From assembly GCA_947258975.1 (NCBI GenBank), contig CAMYKK010000003.1:212503-276502 (forward strand): a stretch of DNA of 64,000 nucleotides. The letters are read 5' to 3'. The notes beneath the pieces were generated by a model. That model did not search any database. It was not told where the DNA came from and saw only the letters and a program-made list of their open reading frames with translations. A program made the translations under genes and the position numbers. This document shows positions 1 through 64,000 of the stretch, piece after piece (within the stretch, counting starts at the first letter, position 1; the number at the start of each line of letters is the position of its first letter). This DNA comes from an uncultured Gammaproteobacteria bacterium. GTDB lineage: Bacteria; Pseudomonadota; Gammaproteobacteria; Arenicellales; JAANXG01.

Positions 1-939
1 GCCCGCAATAATGTGCGGGTATTCCTATGGGGACATGATCGCGAAGAACTAGCGCGGGTGGCCGCGGAGCGGGAAAACCAAACCTATCTTCCGGGCGTGC
101 CGCTACCGGAATCGATCCGTGTCGATTCCGATCTGGATCGTTTGGTTGGAGACAACGACCAAATTCTGGTTGTTGTGCCCAGTCACGCTTTCCGGGAGAC
201 GATCTCAAGAATCGGAAGCGCGCGCGCCGAACGCGATGGCTTGATCGTGGCGTGGGGCACGAAAGGATTCGACCCGATCCGGGGGGTCTTGCTAAGCGAC
301 GTGGTGACGGAGCTGCTTGGCACCACGGTATCGCGAGCAGTCATATCTGGACCCAGCTTCGCCAACGAAGTCGCCAAGGCGTTACCGACGGCACTGACGG
401 TGGCGTCGGACGACGCAGCTATCGCGCATCGAGTGGCAGCCTGGTTGCGCAATGATCGCGTACGGGTTTACACCAATGACGATATGGCCGGCGTGCAACT
501 CGGTGGCGCCATCAAGAACGTAATGGCGGTCGCCGCGGGGATAAGCGATGGCCTCGGATTTGGCGCCAATGCCCGCGCGGCGTTGATCACGCGGGGATTG
601 GCGGAGATGAACCGTCTGGGTGTCGCACTCGGTGGTAAGCAACCGACCTTCATGGGATTGACTGGGGTCGGGGACTTGATCCTTACCTGCACGGATAACC
701 AATCCCGAAACCGCCGTGTCGGTATCGGTCTTGGGCAGGGCAAGTCATTGCAGCGCGTGCTCGCCGAGATCGGTCAGGAAGCCGAGGGCGTAAAGACAGT
801 CCGTGAGTTGTATGTCATGGCAAAAAGCCTGGATGTGGAGATGCCCATCACCGAACAGGTCTACCAGGTGATCTACCAGGAACGGTCGCCACAAAAGGCG
901 GTCGAGGAGCTGTTCGGACGCGAACCCAAAGCCGAATAG
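1..939 (+). CDS. gpsA: NAD(P)-dependent glycerol-3-phosphate dehydrogenase, 5' end cut by window edge
   Basis: The frame is open from base 1, so the gene starts upstream; 312 residues are visible. The enzyme reduces dihydroxyacetone phosphate to sn-glycerol 3-phosphate in the cytosol for phospholipid synthesis. Diagnostic stretches are SGPSFANEV, the AIKNVMAVAAG segment that carries the catalytic lysine, and GLTGVGDLILTC in the C-terminal domain. The N-terminal GxGxxG nucleotide-binding loop is missing only because of the window edge. It ends at TAG, 312 bases before the dsr genes, with which it shares no obvious function. In many gammaproteobacteria gpsA lies near trmL, and here the dsr genes lie between the two. 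Confidence 0.96.
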   Translation, partial: ARNNVRVFLWGHDREELARVAAERENQTYLPGVPLPESIRVDSDLDRLVGDNDQILVVVPSHAFRETISRIGSARAERDGLIVAWGTKGFDPIRGVLLSDVVTELLGTTVSRAVISGPSFANEVAKALPTALTVASDDAAIAHRVAAWLRNDRVRVYTNDDMAGVQLGGAIKNVMAVAAGISDGLGFGANARAALITRGLAEMNRLGVALGGKQPTFMGLTGVGDLILTCTDNQSRNRRVGIGLGQGKSLQRVLAEIGQEAEGVKTVRELYVMAKSLDVEMPITEQVYQVIYQERSPQKAVEELFGREPKAE

Positions 940-1251
940 AGTTAATGGGGGCAATAACAAACCTAATGGGAGAATGCTTCATCACCCCCCGGCAATCGTT
1001 ATCTTCTGCTCCGCGACAACAAAATTGATATAAGTCAATATTCGATTACGGACTCGTATGCTATGTAAACATGAGCACCTGCACCGACAAGGAACACGCA
1101 GGCGCGGTTACGGAGAACTGAAACATATCAAACGCTGCAAAACAGAGTATTTCGCTAACCTCGATCCAAAGCCGGCGAGAATCTCTGTGTCCGTTTTCAA
1201 GAAACCTGGAACGGTCGAGTTGGTCGCGGCTGTTTTTACAAGGGGGAGATA
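940..1251. other. Intergenic leader between gpsA and the dsr cluster
   Basis: These 312 bases hold the FNR-type box and -10 element listed separately, followed by about 180 bases of untranslated leader. A 64-codon open frame runs through the leader and stops at the dsrC-like start, but it has no recognisable family features and I do not call it. A good Shine-Dalgarno (AAGGGGGAG) lies at 1240-1248, just before the dsrC-like ATG. Confidence 0.6.
1025..1067 (+). promoter_or_regulatory. FNR/ANR/DNR-type box with -10 element at class II spacing
   Basis: TTGATATAAGTCAA at 1025-1038 matches the FNR consensus TTGAT-N4-ATCAA with one mismatch in the right half-site. A -10-like TATGTA sits at 1062-1067. 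The box centre (1031.5) lies about 41 to 42 bases upstream of the start point this -10 predicts (near 1073-1074). That is the spacing used by class II FNR-activated promoters. What I see is the box and the spacing; oxygen or nitric oxide control of the dsr cluster is inference. Confidence 0.6.
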
Positions 1252-1605
1252 ATGTCTATTGAAGTGAACGGTAAGGTGATCGAGATCGATGAAGAGGGTT
1301 ATCTCGTTGATCGGGAAGATTGGTCCGAGGACGTGTCTGAAGCCATCGCTAACCGTGACGGTATAGATTTAAAAGATGAACACATGGGGCTGGTCGATTA
1401 TTTTCGCGATTATTACGAAGAACATCAGGTTCATCCCACCATGCATGTGCTCGTACAACGGCTTGGTGGCAAGATCGGAGAGAAGTTCCATGAGCACAAG
1501 GAGTATGAGAAGTTTCTCTATATGTTGTTCCCCACCGACCCTGTTTCCGAGTTATGCAAATTGGCCGGATTACCCAAGCCGTTACCTTCCGAGCACGATG
1601 GCTAA
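1252..1605 (+). CDS. DsrC/TusE family sulfur-carrier-like protein lacking the penultimate Cys
   Basis: This 117-residue protein has the DsrC fold signatures: DEEGYL (about 14-18), YYEEHQVHP, and the C-terminal arm CKLAGLPKP. True DsrC carries two conserved Cys in that arm, eleven residues apart, and shuttles sulfur as a trisulfide between DsrAB and the membrane DsrMKJOP complex. Here Cys102 matches the first (CysB), but the CysA position is Ser113 (codon TCC), followed by a four-residue extension EHDG. Normal trisulfide chemistry should therefore be impossible. DsrC-family members missing one or both Cys are known and thought to be regulatory. It lies directly upstream of dsrA behind the FNR-type promoter. 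Family assignment is secure; function is open, so I give no gene symbol. Confidence 0.88.
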   Translation: MSIEVNGKVIEIDEEGYLVDREDWSEDVSEAIANRDGIDLKDEHMGLVDYFRDYYEEHQVHPTMHVLVQRLGGKIGEKFHEHKEYEKFLYMLFPTDPVSELCKLAGLPKPLPSEHDG

Positions 1606-1620
1606 CGCTTTCCAACCATG

Positions 1621-1637
1621 CGGCGCTTAAGGCGCCG
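1621..1637 (+). promoter_or_regulatory. GC-rich hairpin in the dsrC-like to dsrA spacer
   Basis: CGGCGC-TTAAG-GCGCCG forms a perfect 6-base stem with a 5-base loop, 16 bases after the dsrC-like stop. No T-run follows directly, so it is more likely a processing or attenuation element than a full terminator. The remaining 126 bases to dsrA include an AT-rich CATAAATAAC stretch at 1730-1739 that could belong to a second promoter. Confidence 0.4.
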
Positions 1638-1763
1638 GTCTGTTGGCGGCAAAAAGGTACGGCCTTGTTTTAATGACGTATGCTCATCCCCGGTTCCGCT
1701 CGTGCGATCGCCGGTGTTTGCGTTTAGGGCATAAATAACCTCAGCTTGAGTAGGAGGCTGTTG

Positions 1764-3053
1764 ATGGCTAAGAAAGAAGACGATAAAGGAACGAACCCGG
1801 GATTAAACACCCCGTTGCTGGATCAACTGGAGGGGGGGCCGTGGCCCAGTTTCGTCTCTGACCTCAAACAGTGGTCAGAAACCAAACCCCAGGTGGCGCA
1901 GCTGTTGAATCAACTCGAGGAATCCTACGAGAACCGATGGAACTACTGGACCGGCACCGTTCTGAACGTATCAGGTTATGGCGGCGGCGTCATTGCACGC
2001 CTATCGGACAAGGCGGAAAAGTATCCGGACCTGGCTGAGTTCCACACCATTCGCGTCATTCCTCCCCCAGGGTTTGTCTATTCGACTGAGCGATTGCGAA
2101 ATCTGGCGGATATCTGTGAGAAACACGGTGCGGGCATCCTTCAGCTTCATGGTCTGACCGGTGACGCCTTGGCGTTGGGGTTTGATAATGAGTCCACGTT
2201 CGCCGCCGCCGAGGAACTCATGGCCAATGGTTGGGACTTGGGAGGCTCAGGGGCGGCGCTGCGCAGTTTACAGTGTTGTGTCGGACAAGCCCGTTGTGAG
2301 ATGGCTTGCTTCGACACCATGAAGACCACCCGCTTCCTCACCAACCACTACATAGATTTTCTTCACCGGCCGGAATTTATGTACAAATTCAAGATCAAGA
2401 TATCCGGCTGCGCCAACGATTGTGCCAACGCTATGATCGGCTCCGATATGCCTATCATGGGTACTTGGCGTGGTCCGATGCAGATCGACCAGGAAAAAGT
2501 GGCCGAATATATCGAAGAAAAAGGCATAGAACACGTCATCGACAACGTGATTACCCGTTGTCCGACGCGATGCATCTCTGTGAAAGGTAAGCAACTGCTG
2601 GTTGATGACGAGAATTGCGTGCGCTGTATGCACTGCATCAACGTGATGCATAAGGCGCTGAAACCCGGCAAGGACCAGGGCGTCACAATTTGTCTGGGCG
2701 CGAAACGTACTTTGAAGATCGGCGACACCATGAGTTCGGTCATCGTGCCGTTTCTAAAGTTGGACAGCGAGAAGGATTTTGAGAATCTTACCGACCTGAT
2801 CGACCGGATGTGGGAGTTCTGGAATGACAACGGCATGGATCATGAGCGTATCGGCGAGTTCATCGCCCGCGTGGGCCTGGGCACTTTCCTGGAGGGTTGT
2901 GGCATAGAGCCGGATCCGCGGATGGTGCAATCCACGCGCACCAGCCCCTATATCAACTTCGAGGAGTTGGCGCCGGGTAATTTCGAGGGTGAGCGCACGC
3001 AGCAGCCCAAGGCTTGGAACCGGGAACCGGAAACAAGGGAATCGACCAGCTGA
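1764..3053 (+). CDS. dsrA: Dissimilatory sulfite reductase alpha subunit
   Basis: A 429-residue DsrA. With DsrB it forms the cytoplasmic alpha2-beta2 siroheme enzyme that interconverts sulfide-level sulfur and sulfite. Cys172, Cys178, Cys216 and Cys220 have the family spacing for the siroheme-linked 4Fe-4S cluster. Cys266, Cys285, Cys288 and Cys291 fit the inserted ferredoxin domain. I chose ATG 1764 because TAGGAGG lies 7 bases upstream; an in-frame TTG at 1746 would put that Shine-Dalgarno inside the gene. dsrB follows after 59 bases. The dsrL neighbour favours the oxidative type, but sequence alone without a tree cannot prove the direction. Confidence 0.97.
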   Translation: MAKKEDDKGTNPGLNTPLLDQLEGGPWPSFVSDLKQWSETKPQVAQLLNQLEESYENRWNYWTGTVLNVSGYGGGVIARLSDKAEKYPDLAEFHTIRVIPPPGFVYSTERLRNLADICEKHGAGILQLHGLTGDALALGFDNESTFAAAEELMANGWDLGGSGAALRSLQCCVGQARCEMACFDTMKTTRFLTNHYIDFLHRPEFMYKFKIKISGCANDCANAMIGSDMPIMGTWRGPMQIDQEKVAEYIEEKGIEHVIDNVITRCPTRCISVKGKQLLVDDENCVRCMHCINVMHKALKPGKDQGVTICLGAKRTLKIGDTMSSVIVPFLKLDSEKDFENLTDLIDRMWEFWNDNGMDHERIGEFIARVGLGTFLEGCGIEPDPRMVQSTRTSPYINFEELAPGNFEGERTQQPKAWNREPETRESTS

Positions 3054-3112
3054 ACGCTGCAAACCAAAAGTTTTATGCAGAAACACACAAGAAGCTTGAG
3101 GGGAAATAACTC

Positions 3113-4186
3113 ATGAGCGCTACTAAATTGGCACAGCGGGACCAAGGGGCACCCGATTACACCAAGTGTCTCCATCCCGCCATGGTAAAGAACTACGGCA
3201 AGTGGATGGAGCACGAGCGGATCCGGCCGGGAGTGTTGGTCTACACGGCCGAGAACGGCGATAAGTTGTACACCGTGCGCGCGGGTTCGCCGCGCACCAT
3301 GAGCCCAATCACAATACGCAAGATCTGTGATATTGCCGACCGTTACTGTGAGGGTTTCCTGCGTTTCAGTACGCGGACCAATGTGGAATTCAGTTTGACC
3401 AAGAAGGAAGATATCGAACCGCTGATCGCGGCGATCGAGACCGAATTAGGATTTCCAATCGGCGGCACCGGCGCGTCCATCTCGAACATTGCCCATACCC
3501 AAGGATGGCTACACTGCAATCTGCCCGCGACGGACGCCGCCGGCGCGGTAAAGGCGCTGATGGACGATCTGATCGATGAATTTGAGAACGAGAATTTCCC
3601 CAATCGCGTGAAGATATCCACGTCCTGTTGCCAAATCAACTGCGGCCGGCATTCGGACATCGCCATTATCGTGCAGCATCATCATGCGCCGCGTATCAAC
3701 CACAACAATATGCAGATCTGCGAGCTGCCCAAGGTGGTCGCCATTTGTCCGGCGGCGGCAATCCGGCCTTCCGTGGTGGACGGCAATCCGACGGTCGAGG
3801 TGGTGGCGGAAAAGTGTATGTACTGCGGGGCCTGCCATGGGCAGTGCCCGAGCATGGAGATTCGCGACGCGGATACCGACTCCCTCTCCATCTGGGTAGG
3901 CGGCAAAGGTGCCAACACCCGCGGTGGACCGTCGCTGATGAAGCTCGCTGTATGGGGACTGCCCAATAATCCGCCGCGTTGGCCCGAAGTTTCGGAGGCG
4001 GTGCGTACCATCCTCGCCGCCTATCGGGAGGGAGCCAAAGATTGGGAACGTGTGGGCGAGTGGATCGAGCGGATCGGGTGGCAGCGGTTCTTCGAGAAGA
4101 CCGGCTTTCCGTTTACCAAATACCACATCGAAGACGGTCCGAATGCCATGTGGACCTATAACCGGTCGACGCACGTCAGGATCTAA
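3113..4186 (+). CDS. dsrB: Dissimilatory sulfite reductase beta subunit
   Basis: A 357-residue DsrB, partner of DsrA. Cys135, Cys172, Cys173 and Cys177 have the spacing of the siroheme-proximal cluster ligands. The ferredoxin-domain ligands are Cys212 and the CMYCGAC group (Cys235, Cys238, Cys241). The length is usual for the family. GAGGGGAAATAACTC precedes the ATG and gives a good Shine-Dalgarno. dsrL starts 36 bases after the stop, so dsrA, dsrB and dsrL are probably one transcript. No truncation or missing ligand is seen, so the reductase itself looks intact even though the rest of the usual dsr operon is absent here. Confidence 0.97.
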   Translation: MSATKLAQRDQGAPDYTKCLHPAMVKNYGKWMEHERIRPGVLVYTAENGDKLYTVRAGSPRTMSPITIRKICDIADRYCEGFLRFSTRTNVEFSLTKKEDIEPLIAAIETELGFPIGGTGASISNIAHTQGWLHCNLPATDAAGAVKALMDDLIDEFENENFPNRVKISTSCCQINCGRHSDIAIIVQHHHAPRINHNNMQICELPKVVAICPAAAIRPSVVDGNPTVEVVAEKCMYCGACHGQCPSMEIRDADTDSLSIWVGGKGANTRGGPSLMKLAVWGLPNNPPRWPEVSEAVRTILAAYREGAKDWERVGEWIERIGWQRFFEKTGFPFTKYHIEDGPNAMWTYNRSTHVRI

Positions 4187-4222
4187 CCGACAACACGAAA
4201 AAAACCAAGGGGTAACAGATAG

Positions 4223-6100
4223 ATGGAAACCAGTATCTTTCGTGATGGTTTCTCGCGTGAACAGGTCGAGGGGATGCTCGCGCCCTATGACGCCGATGAG
4301 ATCGTAGTCCGCAACGGACGAAGTGGAAAGTGTCCGGTCTACACCCAGCGCCTCCCGCCGTGCCGCAACGAATGCCCGGCAAGCGAGAACATTCGCGGGT
4401 ATCTTACCGTGATCGAGCAGGCGGACTTTTTCGGAAAAACGATCGACGAGGCATTGGTCGAGGCCTGGGAGATCCTAACCGATAAGAACCCCCTGCCCGC
4501 GGTACACGGCAGGATCTGCCCGCATCCGTGTGAGTCGGAGTGCAATCGCAAGCACAAAGAAGACCGCGCCGTTGCCATCAACAATATGGAGCGTTTTCTC
4601 GGTGACTATGGCCTGAAACACAAACTCAAGCTGAAGCGGCTCACCGACGAGGTGAAAACGCAGAAAGTGGCAGTCATCGGCACCGGTCCTTCGGGCCTGT
4701 CCGCCGCGTATCAAATGGCCCGCCGCGGTTATCAGGTGACGATGTATGAAGCCTTCGAGGAACCCGGAGGCATGTTGCGTTACGGCATTCCTCCCTACCG
4801 CCTGCCAAAAGATGTGCTCGAGGGAGAAATTCAAAAGATTCTGGATCTGGGGGTTGCGCTCAAATGCAACGTCAAGGTTGGTGAGGATATTCCTTTCGAA
4901 GACGTGCGCAGGGACTATGATGCCGTGTACATCGCCGGCGGCGCCCACAAGGGCGCCGACATGGGCGTGCCCGGGGAACAGTCCGCCAATATATTCACCG
5001 CCGCCAGCTTCCTGAACCGGGTCAACACCGGGGCCGAGGTGGAGATCGGCGACCGGGTGGTGATCATCGGTGGCGGCGACAGCGCGGTTGACGCGGCGCG
5101 GGTCTCCCTGCGCCTGCAGGCATTGAAACGCGAGGACGAGCATGTGGCGGAAGTACAGGTGGCTGATGACGTGGAACTCGATAAGGCGGTCAAAGCCGAA
5201 ATGGCGGTGCAGGATACGATCTCTGACAAAACCATGATGGATGCGGCCCGGGTCACCAAGCGGGTTTCAAAATACTCCGAGGTGGTGATTGTCTATCGCC
5301 GGACGCGGGAGGAAATGCCGGCCATCTCCGAAGATGTAGACGCCGCCGAGACCGAGGGCATCCGCATCGAGTACCTGTCCGCGCCGGTTCGCTTTGTTAC
5401 CGACGGCGGACGTGCAACCGCGGTCGAGTGTATTCGCATGGAGTTGGGGGAGCCGGATGAGTCCGGACGCCGCCGGCCGGTTCCCATCGAGGGATCGGAA
5501 TACACCCTCCCGGTGGACACGGTAATGGTAGGCATCGGACAGCGGCCCGAACTGCGGGGCGGAATGGCGGAGTTGGCCAACAAGTGGGGTTGGGTGGACG
5601 CCAACAGCATTCAGGCTACGCCGCAGCCCGGTGTGTACGCCGGTGGTGATGTCCTCGGTCTGGGGATTTCCGCCAAGGCGGTCGGCCAGGGGCGCGTCGC
5701 GGCACGGGCCATACATGCCTATCTACAAGGCGATGAGTATAAAAAACCGCATATGGGGACCCCGGTCAAGCATACTGCCCTGCGACTGGAGTACTACGGG
5801 CCCGCCCCGCGTAACGAGGAAGCCGAGATCGAGATCGACGAGGCGGTCGTCGGCTTCATGGAGATCAAGGCGGCGTTGTCATCGGAACAGGCGTTGGCAG
5901 AGGCGGCCCGTTGCCTGAGCTGCGGTCAATGTAATGTCTGTGACCAGTGCCGGGTGTACTGCCCCCAAGACGCCATCTTCCGGAGCAAGAAACGTCCCAA
6001 GGGTGAGGTGATGTTCACCGACTATACGCGTTGCACGGGATGTCACATATGTCACGAGGCGTGTCCGACCGGATACATACAGATGGGCATGGGAGTGTAG
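4223..6100 (+). CDS. dsrL: DsrL-type NAD(P)H:acceptor oxidoreductase (GltD-like iron-sulfur flavoprotein)
   Basis: This 625-residue protein has an N-terminal GltD-like iron-sulfur region with Cys between about 37 and 107, an FAD-binding GTGPSG loop near 153-158, an NAD(P)-binding GGGDSA loop near 283-288, and two C-terminal ferredoxin-type Cys clusters (about 578-620). In Allochromatium vinosum DsrL is an oxidoreductase working with rDsrAB, feeding electrons between NAD(P)H and the reductase during stored-sulfur oxidation. Between the second dinucleotide loop and the conserved VVIVYRRTREEMPA stretch there is an insertion of about 50 charged residues (roughly 300-350) that ordinary GltD-type proteins lack. 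The start is preceded by AAGGGG. It is the last gene of the cluster; dsrEFH, dsrMKJOP, dsrN and dsrR do not follow. Confidence 0.92.
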   Translation: METSIFRDGFSREQVEGMLAPYDADEIVVRNGRSGKCPVYTQRLPPCRNECPASENIRGYLTVIEQADFFGKTIDEALVEAWEILTDKNPLPAVHGRICPHPCESECNRKHKEDRAVAINNMERFLGDYGLKHKLKLKRLTDEVKTQKVAVIGTGPSGLSAAYQMARRGYQVTMYEAFEEPGGMLRYGIPPYRLPKDVLEGEIQKILDLGVALKCNVKVGEDIPFEDVRRDYDAVYIAGGAHKGADMGVPGEQSANIFTAASFLNRVNTGAEVEIGDRVVIIGGGDSAVDAARVSLRLQALKREDEHVAEVQVADDVELDKAVKAEMAVQDTISDKTMMDAARVTKRVSKYSEVVIVYRRTREEMPAISEDVDAAETEGIRIEYLSAPVRFVTDGGRATAVECIRMELGEPDESGRRRPVPIEGSEYTLPVDTVMVGIGQRPELRGGMAELANKWGWVDANSIQATPQPGVYAGGDVLGLGISAKAVGQGRVAARAIHAYLQGDEYKKPHMGTPVKHTALRLEYYGPAPRNEEAEIEIDEAVVGFMEIKAALSSEQALAEAARCLSCGQCNVCDQCRVYCPQDAIFRSKKRPKGEVMFTDYTRCTGCHICHEACPTGYIQMGMGV

Positions 6101-6142
6101 AAGTTCATTAATCTACCTCAATGCCGCATGCGGATGCGGCGG

Positions 6143-6619
6143 TTAATCGGAGGGCGATGCCGCTCCCGAAAATTCAAGCTGCCGCCAGGCTTCAAACACC
6201 ACGGCGCTGACGGCGTTGGATAGGTTCAATGAACGATTGTTCGGCCTCATGGGCAGCGTAATACGCTGCGATTCCGATACTGAGTCACGCAGCGCCGCGG
6301 GCAGCCCGCGGGTTTCGGGTCCGAATACGAACGCGTCGTGGACTTGGTATCGCGGCCGGGTATAGATGGTGGTGTTATGGGTCGACACGGTAAACACGCG
6401 GGGGCACGTTACGGTCCCCAAAAATGCTGTCATGGATGGATGTATGCGGATCGATTTCCAATCCCCGTAGTCCAGGCCCGCGCGCCGCAACTTACTGTTA
6501 TCGTAAGCAAAACCCAATGGCTCGATCAGATGTAAACGGCACCCCGTGTTGGCGCACAAGCGCATAACATTGCCGGTATTGGGAGGTATCTCGGGTTGAT
6601 AGAGTACGACGTGAAACAT
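6143..6619 (-). CDS. trmL: tRNA (cytidine(34)-2'-O)-methyltransferase
   Basis: A 158-residue SPOUT-class methyltransferase that 2'-O-methylates the wobble nucleotide of leucine tRNAs using S-adenosylmethionine. Family marks are the opening LYQPEIPPNTGN, the FGPETRGLP loop and the C-terminal LPMRPNNRSLNLSNAV, which forms the trefoil-knot cofactor site. I prefer ATG 6619 because family members open with MFHVVLY; a GTG at 6625 would overlap the hemW stop as GTGA. It is the last gene of a minus-strand operon with hemW, the hydroxyacid dehydrogenase and the Sel1 lipoprotein. Confidence 0.95.
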   Translation of the reverse strand: MFHVVLYQPEIPPNTGNVMRLCANTGCRLHLIEPLGFAYDNSKLRRAGLDYGDWKSIRIHPSMTAFLGTVTCPRVFTVSTHNTTIYTRPRYQVHDAFVFGPETRGLPAALRDSVSESQRITLPMRPNNRSLNLSNAVSAVVFEAWRQLEFSGAASPSD

Positions 6620-6621
6620 GT

Positions 6622-7860
6622 TCACGCCGGCGCCTCGAGGGTCGCTCCTTCGGGTAACAGGCGTTGCAGCATCTCATCTAGATACCGATAGCCTTTTTCC
6701 GTGGCCTTTACCTGGTTGCGATCGATATGCAACAGGCCATCCCGCTGCAACGCGGCGAAAGCCGGTGCTGGCACCGCCGCAGATTGTCCGGTGCGTTGTT
6801 GAAACAACGTAGGCGAAAAGCCTTGTGTCAACCGCAGGGCGTTCATCAGGAATTCGAAGCGTAGATCCTGCACCGTTAACTCATAAGACTGGGCAACACG
6901 AGCGTCTGTTGACGCATGCTGCAAGTAGTTGGCCGGGTGCCTGGTCTTCACGCTTCGCATCACCCGATCTGCGCAAGATATCTTTGCATGCGCGCCGGCG
7001 CCGATACCGAGATAGTCACCGAACTGCCAGTAGTTCATATTGTGCTGACACCGAAAGCCATCTTCGGCGTATGCCGAAACCTCATACTGACGGTATCCGG
7101 CGGTGGTCAGGTGCGACTGGATCGCGAGTTGCATCTCCCATATTGCGTCCTCGACGGGCAATGTCGGCGGGTGACGATAAAACCAGGTGTTTGGCTCGAG
7201 GGTGAGTTGGTAGCACGATATATGTGTCGGTTGCTTCTCGATGGCCGTCTTGATATCGATTACCGCCTGCTGCACAGTTTGGTTGGGGAGACCGAACATC
7301 AAGTCGAGATTGACATTGTCAAACCCGGCGGTGCGCGCCGCGTCCGCCGCCGCGAGGGCCTGAGCGCGATCATGACTCCTGCCCAGGCGTTTTAACTGCC
7401 GGGCGTGGAAACTCTGGATGCCAATCGAAAGCCGATTAACGCCGGCGTTGCGAAAACCTGCAAACTTCTGTACGTCGGAGCTCCCTGGATTGGCCTCCAA
7501 GGTGATCTCCATACCCGGCGCGCAGGGCAACCTGGCGCGTATGCCGGAGATCAAGCGATGTATCCCCGGAGCGCTGAACAGGCTTGGCGTACCACCGCCA
7601 ATAAACACGGATGTCAATCTTCGGCCCCATACCTCGGGTAGATGAAGTTCCAGGTCGCGCAGCAATGCGTCAAGGTATGCGTACTCCGGAAGATCACCCC
7701 GCCGGGGGTGGGAATTGAAATCGCAATATGGGCATTTGCTTTCACACCATGGTAAATGAATGTATAGCGATAACGGCGGTAACACGTCGAAAAGAGGTTT
7801 GGCGTTGCCCACTTGAGATCGATTCCCGACTGATTGGTCTGCGGTTCTGATTACCTTCAC
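6622..7860 (-). CDS. hemW: Radical SAM heme chaperone HemW
   Basis: HemW (formerly the HemN-like oxygen-independent coproporphyrinogen oxidase homologue) binds heme and a 4Fe-4S cluster and is implicated in delivering heme to respiratory enzymes. The radical SAM motif CESKCPYC follows the family opening LPPLSLYIHLPW, and GGGTPSL comes next. The C-terminal half carries the HemN-type winged-helix region. I give GTG 7860, whose bases overlap the upstream TGA stop as GTGA, for 412 residues. A second GTG directly before LPPLSLYIH would give the more typical length of about 387, and I cannot decide between them. It is translationally coupled to both neighbours. Confidence 0.93.
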   Translation of the reverse strand: MKVIRTADQSVGNRSQVGNAKPLFDVLPPLSLYIHLPWCESKCPYCDFNSHPRRGDLPEYAYLDALLRDLELHLPEVWGRRLTSVFIGGGTPSLFSAPGIHRLISGIRARLPCAPGMEITLEANPGSSDVQKFAGFRNAGVNRLSIGIQSFHARQLKRLGRSHDRAQALAAADAARTAGFDNVNLDLMFGLPNQTVQQAVIDIKTAIEKQPTHISCYQLTLEPNTWFYRHPPTLPVEDAIWEMQLAIQSHLTTAGYRQYEVSAYAEDGFRCQHNMNYWQFGDYLGIGAGAHAKISCADRVMRSVKTRHPANYLQHASTDARVAQSYELTVQDLRFEFLMNALRLTQGFSPTLFQQRTGQSAAVPAPAFAALQRDGLLHIDRNQVKATEKGYRYLDEMLQRLLPEGATLEAPA

Positions 7861-8816
7861 GCCACGACGTTTTGAGGTCGGCCGTCCAAGTACGCACGGA
7901 TATTGTCGACCACGATATTTACGACGCGTTGTCGTGATTCGCGGCTTGCCCACGCGATGTGTGGGGTGACAATCAGGTTGGGGATGTTCCCCTCCAGCAG
8001 CGGATTCCCATTGACCGGTGGTTCCTCCGACAGCACGTCAACGCCGGCGCCACCGATGATGCCCTCCCGTAGCGCGTCCGCCAGGGCGCGCTCGTCTACA
8101 ATCCCACCGCGCGCGGTATTGATCAAAATGGCATCATCCTTCATCAGCTCGAGTTCCCGCTCGCTAATGAGGCCCTTGGTATGGTCGGTCAGCGGGCAAT
8201 GCAGGCTCACTACGTCGGCCCGCGCCAATAGTTCGTGCAAAGGTACCCTTCCGGACTGTGGTTCACCTCCCGGCCGCTGTCCGACCATTACCTGCAGCCC
8301 GAACGCCGGCGCGAGCTTGGCTACTCCCTGCCCCAAACTGCCGTAGCCGATAATGCCGAGTTCTCGACCCGCCAGTTCGCGGATGGGATAGTCCAGCAGG
8401 CAGAAATGCGGATGGCGTTGCCAGCGCCCGTCGCTGATGGCGTGTTGGTACTGCGGCAATCGGGTCGTCAGCGCCAGGATCAGCGCAAACACATGTTGCA
8501 CCACCGCAGGCGTTCCATAGTCACGTACGTTGCAGACGACGATGCCGCGCTCCTGTGCCGCGTGCACATCAATGTTGTTGGTGCCGGTAGCGGCAATGAC
8601 GACCAGTTTCAGATTTGGTGATGCGCACAAGATCTGGCGGTCGAGTACGACCTTGTTTGCGATCACGATACTCGCCCTCGTTACCCGTGACAGAGTTTGC
8701 TCCGGGGGTGTCGTACCGTAGGTCTCCCAGGAGATCGGAAAATGACTCAGGGCTGTGAGATCCAAATCGCCCGGATCGACCGTGTCTGTATCCAGGAATA
8801 CCCCATGAATCGTCAT
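7857..8816 (-). CDS. D-2-hydroxyacid dehydrogenase (HprA/glycerate-dehydrogenase-like)
   Basis: A 319-residue NAD(P)-dependent dehydrogenase of the D-isomer-specific family. These enzymes reduce 2-keto acids such as hydroxypyruvate or glyoxylate. The Rossmann loop is GIIGYGSLG. The catalytic Arg lies in NTARGG, the Glu in SEEPP, and the acid-base His in TPHIAWAS. Overall it is closest to glycerate/hydroxypyruvate reductases, but substrate cannot be read reliably from sequence. The start overlaps the lipoprotein stop as ATGA and the stop overlaps hemW, so this is one tight operon. Confidence 0.9.
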   Translation of the reverse strand: MTIHGVFLDTDTVDPGDLDLTALSHFPISWETYGTTPPEQTLSRVTRASIVIANKVVLDRQILCASPNLKLVVIAATGTNNIDVHAAQERGIVVCNVRDYGTPAVVQHVFALILALTTRLPQYQHAISDGRWQRHPHFCLLDYPIRELAGRELGIIGYGSLGQGVAKLAPAFGLQVMVGQRPGGEPQSGRVPLHELLARADVVSLHCPLTDHTKGLISERELELMKDDAILINTARGGIVDERALADALREGIIGGAGVDVLSEEPPVNGNPLLEGNIPNLIVTPHIAWASRESRQRVVNIVVDNIRAYLDGRPQNVVA

Positions 8817-9301
8817 TGTAAGTTGTCACAGTGGATTTGTTTCCACTGTGTCGCCCATCTTTTCCCCTTATTCAAATCGTCGCCGGACATTTGTTTCGCG
8901 AGTTTTTCGCGGACGTCAAACGCTTGTTCGTGCCCGTTTATCGACGCCACCGTGTACCACATGTACGCACTGACGAAATCAGTCGCCCCATAGGCCGTAG
9001 TTCGGTCCGGATCATCGAAGAAGTTAGACAAAATGTTGCCCATTTCAAATTGCGCCGGCGCATAATCTTGAATGGCGGCGCGGCAATGCCAATAAAGGGC
9101 TTTACGGGTGCTCGTGCGCACTCCCAGGCCGCAACAGTAGGATTTGGCAAGTTGATATTGCGCCTGTGCGTCACCTTGTTCTGCCTTCGCCAGCAATTCC
9201 TCGCGGTGATCGGGTGCTTGTTGCAACCCCGAACATCCGACCAGCGCCAACCCCGTGAACAACACAAAGATCGCCGTATGGCATCCGGATTTGATAGTCA
9301 T
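8813..9301 (-). CDS. Sel1-repeat lipoprotein
   Basis: A 162-residue predicted lipoprotein. An N-terminal hydrophobic segment ends in the lipobox LVGC with Cys23 as the lipidation site. The mature part holds Sel1-like helical repeats (AEQGDAQAQYQLAKSY and a second copy around APAQFEMGNIL). Such repeats mediate protein contacts in the periplasm or at the outer membrane. It carries several extra Cys (CC and HC pairs in the first repeat) that could form disulfides. It heads the minus-strand operon that continues into the dehydrogenase with a 4-base overlap. No specific partner can be named. Confidence 0.8.
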   Translation of the reverse strand: MTIKSGCHTAIFVLFTGLALVGCSGLQQAPDHREELLAKAEQGDAQAQYQLAKSYCCGLGVRTSTRKALYWHCRAAIQDYAPAQFEMGNILSNFFDDPDRTTAYGATDFVSAYMWYTVASINGHEQAFDVREKLAKQMSGDDLNKGKRWATQWKQIHCDNLQ

Positions 9302-9453
9302 GAATTCTCCTCATATTTTAGGTCGGGGTGGTTTAGTCTATTGTGCCACGGCCGCAGATTGGCTCTCAACACGGACGGTTGCAATGCATACGGGAAATCA
9401 GTAGGGTGCCAGCCCGGCTTCCCTGTAAACATATTGTTCACATCTGCACGTCT

Positions 9454-10074
9454 GTGTACCTGTCATGTTTGGATCTCGAAGGGGTGTTGGTCCCTGAAAT
9501 TTGGCTGTGCGTTGCCGAACGCATGGGCATTGATGAGCTGCGGGTGACAACTCGCGACATATCCGATTACGACCAGCTGATGCGGCATCGCATTTCGGTG
9601 CTTGGTGACAAGGGACTGCGGCTCAGCGAAATCCAGCACGTCATCGACGAGATGGCGCCCCTGTCAGGGGCTGTTGAATTTTTGAGCTGGCTGCGACACC
9701 GCAGTCAAGTCATCGTCTTGTCTGACACCTTTTATCAATTTGCCGGGCCGCTGATGAGGCAATTAGGTTGGCCGACCCTGTTTTGTAATCAATTGCTGGT
9801 TGATGATGCGGGGCGGATCGAGGGGTATCGTTTGCGTCAGACCGATCAGAAGCGGCAAGTGGTAAAGGCGTTACATGATCTCAACTTCAAGATCGTCGCC
9901 GCCGGAGATTCATACAACGATACTTCCATGCTGGACGAGGCGGATTTCGGTATCTTGTTTCGACCCCCGGATGGCGTAATCAGGCAGTTTCCGCAGTTTC
10001 CCGTCAGCAGAGACTACGAGCAGTTGCGCGTGGCGTTCGAGAACGCTGCCGTGGAGCTGGAGGCCCAGCATTGA
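9454..10074 (+). CDS. thrH: Phosphoserine phosphatase/homoserine phosphotransferase
   Basis: A 206-residue HAD-superfamily enzyme matching ThrH of Pseudomonas, which dephosphorylates phosphoserine and can transfer the phosphate to homoserine. The nucleophile motif is CLDLEGVLVPEIW at the N-terminus, motif II is ILSDTFYQF (VLSDT), and motif III is AAGDSYNDT. I chose GTG 9454 because it gives exactly the family N-terminus and length. The frame stays open to an upstream ATG at 9343, but those 37 residues look non-coding. No strong Shine-Dalgarno is visible. The gene is divergent from the Sel1 lipoprotein operon. Confidence 0.93.
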   Translation: MYLSCLDLEGVLVPEIWLCVAERMGIDELRVTTRDISDYDQLMRHRISVLGDKGLRLSEIQHVIDEMAPLSGAVEFLSWLRHRSQVIVLSDTFYQFAGPLMRQLGWPTLFCNQLLVDDAGRIEGYRLRQTDQKRQVVKALHDLNFKIVAAGDSYNDTSMLDEADFGILFRPPDGVIRQFPQFPVSRDYEQLRVAFENAAVELEAQH

Positions 10075-10145
10075 CGCCGTTAACAGACCGGAGCTGAAAA
10101 CGGGTCCAGCTTCCATTTCTTCATGCCAGGCGTCAGCCGCTCGTG

Positions 10146-11519
10146 TCACCGCGTGGCGGTAATTACCGGTTGGGGCGAATCCGTCGCGACTGGCATCTCC
10201 ACGGTGACGGTCGTTCCTTCCCCTGGCTGACTGCGAATCGACAGGCGGCCACCATGAGCCTCGGCGACCAAACGGCATAAATACAGGCCGAGTCCATAAC
10301 CGCCGGTTTGGCGGCGACGCGAGGGATCGGCGCGGAAAAAGGGCTCGGTAAGACGCGGTATATCTTGCGGCTCGATTCCCGGGCCATGATCGCGTACCTG
10401 GATGAGGAGTTGTGTGTCACGCGTTTGGATCGACAACTCCGGAGATTGCTCGATGTTCTCGCTATGCCGTACCGCATTAGACAGTAAGTTCATAAGGAGA
10501 AGTTTTACCCGGGGGCCATCGATCATTACGTAGACGTCGTCGACGGGGAGTTGGGTGCGAATATCCTGGTCGGGAAAATGGTCCCGGAAGACATCGCTTA
10601 CAATCTGATGCACCGACGTCGGGTGTCGATTGAGCACCGTATGACGGCTATTGAGCCGTTCAGTCTCCAGAATTTCCGCAACCAAGGTTTCCATCTCGGC
10701 AAGGTCCCTGACCAGGTTGTGCTTGAGTTTCGAATCATCCAGCAACTCGGTGGAGACCCGAGCGCGAGTGATCGGCGACCGCAGTTCATGACTCACTGCA
10801 AGCAGAAGTTGACGTTTGGCTTCCAACATTTGTTGAATGTCATCTGCCATTTGATTAATGCTGTGTCCGAGATCAGCGAGTTCGTCTTTTCGCTCGATGT
10901 GAATCCTGCGATTCAGGTCGCCGTCGCCGAAACCTTGCACGGTTTCCTTGATGACTTGCACCGGCCGAAACAACCTTCGAATCATCCAGTACATTAAAAA
11001 TAGCGCGATCAGGATGCCCCCCATGGCGGTCAGCAATACCGCTACAGCGTGCCGCGAGCCGGAACGCTTGGGGATCGAAAGGTACGCGACGTGTTCGCCT
11101 ACGCGGGTCCGCAACACCAGGCGATCGCGATAGTCACCGATCGCAAACGGACGCAGGCGGGGCGAATGATGCGGCCGTTGACGTGCGCGGCGCGGCGGCC
11201 GGCGAAAGCGGATATCTGCAGGATTCAACTCTTCCGTACCGGATGACCAATTCAATCCGGGTCCACGAATATAGATCTCGATACCGGCGCGTTGCGCCAA
11301 CTGTCCGGCGCGATCGATGTCTGGCGGATCGCCGATCTCCTGCTGAACGTAGTGAAGGTACTGAACGAGGTGGGGTCGCAGGTTGCGGTCGAACTGATGT
11401 TTGAGGGCGAGACCGATAGTTATATTGAGTATGAACAGTATTACGATGCCGACCGCCAGAAACAACAGCATCAGGCGCGCGGTGAGAGAGTAACGCAGTT
11501 TCGTAAACCAGTTCCTCAA
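10146..11519 (-). CDS. CpxA-like sensor histidine kinase
   Basis: An inner-membrane sensor kinase of about 457 residues. A first membrane segment lies near residues 17-38 and a second near 158-180, enclosing a periplasmic sensor region rich in Arg, Pro and His. A HAMP linker follows, then the H-box LAVSHELRSPITR (His about 244), the N-box LLMNLLSNAVRHS, and the G-boxes DHGPGI and GGYGLGLYLC. It should autophosphorylate and pass phosphate to the regulator encoded just upstream. I use TTG 11519, which overlaps the regulator stop as TTGA; a GTG at 11555 is the alternative. The nearby Spy/CpxP-like gene supports an envelope-stress or metal-stress role. Confidence 0.9.
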   Translation of the reverse strand: MRNWFTKLRYSLTARLMLLFLAVGIVILFILNITIGLALKHQFDRNLRPHLVQYLHYVQQEIGDPPDIDRAGQLAQRAGIEIYIRGPGLNWSSGTEELNPADIRFRRPPRRARQRPHHSPRLRPFAIGDYRDRLVLRTRVGEHVAYLSIPKRSGSRHAVAVLLTAMGGILIALFLMYWMIRRLFRPVQVIKETVQGFGDGDLNRRIHIERKDELADLGHSINQMADDIQQMLEAKRQLLLAVSHELRSPITRARVSTELLDDSKLKHNLVRDLAEMETLVAEILETERLNSRHTVLNRHPTSVHQIVSDVFRDHFPDQDIRTQLPVDDVYVMIDGPRVKLLLMNLLSNAVRHSENIEQSPELSIQTRDTQLLIQVRDHGPGIEPQDIPRLTEPFFRADPSRRRQTGGYGLGLYLCRLVAEAHGGRLSIRSQPGEGTTVTVEMPVATDSPQPVITATR

Positions 11520-12190
11520 TTTACCGGACCGATGAACGTATAGCCCGAACCCCACACGGTCTTGATGAAATCCAGGGGTTTCAGCTTATGTCGGAGCCGG
11601 CTCACCAGGATATCGACGGAGCGCGAGTATATTTCCGTTTCGACGCCTTTCAGAGCGTTCAAGATGTCGTCGCGCGAAAAGTTCTGCCCGGGTGAACGGG
11701 CCAGCAAAGCGAGCAGCCGATATTCCATTGTGGTGAGATTGATTGGGCGGTTTTCAATCGACACCTGTTGTTGCTCAATATCGATCTCGAGTTCACCATA
11801 CCGTAACAGTACATCCGGGTGATAACGCGCGCCGACGCGTTTGAGAACGTTTTGCACTCGCGCCACAAGTTCCCGGGGCTCGAAGGGTTTGGGCAGGTAA
11901 TCATCAGCGCCGATCTCCAAGCCCACGACGCGATCCATCACATCTCCCCGCGCGGTGAGCATGACAATGGGGATATCGCTGGTTCTTCTGATCTGTTTGC
12001 AAACCTCGAAGCCGTCTTGATCCGGCAGCATGACATCCAATATGACGAGGTCGATGTCCGCCGCCGCCAGCATCTTCATACCGGCGGTGGGATGCAGCGC
12101 ATTGACGAGTTCCAGGTCGAACTTGCTAAAGTACTGCCGCAACGGCTCAGCCAACCCTTCGTCATCATCTATGAGCAGTATCTTTGCCAT
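11516..12190 (-). CDS. OmpR/CpxR-family response regulator
   Basis: A 224-residue two-component regulator. The receiver domain has the acidic pocket IDDD at 7-10, the phosphoacceptor Asp52 in LVILDVMLPD, and Lys in LPKPF. The C-terminal winged helix ends with the typical VWGSGYTFI. It is cotranscribed and overlapping with the sensor kinase and lies 159 bases after the Spy-like gene on the same strand. CpxR-type proteins activate genes for envelope folding factors, and the Spy-like gene upstream is the obvious candidate target. Confidence 0.93.
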   Translation of the reverse strand: MAKILLIDDDEGLAEPLRQYFSKFDLELVNALHPTAGMKMLAAADIDLVILDVMLPDQDGFEVCKQIRRTSDIPIVMLTARGDVMDRVVGLEIGADDYLPKPFEPRELVARVQNVLKRVGARYHPDVLLRYGELEIDIEQQQVSIENRPINLTTMEYRLLALLARSPGQNFSRDDILNALKGVETEIYSRSVDILVSRLRHKLKPLDFIKTVWGSGYTFIGPVN

Positions 12191-12294
12191 GACAGGGGTC
12201 TTGTGATTACTCAGCGGTGGCTCGAGAACTTGCGCATCTCAGAATTGGTGACGTCGGCGCGTCGTGCACGTGAGTGTATCAGAACTGTGAACTG

Positions 12295-12323
12295 CCCAGC
12301 CCGGGAACCCACCCCGGGCTGGG
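12295..12323 (-). terminator. Strong hairpin after the Spy-like gene
   Basis: CCCAGCCCGGG (12295-12305) and CCCGGGCTGGG (12313-12323) form a perfect 11-base stem with a 7-base loop. It sits 27 bases after the Spy-like stop and before the response regulator on the minus strand. No T-run follows on the minus strand, so it could attenuate rather than fully end transcription. Confidence 0.5.
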
Positions 12324-12349
12324 AGTAAAGTCGTGGACCGCGTTTGGGG

Positions 12350-12847
12350 CTAGTGCGCTTTCCGGGATCCGTGCGCTGCCATCCGCTGCGCAAACAAGTC
12401 GCTAACTTGACGCTTTTGTTCCGGCGTCAAACTGTCGGTAAATGTTGCAATGGCGGCGATTACTTCGGGGGCGCGCTGTTCCATGGTGCGCACATTGCTG
12501 GCCACGAGTTCCAGCGCCTTTTCTTGATCCAGAGCCGGGGATTCGAGCAGCGCCAACATATCGGTTCTCGTCTCTCGCCGCTGCCGCCTGGTTGCGCGCC
12601 GCACCTCACGCATCTTGCCCAGCGCCGTGTCGAGTTGTGCTTCCTGCTCCGCCGTCAGGTTCAGTTGATCGCGCAGACGTTCGATGAAGTGGCCGCCATG
12701 GTGTCCGCCAAAGTAACCAACGTGGTGCCCACCGCCAAAGTGACCGGGACCCATCGGTCCCCCGCCCCGATTGTGCGCCAAGGCGGCGCCGCCTAGCAGA
12801 GCGGCGCCCACGATGCCCGAGATCGCGATCTTGGTTGAATTTTTCAT
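12350..12847 (-). CDS. Spy/CpxP-family periplasmic LTXXQ protein, His-rich
   Basis: A 165-residue secreted protein with a signal peptide (about 1-24). It has two LTXXQ motifs, LTAEQ at 64-68 and LTPEQ at 140-144, the hallmark of Spy/CpxP chaperones and of periplasmic metal sensors of the same fold. Residues 26-53 are rich in Gly and His (HNRGGG through GGHHGGHF), suggesting metal binding. In enterobacteria CpxP restrains CpxA and Spy protects unfolded proteins. Here the gene lies just upstream of a CpxRA-like pair on the same strand. Metal sensing versus general chaperone activity cannot be decided. Confidence 0.88.
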   Translation of the reverse strand: MKNSTKIAISGIVGAALLGGAALAHNRGGGPMGPGHFGGGHHVGYFGGHHGGHFIERLRDQLNLTAEQEAQLDTALGKMREVRRATRRQRRETRTDMLALLESPALDQEKALELVASNVRTMEQRAPEVIAAIATFTDSLTPEQKRQVSDLFAQRMAAHGSRKAH

Positions 12848-12910
12848 GCAATGTTCTCCTGTGTTGAGTGATGTCGTGGGTAAATCCTAGCTACATTGCG
12901 CGCGGTGTTC

Positions 12911-12946
12911 TTTACCAAACGGTAACGGTTCGTATCAATTTGTAAC
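12911..12946. promoter_or_regulatory. Direct GTAAC repeats upstream of the Spy-like gene
   Basis: GTAAC occurs at 12922-12926 and again at 12942-12946, exactly 20 bases apart, with an inverted TTTAC at 12911-12915. Two repeats on one helix face are typical of OmpR-family regulator sites, and CpxR itself recognises GTAAA direct repeats. The position 64-99 bases upstream of the Spy-like start fits a regulator site. Binding is inference. Confidence 0.35.
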
Positions 12947-13058
12947 AAGGTTTCGCGCCGGCGAAGGCGGTCACCGGTTCGGTGTGCGCTGAGTTTGTCA
13001 GCACGCCGGATTGCGGCGCGATGTAGCTGCCAGATAGGAGAGACAGGGGGCCAGCGAA

Positions 13059-13460
13059 TTACTGTCGGCGTTTTCTGGTTCGCATTGCGCGCCGGTCCCG
13101 GGATGAGGGCTGTTCCTGATCGTAGATAATCTGTGCCGCCAGTGTGCGCCGTTCGCCGGCGATGCGCGCGCGTTCAATGGCGCTGACCTCGTGTTCGGTA
13201 TACAGTCGCGCCGCCTGTGTCGCCGGCCCTCTTCTGTCGAATAGGGAGTCGATACGCACCGTCCAGGTGTACGCGCCGCGTCGAATCTCGAGCTCATCGC
13301 CAACGGTCACTGTTTTTGCCGGTTTGGCGCGGCTGCCGTTGACACGCACCTTTCCGCCTTTCACTGCATCTGACGCGAGTTGGCGGGTTTTAAAAAACCG
13401 CGCGGCCCACAGCCATCGATCCAGGCGCACATGTTCTTGCTCTATCCCGTTGCCGGCCAT
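13059..13460 (-). CDS. hslR: Heat-shock protein 15, S4-domain RNA-binding protein
   Basis: A 133-residue Hsp15. It binds free 50S ribosomal subunits that still carry a nascent chain and helps recycle stalled subunits after heat shock. The S4 domain is visible from VRLDRWLWAARFFKTR through GGKVRVNG and KPAKTVTVGDELEI, followed by a basic C-terminal tail rich in Arg (SSRDRRAMRTRKRRQ). The length is normal. It stands alone on the minus strand and no operon partners are evident. Confidence 0.93.
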   Translation of the reverse strand: MAGNGIEQEHVRLDRWLWAARFFKTRQLASDAVKGGKVRVNGSRAKPAKTVTVGDELEIRRGAYTWTVRIDSLFDRRGPATQAARLYTEHEVSAIERARIAGERRTLAAQIIYDQEQPSSRDRRAMRTRKRRQ

Positions 13461-13940
13461 TGCGCAAAGATTACCAGAGATGGGAAGTAAGACGGCATCT
13501 ATTCATTTCGGTGCACCGCAAGCCGGCACCAGGGGGCGTCATCCCTATCTTCGTATCCGTAGAAATTTTAGTTTTGGTCTGCCACGGTGTCTGTCCAGTC
13601 CATATCCGGTCATACAACAAACGACAGTTGTGTGTGTCTCAAAAGCAATCATCGTCAGCGCATTCGCGCCGCTAAGCTGGCGGCCTCAGAATGGCCGATG
13701 AAAACCAGCCGATTGCGCTACCTGGCCCGGACGGCTGGTTGATCCGCTTTACGGAAATTCTGGCGCATTCCTACCGGGATTCAGTCGTTCCCTAAGCATT
13801 TAGCTTGTTCTGTACGCCGACGAAAAACAAAGGGTTGGGCCATCATCATACCCTCGCAATACGAACGCTGTGACCACCCGGGCATCGCGTGAATGAATAC
13901 ACGCCGAGTTGTGGTCTATAGTTGTATCCGTATGCCCTGC
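13461..13940. other. Gene-poor interval with a short gene remnant
   Basis: Between hslR and the PilZ gene I find no full-length gene. The only protein-like stretch is the 34-codon frame at 13691-13795, listed separately. Overlapping open frames on the plus strand antisense to hslR look like shadows. Confidence 0.6.
13691..13795 (+). pseudogene. Short remnant resembling the N-terminus of a MEKHLA-domain protein
   Basis: ATG 13691 opens a 34-residue frame ending at TAA 13793. It reads like a real protein start (MADENQPIALPGP followed by WLIRFTEILAHSYRDS). The Trp-x-x-Arg-Phe and His-Ser-Tyr-Arg pattern recalls the beginning of MEKHLA domains, but I recognise no continuation in any frame downstream. 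It may be a truncated relic or a small protein; no Shine-Dalgarno is obvious. Confidence 0.3.
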
Positions 13941-14351
13941 TCAGATGGAAGGGAAATCCTTCGCAAATCTTATAATCCATTCCTGGGCCGCCTCTTCGCC
14001 ACTGAGCAGACGCCCTTCTTTTTCTTCCACTTCGGTCTTGTAGTGCTCGATGTGGAAGACCTGCTCCACCATTCGAACTCGGAAGGAATCGTCCTCATCC
14101 AGAAATTGTACACCGACGGTATACTCCCCGTGCTCACGCCGACACCAAACCACCCGCCCGTTCACCTCAAAGGCCGGCTCGATTCCGGAAATGCGCACCA
14201 CGATATCGGCACCGGTGGCCAAGTACCGTTGACTGCCGACGGCCAGGCCGCCAAAACTGACATTCTTCAGAGATCGCGTCGAGGATCTCAGACCGTGGTC
14301 CATGCTGCACTCGATGGGAACATCCGATGGGTGACGTATAAAACTACGCAT
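13941..14351 (-). CDS. PilZ-domain protein
   Basis: A 136-residue protein dominated by a PilZ domain, the c-di-GMP receptor fold. Residues 5-12 hold RHPSDVPI (the RxxxR-type arm is reduced to one clear Arg next to His) and residues 31-35 hold NVSFGG, matching the D/NxSxxG motif. A charged C-terminal helix (KTEVEEKEGRLL) follows. The incomplete Arg motif makes c-di-GMP binding uncertain. It stands alone, without a flagellar or cellulose neighbour, so its output is unknown. Confidence 0.75.
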   Translation of the reverse strand: MRSFIRHPSDVPIECSMDHGLRSSTRSLKNVSFGGLAVGSQRYLATGADIVVRISGIEPAFEVNGRVVWCRREHGEYTVGVQFLDEDDSFRVRMVEQVFHIEHYKTEVEEKEGRLLSGEEAAQEWIIRFAKDFPSI

Positions 14352-15047
14352 AACCGACTTCGTCGCTTAGGCTATTGGTTTCCTTGATGAGGTGAGCAAA
14401 TCCATCCATGACTTCTCCAAAGCATAATTCGCGCCAGGCACGCCTGCGGTAGCAGATCGGTAACCTTGTGGCCGTCAACATGGCACGACATAGGGCAGCA
14501 CAGACCAAAAAACTTGTCTCCGTTCATACAGTTAGCCCTACGGGCTAAAAACTAACCACGGTAACTGCCTTGCCGAGACTCGATTGGGACAACCGGGCGT
14601 GACGGCTTTATGCCACCCAGCGTCGACAAGACTTTGACTAAAAGCGGCAAGAATTAGCCACGCGTAGCCCTGTGGCTGACCCGTTTGCTGGTATATCACG
14701 ATGTCACCGAGACCTATCATTTTCGGGGTCGCCGGGAGACACTGGAACACATTCCACCACACAAGACGCTGTTTGGGGCTGGTCCCGACAAGGGCCTTAA
14801 TATTTAAACGAACTGAAGTGCCCGCATTACCTACGCTATTGCGATGCCAATTATAGTGACAGTCAACGTAATTATGGCGCATTTTTCGTGTTTTGCGACA
14901 TCGGAACATATCTGCAAATCCTTACTTAGTTAGGTTAACTGTCACCATGATTCCTACAGTAATAACTCAATAAATGTGCCGGATCGGGCGTAATGAGACA
15001 CCATCGGCCAGAAGTGGCCGGATTGCTTGAGAACAAAGGAGAAACCA
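14352..15047. other. Non-coding interval of about 700 bases
   Basis: No gene can be supported. A 123-codon minus-strand frame at 14538-14909 has no recognisable domain and an odd composition. A small hairpin TTAGCCC-TAC-GGGCTAA occurs at 14532-14548. The last part, about 14995-15047, holds the leader of the small lipoprotein gene with its AAAGGAG Shine-Dalgarno. Confidence 0.5.
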
Positions 15048-15290
15048 ATGTTAAAACGAGTGGCGATGTTAGTAATCACGTTAAACTTAGCGGCCTGTTC
15101 CACACCCTCGACGTTCTCGTTACAGCAGCCCGACGCCAGCTATGAACTGGATACATGGGCAGAGAACAGCGAGATCTATGAATTTACACCGAAGGCCAAC
15201 AGCAACATCGCGTGTGTGGTGTTCATCCTAGACAACCTTACATCTGCGTCCATGCAATGCTTCCCCAAGGACAAGAATCGTGGGTCCTAA
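15048..15290 (+). CDS. Small lipoprotein of unknown function
   Basis: An 80-residue predicted lipoprotein. A short signal peptide ends with lipobox LAAC. The mature part is acidic and aromatic, and its C-terminal half (YEFTPKANSNIACVVFILD to MQCFPK) resembles a short conserved module seen in small gammaproteobacterial envelope proteins, with two Cys that could pair. I chose ATG 15048 because AAAGGAG lies just upstream; an ATG at 15027 falls before it. No function can be given. It is followed by a long non-coding stretch. Confidence 0.65.
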   Translation: MLKRVAMLVITLNLAACSTPSTFSLQQPDASYELDTWAENSEIYEFTPKANSNIACVVFILDNLTSASMQCFPKDKNRGS

Positions 15291-15884
15291 ACGCCGAAAC
15301 GTTTTGAACGTGGATGACACGCTTCCAGAACTTCTGTGTTCGAACAGCTCCGGGCATTCGAGTACTCGAAAAGACATGACTTGAAACGTCCGGTGCCGGA
15401 AGTGTTCCAGACGTTCTCCAGCAGGCGTTACAGGTTGGGTTGTACGTGCGGCGCTGAGAGTGGGTTTGCGATATAAGAAAAACCCCGCCGGAGCAGGGTC
15501 TTTCATTTGGGATTACATAATCGCGAATGTGTCTAGGTTGCTACTGATCTCTCGCCAGGGGAGTCGTGAGCGGATTGTTACTTGTCCATTGCATGGGCGT
15601 ATTCAGTGCTGGTGATCTCGCCTTTATGAAGCGCGTAACTGTTGGAAATGGCCGCTCTCGAATGAATACCCGACGCTCAGGTTGTTGAGACCCGGATGGC
15701 GGCAAGGAGTCGGGAGCTGAGGTATGTATTGCTTCTATTATCGGTGAAGAGGGCTCCCAATGCGCGGCTGCCGCCAAGGCCCGCTTGCGGATCATGAGGC
15801 CGCCATTCGAGCGACACGCCCCATATCATCGGTTATGTAGCCCAACGCCGACAATGCGACGAGGCGATGTGCTTGAAGAGCCTC
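15291..15884. other. Non-coding interval with a terminator-like hairpin
   Basis: About 590 bases without a supportable gene. An 84-codon minus-strand frame (15541-15795) shows no family features. The terminator-like hairpin at 15482-15499 is listed separately. Confidence 0.55.
15482..15499. terminator. Rho-independent terminator-like hairpin
   Basis: ACCCCGC-CGGA-GCAGGGT forms a 7-base stem (one G-T pair) with a 4-base loop. Five A residues precede it on the plus strand, giving a clean T-run for minus-strand transcripts. CTTTC follows on the plus strand, so it may also end the small lipoprotein transcript weakly. Confidence 0.6.
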
Positions 15885-16637
15885 CTACTTGAGGCCGTTG
15901 AATGCACTGACGATGATATAAACACCCAACATTAGGAGAGAAATGAAGAACACCCGCTGGAATAATTGTTCTGATAATCTTTGCCGAATCCGTTGACCAA
16001 GCACCATCCCGATAATCGCTGGGAGTAATGCTGCAGCGGATAACTTTCCAAGTTCAATTGTCAACAGGCCGTTTCCCTGCAATGCGACAGCAAGGGCCGA
16101 CGTAGATGCCGTAAACAGCATTCCCATTGCTTGAATTAGCATGTCTCGTGAGAGTCCGATCGCCTGAAGGAACAACACGCCCGGCACAACAAACGAGCCG
16201 GTCATACCCGTCAGTATCCCGTTCGCTGAGCCAAGCAATGGGCCAATCCACATCTCCTGGCGCGTTGTGATTGTCAAACGGAGGCCGGCAAGGTTCACTG
16301 TTGCGTACACCACCAGAAGCGCCCCAAGGAGCGCCGAGAGTAAAGAGAGATCAACACGCGTTAGCGCGGTGGCTCCAATCCAAACTGTTACTGTGGCCAT
16401 CAGGAGGAATGGCCAAAGCCGACGCAAAATAGCTTTACCATCACTCCCGGCCACGGCCTGCCAAAGGTTGGTGATGAACGACGGCACCAGCAAGAGGGCC
16501 ATTGCGTGCGGCAAATCGATCGCCACTGTGAGAAGTGCGAGACTAACCGTTGGAAGACCGAGACCAATAACGCCTTTGACGGTGCCGGCGATCAGGAAGG
16601 TTCCGACAATTGTGAGGATGGTGAGGGTATCAATCAT
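15885..16637 (-). CDS. TSUP-family (TauE/SafE) anion permease
   Basis: A 250-residue inner-membrane protein with about seven or eight hydrophobic segments. The two TSUP half-repeats are marked by GTVKGVIGLGLPTVSLALL near the N-terminus and GILTGMTGSFVVPGVLF in the middle. This family exports sulfite, sulfoacetate or other organosulfur anions. A role in sulfite export would suit the dsr genes, but the gene lies 10 kb away and stands alone. A second, divergent TSUP gene lies at 21.2 kb. Substrate cannot be inferred from sequence. Confidence 0.85.
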   Translation of the reverse strand: MIDTLTILTIVGTFLIAGTVKGVIGLGLPTVSLALLTVAIDLPHAMALLLVPSFITNLWQAVAGSDGKAILRRLWPFLLMATVTVWIGATALTRVDLSLLSALLGALLVVYATVNLAGLRLTITTRQEMWIGPLLGSANGILTGMTGSFVVPGVLFLQAIGLSRDMLIQAMGMLFTASTSALAVALQGNGLLTIELGKLSAAALLPAIIGMVLGQRIRQRLSEQLFQRVFFISLLMLGVYIIVSAFNGLK

Positions 16638-17061
16638 TCGGCTACGCTATCGCCGGCGCGCTGCGGTTTCAAGTTTGGCCGAAACGCCCATCTCTGGCGG
16701 CGAACAACCAAACTGATTGCCGGAGTTGTACGACCGGTTGGCGATCCGGAAAAAACGAGGCCGCAGACTCCGACCTCCTTTTTTCTTCAGCGCAAGCACA
16801 GCGGGGGCTCAGCTGCGCGCGTCCGGTGCCAGTATCCGGGATCCTGGTGAGTCATGCGAGCTAGTTGTCCGGCGTGTGCGGAGGACCCGCTTACGGCAAA
16901 GGGCTCATACCCGTCTCATCCACCATGCTGCGAGCCGCAGTTATCAGCGGCACGGTTGCTTGGTGCCGGTTTTATCCACGGAAGTGGTATGATCAGAGTC
17001 TGGAACTTCGCGAGTTTTTTCCTTTCGAATACAGTCCACGAAACAGACTTCGCACTCACGC
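16638..17061. other. Intergenic region before the RND efflux genes
   Basis: No supportable gene in 424 bases. Short overlapping plus-strand frames here share no family features. The region should hold the efflux promoter and contains the hairpin at 16750-16785. Confidence 0.5.
16750..16785. repeat. Decayed copy of the palindromic terminator-like element found at 63.9 kb
   Basis: AAAAAACGAGG and CCTCCTTTTTT bracket GCAGACTCCGAC. The A-run, CAGACTCCGACC core and T-run match the perfect palindrome at 63930-63970, but the left arm has lost its TCGGAG half. It may still fold through the outer AAAAAA/TTTTTT and GAGG/CCTC arms as a bidirectional terminator. Confidence 0.45.
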
Positions 17062-18138
17062 ATGGTATTTCGTTGTTTACGCGCTGCCGCTGTAGCCCTT
17101 GTATTGCTGCCGGTGCTGTCCTGGGGGCAAACTGAACAGCGGTCCCCCGGAGGGTCACGACCAGCCTTAGTCAAGGTGGCGATAGCCAAACAGATGCGCA
17201 TGGCGCCCACCGTATGGTTGCCGGGCTCTATTGTTAGCCGAGACGACGCGCGCGTGGCGGCGGAAGTAGACGGCCGGCTGGTGGGTGTCGCGGAGGTAGG
17301 TGCGCGCGTCAATACCGGCGATCAGCTGGCCCGCATCGACGACAGCGAACTCAAGATTCTCAAGGTTGAGGCCGAAGCGGTGGTCTTACGCGAACGTGCA
17401 AAGCGGCAGTTCGCCGAACAAGAGCTTTCGCGCCTCAAAAGTTTGGCCGGTAAAGGGCTGGTCACAAAGAACCGATTGGATCAGGCGCGGGCGCAGCGCG
17501 ACGCAGCGGATGGTGAGTGGCAGGTTGCGAAAGCACGCCTGGATGGTGCGCAGGATCGGCTGAACGATACCATTATTGCAGCGCCGTTTCCCGGCGTTGT
17601 CGCGGAGCGTTACCGCCGTGTCGGCGAACGCGTGAGCGCGGGCGACGAGGTGATCCGCCTCGTTAATCCGGAGTCGCTGGAAGCTCAGGTACGCATACCT
17701 CCGGCAAGCCTGCCACATGTAACCCTCGGTGCCGAGGTTCGCGTGCGCGCTAATCCTTCCCAGACCAACGCGCAAGTGCGTTCCGTGGTACCCATAGGAG
17801 ACGATCGATCCCGGCTGTACGATGTGCGCCTGACAATCCGCGACGCGTATTGGCCCGCGGGCACCACGGTGAGGGTCGCGGTGCCGACCGCGAAACCCAA
17901 ACAGGTTGTCGCCGTGCCTCGAGATGCGCTGGTTCTGCGGCCATCTGACGTGTCCGTGTTTCGAGTTGGTGAAGACGGCAAGGCAGAGCTCCTGCGTGTG
18001 CGAACCGGGCTCGCCGAGGGGGAGCTGATTGAGGTGATTGGAGACATCCAACCGGACGATCAGGTCATCACTCGTGGTGGCGAGCTGTTGCGTCCGGGTC
18101 AAGCATTGCAAATCATGCCGGACGAAAAACCGCAATGA
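17062..18138 (+). CDS. RND efflux periplasmic adaptor (membrane fusion protein)
   Basis: A 358-residue HlyD-type adaptor linking an inner-membrane RND pump to an outer-membrane channel. It has an N-terminal signal peptide (ending about SWGQ), a lipoyl/barrel-sandwich part (AAEVDGRLVGVAEVGARVNTG), a coiled-coil hairpin around residues 110-165 (VLRERAKRQFAEQELSRLKS and beyond), and the matching AAPFPGVVAERYRRVGERVSAG second half. The RND permease starts four bases after the stop, so the two are translated together. No outer-membrane factor is encoded nearby; the pump probably borrows a TolC-type channel. Confidence 0.92.
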   Translation: MVFRCLRAAAVALVLLPVLSWGQTEQRSPGGSRPALVKVAIAKQMRMAPTVWLPGSIVSRDDARVAAEVDGRLVGVAEVGARVNTGDQLARIDDSELKILKVEAEAVVLRERAKRQFAEQELSRLKSLAGKGLVTKNRLDQARAQRDAADGEWQVAKARLDGAQDRLNDTIIAAPFPGVVAERYRRVGERVSAGDEVIRLVNPESLEAQVRIPPASLPHVTLGAEVRVRANPSQTNAQVRSVVPIGDDRSRLYDVRLTIRDAYWPAGTTVRVAVPTAKPKQVVAVPRDALVLRPSDVSVFRVGEDGKAELLRVRTGLAEGELIEVIGDIQPDDQVITRGGELLRPGQALQIMPDEKPQ

Positions 18139-18142
18139 AGTC

Positions 18143-21100
18143 ATGAGTCCGACACGCCTTGCGCTCTCCAATCCGGTTGCGGTCGTGGTCGCAGTTTTAT
18201 TGGTGCTGTTGTTTGGAACCATCAGCCTGTCGCGATTGCCGGTTCAATTGACGCCCAATATCGAGAAGCCGGAAATCACCATCCGCCAGACTTGGCGGGC
18301 GGCAGCTCCCGAGGAAGTCGAAGCCGATTTGGTCGAAGCCCAGGAAGAAGTGTTCCGCGGCCTGCCCGGGGTGACCAACATCGTCTCCAAGGCCAGCCGT
18401 GGTCAGTCCGAGATCACTTTGACTTTTGATGTGGATACGAGCTTGGAGCGTAATCTGTTAGAGGTCCTCAATCGGCTGAACCGTGTGGCGAGTTATCCGG
18501 AGGACGCAGATGAGCCGGTGATCAGTGCGGTAGGCGGCGACAGTCGTGCCATAGCGTGGTTTATCGTCAAAGCGTTGCCCGGTAACCCGCGCCCCATCGA
18601 CAGCTATCAGGACTTTGTCGAAGAAGTGGTGCAGTCACGGTTTGAACGCGTGCCTGGTGTTGCGCTGTCTCAAGTATACGGAGGACGGGAGACGGAGATC
18701 CGGATCACCTTCGATCCCTATCGCGCCGCAAGCCTGGGCGTGGAGCTGCCGCGGGCCGCGCGCCTCGCCGGCAGCAGTAAGGATGCATCGGCCGGATTTA
18801 CCGATGTGGGCAAGCGTCGTTACACGCTGCGGTTCGCAGGCACTTTTCCGGTGGATGAGCTGCAAGAGATGGTGATTGAATGGCGGCAGGGGCGCCCGAT
18901 CCAATTGCGGGATGTCGCGAAGGTCGAGGCCCGGCTGGTGGACCGCAACAGTTTTGTCACTACCAACGGAACCAATGCAATCGCCGTAAACGCACACCGT
19001 GAACAAGGTGTTAACGTGTTGGAGGTCATGGCGGGACTGCGCAAGGCGGTCGCCGAGCTGCGGGAAGGACCGTTGCAACGCGCTGATCTCACCATCGAGC
19101 AGGTTTACGACGAGACGACCTACATCGATCGCTCCATCGAGATGCTGCGTAACAATCTTGTGTTGGGGATGATCCTTGCGATCAGCGTGCTATGGTGGTT
19201 TCTCCGCAAGTTTCGCGCCACTTTGATGGTGGCGGTGGCCATTCCACTGTCCCTTTTCGTCGCCTTTATGTTTATGGACGCAATGGGGCGCACCCTGAAT
19301 GTGATCTCGCTGGCCGGTCTGGCATTCGCGGTTGGTATGGTTCTGGATGCCAGTATCGTGGTGCTGGAAAACATATTGCGGCTCCGGGAGCAGGGAGACA
19401 CCCCATCGGACGCGGCGGAGCGTGGTGCCATCCAGGTATGGGGCGCGCTACTGGCCTCTACCGCGACGACGGTGGCGATCTTTCTACCCGTGGTCTTTTT
19501 GGAGAATGAGATCGGCCAGTTGTTCGGCGATCTGGCGTTGACTATCGCGGCGGCCATCGTCGCCTCGCTCGTGATTGCGTTGACCATCATTCCCACTGCT
19601 GCGAACCAGTTCATCCGCACCAAAACAATTCAAGATCCGCATCGCCATTGGTGGGATGCGGGTTGCCGGTTCGTGATGAGTTTGACCGCCACGCCCGGCC
19701 GCAGGTGGTTCTGGACTGCGGCGTTGCTGTCTGTGCCGGTGTTGATCGCCTACGTCTTGCTCCCGAAGGCGGATTATCTTCCAGAGGGTAACCGCAATCT
19801 GGTGTTTGCGTTTATTGTTCCGCCGCCGGGCTCGAGTATCGAATACATCGAAAAGGAGATGGGGCAGATTCTGGAAGCTCGCCTGCAACCCTATATGACC
19901 GGCGAAATGGAACCCAAGGTCAAATACTACTTTTTTGTGACCTTTTCCCGCGGCACATTCCTGGGTGCGCGAACCGAGGACCCGGAGCGGACCGCCGAAC
20001 TGGTGGCGGTGGTCAACGAGGCCGTCGCGGGCTTCCCGGACACCATTGCGTTCGCGAAACGCGCGTCTTTGTTTGGGGGGTTGTCGGGGGGGAACACCGT
20101 TGAGGTGGACATCCAGTCACGCAGTGTGCCGGAGCTGCTGCGAGCGGCGCTGATAGGACTTGGCGCGACCAACGAGGTGTTGCCCGGTTCTCGCGTACGG
20201 CCTCTGCCGGGCATCGTGCTTGCCGAGCCGGAATTGCGCTTGATTCCTGACGAGCGCCGCATCGCCGAGGCCGGGTGGGATCGCAGCATCATGTCGTCGG
20301 TGATTCGTGCCCTGGGCGATGGCTTGTTTGTCGGCGATTATTTCGACGGCGAAAAACGGCGCGACATTATCCTTCGCGCCGAACCCTGGGGCACGCCCGA
20401 GGAATTGGCGGCTATTCCCTTGGCGACACCGGACAGCGGTGTCGTGTCCGTTGGGGATCTGGTGCAAGTGCAACGCACCGCCGGACCCAATGAAATACGC
20501 CGCGTGAACCGTCGCCGCACGGTAACCTTGCAGGTCACACCACCCGAAGGAATGGCGTTGGAAACCGTAATCAGCACCCTGCGGGAAAAGGTGGAACCGA
20601 TCATAAAAAATGCACTACCAGAGGACGGCGTGATCAGCTATTCAGGTTCAGCGGACAAGCTCGATGTTGCCATCCAGACGATGAGTGGCACGTTCATCCT
20701 GGCTGTCGTGATTCTCTATTTGTTGATAAGCGCCCTATTTCGTTCATTTATTGATAGTCTGTTGGTAATCCTGGTGATTCCGCTCGCTACGGTTGGAGGT
20801 GTTGCCGCGCTCGAGTTGGTGAATGTCGTCGTCCCTCAGCCCATGGACCTGTTGACGATGATCGGTTTCATCATCTTGCTCGGGCTGGTGGTCAACAACG
20901 CGATCCTGCTGGTGCATCAAACGCGCGCTGCGGAGCGTGAAGGTAGTCCGCGCCGTCAGGCGGTGGAACAGGCGGTGCGCGTGCGGCTGCGCCCGATTTT
21001 CATGAGCACCTTGACCAGTCTATTTGGGATATTGCCCCTGCTGGTTAATCCCGGCGCTGGCAGTGAGTTGTATCGGGGTTTGGCGGCAGTGATCGTCGGC

Positions 21101-21211
21101 GGCCTGGGTGTGAGCACGATCTTTACCCTGATCCTGCTCCCCAGCCTGTTGCGGATGGGAGAATCCAACACCGGTACGGAAACCGTGTCGACCCAGCCGG
21201 CGGTGTCCTAA
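18143..21211 (+). CDS. RND-family efflux permease with altered proton-relay residues
   Basis: A 1022-residue AcrB-superfamily proton-driven exporter with twelve expected membrane segments and two large periplasmic loops. I chose ATG 18143, five bases after the adaptor stop codon, which gives the usual SNPVAVVVAVLLV first helix. In AcrB the proton relay uses Asp407-Asp408 and Lys940. Here the matching TM4 motif is GMVLDASIVVLEN, so Asp402 is kept but Asp408 becomes Ala403. The TM10 motif is GLVVNNAILLV, so Lys940 becomes Asn918. It is therefore not a classical multidrug AcrB. Such variants occur in uncharacterised RND groups, and the substrate is unknown. Confidence 0.93.
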   Translation: MSPTRLALSNPVAVVVAVLLVLLFGTISLSRLPVQLTPNIEKPEITIRQTWRAAAPEEVEADLVEAQEEVFRGLPGVTNIVSKASRGQSEITLTFDVDTSLERNLLEVLNRLNRVASYPEDADEPVISAVGGDSRAIAWFIVKALPGNPRPIDSYQDFVEEVVQSRFERVPGVALSQVYGGRETEIRITFDPYRAASLGVELPRAARLAGSSKDASAGFTDVGKRRYTLRFAGTFPVDELQEMVIEWRQGRPIQLRDVAKVEARLVDRNSFVTTNGTNAIAVNAHREQGVNVLEVMAGLRKAVAELREGPLQRADLTIEQVYDETTYIDRSIEMLRNNLVLGMILAISVLWWFLRKFRATLMVAVAIPLSLFVAFMFMDAMGRTLNVISLAGLAFAVGMVLDASIVVLENILRLREQGDTPSDAAERGAIQVWGALLASTATTVAIFLPVVFLENEIGQLFGDLALTIAAAIVASLVIALTIIPTAANQFIRTKTIQDPHRHWWDAGCRFVMSLTATPGRRWFWTAALLSVPVLIAYVLLPKADYLPEGNRNLVFAFIVPPPGSSIEYIEKEMGQILEARLQPYMTGEMEPKVKYYFFVTFSRGTFLGARTEDPERTAELVAVVNEAVAGFPDTIAFAKRASLFGGLSGGNTVEVDIQSRSVPELLRAALIGLGATNEVLPGSRVRPLPGIVLAEPELRLIPDERRIAEAGWDRSIMSSVIRALGDGLFVGDYFDGEKRRDIILRAEPWGTPEELAAIPLATPDSGVVSVGDLVQVQRTAGPNEIRRVNRRRTVTLQVTPPEGMALETVISTLREKVEPIIKNALPEDGVISYSGSADKLDVAIQTMSGTFILAVVILYLLISALFRSFIDSLLVILVIPLATVGGVAALELVNVVVPQPMDLLTMIGFIILLGLVVNNAILLVHQTRAAEREGSPRRQAVEQAVRVRLRPIFMSTLTSLFGILPLLVNPGAGSELYRGLAAVIVGGLGVSTIFTLILLPSLLRMGESNTGTETVSTQPAVS

Positions 21212-21232
21212 GTCCGCTGCAGACGGCTAGGC

Positions 21233-21979
21233 ATGGAATACTCGCAGGACGGGCACTCGTTTTGGTTCTTGGCCCTAATTGCCCTGGCCGCCGCCCTGTA
21301 CTCATCGGTGGGACAAGGGGGAGGCTCCGGTTACCTCGCAGTCATGGCGATGTACGGGGTGACGCCCGCCCATATGAAACCCGCCGCGCTGGTAATGAAC
21401 GTGTTCGTCGCCTCGATAGTGTGGTATCGATATTACCGGGACGGTGACTTCAAATGGGATTTATTCTGGCCCTTTGCGGCGACATCAATCCCCATGGCCT
21501 TCGTCGGTGGGGTGCTGACACTGCATGCCGCGGCGTATCGCGTGATCGTAGCCTTGGCGTTGTTGGCGGCATCGATGCGCATCCTTTGGCGGCCGCTGCA
21601 TGCCGGTCAGATAAGGCGGCCTGCGTGGTCCGTCATGATCGTGATCGGAGCGGTTCTGGGATTGGTCAGTGGCATCACCGGTGTCGGAGGCGGTATATTC
21701 TTGAGCCCCTTGCTGCTGCTGTTTCGCTGGTGCTCTCTTTCCGAGACGTTCGCACTCTCAGCCGGGTTTATTTGGGTAAATTCGGTGGCCGGCGCCTGCG
21801 GCTACGCCTTCACAGGCAATGCATGGCCGCCGGAATTGGTTTGGCTGGTGCTGGCGGCCTTGGCCGGCACCGCAGTAGGCGTGAGCGTGCTTGCGCAAAG
21901 CGGGAAGCCACAGACTTTGCAGCGCATCCTGGGAGCGGTGCTGATGGTCGCGGCACTACGAATGCTGATTGGTACATAG
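21233..21979 (+). CDS. TSUP-family (TauE/SafE) permease
   Basis: A 248-residue membrane protein of the TSUP family with about eight hydrophobic segments. The half-repeat motifs are YSSVGQGGGSGYLAVMAMYG near residues 23-43 and GLVSGITGVGGGIFLSPLLL in the middle. These proteins move sulfite, sulfonates or related anions. It follows the RND permease by 21 bases on the same strand and may be cotranscribed with it. It differs clearly from the TSUP protein at 15.9 kb, so the two are probably not functional duplicates. Confidence 0.87.
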   Translation: MEYSQDGHSFWFLALIALAAALYSSVGQGGGSGYLAVMAMYGVTPAHMKPAALVMNVFVASIVWYRYYRDGDFKWDLFWPFAATSIPMAFVGGVLTLHAAAYRVIVALALLAASMRILWRPLHAGQIRRPAWSVMIVIGAVLGLVSGITGVGGGIFLSPLLLLFRWCSLSETFALSAGFIWVNSVAGACGYAFTGNAWPPELVWLVLAALAGTAVGVSVLAQSGKPQTLQRILGAVLMVAALRMLIGT

Positions 21980-21988
21980 CGATTAACG

Positions 21989-22600
21989 ATGCACGAGTGT
22001 TTTGATCTGCGTGTTATTAAACAGCGATTGGCCGGCTATTCGGCGCAACGTATGGCGGTGGGCAACAACAGGCACGCGGCCGTAGCCATGATACTTCGGC
22101 AGAAAGATCCTCACGTGGAGCTGTTATTGATCGAACGCGCCCGGCGCAGCGGAGATCCGTGGTCCGGGCAGATGGCTTTCCCCGGGGGCATGGTGGAGCC
22201 GTCCGATCACGGTGCACGGGCGGCGGCGGAACGTGAGACCGGTGAAGAAATCGGATTGACTCTCGTTGCACGCGATTACTTGGGCCGCATTGACGACATG
22301 CAGGGCCGGCATCGGGGGCACCCCAGTGGGATCATCGTGTCGGCTTATGTGTACATGGCGAATGGCGAGTTTGTGCCGCAACGCAATCATGAGGTTCGCG
22401 ATGTATTGTGGGTGCCATTGACCATATTCGCAGAGCATGCGCGTGGCGTTGAGGTGCGGCATCCAGCCGCGCCGGAAGAACGTTTCCGCGGCATCCGGGT
22501 ATCGGATAACTCCGATCAAATCGTGTGGGGTTTGACGCACCGGTTCCTCACGGCCTTCTTCCGGATCCTGGAAGTTGATGTCGTCGGTGCTGGTGGTTAG
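21989..22600 (+). CDS. Nudix hydrolase, NudL-like (CoA pyrophosphatase type)
   Basis: A 203-residue Nudix hydrolase. The stretch SGQMAFPGGMVEPSDHGARAA followed by ERETGEEIGL is the NudL-type version of the Nudix box, with the catalytic RE...EE core and the GQ..FPGG opening typical of CoA and acyl-CoA pyrophosphatases. It would release 3',5'-ADP and phosphopantetheine from CoA thioesters. It starts nine bases after the TSUP gene and could share its transcript. Other nucleotide substrates are possible. Confidence 0.82.
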   Translation: MHECFDLRVIKQRLAGYSAQRMAVGNNRHAAVAMILRQKDPHVELLLIERARRSGDPWSGQMAFPGGMVEPSDHGARAAAERETGEEIGLTLVARDYLGRIDDMQGRHRGHPSGIIVSAYVYMANGEFVPQRNHEVRDVLWVPLTIFAEHARGVEVRHPAAPEERFRGIRVSDNSDQIVWGLTHRFLTAFFRILEVDVVGAGG

Positions 22601-22699
22601 CAGGGACCAGCGATACATTCCTTACATAAAGTTGCGGGTTGTGGCGTGTGGTAAGATTAAGCGACTATTAGAGACTAAAGATTTTACCTGGAGGCAATC

Positions 22700-23296
22700 A
22701 TGGCGCGCACGTTATCGACCATGCTGGAGCTCGGAACGCCGGCCCCGGATTTCCGGTTGCCAAATACTAATCCGTCCTGCGGCGGCGAGGTGGTGTCGTT
22801 ATCAGACTTCTCAGAAGCCAGGGCGTTACTGGTGGCCTTTATATGTAATCACTGCCCCTACGTGATCCACATACGCGATGAATTTGTGCGATTCGTTTCG
22901 GAATATCAAGCACAGGGATTGTCCGTGGTAGCCATTAGTGCCAACGATGTATCATCGCATCCCGCTGACGGGCCCGACAGCATGGCCGACACTGCAAGAC
23001 AGTGTGGTTTTACGTTCCCGTATCTTTATGACGAGACGCAGCAGGTGGCCCAAGCCTATCAAGCGGCTTGCACACCGGATTTCTTTTTATTTGACGCCGA
23101 GCATAAACTTTTCTATCGCGGACAGTTCGATAAGTCCCGCCCTAGAAACAGTGAATCCATCAACGGGGAAGATCTGCGTGCTGCGGCAAGCGCCGCGATC
23201 GCTGGACAGGCGGCGCCGTTGGAGCAAATCCCGAGCATGGGATGCAATATCAAGTGGAAGAGCGGTAACGAGCCGGTATATGCCATCAGTGCTTGA
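22700..23296 (+). CDS. Peroxiredoxin/thioredoxin-fold protein (AhpC/TSA-like)
   Basis: A 198-residue cytosolic thioredoxin-fold protein of the redoxin group. The opening GTPAPDFRLPN is typical of AhpC/TSA and TlpA-like proteins, and the active-site region reads FICNHCPYV, a CxxC motif followed by Pro. Later VAISANDVSSHPADGPDSM and a conserved Cys in AACTPDFFLF (TPDFFLFD motif) match a family of predicted thiol oxidoreductases of unknown substrate. TGGAGG precedes the ATG. It stands between a Nudix hydrolase and a cation antiporter. Confidence 0.85.
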   Translation: MARTLSTMLELGTPAPDFRLPNTNPSCGGEVVSLSDFSEARALLVAFICNHCPYVIHIRDEFVRFVSEYQAQGLSVVAISANDVSSHPADGPDSMADTARQCGFTFPYLYDETQQVAQAYQAACTPDFFLFDAEHKLFYRGQFDKSRPRNSESINGEDLRAAASAAIAGQAAPLEQIPSMGCNIKWKSGNEPVYAISA

Positions 23297-23413
23297 CGTG
23301 CGCGCTCTGTCGAGTGTGCCGCAGCGTCACTAGAACACCGTGCACAAACTCGGGGGTTGTGCGACCGGAGGTCCCGCGAGGCTTCCTGTAGCCCACCGCT
23401 CTGGAAAGATGTA

Positions 23414-24583
23414 ATGAACGACGAATCCATCGTGTTTTCGATCTTTCTGATCTTTACCGGAGCGGCGATCGCCGCCACTATTGCGCTGTTTGCGCGTCAG
23501 GCACTGCTCATAGGCTACATAGTCCTTGGCGCCATCACCGGCCCATGGGGACTGGGGCTGGTATCCGATGCGGATCTGATTCGCGATATCGCCCACATCG
23601 GAATCATATTCCTACTGTTTTTGTTGGGCTTGAACCTGTATCCACAGAAACTCCTGCAACTGCTTCGGGAAACGACGTTGATAACAATCGCCACGTCGGT
23701 GGTGTTTGGCGCGTTGGGTTGGGTAGTCGCGTATGGATTTGGATCAAGTGTCACCGACAGCATCGTGGTGGGAGTGGCGTCCATGTTTTCAAGCACCATC
23801 ATTGGGTTAAAGCTGCTTCCGACCACGGTGTTGCATCATCGTCACATGGGCGAAGTCATCATCAGTATATTGTTGTTGCAGGATCTCGTCGCAATAGTGG
23901 TGTTGCTGGTGATGCGGGGTCTTAGTCGAGGAGACGTTCCGATCACCGATGTCGGCTTTTTGCTGCTCGCATTGCCGATGCTGATCGGTGTTGCATATTT
24001 AGTCGAACGCTTTGTGTTGATAAGACTGCTCAGGCGTTTTGATAAGATTCAAGAATATGTCTTTCTGCTCGCCATCGGCTGGTGTCTGGGAATTGCCCAA
24101 CTAGCCAACGCGCTCGGCTTGTCTTACGAGATCGGAGCATTCGTTGCCGGGATCGCCGTGGCGACAAGTCCCATCGCCCGCTTTATCGCCGAGAGCTTGA
24201 GACCCTTGCGGGACTTCTTCCTGGTTATGTTCTTTTTTGCTCTCGGTGCCGGCTTGGATTTCGGAGTGATTACAAAGGTATGGGTGCCGGCTTTGGTCTT
24301 AGCCGTGGTCCTGTTGTCCTTGAAGCCGGTGGTGTTTAAATACTTGCTGACGAAGGTGGCGGAAAACGACAAGTTGGCCTGGGAAACGGGATGGCGCCTG
24401 GGGCAGATGAGCGAATTTTCGTTATTGATCGCGTTTGTCGCATTGGAGGCCGGATTGATCGCGGGTGAAGCAGGTTATTTGATTCATGTTGCCACCTTGT
24501 TTACGTTCGTCGGGTCGTCGTATCTCATTGTGTTTTGGTATCCAACTCCCATTGCCGTGTCTGATCGGTTGCGCCGTGACTAA
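23414..24583 (+). CDS. CPA2-family cation/proton antiporter (KefB-type membrane domain)
   Basis: A 389-residue membrane protein with about twelve hydrophobic segments and no C-terminal RCK/TrkA-N domain, so it is shorter than KefB or KefC. The family motif LGAITGPWGLG, the LLQDLVAIVVLL helix with the ion-binding Asp, and a Gly-rich EIGAFVAGIAVA helix are clear. It should exchange Na+ or K+ for protons. I start at ATG 23414 because the upstream extension is charged and has no Shine-Dalgarno; AAAGATGTA precedes the chosen start. Confidence 0.88.
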   Translation: MNDESIVFSIFLIFTGAAIAATIALFARQALLIGYIVLGAITGPWGLGLVSDADLIRDIAHIGIIFLLFLLGLNLYPQKLLQLLRETTLITIATSVVFGALGWVVAYGFGSSVTDSIVVGVASMFSSTIIGLKLLPTTVLHHRHMGEVIISILLLQDLVAIVVLLVMRGLSRGDVPITDVGFLLLALPMLIGVAYLVERFVLIRLLRRFDKIQEYVFLLAIGWCLGIAQLANALGLSYEIGAFVAGIAVATSPIARFIAESLRPLRDFFLVMFFFALGAGLDFGVITKVWVPALVLAVVLLSLKPVVFKYLLTKVAENDKLAWETGWRLGQMSEFSLLIAFVALEAGLIAGEAGYLIHVATLFTFVGSSYLIVFWYPTPIAVSDRLRRD

Positions 24584-24806
24584 GTTCGGCTGCTGGTTAC
24601 GCTTTAATTTGTTAACAACCCGTTGCCCTTTGTCGTGGCCGGGGCTGGGTCAGTCAGGGGTACCGGGCAGGCACTTGTAGTGCCAGTCTCCGCCCGCGCC
24701 GCGTTACCCAGGCAGCAGAAATGACACAAAACCGCGCTGTGCCAGCGAGACTCAATAGCACCGGTCGTGGTGTGCGTGCGCATGGCAAATGTGGTATCCA
24801 GGGATT

Positions 24807-25688
24807 ATGAGATCGGTTTTTATTATCGGTTGCGGTTATGTCGGGAGCCGGTTGGCGACGAAATGGCTGCTGCGGCGTGCGCCGGTCGCGGCACTCGCAC
24901 GTAACCGGGAGAGTGCTGAGAAACTCGTCAAAATCGGGGTGTCGACGGTGTCGGGGGATCTGTCGGATATTTGGAGTTTGCGGCGCCTGGATCTTACGGA
25001 TCGTTTGGTTTATTACCTGGCGCCACCGCCAGGTGGTGGCAGCAATGACCCGTGGATGCGGAATTTCGTGGCGGCATTGGGTGCGACGCGGCTCCCGGCG
25101 CGATGCATCCTGGTCAGCACCACCGGGGTGTATGGGGATCACCGGGGTGCGTGGGTGGATGAAGAGTCGGAACTTCGCCCGGGTACCGACCGGGCGCGAC
25201 GCCGTATCGACGCCGAGCGGGTACTGAGGACCTGGGGGCGAGTGCGGCGCGTGCCGGTGATCGTGCTGCGAGTACCCGGGATCTATGGGCCCGATCGTTT
25301 ACCTTTGGCGCGATTGCAGGCGGGTGAACCGGTGGTTCGTGAACAAGACAGCCCCTACACGAATCGTATTCACGTCGATGATTTGGTGCAGGCCTGCGTT
25401 GCGGCCGAGGACCGTGGTGTTGCGGATAACGTATACAATATATGTGATGGCAATCCGGGTACTATGAACGAGTACTTCAATGCCGTTGCCGATGGCTTCG
25501 ACTTGCCTAGACCGCCGGTGTTGACGATGGAGCAGGCCCGGACCCGGCTCACGCCCGCAATGCTTGCTTATCTATCCGAATCACGCCGATTACGCAATGA
25601 TAAGATGCTCCGTGAACTGCGCGTGCACCTGCGTTACCCTGACCTGGCGGCTGGAATAGCACAGATACAAAAAAAAGCGGGTAGGTGA
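24807..25688 (+). CDS. NAD(P)-dependent epimerase/dehydratase-like SDR protein (YeeZ type)
   Basis: A 293-residue extended SDR. The N-terminus FIIGCGYVGSRLA is the nucleotide-binding loop in the GCGYVG form seen in YeeZ-type proteins. VSTTGVYGD gives the Ser/Thr and Tyr region of the active site, and VLRVPGIYGP and NRIHVDDLV are typical downstream motifs. Substrate is unknown. I chose ATG 24807 to place the Rossmann strand at the very start. The stop codon lies inside the terminator hairpin at 25676-25700, so transcription from the facing repeat-protein gene ends here. Confidence 0.85.
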   Translation: MRSVFIIGCGYVGSRLATKWLLRRAPVAALARNRESAEKLVKIGVSTVSGDLSDIWSLRRLDLTDRLVYYLAPPPGGGSNDPWMRNFVAALGATRLPARCILVSTTGVYGDHRGAWVDEESELRPGTDRARRRIDAERVLRTWGRVRRVPVIVLRVPGIYGPDRLPLARLQAGEPVVREQDSPYTNRIHVDDLVQACVAAEDRGVADNVYNICDGNPGTMNEYFNAVADGFDLPRPPVLTMEQARTRLTPAMLAYLSESRRLRNDKMLRELRVHLRYPDLAAGIAQIQKKAGR

Positions 25689-25700
25689 ACCCTACCCGCT
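25668..25700 (-). terminator. Strong rho-independent terminator of the repeat-protein gene
   Basis: AGCGGGTAGG (25676-25685) pairs perfectly with CCTACCCGCT (25691-25700) around a 5-base loop. On the minus strand it is followed by an eight- to nine-base T-run. It lies 26 bases after the stop of the minus-strand repeat protein and contains the stop codon of the convergent SDR gene. Confidence 0.9.
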
Positions 25701-25725
25701 TCGCGGACTGTGTTGCGGTGCCGCT

Positions 25726-26421
25726 TTACTTCTTTTCTTCGGCTGCGTCCGTCGTCTGGCCTTGGGTCATGTAACCGCTCCAGGTGGCGGGATCAAACCA
25801 ATTCACCCCCCCGGCGCCGGCGGCGGAGACATCCATGCCGGGTATGCTGTAGGCGGTTGGGTTCATCCATTGCATGTAGGTCATCGGGTTCATGAACGCC
25901 GCGTAATTGGCCGGGTTCATGCCCTGCATGTATTGTGACACATCCATGCCGTGCATGTAGGCCGCGGGATTCATCCAATAGGCGTAATTAGCCGGGTTCA
26001 TGAATGTACCGTAGGAGGCCGGGTTCATCCACGCCATCCAGTTACTGGGGTTCATGAACTGCATATAGAACTGCGGGGACATGAACTGTGCGTAAGTCGC
26101 CGGATTCGAGAACGCGCGGTGCGCCGTCATGTGCGTGGCGGGATCAAAAAACATCGCCCAGCCGGCGGGATGTGCGGGATTGAACTGCAAGGTCGTACCA
26201 GGGGCCGCCGTGCCGCCCCAAGTGGACGGATCGAACCAATTGATTGAGCCGCTGTCACCTTGGCCGGTAAAGGCGCTGGTCCAGGTGTTGGGATCAAAAA
26301 AGTTGGGAACGGCCGCCTGCGGTGCCGGCTGCGCGGTTTGCGCTGCTTGCTCGGCGGCATGCGCCGGTGTGAGGCCGAGGCCTAATGCGATGATGGCCGC
26401 AGTGATGATCGACTTAAACAT
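25726..26421 (-). CDS. Secreted repeat protein with tandem 9-residue MNPxxY units
   Basis: A 231-residue exported protein of unknown function. Residues 1-22 form a clean signal peptide ending AHA. A Gln/Ala/Pro linker follows, then WFDPxTW-type motifs (about 41-47, 62-68, 91-97), about ten consecutive 9-residue repeats of the form MNPxxYxx[F/W/G] (105-195), a last WFDPATW (208-214), and an acidic-basic tail EEKK. Aromatic residues recur every nine positions, and Met, Asn and Pro are greatly enriched. This looks structural, perhaps a fibre or coat. Because dsr genes are present, a sulfur-globule-coat role is one guess. Its own promoter and strong terminator suggest high expression. Confidence 0.85.
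   Translation of the reverse strand: MFKSIITAAIIALGLGLTPAHAAEQAAQTAQPAPQAAVPNFFDPNTWTSAFTGQGDSGSINWFDPSTWGGTAAPGTTLQFNPAHPAGWAMFFDPATHMTAHRAFSNPATYAQFMSPQFYMQFMNPSNWMAWMNPASYGTFMNPANYAYWMNPAAYMHGMDVSQYMQGMNPANYAAFMNPMTYMQWMNPTAYSIPGMDVSAAGAGGVNWFDPATWSGYMTQGQTTDAAEEKK
25837..26109 (-). repeat. Intragenic 27-base tandem repeat array encoding MNPxxYxxW units
   Basis: About ten 27-base units in frame encode 9-residue repeats. Met-Asn-Pro at positions 1-3 and Tyr/Trp at position 6 are nearly invariant, with Phe, Trp or Gly at position 9. One unit has Met-Asp-Val instead of Met-Asn-Pro, and that variant appears again just after the array. The DNA repeats are similar but not identical, so selection seems to act on the protein. 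Confidence 0.85.
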
Positions 26422-26618
26422 TGTTGGATATCCTCCGATAAATTGGGAAGTCTTTAGACATTAAAAATATTAATATATAAGGAATAGCTAATATAACACG
26501 AAACACGTTAAATACCACCCCGATACCAGGGACAAAAGAGATACGCCGCTTGTCGTGGCCTGCCTGAAAGACATACACTTCTACTATCCAATTCGAGATA
26601 GGTGATCAACCGGAGGGC
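26422..26618. promoter_or_regulatory. AT-rich divergent promoter region
   Basis: The 197 bases between the repeat protein and the divergent secreted protein include a very AT-rich core at about 26460-26496 (ATTAAAAATATTAATATATAAGG and on), rare in this GC-rich window. It can supply -10 elements in both directions. GGATATCCTCC gives the minus-strand Shine-Dalgarno and GGAGGG the plus-strand one. Confidence 0.5.
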
Positions 26619-27095
26619 ATGACGGTGGGTAAAAAATTGTGGTGGGGAGCGGCCTCTTTGGCAACCCTGGGGGCGATGACCTTCGTTATCGGCGGCAGCG
26701 ACGCGGCGATGCCTGAGGCGCCCCCGGACCAAACCATGACAACGCAGATGCCGGGTTCAGCGCCAACGCTGGTCGTGGCCCGTGCGGCAACCGTGCCGGT
26801 GCGCCCTGCAGCAAGCGCCGCGGACGGCAATGCGGACGTGGGTGTTGATATGGGTAACACACGACGGCAGGCAACGACATCACCAGAGGAGATGCTGCAG
26901 CGTGCGCAGGACTTGCGCGACGCGGACCGCACCGCGACCCTCAGTCAGGGACCGGCCGACGCCTGTTTGACGCAGATGAAGATGGTCTTTTGCCCCATTA
27001 TCGGCAGTATGCCGTTTTTCCGTGATATCGCGGGACAGGTGGCCATGTGGGGAAACTTCGATTGTCCGACCGGTGCGAAGCCGCCAAAAATCTAA
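26619..27095 (+). CDS. Secreted or membrane-anchored protein of unknown function
   Basis: A 158-residue protein I do not recognise. Residues 1-30 form a signal peptide or anchor (KKLWWGAASLATLGAMTFVIGG). A low-complexity Ala/Pro/Thr region follows to about residue 90, then a short conserved-looking domain with three Cys (DACLTQ, VFCPII, FDCPTG) and the hydrophobic stretch PIIGSMPFFRDIAGQVAMW. An odd number of Cys leaves one free in the periplasm. GGAGGG precedes the ATG. It is divergent from the repeat protein and shares its promoter region, which hints at joint control. Confidence 0.7.
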   Translation: MTVGKKLWWGAASLATLGAMTFVIGGSDAAMPEAPPDQTMTTQMPGSAPTLVVARAATVPVRPAASAADGNADVGVDMGNTRRQATTSPEEMLQRAQDLRDADRTATLSQGPADACLTQMKMVFCPIIGSMPFFRDIAGQVAMWGNFDCPTGAKPPKI

Positions 27096-27221
27096 ATCGA
27101 GTGGCGACGCGGCGCCGGGCCGGTCGCGAGCGCCGATACTGCGGTTTCAGCCAAACCCATAGCGCCCCCCCCGCGTGGCGCTACAACGGCGCGTCCATTA
27201 CGCTGCCGTCCTGAATTTCTG

Positions 27222-27270
27222 ACCCAATATTTGGGTTAGTCCGCCGGCGGAGATTAGTGAGATCCTAATC
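27222..27270. terminator. Two small inverted repeats between convergent genes
   Basis: ACCCAA-TAT-TTGGGT (27222-27236) and GATTAG-N7-CTAATC (27252-27270) lie between the stops of the plus-strand unknown protein and the minus-strand TlpA-like gene; the second contains the latter's stop codon. Both are short and lack long T-runs, so terminator function is tentative. Confidence 0.35.
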
Positions 27271-27795
27271 GGACTCTTCAACTAGTTTCTTAATCTGCTT
27301 GATGATACTGGGACTGTCCCAATCGAGGGCACCGTGCATGATGTAAGCGACACGTCCTTGTTTGTCCACGATGAATGTCGCCGGAAGTGCCTTCAACGGC
27401 CACAAACGGGAGGTATCCATATGCTCGTCGAACAGAACCGTGAATGTAAGTGGCGGGGACAACGACAACAAGAAGTTGGCGATCGAGCGTTCGTTCTCGT
27501 TAACGGCAACGGCGATCATGACAAAGTCATCATCCTTTAGCCGATCCCATGCCCGTTGCAGTGCCGGCATCTCGGCCCGGCACGGCGGGCACCAGGTCGC
27601 CCAGAAATTCACCAATACAACCTTACCGCGCAGCCCGTAGAGGCGGTGCAGATTACCGTCAAGATCATTGAGCGTGAAATCCGGCGCCAGGGGTCGACGG
27701 TCCAACTGCTTCAGGGAATATGCTGCATTCGCGGGAATCAACACAAACATCAAAGCGACAATGATACCGTGCCGAATGCCGAATCTCCGAATCAT
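27265..27795 (-). CDS. TlpA/ResA-like periplasmic thioredoxin
   Basis: A 176-residue exported thiol-disulfide protein. Residues 1-24 form a signal peptide or anchor. LAPDFTLNDLDG opens the domain, NFWATWCPPCRAEMP carries the CxxC active site, and LKALPATFIVD holds the cis-Pro loop. The fold class is reductive in the periplasm, for example in cytochrome c maturation or protection of periplasmic proteins. No cytochrome genes are adjacent, so the partner is unknown. A 405-base non-coding region lies upstream. Confidence 0.9.
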   Translation of the reverse strand: MIRRFGIRHGIIVALMFVLIPANAAYSLKQLDRRPLAPDFTLNDLDGNLHRLYGLRGKVVLVNFWATWCPPCRAEMPALQRAWDRLKDDDFVMIAVAVNENERSIANFLLSLSPPLTFTVLFDEHMDTSRLWPLKALPATFIVDKQGRVAYIMHGALDWDSPSIIKQIKKLVEESD

Positions 27796-28200
27796 GTTGT
27801 TGCGCTCAATGGTTGAATTTGCATAAGCCCGTCACGAAATGCGGCACCACTGCGTGGCCTGCACAAACCTGGTGGTTCTTGAGGTCAAATATAGCCGATG
27901 CGCTAAAATTCGTGTTCTTCGAGCTGCGCCGTTGTGCAGTCAAGCGCAGAATGGCCACTAACACAAGAGATGAGCGCTAATCGTGACACTTGTCCACAAT
28001 AATTCACTATATCATCTATCAACACAAGGCGGCGCCGTCGAATTCCGGACGACCATCCGCCCAAGTCTGCGGATCTCTCAGCTTGAGGCGCCGATAGATC
28101 CTGTGTACATTGAACCAAGCGGAATCAACGCCCCGGTTGGTGCTCTTGCCGCCGACGACGCGCCTTCCGCGATTCGCCGTTGCCTAGGCTGACCGGAAAT
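27796..28200. other. Divergent intergenic region
   Basis: No supportable gene. A 69-codon plus-strand frame at 27983-28192 lacks a Shine-Dalgarno and any family feature. The region should hold the promoters of the TlpA-like gene and the aldehyde dehydrogenase. Confidence 0.5.
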
Positions 28201-29784
28201 ATGCCAAGATCGAAATTCCCATCCCGCGCACCAGCTTCTCGCAACGGCGGCATTCTCGCAAAATTGGGTTTAAGCCGAATAAACCCAGGGGTTTTCACCG
28301 GGGCCGACACGTGGCTGAATGGTGGCCGTGCCGCACGGCTCGAATCCATTGATCCCTCCACCGGGGGCGCGATCGCCGCGGTGTCTTGTGCCAATCACGA
28401 TGATTACGAGCACGTGATTTCGCGGGCGCAAGAGGCGTCTTTGCAGTGGCGCATGGTGCCCGCCCCGAAACGCGGTGAGTTGGTCCGTAAGATAGGTGAT
28501 GCGTTGCGGGAGCACAAAGATTTGCTTGGTCATCTGGTTTCTTTGGAGACCGGCAAGATCAAGCAAGAGGGTGACGGTGAGGTGCAGGAGATGATAGATA
28601 TCGCCGATTTTGCCGTCGGCCAATCTAGGATGCTCTACGGAAAGACCATGCACTCGGAGCGGGTCGAGCACCGGATGTACGAGCAGTGGCACCCGCTGGG
28701 CGTGGTCGGCGTGATTACCGCTTTTAATTTCCCGGTTGCGGTATGGGCGTGGAATGCGCTCATCGCCGCGGTCGCGGGCAACACCGTGGTTTGGAAACCG
28801 TCGCCAAAGGCGTTTCTGTGTGCGATCGCGGTGCAGCAGATATGTAATCGCGTCATGCAGCAGGAAGGCTGCCCCGGAGTTTTTTCGTTGTTTATCGAGG
28901 ACCGGGCGGAATTAGCGGGCCGGTTGATCAATGACCGAAGAGTCTCCCTGATCTCGTTTACCGGTTCCACCGCGGTGGGGCGGCGCGTCGGTGAAGCGGT
29001 GGCAACGCGTTTGGGCAAGGTGTTGTTGGAATTGAGCGGCAACAATGCGGTGATTGTCGATGATTCGGCAGATTTGGATCTTGCGGTACCGGCCATCGTC
29101 TTCGGCAGTATCGGCACCGCCGGCCAGCGCTGCACGACAACCCGCCGACTGTTTGTTCACCGGGATATCTATGAATTGGTGTCTGCGCGGCTATTGAGCG
29201 CGTATCGACAGGTCAACATCGGTGATCCCCTTGACCCGGATGTACTGATGGGGCCACTCATCGACGCCGACGCAAAACTGCAATTCCTGGACGCAGTTCA
29301 AGCAGTACGCCAACAAGGCGGTGCTGTGTTGTATGGCGGTGACGGGGTTGACCGTCCCGGATTTTTCGTGGAGCCGACGATCGTCACTGCGGACGCGCGT
29401 TGGGAACTGGTGCAGCGGGAGACCTTCGGACCGCTGTTGTACGTCATGCAGTTTACGGAGCTAGAACAAGCGATTGCGATGCAGAACGACGTCTCTCAGG
29501 GGCTGTCGTCATCCTTGTTTACCACCAATCTACGACATGCAGAGTTGTTTTTGTCTCACGCCGGAAGCGACTGCGGGATCGCCAATGTGAATATCGGCAC
29601 TTCGGGGGCGGAAATCGGTGGTGCGTTCGGGGGCGAGAAGGACACCGGTGGCGGCCGCGAGGCCGGCTCGGATTCTTGGCAGATCTATATGCGCCGTCAA
29701 ACCAACACCATAAACTGGAGTCGCGAGCTGCCGTTGGCGCAAGGCATCCACTTTGATATTATCGACACGAAACACACCGCATAG
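28201..29784 (+). CDS. ALDH7-type aldehyde dehydrogenase (aminoadipate-semialdehyde dehydrogenase-like)
   Basis: A 527-residue NAD(P)-dependent aldehyde dehydrogenase of the antiquitin (ALDH7/AmaB) group. The catalytic Cys311 sits in [14 protein letters not shown], which is characteristic of this subfamily, and the general base Glu277 in [10 protein letters not shown]. The cofactor site is [11 protein letters not shown] and [10 protein letters not shown]. The C-terminal [23 protein letters not shown] is also diagnostic. These enzymes oxidise 2-aminoadipate semialdehyde in lysine breakdown or other aldehydes. I prefer ATG 28201 over TTG 28180. No lysine-catabolism genes are adjacent, so the substrate is open. 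Confidence 0.92.
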
Positions 29785-29842
29785 CGCAATGAGCCGCGCC
29801 GTGTTCCACCAGCACGTCTGACGACTGGGCTGTCCGTATGGG

Positions 29843-30373
29843 CTACGATGTCAGCAACTGATTCGTTCGAAACAATGCCGCCACGGTCTTGGCATCCCGG
29901 ATCTCGTTCCTGTGCACCATCGTAAGTGCGGATTCCAGGGGCAACCAGTGCACCTGGATCACTTCGTCGCTATTGTGCTTCAGACGTGTCATTTCGAGCT
30001 CCTGAGCCAGATATAAGTAGAGGGTCTCATCACAGAATCCAGGACTCGGCCAAATGGAACCCAGTTCGCGCCAGCGTTTGGCGCGTACGCCGGCCTCTTC
30101 CTCCAATTCCCGCTTTGCGGTCTGCAGCGGTGTTTCCTCCGGGTCGATGGTTCCCGCGGGGAGTTCCCATATATTTCCGCCGACGGCATATCGGTATTGA
30201 CGTATCAAGCACACCGCTTGGTCCGTATTAACAGCGACGATTACCGCGCCGCCGGGATGGCGAACGATCTCGAGCTCCAGTTCAATATTACTTGGCAAGC
30301 GAATCGTCTCAATTTCCAAGCGAATGAGCCGCCCTTGGTAAACATCGATTCGATTTGCATTTGAAACGCTCAT
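29843..30373 (-). CDS. Nudix hydrolase, ADP-ribose pyrophosphatase-like
   Basis: A 176-residue NudF-type Nudix hydrolase that would split ADP-ribose or ADP-sugars into AMP and a sugar phosphate. The Nudix box is complete and has perfect spacing: G in PAGTIDPEE, then RELEEEAG. Family members also show the IRQYRYAVGGNIWELPAG stretch just before it, which is present. The start overlaps the gpmA stop as ATGA, so it is translationally coupled to phosphoglycerate mutase. Confidence 0.9.
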   Translation of the reverse strand: MSVSNANRIDVYQGRLIRLEIETIRLPSNIELELEIVRHPGGAVIVAVNTDQAVCLIRQYRYAVGGNIWELPAGTIDPEETPLQTAKRELEEEAGVRAKRWRELGSIWPSPGFCDETLYLYLAQELEMTRLKHNSDEVIQVHWLPLESALTMVHRNEIRDAKTVAALFRTNQLLTS

Positions 30374-31116
30374 TGGTGCGCCGCGGTGGTCTGATTCGCG
30401 ACTTCCTTGACCGCGGAGTTCAATGCATCATCATCTGCGAGATAATAGTTGTTGACCGCTGCGAATTGCTGGTTGAATTCGTAAATCAATGGAATGCCAG
30501 TGGGTATATTAAGCTCCATGATCTCCTCGTCACTGACATCATCCAAATGTTTGATCAGTGCGCGCAAGCTGTTGCCATGTGCGGATATAATGGGCTGTTT
30601 GTCCTGCTTGAGCAGAGGGATGACCTTTTCGTGCCAATACGGGACCACTCGATTTAATGTGTCTGCAAGTGACTCCGAATCCGGGACTTGCATCAGGTCG
30701 CGATATCGTGGGTCATGGCGCGGGTGGGTGGGGTCGCCGGGATCCAGTGCCGGCGGCCTAATTTCATATCCGCGCCGCCATTTGCGCACCTGTGCCTTGC
30801 CGTGTTTTTCCACCATTTCCTGCTTGTTGGATCCTTGCAAGGCGCCGTAGTGGCGCTCGTTTAAGCGCCAATCCGTGTCCACCGGCACCCACATCCGGTC
30901 CATTTCCTCAAGAACCAGCCACAGAGTGCGTATTGCGCGCTTCAGATAGGACGTCAATGCGACATCTATTTCCAACCTTGCTTCCCGTAATGCAATGCCG
31001 GCTTGCCTCGCTTCTTCGATGCCTCTGTCAGATAGATCAACATCGGTCCAACCGGTAAATATATTTTCCTTGTTCCAGGTACTTTGACCGTGACGTAACA
31101 ATACCACTTTAGACAT
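30370..31116 (-). CDS. gpmA: 2,3-bisphosphoglycerate-dependent phosphoglycerate mutase
   Basis: A 248-residue glycolytic mutase that interconverts 3- and 2-phosphoglycerate through a phosphohistidine. The phospho-His motif VVLLRHGQSTWN is at residues 4-15, the RHYGALQG segment supplies active-site residues, and the second catalytic His is in ISAHGNSLRALIKHL. The length matches the family. The stop overlaps the Nudix gene. It lies 171 bases after rdgB on the same strand, so it probably has its own promoter. Confidence 0.97.
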   Translation of the reverse strand: MSKVVLLRHGQSTWNKENIFTGWTDVDLSDRGIEEARQAGIALREARLEIDVALTSYLKRAIRTLWLVLEEMDRMWVPVDTDWRLNERHYGALQGSNKQEMVEKHGKAQVRKWRRGYEIRPPALDPGDPTHPRHDPRYRDLMQVPDSESLADTLNRVVPYWHEKVIPLLKQDKQPIISAHGNSLRALIKHLDDVSDEEIMELNIPTGIPLIYEFNQQFAAVNNYYLADDDALNSAVKEVANQTTAAHQ

Positions 31117-31287
31117 TTTCTGTTCCTCAAAATCGCAATGATTTAGATGCCGTATAACGTGCCAATCTCAACACACAAAACGGCTTGTCAATTTCGATTA
31201 CGGACAATCAGCGTATGACTGGTCGCGAATGATTCCCTTCCCGCCGTAGCGAACCAGGTTCTATTGTAAACCAAGCGCTAACGATGA

Positions 31288-31881
31288 TCAGGACAGTCTA
31301 TTGACCAGTTCCGCCAGGGCTTGGCCGCGGTGGCTGATACGATTTTTCGTGTCGGCGCCCAGCTCAGCCGCGGTACACCCGCGTTCGGCAATGAAAAATA
31401 CTGGATCGTAGCCAAAACCATTATCGCCTTGCGGAGAACCGACAATTACGCCCTCCCAAGTCCCCTGGCACACCAGCGGTGTTGGATCTGAGGGATGACG
31501 CATATATACGGCAATACACTGAAATCGGGCGGTACGGTCTTGGTCCTCCATATTCGACAACGCGCGTAAAAGCTTTTGCGTGTTTTCCTCATCCGTCGCA
31601 TGCGGACCGGCATAGCGCGCGGAATAGATTCCGGGGGTGCCGTTCAAGGCGTCAACCTCAAGGCCCGAGTCGTCCGCAATCGCGGGTATTCCGGCGTGTC
31701 TGCATGCGTGCCGCGCCTTCAAGATGGCATTCTCGATAAACGTTAGACCGGTCTCAGCTACGGCTGGTACATCGAAGTCTTGCTGAGAGCGAATGATGAG
31801 ATTCAGGGGAGAAAGCAGGGCCTGGAGTTCGCATAATTTGCCGGAGTTGCTGGAGGCCAACACGAGTTGAGAGCTTCGCAT
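31288..31881 (-). CDS. rdgB: XTP/dITP diphosphatase (RdgB/HAM1)
   Basis: A 197-residue house-cleaning pyrophosphatase that hydrolyses XTP, dITP and ITP, keeping deaminated purines out of DNA and RNA. The N-terminal ASSNSGKLCEL is the substrate-binding motif; AIADDSGLEVDALNG and GIYSARYAG are diagnostic, as is the C-terminal KNRISHRGQAL. It follows rph by seven bases, an arrangement common in gammaproteobacteria and many other bacteria. Confidence 0.97.
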   Translation of the reverse strand: MRSSQLVLASSNSGKLCELQALLSPLNLIIRSQQDFDVPAVAETGLTFIENAILKARHACRHAGIPAIADDSGLEVDALNGTPGIYSARYAGPHATDEENTQKLLRALSNMEDQDRTARFQCIAVYMRHPSDPTPLVCQGTWEGVIVGSPQGDNGFGYDPVFFIAERGCTAAELGADTKNRISHRGQALAELVNRLS

Positions 31882-31888
31882 CAGGTTA

Positions 31889-32608
31889 CTATGCCGCGAG
31901 CGACTGGCGTTGATGCTCTAGCAACTGACGAATCCCCCGCTCTGCGACTTCCGACATCTCTACGAGTTGGCGTAGGCTGAACGCGTCTCCCTCGGCCGTC
32001 CCTTGAACCTCAATGAAATTACCGCTTTCGTTCATCACGAAGTTCATATCCGTGTGGGCGGTACTGTCTTCGGCGTAATCTAAATCCAGCACCACCTGAT
32101 CGTCACAGACGCCGGTAGAGACTGACGCGACCTGACCGATTATCGGGTTTTCTTTGATGCGCTGAACCTCGAGCAAGAAGGAAACAGCATCAACAAGTGC
32201 GACATAGGCACCGGTAATCGCCGCGGTACGTGTCCCGCCATCTGCCTGCAGCACATCGCAATCGACGGTTATGGTTCGTTCTCCAAGTTTGCGTAAATCC
32301 ATGATCGCCCGTAATGAACGTCCGATTAGGCGCTGTATCTCCAGGGTTCGACCGGATTGCTTACCGCGCACGGCTTCGCGAAAAGTCCGCGTCCCGGTGG
32401 CCCTGGGAAGCATGCCATACTCCGCAGTGACCCAGCCTCGGTCCGAACCGCGCAGGAAACCGGGAATCTTATCCTCGATGCTCGCGCTGCACAGCAACTT
32501 GGTATCACCGTAGCTTATCAGCACCGAACCCTCTGCATACTTGGTGTAATTCCGATGTATGGAAATCGGCCTCAACTCGTCGGGTGCACGCCCACTTGGA
32601 CGGGACAT
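31889..32608 (-). CDS. rph: Ribonuclease PH
   Basis: A 239-residue phosphorolytic 3'-5' exoribonuclease that trims tRNA precursors. It is easily recognised by the opening [15 protein letters not shown], the [19 protein letters not shown] strand, [18 protein letters not shown], and [19 protein letters not shown]. The length is normal. It heads a minus-strand pair with rdgB. In many relatives yicC lies divergently beside it; here a protein phosphatase and kinase come between. Confidence 0.97.
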
Positions 32609-33019
32609 TTGCGGCTCCTTGGGTGTCAGACAGCGCTAGCCGTCGTTATCGAAAGGGGAAGTCGCCTAGCTCGCATATTCCACCAAGGATCCCGCATGAC
32701 GGCGCAGGGGCTTGTGCTGCGCGTAGTCGCAGTGTCGGTTGGTGGGATGGCGTGCTGGAGCGAATCTTACAGCCGTAGCAATGGGTTGAGTGGGGCGCAA
32801 GTCCAGGCGTTGGCTCCCGAGCCGGCGCCGCGATAGGCGAACCCCCGGACACAAAGGGTGACACCGGGAGTTGATTGGATACTTCATTCCAGACAATTTA
32901 TTAGCTCCTCGTTTTGTCGCCTTGGTGGATTATGCGGTTAGTATAAGGTAGCGCGTAATGTGTAGCGAGCACTCGAGAATCCATAGCTTGTTGCGATGGA
33001 GGTTCCTTGCGTCAAATCG
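32609..33019. other. Intergenic region between rph and the PP2C gene
   Basis: I see no gene or clear structural element in these 411 bases. Several short minus-strand frames at 32646-32896 show no family features. The rph promoter should lie here. Confidence 0.5.
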
Positions 33020-33949
33020 CTAAAAGATGTCGTCGATTTGGTCCACGAAGGACTCGATATCCGCGATCTTGTTCTCCAGGCTGTCGGCATCGGCACCATT
33101 ACCTGTTGCCGTTGTGCCTTGACCGGTCCCCCTGCCCCGCCGCACATTCCAGAGATTATCCTGGTCGATGCGTGGTGTCGACAATTTGTACAGCGGTTCT
33201 GCTGTACTCGCTGAGTCTTCCCAGCGAAATAATATCGCACTCATGTTGTCGCAATCATTCGGACGCGATTTCTGTGCGTGTGCCAGTAACCCGTCAACGC
33301 TGTCTTCAATCTGCGGTGCCGCGATATGCGCCTCAATGTCGGCGTCACCAAGTTCCCGCCACACACCATCGGAACACAACATTATAATGTCTCCGGTCTG
33401 CAAGCGCGTTTCCGCTCCTAGGGACAGCCGGGGGGGGCGGATTCCCCCGACACATCGCGTAAGCTGGCTGAATTCATCGAGGGACCGGTCTTCACTGATC
33501 ATTCCCTGCTTGACCAGTTCTTCGCTGATTGAATGATCCCTGGTGCGGGTATGTATACGACCGTTTCGAAACAGATAGAAACGGCTGTCACCCACATGGG
33601 CCCAGTAAGCCAGACCGTTTTGTACCAACACCATGACGCAAGTGGTGCGGGGGGTGGCGTTGTCCAGATCATCCTTTTGCTGTGAAAGTCGCTTCACCAG
33701 TGCATGGGCGTGGACGGTAGTGAGCACTAAGTAGGCCGCCGGATCAGATATCTCGCGATGCCGAATTCGTTCGAAAGAGTGGAGAAATGCGCTGACCAGG
33801 GTCTCCGCGGCGAGTTCGCCGCCCTTATATCCACCCAGGCCGTCGGCGAGGACCATCAAAACAGCGTTGTCACGTTCCGCATAACCAATACGATCCTGGT
33901 TTGCCGGCCTTGATCCAATGAGACTGTGATGCGCAACTGAAAACTCCAT
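33020..33949 (-). CDS. PP2C-family protein serine/threonine phosphatase
   Basis: A 309-residue metal-dependent phosphatase. The acidic metal ligands are visible in SRPANQDR, VLADGLGGYKGGE, MLCSDGVWREL and the C-terminal NDCDNMSAILF. A variable tail of about 60 residues follows the catalytic domain. It starts three bases after the adjacent kinase stop, so the two form a kinase-phosphatase pair that should reverse each other's action. No dedicated target gene or secretion system adjoins; in type VI secretion clusters such pairs control firing, but none is seen here. Confidence 0.93.
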   Translation of the reverse strand: MEFSVAHHSLIGSRPANQDRIGYAERDNAVLMVLADGLGGYKGGELAAETLVSAFLHSFERIRHREISDPAAYLVLTTVHAHALVKRLSQQKDDLDNATPRTTCVMVLVQNGLAYWAHVGDSRFYLFRNGRIHTRTRDHSISEELVKQGMISEDRSLDEFSQLTRCVGGIRPPRLSLGAETRLQTGDIIMLCSDGVWRELGDADIEAHIAAPQIEDSVDGLLAHAQKSRPNDCDNMSAILFRWEDSASTAEPLYKLSTPRIDQDNLWNVRRGRGTGQGTTATGNGADADSLENKIADIESFVDQIDDIF

Positions 33950-33952
33950 CGA

Positions 33953-34864
33953 TTACGACCACCAGTCCAGAAAACCGCCCTTCGGCTTTGGTTTGGCTGG
34001 ACGAGTCAGTAATTGTAGTAACGCGTCCGCGTCCTGAGGGCGTCTGTTGTGCTCCAATTCTATTGCCCAGTCTATGGATTCAAGAATCTCTTGGCTGTAT
34101 TTGCGCGAGTGAGTTTTTGAAACCGGCGTCAGATTCTCTCCGTCGAGGCGTTGCCGTGCCGCGATCGGTGCTTTTCCAGTGATACAGATGCGCATCGTCA
34201 TACCAAGGGAGTACAGGTCGGACCAGGGCCCCATCGCCCCCTCTGCATATTGTTCCGGCGGCGCGTATCCATGGGTGAGGGTTTGCACGCCCGTACATTG
34301 TTCGCCGGGCCTCAAGTGCTGCACCGCACCGAAGTCTAGTAATAACGGGTGACCGGAGGCGCGTAATAGTATATTCGCCGGTTTGATGTCGAGATGCAGA
34401 AAGTTGAACGAGTGCAGCTCTCGCAGGCCTTCGAGAATCCTTGGAAATACCGCCAGCAGGAACTGTTCACCAAGCCGGCCTTTGGTTCGCTTTATGAACC
34501 AGCGCAGGTCACGGCCTTGTTCGAAGTCCATGACCATGAATACGGTGCCATTTGCGCGGAAAAAGTTCGAAACATGGACGATGTTTGGATGTTCCAGCTT
34601 GGATAAGGCCATGCCTTCGCTGAAGAAGCGTTTCAACCCTAGTTGAAACTGGCGTTTCGTATCGGCATTAATCGAATACACGCGCCCACCTGGCATGCGA
34701 TCAACCAAGTCATGCGGAAAATACTCCTTGATAACGACTTTCGCCTTGGTGCGGATATGGTAGGCGAGATAAACGAAGCTGAAGCCACCTCCTCCGATGA
34801 CGCGCTCGATCCGGTAGCCGTCCAGGAGGTATCCTCGGGAAAGCGTCTGCTTTGTTGTCGCCAT
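33953..34864 (-). CDS. Eukaryotic-like Ser/Thr protein kinase
   Basis: A 303-residue cytosolic Hanks-type kinase without a membrane segment or sensor domain. The Gly-rich loop is VIGGGGFSFVYLA, the catalytic Lys is in KVVIKEYF, the catalytic loop reads HLDIKPANILL (Asp kept, the usual HRD Arg replaced by Leu), and the metal motif is LLDFGAVQ. HRD-Arg loss means it should not need activation-loop phosphorylation. APPEQYAEG closes the activation segment. It overlaps functionally with the PP2C gene three bases downstream. It is divergent from yicC. Confidence 0.94.
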   Translation of the reverse strand: MATTKQTLSRGYLLDGYRIERVIGGGGFSFVYLAYHIRTKAKVVIKEYFPHDLVDRMPGGRVYSINADTKRQFQLGLKRFFSEGMALSKLEHPNIVHVSNFFRANGTVFMVMDFEQGRDLRWFIKRTKGRLGEQFLLAVFPRILEGLRELHSFNFLHLDIKPANILLRASGHPLLLDFGAVQHLRPGEQCTGVQTLTHGYAPPEQYAEGAMGPWSDLYSLGMTMRICITGKAPIAARQRLDGENLTPVSKTHSRKYSQEILESIDWAIELEHNRRPQDADALLQLLTRPAKPKPKGGFLDWWS

Positions 34865-35000
34865 ACGTGGGATTATTGTTTCAATCAGGTCCGAAACAGT
34901 TTGGGTTTCGCAGGTATACTACTTCTGGACGTTTCTGACTACTTACATTTAAGATCGTATATCCGCATTTTTCAAACAATAAAGGGGAACCCGCCAGACC

Positions 35001-35867
35001 ATGCCAAACAGTATGACCGCTTTTGCCCAGGCCAGGGATGACACCGAATATGGCGAGATTAGTTGTGAGTTGCGTACCGTCAATCATCGTTATCTGGAAA
35101 TTAATCCGCGCCTTGCGGAGGAGATACGCCAATTTGAGCCCGTAATCCGTGACCTAATAGGCAAGCGGCTCAAACGGGGCCGGGTGGACTGTACGATGCG
35201 GATCCAACCCCAGCTCGCCCATGCCCAGAAACTGGGCGTAGACGACGCGTTGATTGAGGCGTTGACCAGCTTGGCCGCGGATGTGCGGCAGAAAGGCACG
35301 GACGTTGAACCCATCCGTGTCGTGGATATTCTTCGCTGGCCAGGCGTGATCAAAACGCCGCAGATCGACAGCGAGCGGTTACAGGCCGCGGTCGTCGAGG
35401 TGGTATCGAATGCGCTGCAGGACGTCGTTGACATGCGCACGCGGGAAGGAACGCGATTGGCGGAATTGGTGTTGGCGCGGGTTAAAGCAGCGAGGACTGT
35501 TGTTGATCGTGTGAAGGAAGTTCTGCCCGACATCAATCAGGCGTTTAGACAGCGGTTGCAAGAGCGACTTTCCGAAGTGCTGGAGCAACTCGATCCCAGC
35601 CGTGTGGAACAGGAGATCGTGTTGTTCTTGCAAAAGGTCGATGTCTCGGAGGAGCTTGATCGTCTCGAGATACATTTTGACGAGATTCAATCGGTGTTTT
35701 CCGCAGGACAACTAATCGGCAGACGATTGGATTTCCTAATGCAGGAGCTTCACCGTGAGGCGAACACCCTTGGCGCAAAGTCGGTAGACACCGCCACGAC
35801 GCAGGCGTCGGTGGAACTCAAGGTGTTGATAGAACAGATGCGTGAACAAGTACAAAACATCGAATAA
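35001..35867 (+). CDS. yicC: YicC-family endoribonuclease
   Basis: A 288-residue YicC protein. The family start NSMTAFAQA and the SCELRTVNHRYLEINPRLAEE segment are clear, as is the C-terminal RLDFLMQELHREANTLGAKS. YicC proteins are now seen as endoribonucleases; in E. coli YicC acts on the small RNA RyhB and other transcripts. It opens the plus-strand block yicC-gmk-rpoZ-spoT, a common gammaproteobacterial order. AAAGGGGAA lies 12 bases before the ATG. Confidence 0.95.
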   Translation: MPNSMTAFAQARDDTEYGEISCELRTVNHRYLEINPRLAEEIRQFEPVIRDLIGKRLKRGRVDCTMRIQPQLAHAQKLGVDDALIEALTSLAADVRQKGTDVEPIRVVDILRWPGVIKTPQIDSERLQAAVVEVVSNALQDVVDMRTREGTRLAELVLARVKAARTVVDRVKEVLPDINQAFRQRLQERLSEVLEQLDPSRVEQEIVLFLQKVDVSEELDRLEIHFDEIQSVFSAGQLIGRRLDFLMQELHREANTLGAKSVDTATTQASVELKVLIEQMREQVQNIE

Positions 35868-35944
35868 GATCGGGCCAAACCAACCGGTTCAAATTAACCG
35901 GTTTGGCAACCGTAACCAACTGTTGAGCTAAGCACCCGAGAACA

Positions 35945-36559
35945 ATGTTGTCCCGCGGACGGCTATTTATTATTTCCGCGCCCTCCGGCGCCGGCAAAAC
36001 CACGCTAGCAAAAGCGTTGGTGAACTCTGTACCCAACACAGTGCTGTCCGTGTCTCACACGACCCGTTCGCGTCGAGCGGGAGAATTGGAGGGCGTCGAT
36101 TATCATTTTGTGGACGGTGACCGATTTCAAGACATGGTTCGCGAAGGGAAGTTTCTGGAGTATGCGCTGGTATTCAGTAACTACTATGGCACGTCGCGGG
36201 AAACGGTGGAGCAACAGTTGTCGCGGGGCAAAAACGTGTTGCTGGATATCGACTGGCAAGGGGCGCGCGAGGTAAAACAGAAATTGGCCAATGTGAGCAG
36301 CATATTTGTCCTCCCGCCGTCCCGAAATGAGCTGGAGAAACGGCTTCGGAACCGCGGACAAGACTCCGAATCTGTTATTGCGAATCGCATGCGGGAAGCA
36401 TGCGAGGAGATGCGCCACCACGATGAATATGATTACCTGGTGGTGAATGATGACTTTGATCAGGCTCTGGCTGATCTGCGCGCTATCATTACCGGTAATG
36501 TGGAGCGGCGGCGGCCCGTGAGCGCCGATCTGACGAATTTGTTGCGTGAAAGCGCTTGA
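35945..36559 (+). CDS. gmk: Guanylate kinase
   Basis: A 204-residue kinase converting GMP plus ATP to GDP. The P-loop is ISAPSGAGKTTLAK, followed by the GMP-binding SVSHTTRSRRAGELEGVDYHFV and EYALVFSNYYGTS. The lid and DIDWQGAREV are intact. The gene precedes rpoZ and spoT, which also concern guanine nucleotide and ppGpp metabolism, a conserved link. Its length matches the family. Confidence 0.97.
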   Translation: MLSRGRLFIISAPSGAGKTTLAKALVNSVPNTVLSVSHTTRSRRAGELEGVDYHFVDGDRFQDMVREGKFLEYALVFSNYYGTSRETVEQQLSRGKNVLLDIDWQGAREVKQKLANVSSIFVLPPSRNELEKRLRNRGQDSESVIANRMREACEEMRHHDEYDYLVVNDDFDQALADLRAIITGNVERRRPVSADLTNLLRESA

Positions 36560-36613
36560 TCGTGTATTGGATAGCCAGGCAGATGAACAATGAAACTTAT
36601 GACGAGGTAGGCA

Positions 36614-36913
36614 ATGGCGAGAATTACAGTAGAAGATTGTTTGCAGCATGTCGACAACCGATTCCAGTTAGTGCTGGTAGCAACCAGGCGTGCGCGGCAA
36701 CTTGCGCTGGGCTCATCACCGCTGGTAGAGACCGAAAACGATAAACCCACTGTCATCGCTTTACGCGAAATTGCGGAAGGGTTGGTGACCAAGGCGATTT
36801 TAGAAGATGACGCTCCAACTTTGGATCTGAGCGACGATCAGGAACACTTCGAGCAAATCGAAGAGGCCCAGCCTGATGCAGACACCGGCGCTGCGGACGA
36901 AACGCCTGCGTAA
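36614..36913 (+). CDS. rpoZ: RNA polymerase omega subunit
   Basis: A 99-residue omega subunit. [30 protein letters not shown] is the conserved beginning and [15 protein letters not shown] the second conserved helix. Omega helps assemble RNA polymerase and forms one ppGpp binding site. The acidic C-terminal tail (about 68-99) is variable in the family. The 3' end overlaps the start of spoT by 38 bases, coupling the two. Confidence 0.97.
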
Positions 36914-39062
36914 TGCGGGTATTCGGATCAGTCCACGGGTTCCCAGGAAACCCGCCAGCGCGCTGTGCGACAAACTCAGCAAGTACCTGGATGACCAGGC
37001 CATCGAAGAGGTGTATCACGCGTACTTGTTTGGTGCGCAAGCACACCAAGGTCAGCGACGGCTAAGCGGCGAACCTTACATCCATCATCCGATAGCTGTC
37101 GCGGGAATTCTCTCCGACCTAAGATTAGACAGCCGCAGTATTATTGCTGCGATTCTGCACGACGTTATCGAAGACACGTCCACCCCCACGGAGAAGTTGG
37201 CCGAGGAGTTTGGCGACGAGGTCGCCTACCTGGTTGACGGCGTGAGCAAGATAAGTCAGCTTGAATTTGACAGCAAAGAGCATGCCGAGGCCGAGAACCT
37301 GCGGAAGATGCTACTGGCGATGTCCCGCGATATTCGCGTGATACTGATCAAACTTGCGGACCGCATCCACAACATGCGGACCCTGGATGCCCTGCCGATT
37401 CCCAAGCAACGATCAATCGCCAGGCAGACACTGGATATCTACGCGCCCATAGCCAACCGTTTGGGTCTGCATCAGTGGAGTCGTGAGCTGCAGGATTTGA
37501 GTTTTCGTCATATTTATCCAAACCGATACCGGGCGATTGCCAAAGCGCTGAAAAAACGCGCAGGAAATCGCAAAGCCGTGGTCAAAAAACTTCGTGTCAG
37601 CATTGAGTGGGAACTCCAGCAGTCCGGTCTCGAGGCAATGGTGTTGGGGCGCAAAAAGAGTGTGTACAGCATCTATAGAAAAATGTCGCGGAAACATCAT
37701 TCATTCGACGAGCTTCATGATATTTATGGATTTCGCATTATTGTGAACTCGGTGGATGATTGTTACCGGGCCATGGGAATCATCCATAATTTGTATAAGC
37801 CAATTCCCGGTCGTTTTACGGATTACATCGCAATTCCGAAGGCGAACGGGTATCAATCTCTGCACACAGTCGTGTTTGGTGCCTTTGGCGAATCCTTAGA
37901 GGTGCAGCTTCGCACCGAAGCTATGAATCGAATCGCCGAAGCGGGGGTCGCCGCGCATTGGATATACAAATCCGGTGCTGATTCGAGCGTCAAGCCTCCA
38001 CAACTGGCGCGTCAGTGGTTGTTGGATTTGCTCGACACCCAAAAACAGACTGGGAATCCGAGCGAATTTCTAGAGCACCTGAAGATTGATCTGTTTCCCG
38101 ATGAGGTCTATGTGTTCACGCCTAAAGGTGACATCAAGAAACTACCGCGCGGCGCCACGGCGCTTGATTTTGCCTATGCGGTGCATACGGACATCGGCAA
38201 CCGTTGTGCCGGCGCGCGAATAAACAGGGCGCTGGTCTCGCTGCCTACCGTATTAAATAACGGCGATCATGTTGATATCATCACCTCAGACACGGCTCAC
38301 CCGACGGCGACTTGGTTGAACTATGCTGTGACTAGCAAAGCACGCGCTACAGTTCGCAACTATCTCAAGACTCAGCAGCGCTATGAGGCGGTCGATCTCG
38401 GTAAGCGCTTGCTTGATCGAGCGATCAAGACCCGCAGATTCGGACGTAAAAAGTTGACAGACGAGCAACGCAGAATGCTGCTCGACACCCTGGACGTGGA
38501 CAATTGGGATGACCTGTTATCCGACATCGGATCCGGGCGGCGGTTGGCGGACATGGTTGCAAAACAATTGTTACCGCCGCCGAGCGGCAAAGACAAAGAG
38601 AGTCAGCATGAGAAGGATCTGCCGTTGGCGATACGTGGATCCGAAGGAATGTTAATCAATTATGCGCGTTGCTGTAACCCGATACCCGGCGACACCATCA
38701 GTGGATTTTTCACTACCGGCCGTGGCATCGTCATTCATACTGCCGATTGTCCCAATGCCAAAGGCTACCGTAAGCAGCCAGACAAGTGGGTTCCGGTGGA
38801 GTGGGATGGGGAAGTTTCCGGTAATTTTACGGTTAATCTCAGAGTCGAGGTGCACAATCAACGCGGCGTGCTTGCGCGCATCGCCAGCGTCATCGCGGAA
38901 CAGGATTCCAATATTAACAATGTCAACGTGGACGAGCGCGACGGACAGGTTCCCGTCATTCGCTTCGTCATCGAGGTTGCGGGGCGGATACATCTGGCGC
39001 AGATTCTCCGCCAGATACGCATAGAGCCCTCCGTGGTCAGGGTCTCTCGAGCCAAGGGTTAG
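36876..39062 (+). CDS. spoT: Bifunctional (p)ppGpp synthetase/hydrolase
   Basis: A 728-residue RelA/SpoT long enzyme. The hydrolase HD domain is intact ([21 protein letters not shown] with His95-Asp96). The synthetase domain shows [14 protein letters not shown] and [21 protein letters not shown] domain ([27 protein letters not shown]), a conserved-Cys region ([11 protein letters not shown]) and a C-terminal ACT domain follow. It should make and break the stringent-response alarmone. The assigned ATG lies within rpoZ; a start a few codons downstream is possible because the first 25 residues are basic and unlike the family. Confidence 0.95.
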
Positions 39063-39109
39063 CCCGCATACGCCCGCATACCGCATCGCGGCGGTGAAAA
39101 GGAGAACCA

Positions 39110-39265
39110 ATGTTGTTGGGAATAAAGAATTCGAACAGTGTTCGGTGCGACGATTTGCGCCCGGCTATACGCCTGTCCCGGTGCTGGCCCGGACGCGGAC
39201 GCCTGATCCCTTCGTCATCATCCGGGATCGGCAGCACAAACCGCAGGCTAGGACCGGGAGACTGA
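39110..39265 (+). CDS. Possible small protein upstream of ridA
   Basis: A 51-codon frame with a strong Shine-Dalgarno (AAAAGGAG, six bases before ATG) lies between spoT and ridA and stops three bases before the ridA ATG. The predicted peptide is basic and has no recognised features (many Ser, Arg, Gly). It could be a leader that couples translation to ridA or a chance frame in the spacer. The Shine-Dalgarno is better than the one for ridA itself. Confidence 0.3.
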   Translation: MLLGIKNSNSVRCDDLRPAIRLSRCWPGRGRLIPSSSSGIGSTNRRLGPGD

Positions 39266-39268
39266 CCC

Positions 39269-39676
39269 ATGCCCCATCGAAAAATCGTGAAAACCCGTCA
39301 TGCTCCCAGCGCAATAGGGACTTACTCGCAGGCGGTGAAAATGGGCAATACGGTATACGTCTCCGGACAAATTCCGTTGGATCCGGAAACCATGGGCCTG
39401 GTGGGTGGCGATTTTCGATCCCAGGTTGTGCGCGTATTCGATAATCTCAAAGCGGTATCACACGCGGCGGGAGGTTCTTTGCGCGACGTGGTCAAGCTGA
39501 ATGTATTTGTCACTGACATATCGAATTTCGCGATCGTGAATGAGGTGATGGGGGAGTATTTTCATGAACCCTATCCGGCGCGAGCGGTGATTGGCGCCGC
39601 CTCTTTGCCCAAGAACGCGAAGGTGGAAATGGATGCGGTTCTCGAGCTCCCCGTAGAAGAGGATGCTGGACCGTGA
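39269..39676 (+). CDS. ridA: RidA-family 2-iminobutanoate/2-iminopropanoate deaminase
   Basis: A 135-residue RidA protein. It deaminates reactive enamine/imine products of PLP enzymes, protecting against their damage. Conserved elements are [38 protein letters not shown] and the C-terminal [23 protein letters not shown] that holds the essential Arg. It forms trimers. It lies between spoT and recG, the usual order in many gammaproteobacteria. Confidence 0.96.
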
Positions 39677-39724
39677 TCGTGGACCGAAAATAGTCGTGCT
39701 GCTTAAAAGTTAAGATCTAGTCTT

Positions 39725-41839
39725 TTGCCCGCTAGACCACCCGTCACGCCCGCTTCCCGGGTCCAGCTTGATCCGGCGGCGACGCCAGTTACCGTTATCA
39801 AGGGAGTCGGCCGGCAGCTGGCCGCCAAGCTCGCACGCATAGGGATTCATAGCATTCAGGATCTGCTGTTTCATCTGCCGTCTCGCTATCAAGACCGCAC
39901 GCGGGTTACGCCCATCGGTGCTGCGCGGCTGGGGACCGAGGTCGTCGTGGTCGGGCGAATCGAGCACACCGGTATTGCTTTCGGGCGCCGGCGCAGCCTG
40001 TTGTGTCGTATCAGTGACGGTACCGGCTCGTTGACCATGCGGTTGTTTCACTTCAGCGCGTCACAGCAGGAGCGTCTCGTTCAGGGCAGATGGTTGCGAT
40101 GTTTCGGCGAGATCCGGCGGGGACCCGTGACCTTGGAAATGGTGCACCCGGAGTATGGGGTGAGCGTTGAGAAACCTACGGTAGATGCCAGCGAGGGGTT
40201 GACGCCGATCTACCCGGCCACCGAAGGGGTCGGTCAGGGCCAATTACGGCGCATGGCGCGAGAGTCATTGCACCACTCCCTCGATTGCGTAGCTGAGCTG
40301 CTTCCCGAAACCATCCTGAGCGCATTGAACTATCCGACTTTGCGGACCGCCCTGGACTATGTTCATCGTCCACCTTCAGATGCCGATACCGAGCGATTGC
40401 AGGCCGGCACGGATCCCGCGCAGCAGCGGCTGGCGTTTGAAGAACTGCTCGCCCACCATTTGAGCTTGCGGCTCGCGCGTCAGCAGCGCCGAGCCCGTCG
40501 GGCAGCAGCGATGAGCGATGACAATGGTTTACTGGACGCTTTTTGGGGCGCCTTGAATTTCCCCCCGACGCGTGCGCAGCAAAAGGTATGCGCCGAGATA
40601 CTAGAGGACCTGCGTAGGCCGGTCCCCATGTTGCGATTACTACAGGGTGACGTGGGTTCCGGAAAGACGGTGGTTGCCGGTGCGGCAGTCACCTGTGTTC
40701 TCGACAATCGTTATCAAGCGGCGGTTATGGCGCCGACCGAGCTTCTTGCGGAACAACATTACCGCACTTTTTCGCGCTGGTTCGGTTCCCTGGATGCGAA
40801 GGTCGGCTGGTTATCCAGCCGTGTAAGCGGCCGTCAGCGCCGGCAGGTGATGGGCGCACTGGGCACCGGTGAAATTCACGTCGTAATAGGTACCCACGCA
40901 TTGTTTCAACAAGGTGTCGAATTTCAACGCCTGGGTCTGATTGTGGTGGATGAGCAACATCGCTTCGGTGTCGACCAGCGCCTGGCGTTACGGGACAAAG
41001 GGAGCACGAGCGATTGTGTCACACATCAGCTGGTAATGACCGCAACGCCAATTCCGCGTACCTTGGCGATGACTTTCTACGCTGACCTCGACGTGTCGAG
41101 TATCGACGAGCTGCCACCGGGTCGGCAGCCGGTGGAGACGGTGGTGGTGCGGGAAACACGGCGCGCCGAGGTGGTGGCGCGCGTGCAGGTGGCATGCCGT
41201 CAAGGTCGGCAGGCATACTGGGTATGTCCCATCATTGACGAGTCCGAAGCCCTGGAGGTGCAGGCGGCGACCGAGATGGAAGCTGCGTTAACACAGGCAT
41301 TGCCGGAGCTGCGCATTGGTTTGGTGCATGGGCGAATGAAACCGAAGCCCAAGGAAGCGGTGATGGAACGATTCCGCAGTGGAGAGGTGGATTTATTGGT
41401 CGCCACCACCGTCATTGAGGTGGGTGTCGACGTCCCCAATGCCAGCTTGATGGTCATCGAAAACGCTGAGCGCCTGGGCCTCGCCCAACTTCATCAGTTA
41501 CGGGGGCGTGTCGGACGAGGCAGTGATCAAGCCTGTTGCGTGTTGATTTATCGCCCGCCGCTCGGTCCACACGCCAAGACCCGGTTGGCCACGCTGCGCG
41601 ACACTACGGATGGATTCGAAATCGCGCGCAAGGATCTGGAATTACGGGGCCCGGGCGAGGTGTTGGGCACCCGCCAGACGGGACTGATGAATCTCGTGAT
41701 TGCCGATTTGGTCCGCGACCATGGCCTGCTGCCAAGGGTCGAGGAAATCGGACGCTTGCTGGCAAACAAGCATCCCGGCAACACCAAAGCGCTGATATCG
41801 CGGTGGGTCGGTGACAGCGAAGGTTATGTAAATGTTTAG
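39725..41839 (+). CDS. recG: ATP-dependent DNA helicase RecG
   Basis: A 704-residue branch-migration helicase that rewinds stalled forks and Holliday junctions. The N-terminal wedge (VTVIKGVGRQLAAKLARIGI through RYQDRT) precedes the helicase core. Walker A is LLQGDVGSGKTVVA, motif II is VVDEQHRFGV, motif III is MTATPIPRTLAM, and motif VI is QLRGRVGRGS. The assigned start is TTG 39725; no better Shine-Dalgarno-backed start is visible. It overlaps ubiA by eight bases. Confidence 0.96.
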   Translation: MPARPPVTPASRVQLDPAATPVTVIKGVGRQLAAKLARIGIHSIQDLLFHLPSRYQDRTRVTPIGAARLGTEVVVVGRIEHTGIAFGRRRSLLCRISDGTGSLTMRLFHFSASQQERLVQGRWLRCFGEIRRGPVTLEMVHPEYGVSVEKPTVDASEGLTPIYPATEGVGQGQLRRMARESLHHSLDCVAELLPETILSALNYPTLRTALDYVHRPPSDADTERLQAGTDPAQQRLAFEELLAHHLSLRLARQQRRARRAAAMSDDNGLLDAFWGALNFPPTRAQQKVCAEILEDLRRPVPMLRLLQGDVGSGKTVVAGAAVTCVLDNRYQAAVMAPTELLAEQHYRTFSRWFGSLDAKVGWLSSRVSGRQRRQVMGALGTGEIHVVIGTHALFQQGVEFQRLGLIVVDEQHRFGVDQRLALRDKGSTSDCVTHQLVMTATPIPRTLAMTFYADLDVSSIDELPPGRQPVETVVVRETRRAEVVARVQVACRQGRQAYWVCPIIDESEALEVQAATEMEAALTQALPELRIGLVHGRMKPKPKEAVMERFRSGEVDLLVATTVIEVGVDVPNASLMVIENAERLGLAQLHQLRGRVGRGSDQACCVLIYRPPLGPHAKTRLATLRDTTDGFEIARKDLELRGPGEVLGTRQTGLMNLVIADLVRDHGLLPRVEEIGRLLANKHPGNTKALISRWVGDSEGYVNV

Positions 41840-42695
41840 CGTCATCCTTGATCGCATCCAACAGTATGCCCGGCTAATGCGCATCGATAGGCCCATAGGC
41901 ACCCTGTTGCTGTTATGGCCAAGCTTGTGGGGGCTGTGGATGGCTGCTCAGGGTCATCCGCAGCCGTGGATATTGCTCGTGTTTCTGAGTGGTGTATTGC
42001 TCATGCGCTCTGCCGGATGTGTGATTAACGATTACGCCGATCGGGAATTCGACCCCTTCGTGGCGCGGACCCGTGACCGCCCCATCGCGGCCGGACGCGT
42101 GTCCTCCAGGGAGGCGCTGTTGTTGTTCATCGTCCTGTGTATCCTGGCCTTGGTCCTGGTGCTGACGTTGAATAAATTTACCATTGCGTTATCGGTAGTT
42201 GGTGTTGCGATGGCGACCGTCTATCCGTTCACTAAGCGATACATCTATCATCCTCAATTCATCCTGGGCATCGCTTTTTCCTGGGGTATTCCCATGGCGT
42301 TCGCTGCGCAGACCAACGCCGTACCGGCCATTGCTTGGTGGCTGGTGGCGGCGAACATTTCGTGGGTGCTGGCCTACGACACGATCTACGCGATGGTGGA
42401 TCGAGCGGACGATCTGCGTATCGGTGTTAAGTCAACCGCGATCCTTTTTGGCCGCTATGATCGGGCGTTGATCGCGATATTCCAGCTGTTGACCCTGTTC
42501 GTGCTTTTTTATATCGGCAACCGCGCGCACCTTGACGCGTATTACTTCGGGGGCTTGATCATCGCGAGCGGATTCGTGGTTTATCAGCAAATGCTGATAC
42601 GTAATCGCGAGGAGGCAAGTTGTTTCAAGGCGTTCCTAAATAACGCTTGGTTTGGCGCTGCGGTGTTCTTGGGCTTGGTGCTCAGTTATCTTTAG
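41832..42695 (+). CDS. ubiA: 4-hydroxybenzoate polyprenyltransferase
   Basis: A 287-residue membrane prenyltransferase for ubiquinone synthesis. It attaches the polyprenyl tail to 4-hydroxybenzoate. Two Asp-rich motifs bind the diphosphate through Mg2+: NDYADREFD (about 60-70) and DRADDLRIGV (about 190-198). DRPIAAGRVS follows the first. Around eight or nine membrane helices are expected. It starts inside recG, so the two are translated together. No ubiC (chorismate lyase) gene is next to it in this window. Confidence 0.96.
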   Translation: MFSVILDRIQQYARLMRIDRPIGTLLLLWPSLWGLWMAAQGHPQPWILLVFLSGVLLMRSAGCVINDYADREFDPFVARTRDRPIAAGRVSSREALLLFIVLCILALVLVLTLNKFTIALSVVGVAMATVYPFTKRYIYHPQFILGIAFSWGIPMAFAAQTNAVPAIAWWLVAANISWVLAYDTIYAMVDRADDLRIGVKSTAILFGRYDRALIAIFQLLTLFVLFYIGNRAHLDAYYFGGLIIASGFVVYQQMLIRNREEASCFKAFLNNAWFGAAVFLGLVLSYL

Positions 42696-43090
42696 TGCGC
42701 CACTTGCGGCAAGACATCCCGCCCCCGGCTCGGTCTCGAGTGCCTCGACTTGCGCCAGGCCGCATTTTTCGCCAAGGGATCCCGCGCTTATTCTTGCCAG
42801 GCGACTTGGAGAGTCGAATTTCGTCATGCCATGGCAGAGAAACCGCGGATCTGTCCGCTGCGTACCAGGAACAGGGGCGGGATGATCCCGCCGCCGGCGC
42901 ACCCAATGGCTACGGCGAGGCATTTCGTTTCCGAGCGGCGCGCCGGTGTGCAATCCCGCGTCAACTTTTGCTCGACGCCGGGTGCAGGGTGCGGCATAGA
43001 CATCCCGTAAGGTGGCGTCATCGCCACCTTACGGGTTATCCTAAAGGCTAATAATCGTTAAACAAGGCCACCTGGCCCCAGGAGATAACA
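42696..43090. other. Intergenic region between ubiA and the ParA-like gene
   Basis: No supportable gene in about 395 bases; short overlapping frames in all directions share no family features. The 3' part carries the strong hairpin at 43004-43035 and the leader of the ParA-like gene with an AGGAGATAACA Shine-Dalgarno. Confidence 0.55.
43004..43035. terminator. Perfect 14-base-pair hairpin
   Basis: CCCGTAAGGTGGCG-TCAT-CGCCACCTTACGGG is a perfect inverted repeat with a 4-base loop. No long T-run follows on either strand, so it may work as a terminator through stem strength or act as an RNA stabiliser or protein site. It lies about 310 bases after ubiA and 55 before the ParA-like gene. Confidence 0.55.
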
Positions 43091-43729
43091 ATGCGGTCGA
43101 TTCTAGTGGTTAACCCCAAAGGCGGCTGCGGCAAAACAACCATCGCCACTAATCTCGCTACCTATTATGGCGTTTGGGGAGTTCCCACCGCCCTCGTCGA
43201 CGTGGATCCGCAGCAATCGTCGATGGAATGGCTCGATGCAAGGCCCGAGAACTACACCAAGATATGCGGATTGTCGGCCTTGAGCGGCCACATTACCCTG
43301 CCTGATGGAACCAAACGGGTTATCTATGACGCCCCGGCCCGATCCAAGACCGATAAAGTCATCGAGTTGATGCAGCTGACCGAGGCGGTAGTCATTCCGG
43401 TGCTGCCTTCTCCAATCGATATCCGTGCGGCGGCGCATTTTATCGGCGACCTGCTGGTACAAGGTCATTTGCGGAATAGTAAAAAGCTTGTGGGGGTGGT
43501 GGCCAACCGGGTTCGAGAAAACACGCTGGTATATCATGACCTCGAAAAATTTCTTAAAAGCCTGGATATACCCTTTGTTACCACCCTGCGGGATACCCAG
43601 AACTACGTGCGCGCGGCGGCGCGTGGTGTCGGTATCTTCGAAATGGGACCGTCAGCGGTGGAACAAGACATCAAACAGTGGCGGCCCTTGATTAACTGGA
43701 TCGAAGGCAAGAAGATTATCCGCAAGTAA
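43091..43729 (+). CDS. Orphan ParA/MinD-family ATPase
   Basis: A 212-residue Walker-type ATPase. The deviant Walker A is NPKGGCGKTT with signature Lys10 and Lys14, and VDVDPQQSSMEWL gives the A' box. VIYDAPARSKTDK provides Walker B. ParA proteins form ATP-dependent gradients on the nucleoid to place plasmids, chemoreceptor clusters, carboxysomes or chromosome regions. No ParB, McdB or chemotaxis gene adjoins, so the cargo is unknown. AGGAGATAACA precedes the ATG. Confidence 0.9.
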   Translation: MRSILVVNPKGGCGKTTIATNLATYYGVWGVPTALVDVDPQQSSMEWLDARPENYTKICGLSALSGHITLPDGTKRVIYDAPARSKTDKVIELMQLTEAVVIPVLPSPIDIRAAAHFIGDLLVQGHLRNSKKLVGVVANRVRENTLVYHDLEKFLKSLDIPFVTTLRDTQNYVRAAARGVGIFEMGPSAVEQDIKQWRPLINWIEGKKIIRK

Positions 43730-43770
43730 ACGGTTACACGCCGCGACATAGGCCGGATATTTTCGGCCAG

Positions 43771-45126
43771 CTACCACGATTCTGTCGTGTACCGTGCGGC
43801 GCTTACGGTTGGCGACCAGTAGCCTGGATCCAAACCGGCCTTGCGTTTGAGTTGTTGCAGGAAGTTATTACGTTCGGGAATGTTCTCCCACACGCTTGGC
43901 AAGAACGTACCACGGCGATTTCCCTCCGTTAGTATCAATCCGTCGATGCCGGGCCGCAGTTGATCAATCAGTTCCTGTTGTGAGCCAAAGGTGATCGGTT
44001 CCGGTCGCGACAAGACCGAGATATGAATGTGCAGGTCAAGGAACTCCTCCGGGCCCACCCTGGAAAATCGCGGATCACGAAACGCGGCGGCAAAGGCATT
44101 GTGGGCGACATCTTCGACCAATGGTCTGGTTGCCTCGAGGCTGCCGATACAGCCGCGTAGATCGCCATTTTTCTTGAGCGTTACGAAGCTGGCCTGTACC
44201 GACTGCGAGGATTTCGGCCATTCCTCCAGGGCAACGGGTAGCGGATCGTCATGGTCCAATCCGTGCTTAATCGACTGTTGCGCGAGTCCCGTGAGCCGGG
44301 TGCGCTCAGCCTCAGGCAGCGAGTGCTCTGGAAGCGCCTCGTAGAACGCATATGCGCCGTAACCCACGACTTGATCCCGGGGACCTGCGGTATCGCCGGA
44401 GTTGCGAATATCCAGGGTTTCGACCTGCAAATGGTGGCGAGTCGCGGATCGCAGCAACCCGCGCACTGGAATCTGCCCGCAGGCGTGTTCCGCGGTGAGA
44501 CTGGCTGGATCGAACTGCTCAATTCGGTCAGTGGTATAGCGGTCAATTTTCCGGGCGGTATCGTAATCGTGATAGTGACTCAAATCGGAGCTGATAACGA
44601 TTAGTGTCTCGGGCCCCCCCCATAAAGCCTCGAGCAGCCGCTCGATCTGCGTTGGATGGGCGTCTCCGACCGCGAAAGGCAGCAGCACGAACTCATTCAG
44701 GGCGATTTGCATGAACGGCAGGTGTACCTCGAGGCTGTGTTCGAGCGCGTGGGCCTCGTCCATGTAACATAGAAAATCCAGCTCATTGACAAGCCGTGCG
44801 ACGGTGTCTTGATCTACCGGCACTTCCCCCAGCGGTGACGCGAAAGCGCGTGCTGACGTAGCCGCCACGCCACTAACCGCTACGCGATGCGCCGGACCCA
44901 GCAAGACCACGCGGGTGATCCGGTTCCGTAACGATCTGACCGCGGCGTAGGCGGAGCCCGCCACCGGTCCGGAATATACGTAGCCCGCGTGGGGGGCTAT
45001 GAGGGCCTTCGGGGTGTGGTGGGCGGGTTTTGCGTCGCGCAGATAATTCTCCACCTGGTGTCGCAGCAAGGACGGGTCATCGGTGTAGAATGTACCCGCC
45101 ACCGCAGGTTGTCGAGTCTCTATCAT
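43771..45126 (-). CDS. Fused AmmeMemoRadiSam system protein B-A (MEMO1-AMMECR1 fusion)
   Basis: A 451-residue two-domain protein. Residues 1 to about 270 are a MEMO1-like dioxygenase-fold domain (ALIAPHAGYVYSGPVAGSAY, LLGPAHRVAVSG, HSLEVHLPFMQ, SSDLSHYHDY with metal-type His). Residues about 280-451 are an AMMECR1 domain (FVTLKKNGDLRGCIGSLEATRP, FRDPRFSRV, GIDGLILTEGNRRGTFLPSVWE). In many organisms these are separate genes beside a radical SAM enzyme; here the two are fused and the radical SAM gene is divergent, 106 bases away. The biochemical role of the set is unknown. Confidence 0.93.
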   Translation of the reverse strand: MIETRQPAVAGTFYTDDPSLLRHQVENYLRDAKPAHHTPKALIAPHAGYVYSGPVAGSAYAAVRSLRNRITRVVLLGPAHRVAVSGVAATSARAFASPLGEVPVDQDTVARLVNELDFLCYMDEAHALEHSLEVHLPFMQIALNEFVLLPFAVGDAHPTQIERLLEALWGGPETLIVISSDLSHYHDYDTARKIDRYTTDRIEQFDPASLTAEHACGQIPVRGLLRSATRHHLQVETLDIRNSGDTAGPRDQVVGYGAYAFYEALPEHSLPEAERTRLTGLAQQSIKHGLDHDDPLPVALEEWPKSSQSVQASFVTLKKNGDLRGCIGSLEATRPLVEDVAHNAFAAAFRDPRFSRVGPEEFLDLHIHISVLSRPEPITFGSQQELIDQLRPGIDGLILTEGNRRGTFLPSVWENIPERNNFLQQLKRKAGLDPGYWSPTVSAARYTTESW

Positions 45127-45232
45127 TGCAGACCTCGGTGGGTGATTGGCGATATACTAACATCTTAATCCCAGTTCTCTCCCACGATTTGAAGGCCCTT
45201 GATGTTATTGAAAAAAGCCCCCATTTCTTAAC

Positions 45233-46324
45233 ATGATGGAAGTGGTCAGCGACACGGTTGCGACTAAGTTCTGGCATGTCCTCGATGATGGGCGGGTGCA
45301 GTGCGATCTATGTCCTCGTTATTGCCATCTTCGCGAAGGACAACGCGGCTTGTGTTTCGTTCGCATGCGTCAGGGTGACCAGATTGTCCTTACTACCTAC
45401 GGGCGTTCCAGCGGATTCTGTGTGGATCCTATCGAGAAGAAGCCCCTCAACCACTTTTTTCCGGGAACCAGCGTCCTGTCTTTTGGCACCGCAGGTTGTA
45501 ATTTAGCCTGTAAATTCTGTCAAAACTGGGATATCAGCAAATCCCGTCAGACCGATACCCTGGCAGACAGCGCCACCCCGCAACGTGTCGCCGAGGTTGC
45601 CAAACAGTTGGATTGCCGTAGCGTTGCGTTCACCTACAACGATCCGGTGATCTTCCACGAGTACGCGGTCGACATCGCACGAGCCTGCCACGAGCAAGAC
45701 GTCAAGACAGTCGCCGTCACCGCTGGTTATGTGTGCCCCGACCCGCGCGAGGAGTTCTACCGGCATATGGATGCCGCGGATGTGGACCTAAAAGCTTTCA
45801 CCGAAAGGTTCTATAGGAAGGTCTGTGGCGGCGAGTTGAAGCCGGTTCTGGAGACATTGGAGTACCTCAAACACGAGACCAATGTATGGTTCGAGCTGAC
45901 CACCTTATTGATCCCCGGCGAGAACGATTCAGAACGGGAGATCGACGAAATGACACAGTGGGTGGTAGACCGCTTGGGGCCGGATGTGCCGATGCACTTT
46001 ACCGCGTTTCATCCGGACTGGAAGATGCGAGACAAGCCACCGACGCCGCCGAAGACACTAATGACCGCGCGGCAGATCGCGCTTAGAAACGGCGTCCGCT
46101 ACGCGTATACCGGAAATGTGCACGACGAGGCGGGAGGCAGCACCTACTGCCACCAATGCGGCGCAAAACTGATCGGTCGTGACTGGTATGAGCTACGCGG
46201 CTGGAATCTCGACGCGAGTGGTCGCTGCCGGGCCTGCGGGACCCGGTGTGCCGGCGCGTTTGAAGGCTCGCCGGGCACATGGGGCCGGCGCCGCCTGCCG
46301 GTGCGTATGAGTGCCGGCGGGTGA
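45233..46324 (+). CDS. AmmeMemoRadiSam system radical SAM enzyme
   Basis: A 363-residue radical SAM protein. The 4Fe-4S/SAM motif is GCNLACKFC (Cys89, Cys93, Cys96). An N-terminal Cys set (Cys24, Cys27, Cys31, Cys41 in CDLCPRYC...GLC) resembles the zinc or cluster site of PflA-related activases. A C-terminal zinc-ribbon-like CxxC pair (YCHQCG and CRACG) ends the protein. PflA-like relatives activate glycyl radical enzymes, but no such enzyme is in this window. It is divergent from the fused B-A protein; shared promoter control is likely. Confidence 0.93.
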   Translation: MMEVVSDTVATKFWHVLDDGRVQCDLCPRYCHLREGQRGLCFVRMRQGDQIVLTTYGRSSGFCVDPIEKKPLNHFFPGTSVLSFGTAGCNLACKFCQNWDISKSRQTDTLADSATPQRVAEVAKQLDCRSVAFTYNDPVIFHEYAVDIARACHEQDVKTVAVTAGYVCPDPREEFYRHMDAADVDLKAFTERFYRKVCGGELKPVLETLEYLKHETNVWFELTTLLIPGENDSEREIDEMTQWVVDRLGPDVPMHFTAFHPDWKMRDKPPTPPKTLMTARQIALRNGVRYAYTGNVHDEAGGSTYCHQCGAKLIGRDWYELRGWNLDASGRCRACGTRCAGAFEGSPGTWGRRRLPVRMSAGG

Positions 46325-46560
46325 TGGTGCTTGACGACTGGCGATGACCAATGACCGGGCTGTGACTGTCCGCGCTTGCTGATGTCTGAGGCCGCGTATC
46401 GAGCATTGTCGCCGCACGCCCATGTGTGCTTGGCACGCCTGATTCCCCGGGCCACTCGTTTCACGATCGGTTGCCAGGGGCATGGCCGCGCGGACGCTGG
46501 AAAACTCGTCCTACCGGGTTGAAAACAGACACGAAATTCGATGGCTAGAGGAGAAAATTG

Positions 46561-46962
46561 ATGACAGATTCAACATATGGGTTCAGTGTGCAGGTTGCGG
46601 GCGACTTTAACGATGTCGTGTCCCGTGTCAGCGACGAATTGGCGAAGGAGGGTTTTGGCGTGTTAACCGAGATCGATGTCCAAGCCACGTTAAAAAAGAA
46701 GCTGGGCATCGACAAAGACCCTTATGTGATCCTCGGCGCCTGCAATCCAAGCCTCGCCAATCAGGCGCTTGACGCGGATCCCGATATCGGTCTGTTATTG
46801 CCGTGTAACGTGGTGGTGCGCAAGGATAACGGCGGCATCAATGTCGCGTTCATGAACCCGGAGGTGGTATTGGGCATCGTGCAGCGCGAGGAGTTGGCTG
46901 AACTTGGCAAAGAAGTTCGTGTACGCTTGCAGCGCGTGCGTGATGCCTTGGGTTCGATGTAG
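46561..46962 (+). CDS. DUF302-family protein
   Basis: A 133-residue cytosolic protein of the DUF302 family. Typical features are VSDELAKEGFGVLTEIDVQATLKKKL, VILGACNPSLANQALDADPDIGLLLPCNVVV, and a single conserved Cys in each of GACNP and LPCNV. The structure of the family is a small alpha-beta dimer and the function is unknown; members often lie near sulfur-oxidation or respiratory genes. I use ATG 46561 behind GAGGAG; the TTG just before it is less likely. Confidence 0.85.
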   Translation: MTDSTYGFSVQVAGDFNDVVSRVSDELAKEGFGVLTEIDVQATLKKKLGIDKDPYVILGACNPSLANQALDADPDIGLLLPCNVVVRKDNGGINVAFMNPEVVLGIVQREELAELGKEVRVRLQRVRDALGSM

Positions 46963-47049
46963 GTCCGCTCCATCGGTGTTCTCCGGCCTCAAAAAAACCT
47001 CGGACCGTGTGACTCCAGTGGATGGAGTTAGAGCTGCCGGCAGGCAGCT

Positions 47050-47904
47050 ATGACGGGTTTTGAAGAGTTCGTACTGGAACGTGAAGGACTGATTCGAGTC
47101 GCATTTTTCCTGGGTGTCTTCGCGGTGATGGCATGGTGGGAGGTCATCGCGCCACGGCGTCCGCTGTTGGTGTCCAAGTTGCGACGCTGGCTCAGCAACA
47201 TCGGTATCGTGGCCTTGAATACTGTCTTGTTGCGATTGATATTCCCGGCGGCGGGGCTCGGGGCGACGCTGTTCGCGGCTGAACGTGGTTGGGGCGTGCT
47301 GAATTACGTATCGTTCCCCGGCGCGCTCGAGGTGCTGATATCGATCCTCGTGTTAGATCTCGCGATTTATCTCCAGCACGTGATGTTTCATGCGTTGCCG
47401 GCATTTTGGCGTCTCCACCGGGTACATCATGCGGACCTCGATTTCGATGTCACGACCGGCGCCCGTTTTCATCCCGTCGAGATATTGTTGTCAATGTGCA
47501 TCAAATTTGCGGTGATCTTTGCCCTCGGTCCGCCTCTGCTCGGAGTGCTGATCTTCGAAGTGCTCCTCAACGCCACCGCTATGTTCAACCACTCTAATGT
47601 GAATATGCCGGACACCGTGGATGCCAAACTGCGTTGGCTGGTGGTGACGCCGGACATGCATCGCGTGCATCACTCGGTGCGGCGTCATGAGACGAATAGC
47701 AACTTCGGGTTCAACCTGCCGTGGTGGGATCGCTTGTTCGGCACGTATCGGGCACAACCGGAGGACGGTCACTCCGCAATGAATATCGGCATCGACACGT
47801 TTCGTGACACCAGCGTTTGTGTTGATTTACCACGCATGCTGTGGATTCCTTTCCGGCGTGACACCGGTGCGTATCCGATCGGGCGCCGGCCCGATTCCCC
47901 TTGA
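47050..47904 (+). CDS. Sterol desaturase/fatty acid hydroxylase family membrane protein
   Basis: A 284-residue di-iron membrane oxygenase. About four to five hydrophobic segments bracket the His boxes HVMFH, HRVHH, a second HRVHH, and HETN near the C-terminus, which bind two irons. Family members hydroxylate or desaturate sterols, carotenoids or fatty acids. In bacteria without sterols the substrate is likely a lipid, hopanoid or quinone-related compound. The DNA after it up to 48057 is non-coding. Oxygen is needed, which fits an organism that can respire aerobically. Confidence 0.88.
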   Translation: MTGFEEFVLEREGLIRVAFFLGVFAVMAWWEVIAPRRPLLVSKLRRWLSNIGIVALNTVLLRLIFPAAGLGATLFAAERGWGVLNYVSFPGALEVLISILVLDLAIYLQHVMFHALPAFWRLHRVHHADLDFDVTTGARFHPVEILLSMCIKFAVIFALGPPLLGVLIFEVLLNATAMFNHSNVNMPDTVDAKLRWLVVTPDMHRVHHSVRRHETNSNFGFNLPWWDRLFGTYRAQPEDGHSAMNIGIDTFRDTSVCVDLPRMLWIPFRRDTGAYPIGRRPDSP

Positions 47905-48057
47905 TGGGCGGAGAATCCCGGTGGACTACGGCGCCACCGCCGTTGCCGGCGATGGTCCCAGAAATTCTACCTCCCTTCAGCCGTGTTCAACTCCTGTAGT
48001 TATTGCATAGAGCCGTTCAGACGCCTCCCACTCTCGAGGTCCCTCCCGGTATGCGCG

Positions 48058-48687
48058 TCAGGCCGGGACGTCCGGGTTCAGGCTGTAGGTACCGGTGATA
48101 CTGGTCTGGTCCAACACATGACCTGCAATGGCGTTTAGGACGTCGCCGCCGCTGAAATCACCATCCACCGGGCACCGATCTAGATCCAGCGCGTACACCG
48201 TAAACACATAGCGATGCCTCATGGCGTCATTCCATGGTGGGCACGGTCCGTCATAGCCGCGGTACTTTCCCGACATATCGGCGTCCTCGGCGAACCAATG
48301 GGTGTAGTCGTTCAGACCGCGGCGCGCGCCGCCGGGTCCGGGTCCCTGGTCCTTACCGCGGGTGGTTACACCGTCGGAATCCGCGCCGGCATCGATCTCA
48401 GTCACCGTCGCCGGGATGTCAACCAGCACCCAGTGGTAGAAATCGGTGCGCGGGAGATCCGCCGGCACTACGCGGCCCTCCTGGTTGACGTCATCGGGTG
48501 TACTCGGCACATCCGGGTCGACGCAGATCAAGGCGAAGGACCTTGTGCCCGCGGGCGCCCCACGCCAACTTAGCTGTGGATTGCGATTCTGCGCCAGCCC
48601 CACATGCGATTCGGGGTCCGGCAAACAAAACGCAAATGCGCTTGGAATGGACCCACCATTAGAAAAACTTTCACTGCCCAGTTGCAT
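48058..48687 (-). CDS. PEBP (YbhB/YbcL) family protein
   Basis: A 209-residue phosphatidylethanolamine-binding-protein family member, cytoplasmic because no signal peptide is seen. NPQLSWRGAPAGTRSFALICVDPDVP gives the first conserved ligand-pocket motif and FYHWVLVDIPA the second. The central stretch SGKYRGYDGPCPPWND and YVFTVYALD completes the pocket. Bacterial PEBP proteins are of unknown function; the eukaryotic relative inhibits Raf kinase. It lies alone before the MscS gene, with a 70-base gap. Confidence 0.9.
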   Translation of the reverse strand: MQLGSESFSNGGSIPSAFAFCLPDPESHVGLAQNRNPQLSWRGAPAGTRSFALICVDPDVPSTPDDVNQEGRVVPADLPRTDFYHWVLVDIPATVTEIDAGADSDGVTTRGKDQGPGPGGARRGLNDYTHWFAEDADMSGKYRGYDGPCPPWNDAMRHRYVFTVYALDLDRCPVDGDFSGGDVLNAIAGHVLDQTSITGTYSLNPDVPA

Positions 48688-48764
48688 GGTTGCCTCCGGT
48701 GATATTTGTTGGCGTTATGAATGCGGGCATATGACGACCGCTTGCTCGACGATCTAGTTCCCGG

Positions 48765-51308
48765 TCAGTCTTTGGTTTCACGTTTGTCGTCACCGGCTGG
48801 GGCTCCGCCCTGGTTGGCGCCATGGATGCGGGTAATCTTGGTGGTCTCGCCGGAAGATGACGTAAGCCGGCCGGAATCGTGAACGCCCGCTTCGCTTGTC
48901 AAGTCGCGAATGTGAATGTCGCGCTGCGGAAACGGAATCTCGATGCCGGCCTCGTCAAACGCTTTCTTAATGGCGAACCGTAAGTCACTGGCGGTGCGCA
49001 GGCGGCGGTCGATATCGCGAATGTAGAATCGCAGCTCGAAGTCCAGGGAGCTGTTGCCAAATTCCGTAAATATGACTTGCGGAGCCGGCCGGCTAAGGAC
49101 TTCGGAATTTTCATTGACACAGTTTAGCAACACATCACGAACGCGCTCGGGTTCGGAACCATAGGATACTCCAACTGGAATGATTACGCGCCCCACCTTG
49201 CTCTTGTGCATCCAATTAACGACTTCCGATGTTACAAGATTGCTGTTGGGCACGATTAGAGACGCATTGTCGAAGGTTTGTATCTCGGTGGAGATCACGT
49301 TGATCCGCTTGACATACCCCTCGTTGCTTCCAAGCACAATCCAGTCGCCGGCCTTGATGGGGCGCTGAATTAGTAAGATGAGCCCTGAGACGAAGTTATT
49401 GACCGTGTGCTGCAGGCCGAAACCGATACCGACGGACAGGGCGCCGAAAATGATTGCCAACTGACTGAGGTTGAGGCCGAGCACCGAGAATGTGATCAGT
49501 ACGGCAAAGACGATTCCCACATATCCGACGCCGGAAGTCAGGGCATCACGCACTCCGATGTCGAGACTGGTCTGCACCAGAATGCGACTGGACAGTAAGC
49601 GCTGGAGCAAGCGGATACCGATAGCCAGGGTAACGAAGACGGAAATTGCTATAGCAATGTTGAGTAAGGAAAACTCAAAACTACCGATCTCGATACCATC
49701 GGCGAGAGCCAAGAATATTGGCTTCACTTCCGTCCACGGTATGCCCCATAGCAATAGGATCACCATGGACATTGCCAGAAACAACAGCACGTCGGCCAGC
49801 AAGACGATCCAGAACACCAGCCGTGCGCCTCCGGCATCGCCGACGCCCAGACGTTGGCGCACCCACGCGCCCACGGCATTCGCTTTGGAGGTTGCCAATC
49901 TCGTGCCCGTAGCAACCAGGCCGTGCATCAACCAGGCAACGCCAAGCAGCGCCAGAGTCCAGACGATCCGTTTGGATACGAACAGGCCAAAATTGAGATA
50001 GCCGAGGGCGCCCGCGATAATGCTGACGATGAGCCCCACGCGGGCCAGATTTAACAGCAATCGATAGCCCGCCGGTGGTGGGCGGGTAGAGGGCGGGTCA
50101 GCGTCGGCCTCTACGAATCGCCAGTTGATTGGACGCAGCACGTTGAGCAACAGCGTGCCGAGAACGAGTAACGCGGTCATGCCCACAACACCCGATAATT
50201 CGGCGGGCGCTTGTGTTTCCGTCAACCAGGTAGCGAGCAGTGGTTCGACCATGGCCACACCGCTCATCGCCATAAGCAAATGAATGAAGAAAGCAGTGCC
50301 GGCAAATAACCATAGGGCGTAGTCGAGCTTTACCGCGGCTTGGTCGGTGAACGTCGTCAAACGCCAATTTGGGGCACGCGGCGCGAGTGTGACCGCGGAT
50401 AAACCAGTGATCATCACAAATTGCAGAGCGGCTACGGTGACCCTGTTTACGAACAACCGCGATTCTTGTGCAAGGTTCGAAAAATATAGCGTTACAAATG
50501 TGAGCAATAAGACCGCGACCACAGGGAGCACTACGCGGGCGGCGCATTCAACCAGGGCAGCGGCCAACTGGTCGTGTAGTGCGGGGCCCTGGAAATTCGC
50601 GTCGCGACCGTATCGTCGTAACAGCCAATAGCGGGTGACCCGCCAAGCCGAGATGATGGCAAGGCTGGCCACCAGCAGTAGCATGACACGTGTGCCCCGT
50701 TCCTCGACTAAATCCTCCTGTGACCACCATTCGGCGCCCGCGCGCCCCAACTTCTGAAGACGCTCTGGAAGTTGTTGTGCTGCGTCGACAAGAATTCCCG
50801 GCGAAAACGGCGAACGCGAACGCTGGCTGAGAACACGGGACAGGGTGCCGATCTCGACATCGGCGATTTGCCCAAGCAGGCCGGTGGCGCGCGCGAAAAC
50901 AACATTGCTTTGTTTTACCTGGCCGTCGTAACGGACAATGCGCTGCGTGATTGCGCTGCGTTTCGCGGCGATGGCGGCGGTTTCCGGCGGTTCGCCTTCT
51001 TCCGGAGGGAGTCCCAGGGCATCGAGCAGCTTGCTGTGTCTGGCAACTTCCTTCTCCGCCCGTTCTCGGGCCTTCTGTGCAGACTCCTGCACCACCGTGA
51101 TGTTTTCGAGCAACGGCCTGATTTCCCGCTTGCCGATGCGCGGAAGTTTTAGCGCACGCTCGGTGAACTCCAAGGTGCTGTTCCACCTTACGAGCAAGTC
51201 TTCGAACGGAGTCTCCGGAACATCCCCTTGTGCGGCCCAGACCGAGAGCGACAACGGCATCAAGGCGCCAAGGAGGCATGACAACACTATTTTCGCTAGT
51301 GGCTGCAT
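48765..51308 (-). CDS. Large MscS-family mechanosensitive channel with DUF3772-like periplasmic region
   Basis: A protein of about 847 residues, related to MscK/MscM-type large MscS channels. A signal peptide is followed by a long periplasmic coiled region (about 30-195), then about eleven membrane helices. The MscS core is marked by the pore helix ALSVGIGFGLQHTVNNFVSGLI and the beta domain IKAGDWIVLGSNEGYVKRI. The channel releases solutes on osmotic downshock. I start at ATG 51308; a TTG at 51320 is in frame but less likely. It is divergent from the cNMP-binding protein. Confidence 0.92.
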   Translation of the reverse strand: MQPLAKIVLSCLLGALMPLSLSVWAAQGDVPETPFEDLLVRWNSTLEFTERALKLPRIGKREIRPLLENITVVQESAQKARERAEKEVARHSKLLDALGLPPEEGEPPETAAIAAKRSAITQRIVRYDGQVKQSNVVFARATGLLGQIADVEIGTLSRVLSQRSRSPFSPGILVDAAQQLPERLQKLGRAGAEWWSQEDLVEERGTRVMLLLVASLAIISAWRVTRYWLLRRYGRDANFQGPALHDQLAAALVECAARVVLPVVAVLLLTFVTLYFSNLAQESRLFVNRVTVAALQFVMITGLSAVTLAPRAPNWRLTTFTDQAAVKLDYALWLFAGTAFFIHLLMAMSGVAMVEPLLATWLTETQAPAELSGVVGMTALLVLGTLLLNVLRPINWRFVEADADPPSTRPPPAGYRLLLNLARVGLIVSIIAGALGYLNFGLFVSKRIVWTLALLGVAWLMHGLVATGTRLATSKANAVGAWVRQRLGVGDAGGARLVFWIVLLADVLLFLAMSMVILLLWGIPWTEVKPIFLALADGIEIGSFEFSLLNIAIAISVFVTLAIGIRLLQRLLSSRILVQTSLDIGVRDALTSGVGYVGIVFAVLITFSVLGLNLSQLAIIFGALSVGIGFGLQHTVNNFVSGLILLIQRPIKAGDWIVLGSNEGYVKRINVISTEIQTFDNASLIVPNSNLVTSEVVNWMHKSKVGRVIIPVGVSYGSEPERVRDVLLNCVNENSEVLSRPAPQVIFTEFGNSSLDFELRFYIRDIDRRLRTASDLRFAIKKAFDEAGIEIPFPQRDIHIRDLTSEAGVHDSGRLTSSSGETTKITRIHGANQGGAPAGDDKRETKD

Positions 51309-51457
51309 TTCGACTGGCAATCGGCTGGATCTGGGGTGTCAGCGACGATATGAATATTGTAACCTGTGAACAGGGTGTGAGTTGGGGAAAAGGTTGATCT
51401 GGACGGTATGCCATGTCAACCTTTACCTATGGTTGTTTGTCATCGGAGAGAGGCCTC

Positions 51458-51922
51458 GTGACGCTGACCGCCGAAGCCAGGGTGCTCGGAAACATTCCGT
51501 TGTTCGCGAAGTTACCGCCGGCCAAGCTGAAGCTGCTGGCATTTACCAGTGAGGCCGTCACGTTTATTGACGGCGAGGAGTTATTTCATGCGGGGGATCA
51601 GTCAGACTGCGCGTATGTCGTGATCGATGGAGAAGTGGAGGTGTTCACCCACTCCGACGCAGACAAAGCCAGTTTTTTGCTCGGGAAAAACGAACTGATT
51701 GGCGAAATGGGCATCCTCAACAACGCGCCGCGATCGGCGACAATCCGTGCAAAGGGCAAAGTGCGCGTACTTCGCTTGACTAGCGACACCTTGTTGAAGC
51801 TGCTTTCTGAGAACGCAGAGATTGCACTGGATGTCATGCGGCTGTTGAGTGACCGGTTGGCCAACACATTACACAAATACGAAGAATCACAAGCCAAATT
51901 GAAACAATTCGAAGACCGGTAG
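51458..51922 (+). CDS. Stand-alone cyclic-nucleotide-binding domain protein
   Basis: A protein of about 154 residues consisting of one CRP-type cNMP-binding domain without the DNA-binding helix-turn-helix. The phosphate-binding cassette IGEMGILNNAPRSATIRA has the conserved Glu and Arg for cAMP or cGMP. A C-terminal coiled helix (DRLANTLHKYEESQAKLKQFEDR) could mediate dimerisation. I prefer GTG 51458 behind GGAGAGAGG over ATG 51413. Only an HD-domain gene separates it from a class III cyclase, suggesting that it reads that enzyme's product. Confidence 0.85.
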   Translation: MTLTAEARVLGNIPLFAKLPPAKLKLLAFTSEAVTFIDGEELFHAGDQSDCAYVVIDGEVEVFTHSDADKASFLLGKNELIGEMGILNNAPRSATIRAKGKVRVLRLTSDTLLKLLSENAEIALDVMRLLSDRLANTLHKYEESQAKLKQFEDR

Positions 51923-52027
51923 GATAAAGCAGCAGACTTTGGGTGGCATGGTAACCAAAGGATAGTCCGGCGTTCGTGGACCTCGACGGTGGTTGTGACG
52001 GGTTGGTGTAAGAGGTAGGACGAGATT

Positions 52028-52657
52028 ATGCAGCAGCGCTTCAATGCCTTATGGGAACGGTGTGTGCCGGCCCCCTTGGCGCGGCCCGCCGAGTATGTGT
52101 ATCGCGAGCTGGAGGAACAATACTCCCATCCCAATCGCCATTATCACGACCTCCGGCATATCGGAGCGTGTTTAAAGCACTTCGACGCTGTCAGCGGTCG
52201 GCTCACGGAGCCGGATGCAGTGGAAATGGCGCTGTGGTTTCACGATGCGATTTATGAACCCGGGGCCGATGATAACGAGCGGCGCAGCGCCAAGCTGTTC
52301 CTCGGATGCGCAGTGGGCGACGCCGACGGCGGGTTTCTGGAAGTGGTGCATAATCTGGTGTTGATGACGGAGCATCCCAGTGAGCCGCAGAGTGTGGACG
52401 AACAATTCACCGTGGATATCGATCTGGCGAGCTTCGGATTGCCATGGGAGGCGTTCATTCGGCTCGGCAAGTTAGTGCGAAATGAATTCCCGCATTTATC
52501 GGACCGCGAATTTAAAAGCGAGCAACTCCAATTCTTCGAGAAACTCGCCAACCAACCCCAATTCTATTTCACGGATTTCTTTCGTTCCCGCTATGAGGAC
52601 GCGGCACAGGCTAACCTGCGGCGGAGAATCGCCCAACTGCGGCACGGCACCGCGTAA
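52028..52657 (+). CDS. HD-domain metal-dependent phosphohydrolase-like protein (COG4339 type)
   Basis: A 209-residue protein with an HD-type metal site (RHYHDLRHIG with His, and ALWFHDAIYEPG with His-Asp). It resembles the predicted metal-dependent HD phosphohydrolases of COG4339, whose substrates are unknown. No regulatory domain is attached. It lies between the cNMP-binding protein and the convergent nucleotidyl cyclase, so a role in cyclic nucleotide turnover is conceivable but not shown. Its stop lies only 15 bases from the cyclase stop. Confidence 0.82.
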   Translation: MQQRFNALWERCVPAPLARPAEYVYRELEEQYSHPNRHYHDLRHIGACLKHFDAVSGRLTEPDAVEMALWFHDAIYEPGADDNERRSAKLFLGCAVGDADGGFLEVVHNLVLMTEHPSEPQSVDEQFTVDIDLASFGLPWEAFIRLGKLVRNEFPHLSDREFKSEQLQFFEKLANQPQFYFTDFFRSRYEDAAQANLRRRIAQLRHGTA

Positions 52658-52672
52658 CCGCGATATTGCATA

Positions 52673-53890
52673 TTAGGTATCGCCGGAAATCTCGGCGTCA
52701 ACGTTATAGATCGTGGTATCGGCTTTTCTGCCGCGTACTTTGACTGCGCCGATTCGCTGGAACGAAAAATCATCAGGACCGGCAAGCCGGTATGTACTTT
52801 CTGACACTAAAATCTGGGTGCCATACTGTTTGTTGAGTTGTTCCAATCTCGCCGCCAGGTTCACATCGTCTCCCAACACGGTATAGCTCAATCGATCGCT
52901 GGTGCCGACCAGTCCACCTACTACGACCCCTGTATTCACACCGATTCTGGAGCGGAAGCGCAATCCGTCGCCGAAGGTTCGGCTGGCTAATATTTTCTGA
53001 ATAGCTATCGCGGCGCGCACCGCATTGGCGGCATGGTCGTCGTCGGCTTTTGGCAGGTTGAAACTAGCCAGAATCGCATCTCCTTGAAACTGATTAATGA
53101 CGCCTCCGAAGTGCTCGATGGGTTCCGCAACGGCGATGCAGAATTCATTCAGAGTAGTTATCAACTCCGTTGGCGACATGCTCTCGCACAGAGCTGTAAA
53201 TTTTTCAACATCGGCAAACAATACGGTTGTCTGCCGGACCTCGCCCTCCCCGGCAATCATTTCATGATCTGATGATTTCAACTGTTGGGCGACTTCAGTA
53301 GGGACGAAACGTGATAGATCGCGGGCGGCGGTGCTGTCAACTACAGATTGCACCAGTAAACCGCGAGCGCGATGCAAGGCGATGGCCAGGATCGTGGTAA
53401 CCATTAAGATCGAAATTACTTTACCGGCAGTAGCCACAAATCTGGCCTCAAACCGCAGCGCGCGCAGAGCAATGAATATGAACACATACAATAAGGTGGG
53501 CGCCTTGAGATAAAATGAGGGCGGCTGATCGTATTGAATGTGGAAAGTCCATATCAAGCCGAAGAGCAGCGTAATGTCCGCGACTACTGAAACATAGAGC
53601 AGCCAGTCCGGCAACTTTCTGTTGTGCGCCAGTATCAGCCTGATCAGAGTAAACAGAAGATAAGCGCTCAGCGCCCATGGAACCGGCGCAAATTCCGCGT
53701 CTTCACCGAAGGTTTTGGGGGCCAAGGTGTACAATACGGAGAACACGATGACCACGCCGAGTTGAATCCAGCCGATCAGCACTTCGCTGGAGTCCTGCTG
53801 AATGCGAATGGCTTCACGTAAGCGGGGTGGCATCTTATGGCGGTACGCGCGAAGCGTGGCGGGAAGAAATGCGTATATTTTCGCTAACAT
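52673..53890 (-). CDS. Membrane-bound class III adenylate/guanylate cyclase
   Basis: A 405-residue cyclase. The N-terminal half holds about six membrane helices (roughly 35-175) in place of a sensor domain; a linker leads to a class III cyclase domain (about 215-400). Metal-binding Asp residues are in VLFADVEKFTALCE and QGDAILASF, and the transition-state Asn-Arg pair in DDVNLAARLE. The purine-specifying Lys of classical adenylyl cyclases is Gln here (INQFQGD), while the partner Asp is kept, so cAMP is likely but not certain. It is divergent from the glycosyltransferase locus. Confidence 0.9.
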   Translation of the reverse strand: MLAKIYAFLPATLRAYRHKMPPRLREAIRIQQDSSEVLIGWIQLGVVIVFSVLYTLAPKTFGEDAEFAPVPWALSAYLLFTLIRLILAHNRKLPDWLLYVSVVADITLLFGLIWTFHIQYDQPPSFYLKAPTLLYVFIFIALRALRFEARFVATAGKVISILMVTTILAIALHRARGLLVQSVVDSTAARDLSRFVPTEVAQQLKSSDHEMIAGEGEVRQTTVLFADVEKFTALCESMSPTELITTLNEFCIAVAEPIEHFGGVINQFQGDAILASFNLPKADDDHAANAVRAAIAIQKILASRTFGDGLRFRSRIGVNTGVVVGGLVGTSDRLSYTVLGDDVNLAARLEQLNKQYGTQILVSESTYRLAGPDDFSFQRIGAVKVRGRKADTTIYNVDAEISGDT

Positions 53891-54039
53891 ACCGGGTTTC
53901 CTGTATCGATTGCAGACAGCGGAATGCTCATAATCATGTTAATAGACCGTTCCAGGCAAGCAAAGTGCTTGGAATTGGTGCGCCGGATACCTCGGCAATG
54001 TAAGATGTCATTAGTGATTCGCCGCAGCGGGAGATCAAG

Positions 54040-55272
54040 ATGAGTGAGCGCCTGAACGGGGGCCGAGTACTCATATACAGCCATGATACCTTCGGTCTGG
54101 GCCATCTTCGCCGGTGCCGGACCATTGCCCATTCCTTGGTCGAAAGATATAAGGGACTCTCCGTGTTGATCCTGTCGGGTTCGCCCATAATCGGGAGCTT
54201 CGATTACCGGGCACGCGTGGATTTTGTGCGCATACCGGGAGTTATCAAGCTCCACAACGGCAAATACACCTCCCTGGGGTTGCACATCGATCTGGAGCAG
54301 ACTTTGGCCATGCGTTCCTCGATCATCCACCACACGGCGAAGATCTTCGATCCAGACCTGTTTTTGGTGGACAAAGAACCATTGGGGCTTGGGGGAGAGG
54401 TCTTGCCCACATTGCAACATTTACGGCAACGGGGCACGGTTACCGTATTAGGGCTGCGGGACGTCATGGATGAGCCGACAATGCTGCGCCGTGAATGGCA
54501 GCGTAAACGGGCGCTCCCGGCGCTGCGAGACCTCTATGATGAGATATGGGTTTACGGGCTCGAACAATTGGGTGAGCCGCTTGCGGGCTTGAGTATTCCG
54601 GGCTTGGTGCAAGAAAAGATGATATACACCGGCTACCTGCGACGGGATCCGCCGAAAGAACGGATGTTAACGTCGGTGGAAATGAAAGAACCGTATCTGT
54701 TAGTTACCGCCGGTGGCGGCGGCGACGGCGAGGAGATGATCGATTGGGTATTGCGTGCGTATGAGTACGATTCCAGTTTGCCGTTCTCTGCGCTTTTTGT
54801 TTTGGGGCCGTTCATGACGCCGGCGCGGCAGCGTGCGTTTCAACGCCGCGCCGATCGCCTGCCGCACGTGCAAACCTTGGAGTTTGACAACCATATTGAA
54901 CTGCTCATCGCCAAAGCGGTCGGGGTAGTTGCTATGGGCGGGTACAATACGTTTTGCGAGATATTGAGTTTCAACAAAAGGGCGTTGCTGGTACCGCGAA
55001 CACGGCCACGCAAGGAACAACAGATTCGCGCGCGTCGGGCCCAGCAACTCGGCGTAGCCAAGATGCTCGTCGGCATCGGAGACCGGGACTGGAGAGTCAT
55101 GGCGCGCGCGCTTCACGAATTACCGAATCAATCCCTTCCCTCGGAAGTCGTGATTCCCGGAATTCTCGATGGTTTGATGACCATCGGGGACCGCGTGGAG
55201 TCGTGGGTGGTGACTCGGCACAAAGCACCGGTTGATTTTCGGCCGGACGCGCTGTTCCACATACCGCAGTAG
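54040..55272 (+). CDS. COG4671-like (MurG/GT28-fold) glycosyltransferase
   Basis: A 410-residue cytosolic glycosyltransferase with a GT-B fold. The N-terminal YSHDTFGLGHLRRCRTIA resembles the GxGH loop of MurG-type enzymes. The C-terminal half has LLVTAGGGGDGEEMI and VGVVAMGGYNTFCEILSFNKRALLVPR, which match the nucleotide-sugar site (Gly-rich loop and Glu). It is followed seven bases later by a second enzyme of the same type. Donor and acceptor are unknown. It opens the plus-strand half of the glycan locus. Confidence 0.87.
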   Translation: MSERLNGGRVLIYSHDTFGLGHLRRCRTIAHSLVERYKGLSVLILSGSPIIGSFDYRARVDFVRIPGVIKLHNGKYTSLGLHIDLEQTLAMRSSIIHHTAKIFDPDLFLVDKEPLGLGGEVLPTLQHLRQRGTVTVLGLRDVMDEPTMLRREWQRKRALPALRDLYDEIWVYGLEQLGEPLAGLSIPGLVQEKMIYTGYLRRDPPKERMLTSVEMKEPYLLVTAGGGGDGEEMIDWVLRAYEYDSSLPFSALFVLGPFMTPARQRAFQRRADRLPHVQTLEFDNHIELLIAKAVGVVAMGGYNTFCEILSFNKRALLVPRTRPRKEQQIRARRAQQLGVAKMLVGIGDRDWRVMARALHELPNQSLPSEVVIPGILDGLMTIGDRVESWVVTRHKAPVDFRPDALFHIPQ

Positions 55273-55279
55273 GTTTTCC

Positions 55280-56455
55280 TTGCCCGTTCCTTCGACCCCT
55301 GCGTCGCCATCCGGTGGGGGAGCCCTTATTTATGTCCAGCACCTGTTGGGGACCGGGCACTTAAGGCGCGGGGCGTTGCTTGCCCGTGCGCTTGCCGCAG
55401 CGGGTATGCGTGTCGAACTCGTGTCCGGAGGCATGCCGGTGCCACATCTGCCTTACCCCGTATATCAGTTGCCGCCGGTACGCTGTGCGGCGGATGATTT
55501 CACGGCGTTGATCGATGAGACTGGGGAGCCGGTGACCGGTACATGGCGATCGCATCGGCGAGAATGTTTGCTGGATCGTCTCTTTACATTCCGGCCCGAC
55601 GTGCTCATCCTGGAGACCTTCCCTTTCGGGCGCAGGCAAATGCGGTTCGAACTTATGCCATTGCTAGCGGCCGCCCGCAGCGTACGCCGCCGCCCGCTCA
55701 TCGCCTCCTCGGTGCGTGACGTACTTCAAAAACGGAGGCCGCAACGCATGATGGAGACCGTGTCCTTGCTCACGGACTACTTCGATAAAGTGTTAGTGCA
55801 TGGTGACCCGGCGTTCATAGGTCTTGAAGAATCGTTTCCCATGGCCAGTGAAGTTCAAGACAAGATAACGTATACCGGTTATATCGCGGAATACGATGAG
55901 AGCGAGCAGTCAGCGGATACGAACGGCGCCGAGGAAGTGCTGATATCTGCCGGCGGTGGTGCAGTTGGCAGGCGCCTGATGTTGGCTGCAGTGGCAGCGC
56001 GTTCCTTATCCAAACTCCGCATGCGGCGCTGGCGGTTTTTAATTGGTCCTGGATTGCCCGAAGCGGAATTGCGAGCGATCAAGGCCCGTGCGGACGGCGA
56101 CATCGTTTTCGAAGCGGTGCGTGATGATTTCCAGGTATTATTGAGACGTTGCGCGGTCTCGGTGTCCCAGGGCGGATACAATACCGTAGTGGACGTATTG
56201 CGGTCGGGTGCGCGATCGGTGATTGTGCCGTTTACCGGGGGTGGTCAAACCGAACAAGCGTTCCGCGCGCGTCGATTGCATCAATGCGGCTACGTGCTGA
56301 CTCTCGATGAAGCCGAGCTGACGCCGCAGGTGCTGGCTGAAACCATTGATCGCGCGTCAAACATGACGCCGTCGACCAACACCATCAACCTGGAAGGCGC
56401 AGCAAACAGCGCCAAATATCTTCTTGCCGCGCGCGCATGTGGCCTGGGATGTTGA
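55280..56455 (+). CDS. Second COG4671-like (GT28-fold) glycosyltransferase
   Basis: A protein of about 391 residues paralogous to the gene before it. Matching motifs are VQHLLGTGHLRRGALLARALA near the start, VLISAGGGAVGRRL in the middle, and SVSQGGYNTVVDVLRSGARSVIVPF near the end. I start at TTG 55280, seven bases after the previous stop with AGTAGG upstream; an ATG at 55232 would overlap the previous gene by 41 bases. Two tandem paralogues suggest successive sugar additions or a heterodimer. The deacetylase follows seven bases later. Confidence 0.85.
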   Translation: MPVPSTPASPSGGGALIYVQHLLGTGHLRRGALLARALAAAGMRVELVSGGMPVPHLPYPVYQLPPVRCAADDFTALIDETGEPVTGTWRSHRRECLLDRLFTFRPDVLILETFPFGRRQMRFELMPLLAAARSVRRRPLIASSVRDVLQKRRPQRMMETVSLLTDYFDKVLVHGDPAFIGLEESFPMASEVQDKITYTGYIAEYDESEQSADTNGAEEVLISAGGGAVGRRLMLAAVAARSLSKLRMRRWRFLIGPGLPEAELRAIKARADGDIVFEAVRDDFQVLLRRCAVSVSQGGYNTVVDVLRSGARSVIVPFTGGGQTEQAFRARRLHQCGYVLTLDEAELTPQVLAETIDRASNMTPSTNTINLEGAANSAKYLLAARACGLGC

Positions 56456-56462
56456 TCGTGTC

Positions 56463-57227
56463 ATGACGGGTTGGATAGATCTTGAGCGGGAACTAGACGC
56501 CTGGCGGGCTATGGGCAGGACCGCGACCTTCTGGTGGCGAGACGACGATTCGGAGAACGACGATCCCGCCATAGACCATTTGCTGGCGATGCAACGCGGG
56601 TTAGGAGTGTCCATTGCGATCTCCGCAGTGCCGGCCGTCACCGACGCTAATTTTGCAGAACGGGTTTTTGCCGGGTCGGACATATGCGTATTGCAGCACG
56701 GCTATGCCCATCGGAACCAAGCACCGGCGGGCGATAAAAAATGCGAATTCCCAGGAAATCGGACCGTGCGGGCGGTGTGCCGAGAACTGGAGGCCGGGGC
56801 GCGGCTGCTGCGAGATTTGTTCGGAGCGCTCAGCTTGCCGGTATTGGTGCCACCATGGAATCGCATCCACAAAGACTGGTACTGTCAGTTGCCGGGACTC
56901 GGATACCGCGGTCTGTCAATGTTCGCGCCGCGTTCAGCGGCATATGAGGTTCCGGCGCTGCGCATAGTCAATACCCATGTCGATATCCTCGATTGGCGGG
57001 GCGGCCGGGCGTATGTCGGCCTGACGAACGCCCTCGAGCAGGCGATGTCACATCTTCAGCGGCGACGCCATCGCGATGTAGATGCCGACGAACCCACCGG
57101 CTTGTTGACCCACCACCTCGTACACGATGCGCGCTGTTGGGCTTTCATTGAGGAGTTCGTGGGACGAACCAAGTCCCACCCGGCAACGCGCTGGTTGCGC
57201 GCCGCAGACCTTTTCGCGTGCGCGTGA
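56463..57227 (+). CDS. NodB-like polysaccharide deacetylase
   Basis: A 254-residue carbohydrate-esterase-4-like protein without a signal peptide, so it acts in the cytosol. The metal and base Asp pair lies in FWWRDDDSENDD, the metal-binding His pair in QHGYAHRN, and LVPPWNRI replaces the usual RPP motif. Such enzymes remove acetyl groups from N-acetylated sugars. It follows the two glycosyltransferases by seven bases. Deacetylation here and a formyltransferase in the facing operon suggest an N-modified amino sugar. Confidence 0.8.
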   Translation: MTGWIDLERELDAWRAMGRTATFWWRDDDSENDDPAIDHLLAMQRGLGVSIAISAVPAVTDANFAERVFAGSDICVLQHGYAHRNQAPAGDKKCEFPGNRTVRAVCRELEAGARLLRDLFGALSLPVLVPPWNRIHKDWYCQLPGLGYRGLSMFAPRSAAYEVPALRIVNTHVDILDWRGGRAYVGLTNALEQAMSHLQRRRHRDVDADEPTGLLTHHLVHDARCWAFIEEFVGRTKSHPATRWLRAADLFACA

Positions 57228-57261
57228 AGCCACAATATATGCGCGTACTACAGGTAGAAAT

Positions 57262-57933
57262 CTACTTGTAGCCGATCAACATAAAGCGGGTGTATTTCTT
57301 GAGCTCCAAAGAGCCTGCAAGCAGGGATTCACGCATCGGGGCCTGGTGTTGAAAGGTAGCAAGGTCGGGGACACAATTGGTATGTTCTTCGCAGGCATAG
57401 TAGTTGTTGGACTGTAAAACTTGTAACGTGCCTGCCGGGATCTTCGCGTACCAATCCGCAAATCGGTCAAGGTGCTCGCAGGACGTATTGATGAGCACAT
57501 CGGGCACGGTCTTGGAAACGCCGCTTGTCAGCAGGTCCTCGTACACCAGCTGGTGTACATCGGCGGTGATCGCACGGAACTTGCCGCGTGCAAGATGCGC
57601 GCGGTTGAGGCTCTCAGCAATGGGTTTGCAGTGTTCATCCCGGTCGATGCATACAACTTCCTTAATATCGAAACGTTTGTCGTGCAGCAAAATCGCAGCC
57701 AATACACCGTACCAACCACCCAAGATGTATATGTTACCTAGGTGACCGTCGGCTGTTTTATACAGCTCATTTGTCAACCATAGCTTTCCGGAAATCTGAT
57801 TCTTATTCAACGCCGCACCGAGATCGGGCGCGTTGCAATGGCCTACGGTGGTCAATATATCGGCGATGAATGGACTGGCGTAGTAGCACGCCAGGCCGTC
57901 CAAAATATCACTATAGAATTCGTCCCTATTCAA
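57262..57933 (-). CDS. SAM-dependent methyltransferase-like protein with a LGGWYG motif
   Basis: A 223-residue Rossmann-type protein. The first glycine loop reads IYILGGWYGVLAA, an unusual version of the SAM-binding motif; VVCIDRDEHCKPIAESLNR is the acidic second motif. INTSCEHLDRFADWYAKIP and LQSNNYYACEEHTNC follow. Similar LGGWYG proteins occur in bacterial gene clusters and in cyanophages, without known substrates. It ends the minus-strand operon and overlaps the preceding GT4 gene as ATGA. Methyl transfer is inferred from the fold only. Confidence 0.75.
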   Translation of the reverse strand: MNRDEFYSDILDGLACYYASPFIADILTTVGHCNAPDLGAALNKNQISGKLWLTNELYKTADGHLGNIYILGGWYGVLAAILLHDKRFDIKEVVCIDRDEHCKPIAESLNRAHLARGKFRAITADVHQLVYEDLLTSGVSKTVPDVLINTSCEHLDRFADWYAKIPAGTLQVLQSNNYYACEEHTNCVPDLATFQHQAPMRESLLAGSLELKKYTRFMLIGYK

Positions 57934-59108
57934 GACAGGTGCTCCCTGGAATCGGCGCGTGAGTGCGTTGCAGACCGCCGTGCGACCGCTTGTTCAATGA
58001 GCGCCTGCAACGCGGCTCGCGCCGTAGCGATGTCGTGCAAGTTCTCTGCTTTGCGCCGGGCTTGCCGTCCCATCTGCGCGCGGCGGTCGGGATGATTCAA
58101 TAGGGAACGAAGCGCGTTGCCGAACGCACCGGCGTCGTGTGCGACCAACAGGCCGGTTTGTCCATGTTCGACGATGTCCCCCACGCCACCTGTACGACCG
58201 GCAATGGCCGGCACACCACAAGCATGCGCCTCCAGCAACGCCATACCATAGGCTTCTCCAACCGCCGGCCACACGAGTAGATCGCTGGCTGTCAGCCAGC
58301 GTGCGATATGATCGCCCGCGAGTTCACCCAGAAAGTGGACCCGCCCTTCAGGAAATGCGGCAAACGACGCGAAGACCTGGGTGCGTGCCGGTCCATCGCC
58401 AATGACAACGAGTGTCCATGGGTGGTCGGTGACGGTCTCCAGGGCCTTGGCCAACAACCGGAATGAGTCGAGTTTGCTGATTTCTCGCATCATGGCGACA
58501 GTGATCAACCATGGTTGATCACCGGGAATATCATGCTGCTTTGCCAACCTCGTGCGCAGCTCAGCAGCGATTGCTTCGCTTGGCGGTTCCGGCAGATCCA
58601 TAAAAGGCCGCATGAGTATAACGTCGTTGGTACGAAGTCTTCGTATACCCGGTACATCGTTTGAATTCAATGCGATCACCGCGTCTGCCTTAAGAATTGC
58701 ATCAGTGGCCGCTGCATACCCCAGTGACCACCGGCCGGCCTCTTGTTTGCCGGCATGAGACGCCTCGATGACTAAATATGGTATATCCAAGTCTGTGGTC
58801 ACCGCCGGACCGATCCAGTCGGGCGCCTTGTGATATAGATGGTAGGTCACCCACGCTGCAGGGCGCTGCTGGGGTGGAAGTTGTCGTAAATGCCTCATTA
58901 ACTTGTTCGCATGGTGTTTCCCGATGCGGCGTAATCTCTGCTGGCGCCGCGCATCTCCCGATGCATCCCAGCTGCGAAATCGGGATGCCAGAACCACATC
59001 CTGTTGTTTCGTGTCCAGGGCGCGGCATAACAATCGAGCTACGCGCCGGTCGCCGGAGGGCTCTGGGTCATCGGGGGCCTTCATGGGCGCATAAAACGCG
59101 ATTTTCAT
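57930..59108 (-). CDS. Family 4 glycosyltransferase
   Basis: A 392-residue retaining GT-B glycosyltransferase. The donor-binding region is typical for GT4: VVIGDGPARTQVF, then GEAYGMALLEAHACGVPAIA with the E-x7-E pair, and GGVGDIVEHGQTGLLV. The N-terminal acceptor domain is Arg-rich and has a divergent start (KIAFYAPMKAPDDPEPSGDRRVARLL), typical of two-domain polysaccharide assembly enzymes. Both ends overlap neighbours by four bases. The acceptor is unknown. Confidence 0.9.
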   Translation of the reverse strand: MKIAFYAPMKAPDDPEPSGDRRVARLLCRALDTKQQDVVLASRFRSWDASGDARRQQRLRRIGKHHANKLMRHLRQLPPQQRPAAWVTYHLYHKAPDWIGPAVTTDLDIPYLVIEASHAGKQEAGRWSLGYAAATDAILKADAVIALNSNDVPGIRRLRTNDVILMRPFMDLPEPPSEAIAAELRTRLAKQHDIPGDQPWLITVAMMREISKLDSFRLLAKALETVTDHPWTLVVIGDGPARTQVFASFAAFPEGRVHFLGELAGDHIARWLTASDLLVWPAVGEAYGMALLEAHACGVPAIAGRTGGVGDIVEHGQTGLLVAHDAGAFGNALRSLLNHPDRRAQMGRQARRKAENLHDIATARAALQALIEQAVARRSATHSRADSREHLS

Positions 59109-60364
59109 GCGGCGTTGTCGGTTGTCACCCCGAATTGGGCGGCAATGCCGTTGATATGGACATCAAGCGAGAAGTGTTCCCGTACCTTGGTGTTTCCCGC
59201 CTCTCCCAGCCGCATGCGGAGGTTAGGATCGCCGATCAGGCGGTCCAACGCTCGGGCCAAGGCCTCGATGTCGCGCTCCGGCACCATCAGGCCGGTCTCT
59301 TCATGATCAATCAACTCGGGAATACCGGAGACCGTCGTCGACACCACCGCGAGCCGTTGACTTGACGCCTCCAATAACACATTAGGTAGCCCGTCGCGGT
59401 CGCCGTCGGCGCTGACCCGGCAGGCGAGCGCGAATATGTCCGCCCGCCGGTACCATGCCAAAACCTCTTGTTGCGGAAATGCCCCGAGCCATCTTATGCG
59501 TGACGCGAGCCCCAACTCATGCCCAAGACGCTTGAGTGCTGGTAAACGTTCACCATCGCCGATATGAACGAATTGCCACTGACGGGTGCCCGGTAATTTT
59601 TGCAGCGCCCGCAACAAGTCATCGTAGCCTTTCTTATCCACCGCCCGTCCGACCGACAGAATAATTACCGGGTCGTGGGTATCGCGCCCTTCCCGTGGGG
59701 GACGGGGGAGATCGGGTGGTGGAAACCGACCCAGATCCAAGCCGTGGTAATTCAATCTAATGTTGTCGTGGTTTTCCGCGATGTCATGAAGGTGGGAGAC
59801 GTTGGCCTGGGTGCACGTGGTTATCCAGGCGCACCCGGCGAGCTTTTGCCGTTTCTCCCACAGCGGCGTGGTCCAGATGTCCTTCGCGTGCGCTGAACAG
59901 CTCCAGGGTATTCCCATCAGGGCGCTCGCATAGCGTGCTACCGACGCTGGAGTATGTAAGAAGTGCGCATGTAGATGCCGCACTTTGTCCTTCAGTTCGC
60001 AGCCCAACACCATCGCCTGGCCAAAGCGCCGGATGCGACTAGCGGACCTATCGCGGCGCAGGTCCCGGCGCCACATATCACGGGTGGCCGCATAGTTGGG
60101 TGAGCGCCGCGCGTTAGCCCAAGCGCGGACAACGCGCTGCGGTTCTTGGTACAGATATTCAGGTAGATACAATACTGTCGCTTTAATCTCGTCGTGTATA
60201 GGATGGATTGCCGGATCGGTGGGGTGCCGGAGTGACACGATCACAATCTCCATCCCTCTTTGTTCCAGCGCGACGATTTCTTGCGCGATGAACGATTCCG
60301 ACAACCGCGGGTAGCCTTTCACGACAAACGCGACCGTATTAGAGATTGGGTCTATGGCAGTCAT
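59105..60364 (-). CDS. Family 4 glycosyltransferase
   Basis: A 419-residue GT4 enzyme, distinct from its neighbour. The opening VAFVVKGYPRLSESFIAQEI is typical for the WcaL/AmsK-type group of exopolysaccharide transferases, LHAHFLHTPASVARYAS follows, and the donor site is SVGRAVDKKGYDDLL plus DRDGLPNVLLEASSQ and SGIPELIDHEETGLMV. I start at ATG 60364, which overlaps the formyltransferase stop as ATGA. It should add a sugar to a lipid-linked or small-molecule acceptor at the cytosolic face. Confidence 0.9.
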   Translation of the reverse strand: MTAIDPISNTVAFVVKGYPRLSESFIAQEIVALEQRGMEIVIVSLRHPTDPAIHPIHDEIKATVLYLPEYLYQEPQRVVRAWANARRSPNYAATRDMWRRDLRRDRSASRIRRFGQAMVLGCELKDKVRHLHAHFLHTPASVARYASALMGIPWSCSAHAKDIWTTPLWEKRQKLAGCAWITTCTQANVSHLHDIAENHDNIRLNYHGLDLGRFPPPDLPRPPREGRDTHDPVIILSVGRAVDKKGYDDLLRALQKLPGTRQWQFVHIGDGERLPALKRLGHELGLASRIRWLGAFPQQEVLAWYRRADIFALACRVSADGDRDGLPNVLLEASSQRLAVVSTTVSGIPELIDHEETGLMVPERDIEALARALDRLIGDPNLRMRLGEAGNTKVREHFSLDVHINGIAAQFGVTTDNAA

Positions 60365-61071
60365 AGTTGTGAGGTAAATCTTTCGAACCGCTTCACACAC
60401 AGCTCTTTCAATACGCTGGGCATAAAAGAGTAGTAACGCCCGACAGTTCTAAGCGGACGGGTTTCGAGGCCGCCCGGTGATTGAAAGTTGTTCACTGCCT
60501 GGCGTGACAACTCAACGGCCGCCTGGGTGCTGGCCGCCCGCAGCTGAAAGAGCCGCATTCCAGGTTCGATCGCTACCTTTTTCATGGCCAGGATATCACC
60601 ACGGTCAAGGTCTGTTGACATGGATTGCACCGCCACCGAGAGGGCCGCGAAATCACGATGATAAATTGTCCACAAATGGGCATCGAGACCTCGATATTGC
60701 TCCGGGTCTCCGGTGTGAACGTTAAACACGCCGGCTGGACACGCATCGATAACCGCGGTGCTAAGCTTCCGAGTGCCAAAAACGATCATGATGTCCGGTT
60801 GGATTGCAGTCATGGCGCGCACCGCATCCGTTTGATTTAACGAAGGAAAATACTCCGTGGCGGCGATGTCCGTGAACGTTGGCGGATGGCCTTTGAACCA
60901 CGCGTTTTTCTCATACTCTTTGCTCTTTGCCTCGAACGGATGAGTGGTCTCGAACGGTGGCGTCAACTCGCCGGTTTCGACGAACACCCGAGTCACGGGC
61001 ACAGCGTCGTGCAGGGCTTGGGCGAAGTAGCGCCGACGCACAGATCCAGTCGTCAAAATAATCAGCCGCAT
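60361..61071 (-). CDS. Formyltransferase-family protein
   Basis: A protein of about 236 residues with the methionyl-tRNA-formyltransferase fold. The catalytic Asn-His lies in FNVHTGDPEQYRG and the Asp in TDLDRGDILA, so the triad Asn, His, Asp is complete. Bacterial relatives transfer a formyl group from 10-formyl-tetrahydrofolate to amino sugars such as dTDP-Qui4N. I start at ATG 61071; a TTG at 61104 is possible. It heads the minus-strand operon and is divergent from the ABC-like protein. A dedicated amino sugar is inferred from the context. Confidence 0.82.
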   Translation of the reverse strand: MRLIILTTGSVRRRYFAQALHDAVPVTRVFVETGELTPPFETTHPFEAKSKEYEKNAWFKGHPPTFTDIAATEYFPSLNQTDAVRAMTAIQPDIMIVFGTRKLSTAVIDACPAGVFNVHTGDPEQYRGLDAHLWTIYHRDFAALSVAVQSMSTDLDRGDILAMKKVAIEPGMRLFQLRAASTQAAVELSRQAVNNFQSPGGLETRPLRTVGRYYSFMPSVLKELCVKRFERFTSQL

Positions 61072-61190
61072 TGTTTTGCAGACATTCTTTATTGAGTCAA
61101 GCAAGTAGCCCTTGTAAGCTATCCCAGTGGAGAACTTTTCTCCATTACGAAAACGATAAAAGCCTCGTTTAATCCTTCCGGTGAGTACTG

Positions 61191-63833
61191 ATGGAACCGT
61201 CTATCTATCGCTATGTCCTAAAACACACACTCAAGGATCAGATATTGCTGATTCTGATGACTGCCGCTTCCCTGCCACTTGTATACATCACTCTGGAAGT
61301 TCCCAAGCGCATTATCAACGAGGCAATCGGTGGCCAGGGCGCGCCCTACTCGATGCTGGGTTTTGACCTTGATCAAATCGGATATCTTCTGGTCCTGTGT
61401 TTTATCTACCTGGGTTTGGTGATAATAAACGGAGGATTCAAGTACGTTAATAATGTCTATCGCGGGGTCGTGGGAGAGCGGATGTTGCGCCGGTTTCGCT
61501 ACGAACTTTACACCCGCATACTACGTTTTCCACTGCCGCATTTCAAACACACTTCCCAAGGTGAGCTTATCCCGATGATTGTCGCCGAGACCGAGCCCTT
61601 GGGTGGTTTCATTGGCGAGGCATTTGCGCTTCCCGCGTTTCAGGGCGGGATCTTGTTAACGTACCTGTCGTTTATTTTTGTTCAGGACGTATTTCTTGGG
61701 ATTGCCTCGATCATGATGTATCCGCTGCAGATGTACGTGATTCCAAAGCTGCAGCGCAAGGTAAATGCACTCAACAAGCAAAGGGTCCAAAAGGTCCGCA
61801 CGTTCTCTGACCGCATTGGTGAAACCGTCTCCGGCATTACCGAAATTCATGCCCACAACACTTCTCGATTTGCCCGTGCAATCGTGGGGGGTGTATTGGG
61901 CGGTGTTTTTCACATCCGCTACGACGTTTACCGGCGTAAATTCTTCATTAAGTTTCTGAATAACTTCCTCGATAAACTTACACCGTTTTTCTTTTATTCG
62001 GTGGGAGGGTATCTCGTCATCAGTGGTGAGCTTTCCCTCGGCGCACTGGTTGCTGCGTTGGCGGCGTACAAGGATATTTCGGATCCCTGGAAGACGTTGC
62101 TCAAGTATTACCAAACCAAAGAAGACGTGCGTGTAAAATACTCGCAGATCATCGAGCAATTTCAGCCTGGCAATATGCTGACTCAGGAATTGCTGGATGA
62201 AGAGCCCGAGGACATCCCGCCGTTGACGGGCAATATGGTTTCCACCAACTTGAGTTACTCCGAGGATGGAACCGTTAGACTAATCGACGGCGTAAGCTTC
62301 GGGCTGGATATCAATACCCATGTGATTACCGTGGGCCTAGACAACAGCGGCAAGGACGAACTTTCGATGTTGATTGCGCGGTTGATTCAGCCCACCGGCG
62401 GGCGACTCGCGATCGATAATCGAAACCTGGCCGAGTTGCCGGAGGCGGTGCTCGGGAGGCGAATGGCATACGTTGGACAGGGTGCTTATATATTCGCCGG
62501 TACGGTGCGCGATAACCTGTACTATGGCTTGAAACACCGTCCTATCGCTGATCCCGATTACGACGAAGCAGCAAAAAAGTCTCGGGAGCATGAACTCAAG
62601 GCGGCGATTGCCGCAAATAACAGTAGCGATGATGTGCGTGCCGACTGGATCGATTATGAGACGGCGGGTGTCGCGAATACGGCGGAGCTGGAACAAAAGG
62701 CGCTTATGCTCACCGAGCTTGTGGACATGGAGAAGGATCTATATCAACTGGGCTTGCGGGGCAAGATAGAACCGAACACCTACCCCGAGCTGATCGAACG
62801 GATACTTACGGCACGAGACCAACTTCGTCGCCGTTTACAGGAACCGGATCTGGCGGATTTGGTGCAATCCTTTGACCGTAGCCTGTACAACACCAATATG
62901 TCCGTTGCCGAGAATCTGCTGTTCGGTTCGGCCTTAGACCCGGCTTTTGAACTCGAGAATTTGGCGACCAATTCCGAGGTTCGGCGAGTACTGGATGCAG
63001 CCAGCCTCACAGAGACCCTGGTCGACATCGGTAAGCAGGTGGCGGAAACCATGATTGAATTATTTGCCGATGTTGATCCGGATAGCGAATTATTTGAAAA
63101 ATATAGTTTTATCAGCGCCGATGATTTGCCCGGGTTTGCCAGACTGCTCGCGCTTACGGAGGAACGTAGTGCTGCAGGCCTGGGGGAGGAAGATCGGGTA
63201 CGCCTGCTCTCTTTGACTCTCAAGCTCGTACCGTCGCAACATCGCCTGGGTCTGATAGATGAGCGATTGCAGTCCCGCCTCATGGAAGCGCGTCAGGCTC
63301 TGGCGAAGCGACTGGCGGTGCTGAAAACCGCTGTGGCGGGATTCGATTCGGAGCGATTCAATACGTCGCTCTCGCTCCAGGACAATATTCTGTTCGGCAG
63401 ACCGAATCCGGGGCCGGCGCGGGCGCAAACGCGCATCGGAGAGTTGATTGCTGATACCGTCGATGAACTGGACCTACATCAAATGATCACTAAGGTCGGC
63501 CTCGATTACGAAGTCGGGATTGGTGGTTCCCGGCTGAGCCTCGCGTTGCGCCAGAAACTGGCGATCGCGCGCTGTCTGCTGAAAAATCCGGATGTGTTCG
63601 TAGTCAACCAAGCCACCAGTGCATTGGATCCCGGAACAGAACTTCAGCTCGTGAAGAAATTGATCGCGTACCGGAAGGACAAATCCCTGATTTGGGTATC
63701 TGATCGAGCGGAGTTGGCCAGATATTTTGACCAAGTGATGGTGTTGGAAAGAGGAAGACTCAGCGAACAGGGGACCTTCGACGAACTCTCGAGCCGGGGT
63801 ACGTTGTTCCCTCGCTTGGCAGGGGCCAGTTAG
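61191..63833 (+). CDS. ABC-exporter-like protein with degenerate, internally repeated nucleotide-binding domain
   Basis: An 880-residue protein. Residues 1 to about 320 form a type IV ABC exporter membrane domain with about six helices. The ATPase domain (about 345-875) is abnormal. Walker A is GLDNSGKD (382-389) with Asp389 where Ser/Thr belongs. The signature is GSRLSLALRQ (779-788) rather than LSGGQ. Walker B and the catalytic Glu read VVNQ, with Asn806 and Gln807 in place of Asp-Glu. The H-loop His is Asp838. The Q-loop follow-on segment occurs three times: YIFAGTVRDNLYYG (433-446), a copy at 563-579, and one at 721-736, separated by helical stretches of about 115-140 residues. ATP hydrolysis looks impossible in the usual way. 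It faces the formyltransferase divergently and closes the glycan locus. Confidence 0.9.
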   Translation: MEPSIYRYVLKHTLKDQILLILMTAASLPLVYITLEVPKRIINEAIGGQGAPYSMLGFDLDQIGYLLVLCFIYLGLVIINGGFKYVNNVYRGVVGERMLRRFRYELYTRILRFPLPHFKHTSQGELIPMIVAETEPLGGFIGEAFALPAFQGGILLTYLSFIFVQDVFLGIASIMMYPLQMYVIPKLQRKVNALNKQRVQKVRTFSDRIGETVSGITEIHAHNTSRFARAIVGGVLGGVFHIRYDVYRRKFFIKFLNNFLDKLTPFFFYSVGGYLVISGELSLGALVAALAAYKDISDPWKTLLKYYQTKEDVRVKYSQIIEQFQPGNMLTQELLDEEPEDIPPLTGNMVSTNLSYSEDGTVRLIDGVSFGLDINTHVITVGLDNSGKDELSMLIARLIQPTGGRLAIDNRNLAELPEAVLGRRMAYVGQGAYIFAGTVRDNLYYGLKHRPIADPDYDEAAKKSREHELKAAIAANNSSDDVRADWIDYETAGVANTAELEQKALMLTELVDMEKDLYQLGLRGKIEPNTYPELIERILTARDQLRRRLQEPDLADLVQSFDRSLYNTNMSVAENLLFGSALDPAFELENLATNSEVRRVLDAASLTETLVDIGKQVAETMIELFADVDPDSELFEKYSFISADDLPGFARLLALTEERSAAGLGEEDRVRLLSLTLKLVPSQHRLGLIDERLQSRLMEARQALAKRLAVLKTAVAGFDSERFNTSLSLQDNILFGRPNPGPARAQTRIGELIADTVDELDLHQMITKVGLDYEVGIGGSRLSLALRQKLAIARCLLKNPDVFVVNQATSALDPGTELQLVKKLIAYRKDKSLIWVSDRAELARYFDQVMVLERGRLSEQGTFDELSSRGTLFPRLAGAS

Positions 63834-63929
63834 TGATTCAATTGCAGCAAGTGGCGCCACCGCAATTCATGGCGATACAACGGAGAAATCCGCAGCGTCC
63901 TTTCCGGGATGTGTCGACATTCGAAGCCG

Positions 63930-63970
63930 AAAAAACGGGGTCGGAGGCACAGACTCCGACCCCGTTTTTT
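63930..63970. terminator. Bidirectional rho-independent terminator, perfect 17-base palindrome
   Basis: AAAAAACGGGGTCGGAG (63930-63946) pairs with CTCCGACCCCGTTTTTT (63954-63970) around a 7-base loop. A T-run follows on both strands, so it ends transcripts from either side, including the ABC-like gene 97 bases upstream. The decayed relative at 16750-16785 suggests that it belongs to a repeated family. Confidence 0.85.
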
Positions 63971-64000
63971 CTCGACCCCGCTTGTTCATCGCTCCAGGCG

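Follow-up and report, generated by a model that had tools for sequence, protein, structure and literature searches.

The closest described relatives of the protein under study are the type IV (ABCB/MsbA-like) exporters. Their domain order, membrane domain and NBD core are shared by a protein of the window (the whole stretch of 64,000 nucleotides that was analysed), which is labelled pABC here for pseudo-ABC exporter. The pABC family differs from these exporters in lacking an intact LSGGQ signature, in the change of the Walker B Asp to Asn and in the loss of the H-loop His, and it adds a large insertion, two extra copies of one segment and an inverted order of conservation. ABC-exporter folds without catalytic residues are also met in heterodimeric exporters, where degenerate ATP sites are already known, and in CFTR, an ABC-exporter fold turned into a gated channel that is controlled by cAMP. 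In both of these, one ATP site or more still works, whereas pABC has none that can be recognised and no canonical partner in its locus. Cyclic-nucleotide-gated channels are comparable in their way of working, as a cNMP-binding domain, either C-terminal or on a partner, acts there on a membrane protein; the membrane domain of pABC, however, is ABC_membrane and belongs to no ion-channel family.

The locus as a whole resembles the phazolicin-protecting polysaccharide (PPP) cluster of Sinorhizobium meliloti, which, judging from map position, would share the glycosyltransferases, the Opp-like importer, pABC and the cNMP gene with it. According to Travin et al. (PMC10128002), an uncharacterised surface polysaccharide depends on nine genes of smb21252-smb21271, insertions in the PPP genes lower fitness in phazolicin and there are reports of regulation by cAMP of genes that may take part; the same paper states that the Agrobacterium tumefaciens orthologues were found by a pyocyanin screen (Perry and Newman 2019, as cited in PMC10128002). 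Seven of the nine PPP genes were up-regulated during predation (PMC10315480). The dead ABC protein and its cNMP partner are not described in the available part of PMC10128002.

The pABC protein, its ATPase motifs and the triplicated segment

The pABC gene (61191-63833, + strand) was found in the ORF list as an intact frame of 880 aa with an ATG start. Pfam recognised ABC_membrane (residues 66-290, 1.5e-18); its ABC_tran match (1.6e-10) fell into two stretches, the best at 366-468, which is what a split NBD would give. Both domains scored above the Pfam cut-offs, in the order ABC_membrane then ABC_tran that marks a type IV ABC exporter. The best PDB matches, by sequence and by fold, were P-glycoprotein, TmrAB, Sav1866 and similar exporters. 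The AF2 monomer model (pLDDT 85.2, pTM 0.79) revealed one ABC core with three consecutive helical modules. By descent pABC is an ABCB-type exporter, carrying none of the catalytic features by which a working member is recognised.

The motifs were compared in an alignment of 95 relatives from Gamma- and Alphaproteobacteria. The altered Walker A, GLDNSGKD (residues 382-389; 62334..62357, +), has Asp389 at the Ser/Thr position, and the strict pattern GxxxxGK[ST], without a match in the window's protein, is present in 9 of the 95 relatives. The signature has degenerated to LSLAL (residues 782-786; 63534..63548, +), and LSGGQ is missing from every aligned relative (0/95) as well. Walker B (residues 802-807; 63594..63611, +) ends in Asn806-Gln807; the DE pair was kept in 6/95 relatives, and the Asp is changed to Asn in 82/92 members. 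In the H-loop region the window's protein has Asp838 (63702..63704, +), a place where His occurs in six of the 95. The changes listed in the original prediction, namely Asp389, LSLAL, Asn806-Gln807 and Asp838, were therefore all borne out. Counting the four catalytic motifs together, 78 relatives retain zero, 13 retain one, four retain two and none retains more, and no close homologue with normal motifs was found among the 95. An acid swap between Walker A position 389 and Walker B position 806 was also considered and was dropped, as the residue table gave no clean covariation.

The prediction had further described a triplicated ATPase domain. A segment is indeed present in three copies, but the domain itself is not triplicated, only its post-Q-loop/helical-subdomain segment being repeated. 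Profile comparison and the AF2 model located copy 1 at residues about 424-447 (GTVRDNLYYGL; 62460..62531, +), copy 2 at about 558-580 (NMSVAENLLFGS; 62862..62930, +) and copy 3 at about 714-738 (LSLQDNILFGR; 63330..63404, +), the last being followed by the degenerate signature. The two extra copies are held in the insertion of 270 residues. Comparison of the copy profiles (73 sequences) with hhalign gave E = 3.7e-6 for copies 1 and 2, 3.2e-7 for 1 and 3 and 1.6e-12 for 2 and 3. At the sequence level these values confirm that the three copies are homologous to one another, and the triplication is not due to chance. In the AF2 model each copy consists of a strand, a short helix, helices and a long helix, and all are inserted in one otherwise recognisable NBD. 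Three copies are present in 95/95 relatives, 83 of them by a strict pattern and 12 off by about one residue in copy 1.

The conserved locus and the cyclic-nucleotide link

The homologue set from Gammaproteobacteria and Rhodospirillales comprised 136 relatives, from which 80 loci were kept; with the window, 81 loci were compared. The genes recurring in the 80 loci encode two GT28-like and two GT4 glycosyltransferases, the cNMP protein, a 209 aa protein, a cyclase, a 267 aa protein and an Opp-like importer, and this gene set is common to loci from Arenicellales to Rhizobium. A glycosyltransferase context was found in 67/81 loci, and always where the flanking sequence suffices. The Rhodospirillales loci form a single co-directional array with pABC-cNMP in its middle.

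In the window the two GT28 genes lie on the + strand as conserved locus members, GT28a at 54040..55272 (PF04101 1.2e-5) and GT28b at 55232..56455 (PF04101 5.4e-9; ORF start uncertain). The 209 aa protein (52028..52657, +) adjoins the cNMP gene in many loci and has HD-phosphohydrolase-like motifs by eye only, and the conserved 267 aa protein (56424..57227, +) is present in 26/81 loci; neither had a Pfam or NCBIfam match. On the - strand follow a 223 aa protein (57262..57933), whose homologue adjoins pABC in S. meliloti too, GT4 glycosyltransferase b (57930..59108; PF13692 2.5e-26) and the EpsE-like GT4 glycosyltransferase a (59105..60400; PF00534 2e-33; NF041876 2.4e-46, under its cut-off). A formyltransferase-like protein (60361..61104, -; PF00551 1.5e-9), divergent from pABC, is confined to near relatives (5/81 loci). 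In many loci the GT4 pair is followed downstream by a histidine phosphatase of about 195 aa (L046:13786-14364 and equivalents), which the window's copy of the locus lacks. The Opp-like importer is complete, with two permeases, SBP_bac_5 and a double ATPase, and is situated just past the window end in this genome (L041:5221-11210, G000:C3); from Gammaproteobacteria to Rhizobium it is a conserved neighbour of pABC, and its ATPase could be a source of power.

The stand-alone cNMP-binding protein of the window (51413..51922, +; 169 aa; PF00027 3.1e-19) has an intact phosphate-binding cassette. In Rhodospirillales, pABC homologues with a length of about 1180 aa have a C-terminal cNMP-binding domain of their own (PF00027, 3.3e-20), together with a GGDEF-type domain (9e-9); on inspection, the GGDEF motif of the latter proved degenerate. 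The window's cNMP protein matched these fused domains with E values of 1e-17 to 1e-30, against about 1e-5 to 1e-12 for the other compared cNMP proteins of the same genome, and on these scores it is a member of the cNMP family that is fused to pABC in Rhodospirillales. Where there is no fusion, a gene of the same family is found separately near pABC. At the level of the order, the family occurs in 28/28 genomes with pABC and in 3/32 without it (Fisher p 4e-14 without a correction for phylogeny, the pattern holding family by family). The cassette G-E...R...A is intact in all of the 58 cNMP companions. pABC and its companion show two of the features expected of a cNMP-regulated membrane protein, a fused or linked cNMP-binding domain and an intact phosphate-binding cassette. 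The link of pABC to the cNMP protein is well supported by the gene fusion, the synteny and the co-occurrence, which strongly favour the earlier suggestion of a part played by the nearby cNMP system. The related idea of a nucleotide sensor fits the dead NBD less well, the cNMP-binding partner being the likely sensor instead.

A model of the fused protein (pLDDT 76, pTM 0.59) gave support for two folds that follow the NBD, a cNMP beta-roll and a GGDEF-like one, but not for their docking. The GGDEF-like end of the fused proteins in L086, L094, L097, L124 and other Rhodospirillales loci is a second dead enzyme domain in each chain. Divergent members with C-terminal cNMP-like domains were observed in the window's own order (L029/L054 of G023 and L037 of G053), and so the fusion is not confined to Alphaproteobacteria.

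A class III adenylate/guanylate cyclase is encoded beside these genes (52673..53890, -; PF00211 4.5e-28), with N-terminal membrane segments recognised by eye; inspection also showed its metal Asp residues and the Asn/Arg pair. A cyclase lies within +/-10 kb in only about one quarter of the compared loci. In Rhizobium johnstonii it is located at the head of the locus, where pABC (RL_RS29995) is directly followed by the cNMP gene (RL_RS29990). An MscS-type mechanosensitive channel with DUF3772 (window 48765-51320, -) is divergent from the cNMP gene.

Homologues of the locus genes were identified at 822-845 kb of S. meliloti pSymB, a stretch with the glycosyltransferases, the Opp-like importer, pABC (about 842-844.4 kb) and the cNMP gene (844.5-845.0 kb); the homologue of GT4 glycosyltransferase b occupies the map place of SMb21252. 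On the unannotated pSymB record, the recognisable ORF order, with ORF types assigned by eye, fits the published tags, which describe SMb21247 as a deacetylase, SMb21249 as a sulfotransferase and SMb21250 as a glycosyltransferase and also include SMb21248. This fit probably places the locus inside smb21252-smb21271, the PPP cluster; for pABC and the cNMP gene of S. meliloti, the exact SMb tags are inferred from the gene order. SMb21257 is listed as a truncated adenylate cyclase (PMC12542648), and the cyclase of the PPP cluster accordingly appears truncated, unlike that of the window. S. meliloti MsbA2 (SMb21191) is also an exporter-type protein encoded in a glycosyltransferase operon on pSymB; it is a separate gene, and identity with pABC was ruled out by map position (near 938 kb against 842 kb).

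Conservation, proposed mechanism and alternative readings

The mean pairwise identity of pABC over 21 genomes was 72% in the membrane domain, falling to 46% in the NBD core and to 43% in the insertion. In MsbA of the same 21 genomes the usual order was seen, with 51% for the membrane domain and 57% for the NBD. The membrane domain was the better conserved of the two in 210/210 genome pairs for pABC and in 19/210 for MsbA. The region of highest conservation is the transmembrane domain (residues 1-325; 61191..62165, +), in which 98/325 positions are at least 90% conserved, polar residues along its length among them. Calling this domain normal, as had been done from the window alone, was thus an understatement, as it is unusually conserved. 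It follows from this inverted conservation that selection acts chiefly on a function of the membrane domain with its coupling region and not on ATP chemistry.

With motifs broken in all relatives found and a constant cNMP companion in a glycan locus, the input has apparently been switched from ATP hydrolysis to a second messenger. The best explanation, to which we give about an even chance, is a catalytically dead, homodimer-type exporter that is regulated by cyclic nucleotide and acts in surface-glycan assembly or translocation. It draws on the family-wide loss of the ATPase motifs, the triplication, the inverted conservation, the cNMP fusion, synteny and co-occurrence, the intact cassette and the glycan locus, all established from the sequences. 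We infer beyond this the contact of the separate cNMP protein with pABC, dimerisation, transport, gating, the substrate and the identity of the nucleotide. Weighing against this explanation are the Walker A Lys retained in 60 of about 90 members, the presence of a cyclase in only about one quarter of the compared loci and the importer with an ATPase of its own. Selection would keep pABC as a member of the conserved surface-glycan locus, and the cNMP-binding protein, fused or encoded nearby, would take over from the ATPase as the input. The cyclase, often in the same locus, may raise cNMP, whereupon the cNMP-binding partner would dock on the enlarged pseudo-NBDs and alter their arrangement. The conserved coupling region might relay this change to the membrane domain, which would open or close a path for, or present, a glycan or lipid-linked precursor, presumably the product of the glycosyltransferases of the locus. 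The narrower version, that the exporter fold traded ATP hydrolysis for cNMP and became a gated conduit or flippase for the surface glycan, its NBD serving as a triplicated helical docking platform, is proposed tentatively and we would sooner expect it to fail than to hold.

The main rival is that pABC is a membrane receptor or scaffold, in which the ABC fold anchors the cNMP sensor and the glycosyltransferases and toggles glycan synthesis. The lack of catalytic motifs, the enlarged helical modules as possible docking surfaces and the glycosyltransferase locus wherever the flank suffices would suit such a role, and the pseudo-GGDEF fused in the alphaproteobacterial proteins suggests a signalling protein. 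A pure scaffold would not need its membrane domain to be the most conserved part, polar residues included, and this reading is considered possible but rather unlikely. Two further readings are less likely. In one, the pseudo-NBD is an energy-state clamp that still binds ATP or a different nucleotide but does not hydrolyse it, and cNMP modulates only. Some members could still bind ATP in this manner, as the Walker A Gly/Lys skeleton is retained by most members and Lys388 in 60 of about 90, and the NBD core is well modelled. Against it, most members, the protein of the window included, lack both usual Mg ligands (the Walker A Ser/Thr and the Walker B Asp), and none of the 95 retains the signature by which ATP is clamped across the dimer, which makes a clamp improbable.

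In the other, pABC would pair, as the degenerate half, with a canonical exporter half encoded outside the locus, on the pattern of TmrAB or TM287/288. That a heterodimeric exporter can have a degenerate site is well established (review PMC7756269), and other exporters are encoded in the genome. This is nevertheless very unlikely, as the conserved neighbours of pABC in 80 loci included no recognisable canonical half and each composite site would miss signature or Walker B residues. To our knowledge, the known degenerate exporter halves are also far less altered than pABC. Simple decay of what was once an exporter gene, to which the change of every catalytic motif might point and which had been doubted from the intact frame, is ruled out for practical purposes by the strong conservation of the membrane domain, the conserved synteny and the open frames across many families, which are full-length in the genus, family and order of the window and recur in 34/397 sampled Pseudomonadota genomes (E <= 1e-120; one match has a stop).

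If the preferred reading of a cNMP-regulated dead exporter is true, it would represent a new mode of driving or gating an ABC fold, through a family without a visible working ATP site. The novelty would lie in an exporter family, spread across Proteobacteria, that is tied to a second-messenger sensor; no description of the pABC family was found in the literature searched, a collection of limited coverage. pABC offers a testable regulatory and mechanistic component of a surface-polysaccharide locus that is conserved and that has, in S. meliloti, a counterpart with a reported protective effect against a peptide antibiotic.

Homologues of pABC were also observed on plasmids of Rhizobium, Sinorhizobium, Ruegeria and Azospirillum. 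A paralogue of 846 aa occurs in the same genome as the window (G000:C10:73641-76151; L031:7633-10155, -), being 33% identical to pABC and more altered, with GADYRAGQ as its Walker A and a Walker B without the acid. Its neighbours are MarC, CNNM and Sel1-repeat genes, and it is found in near relatives as well.
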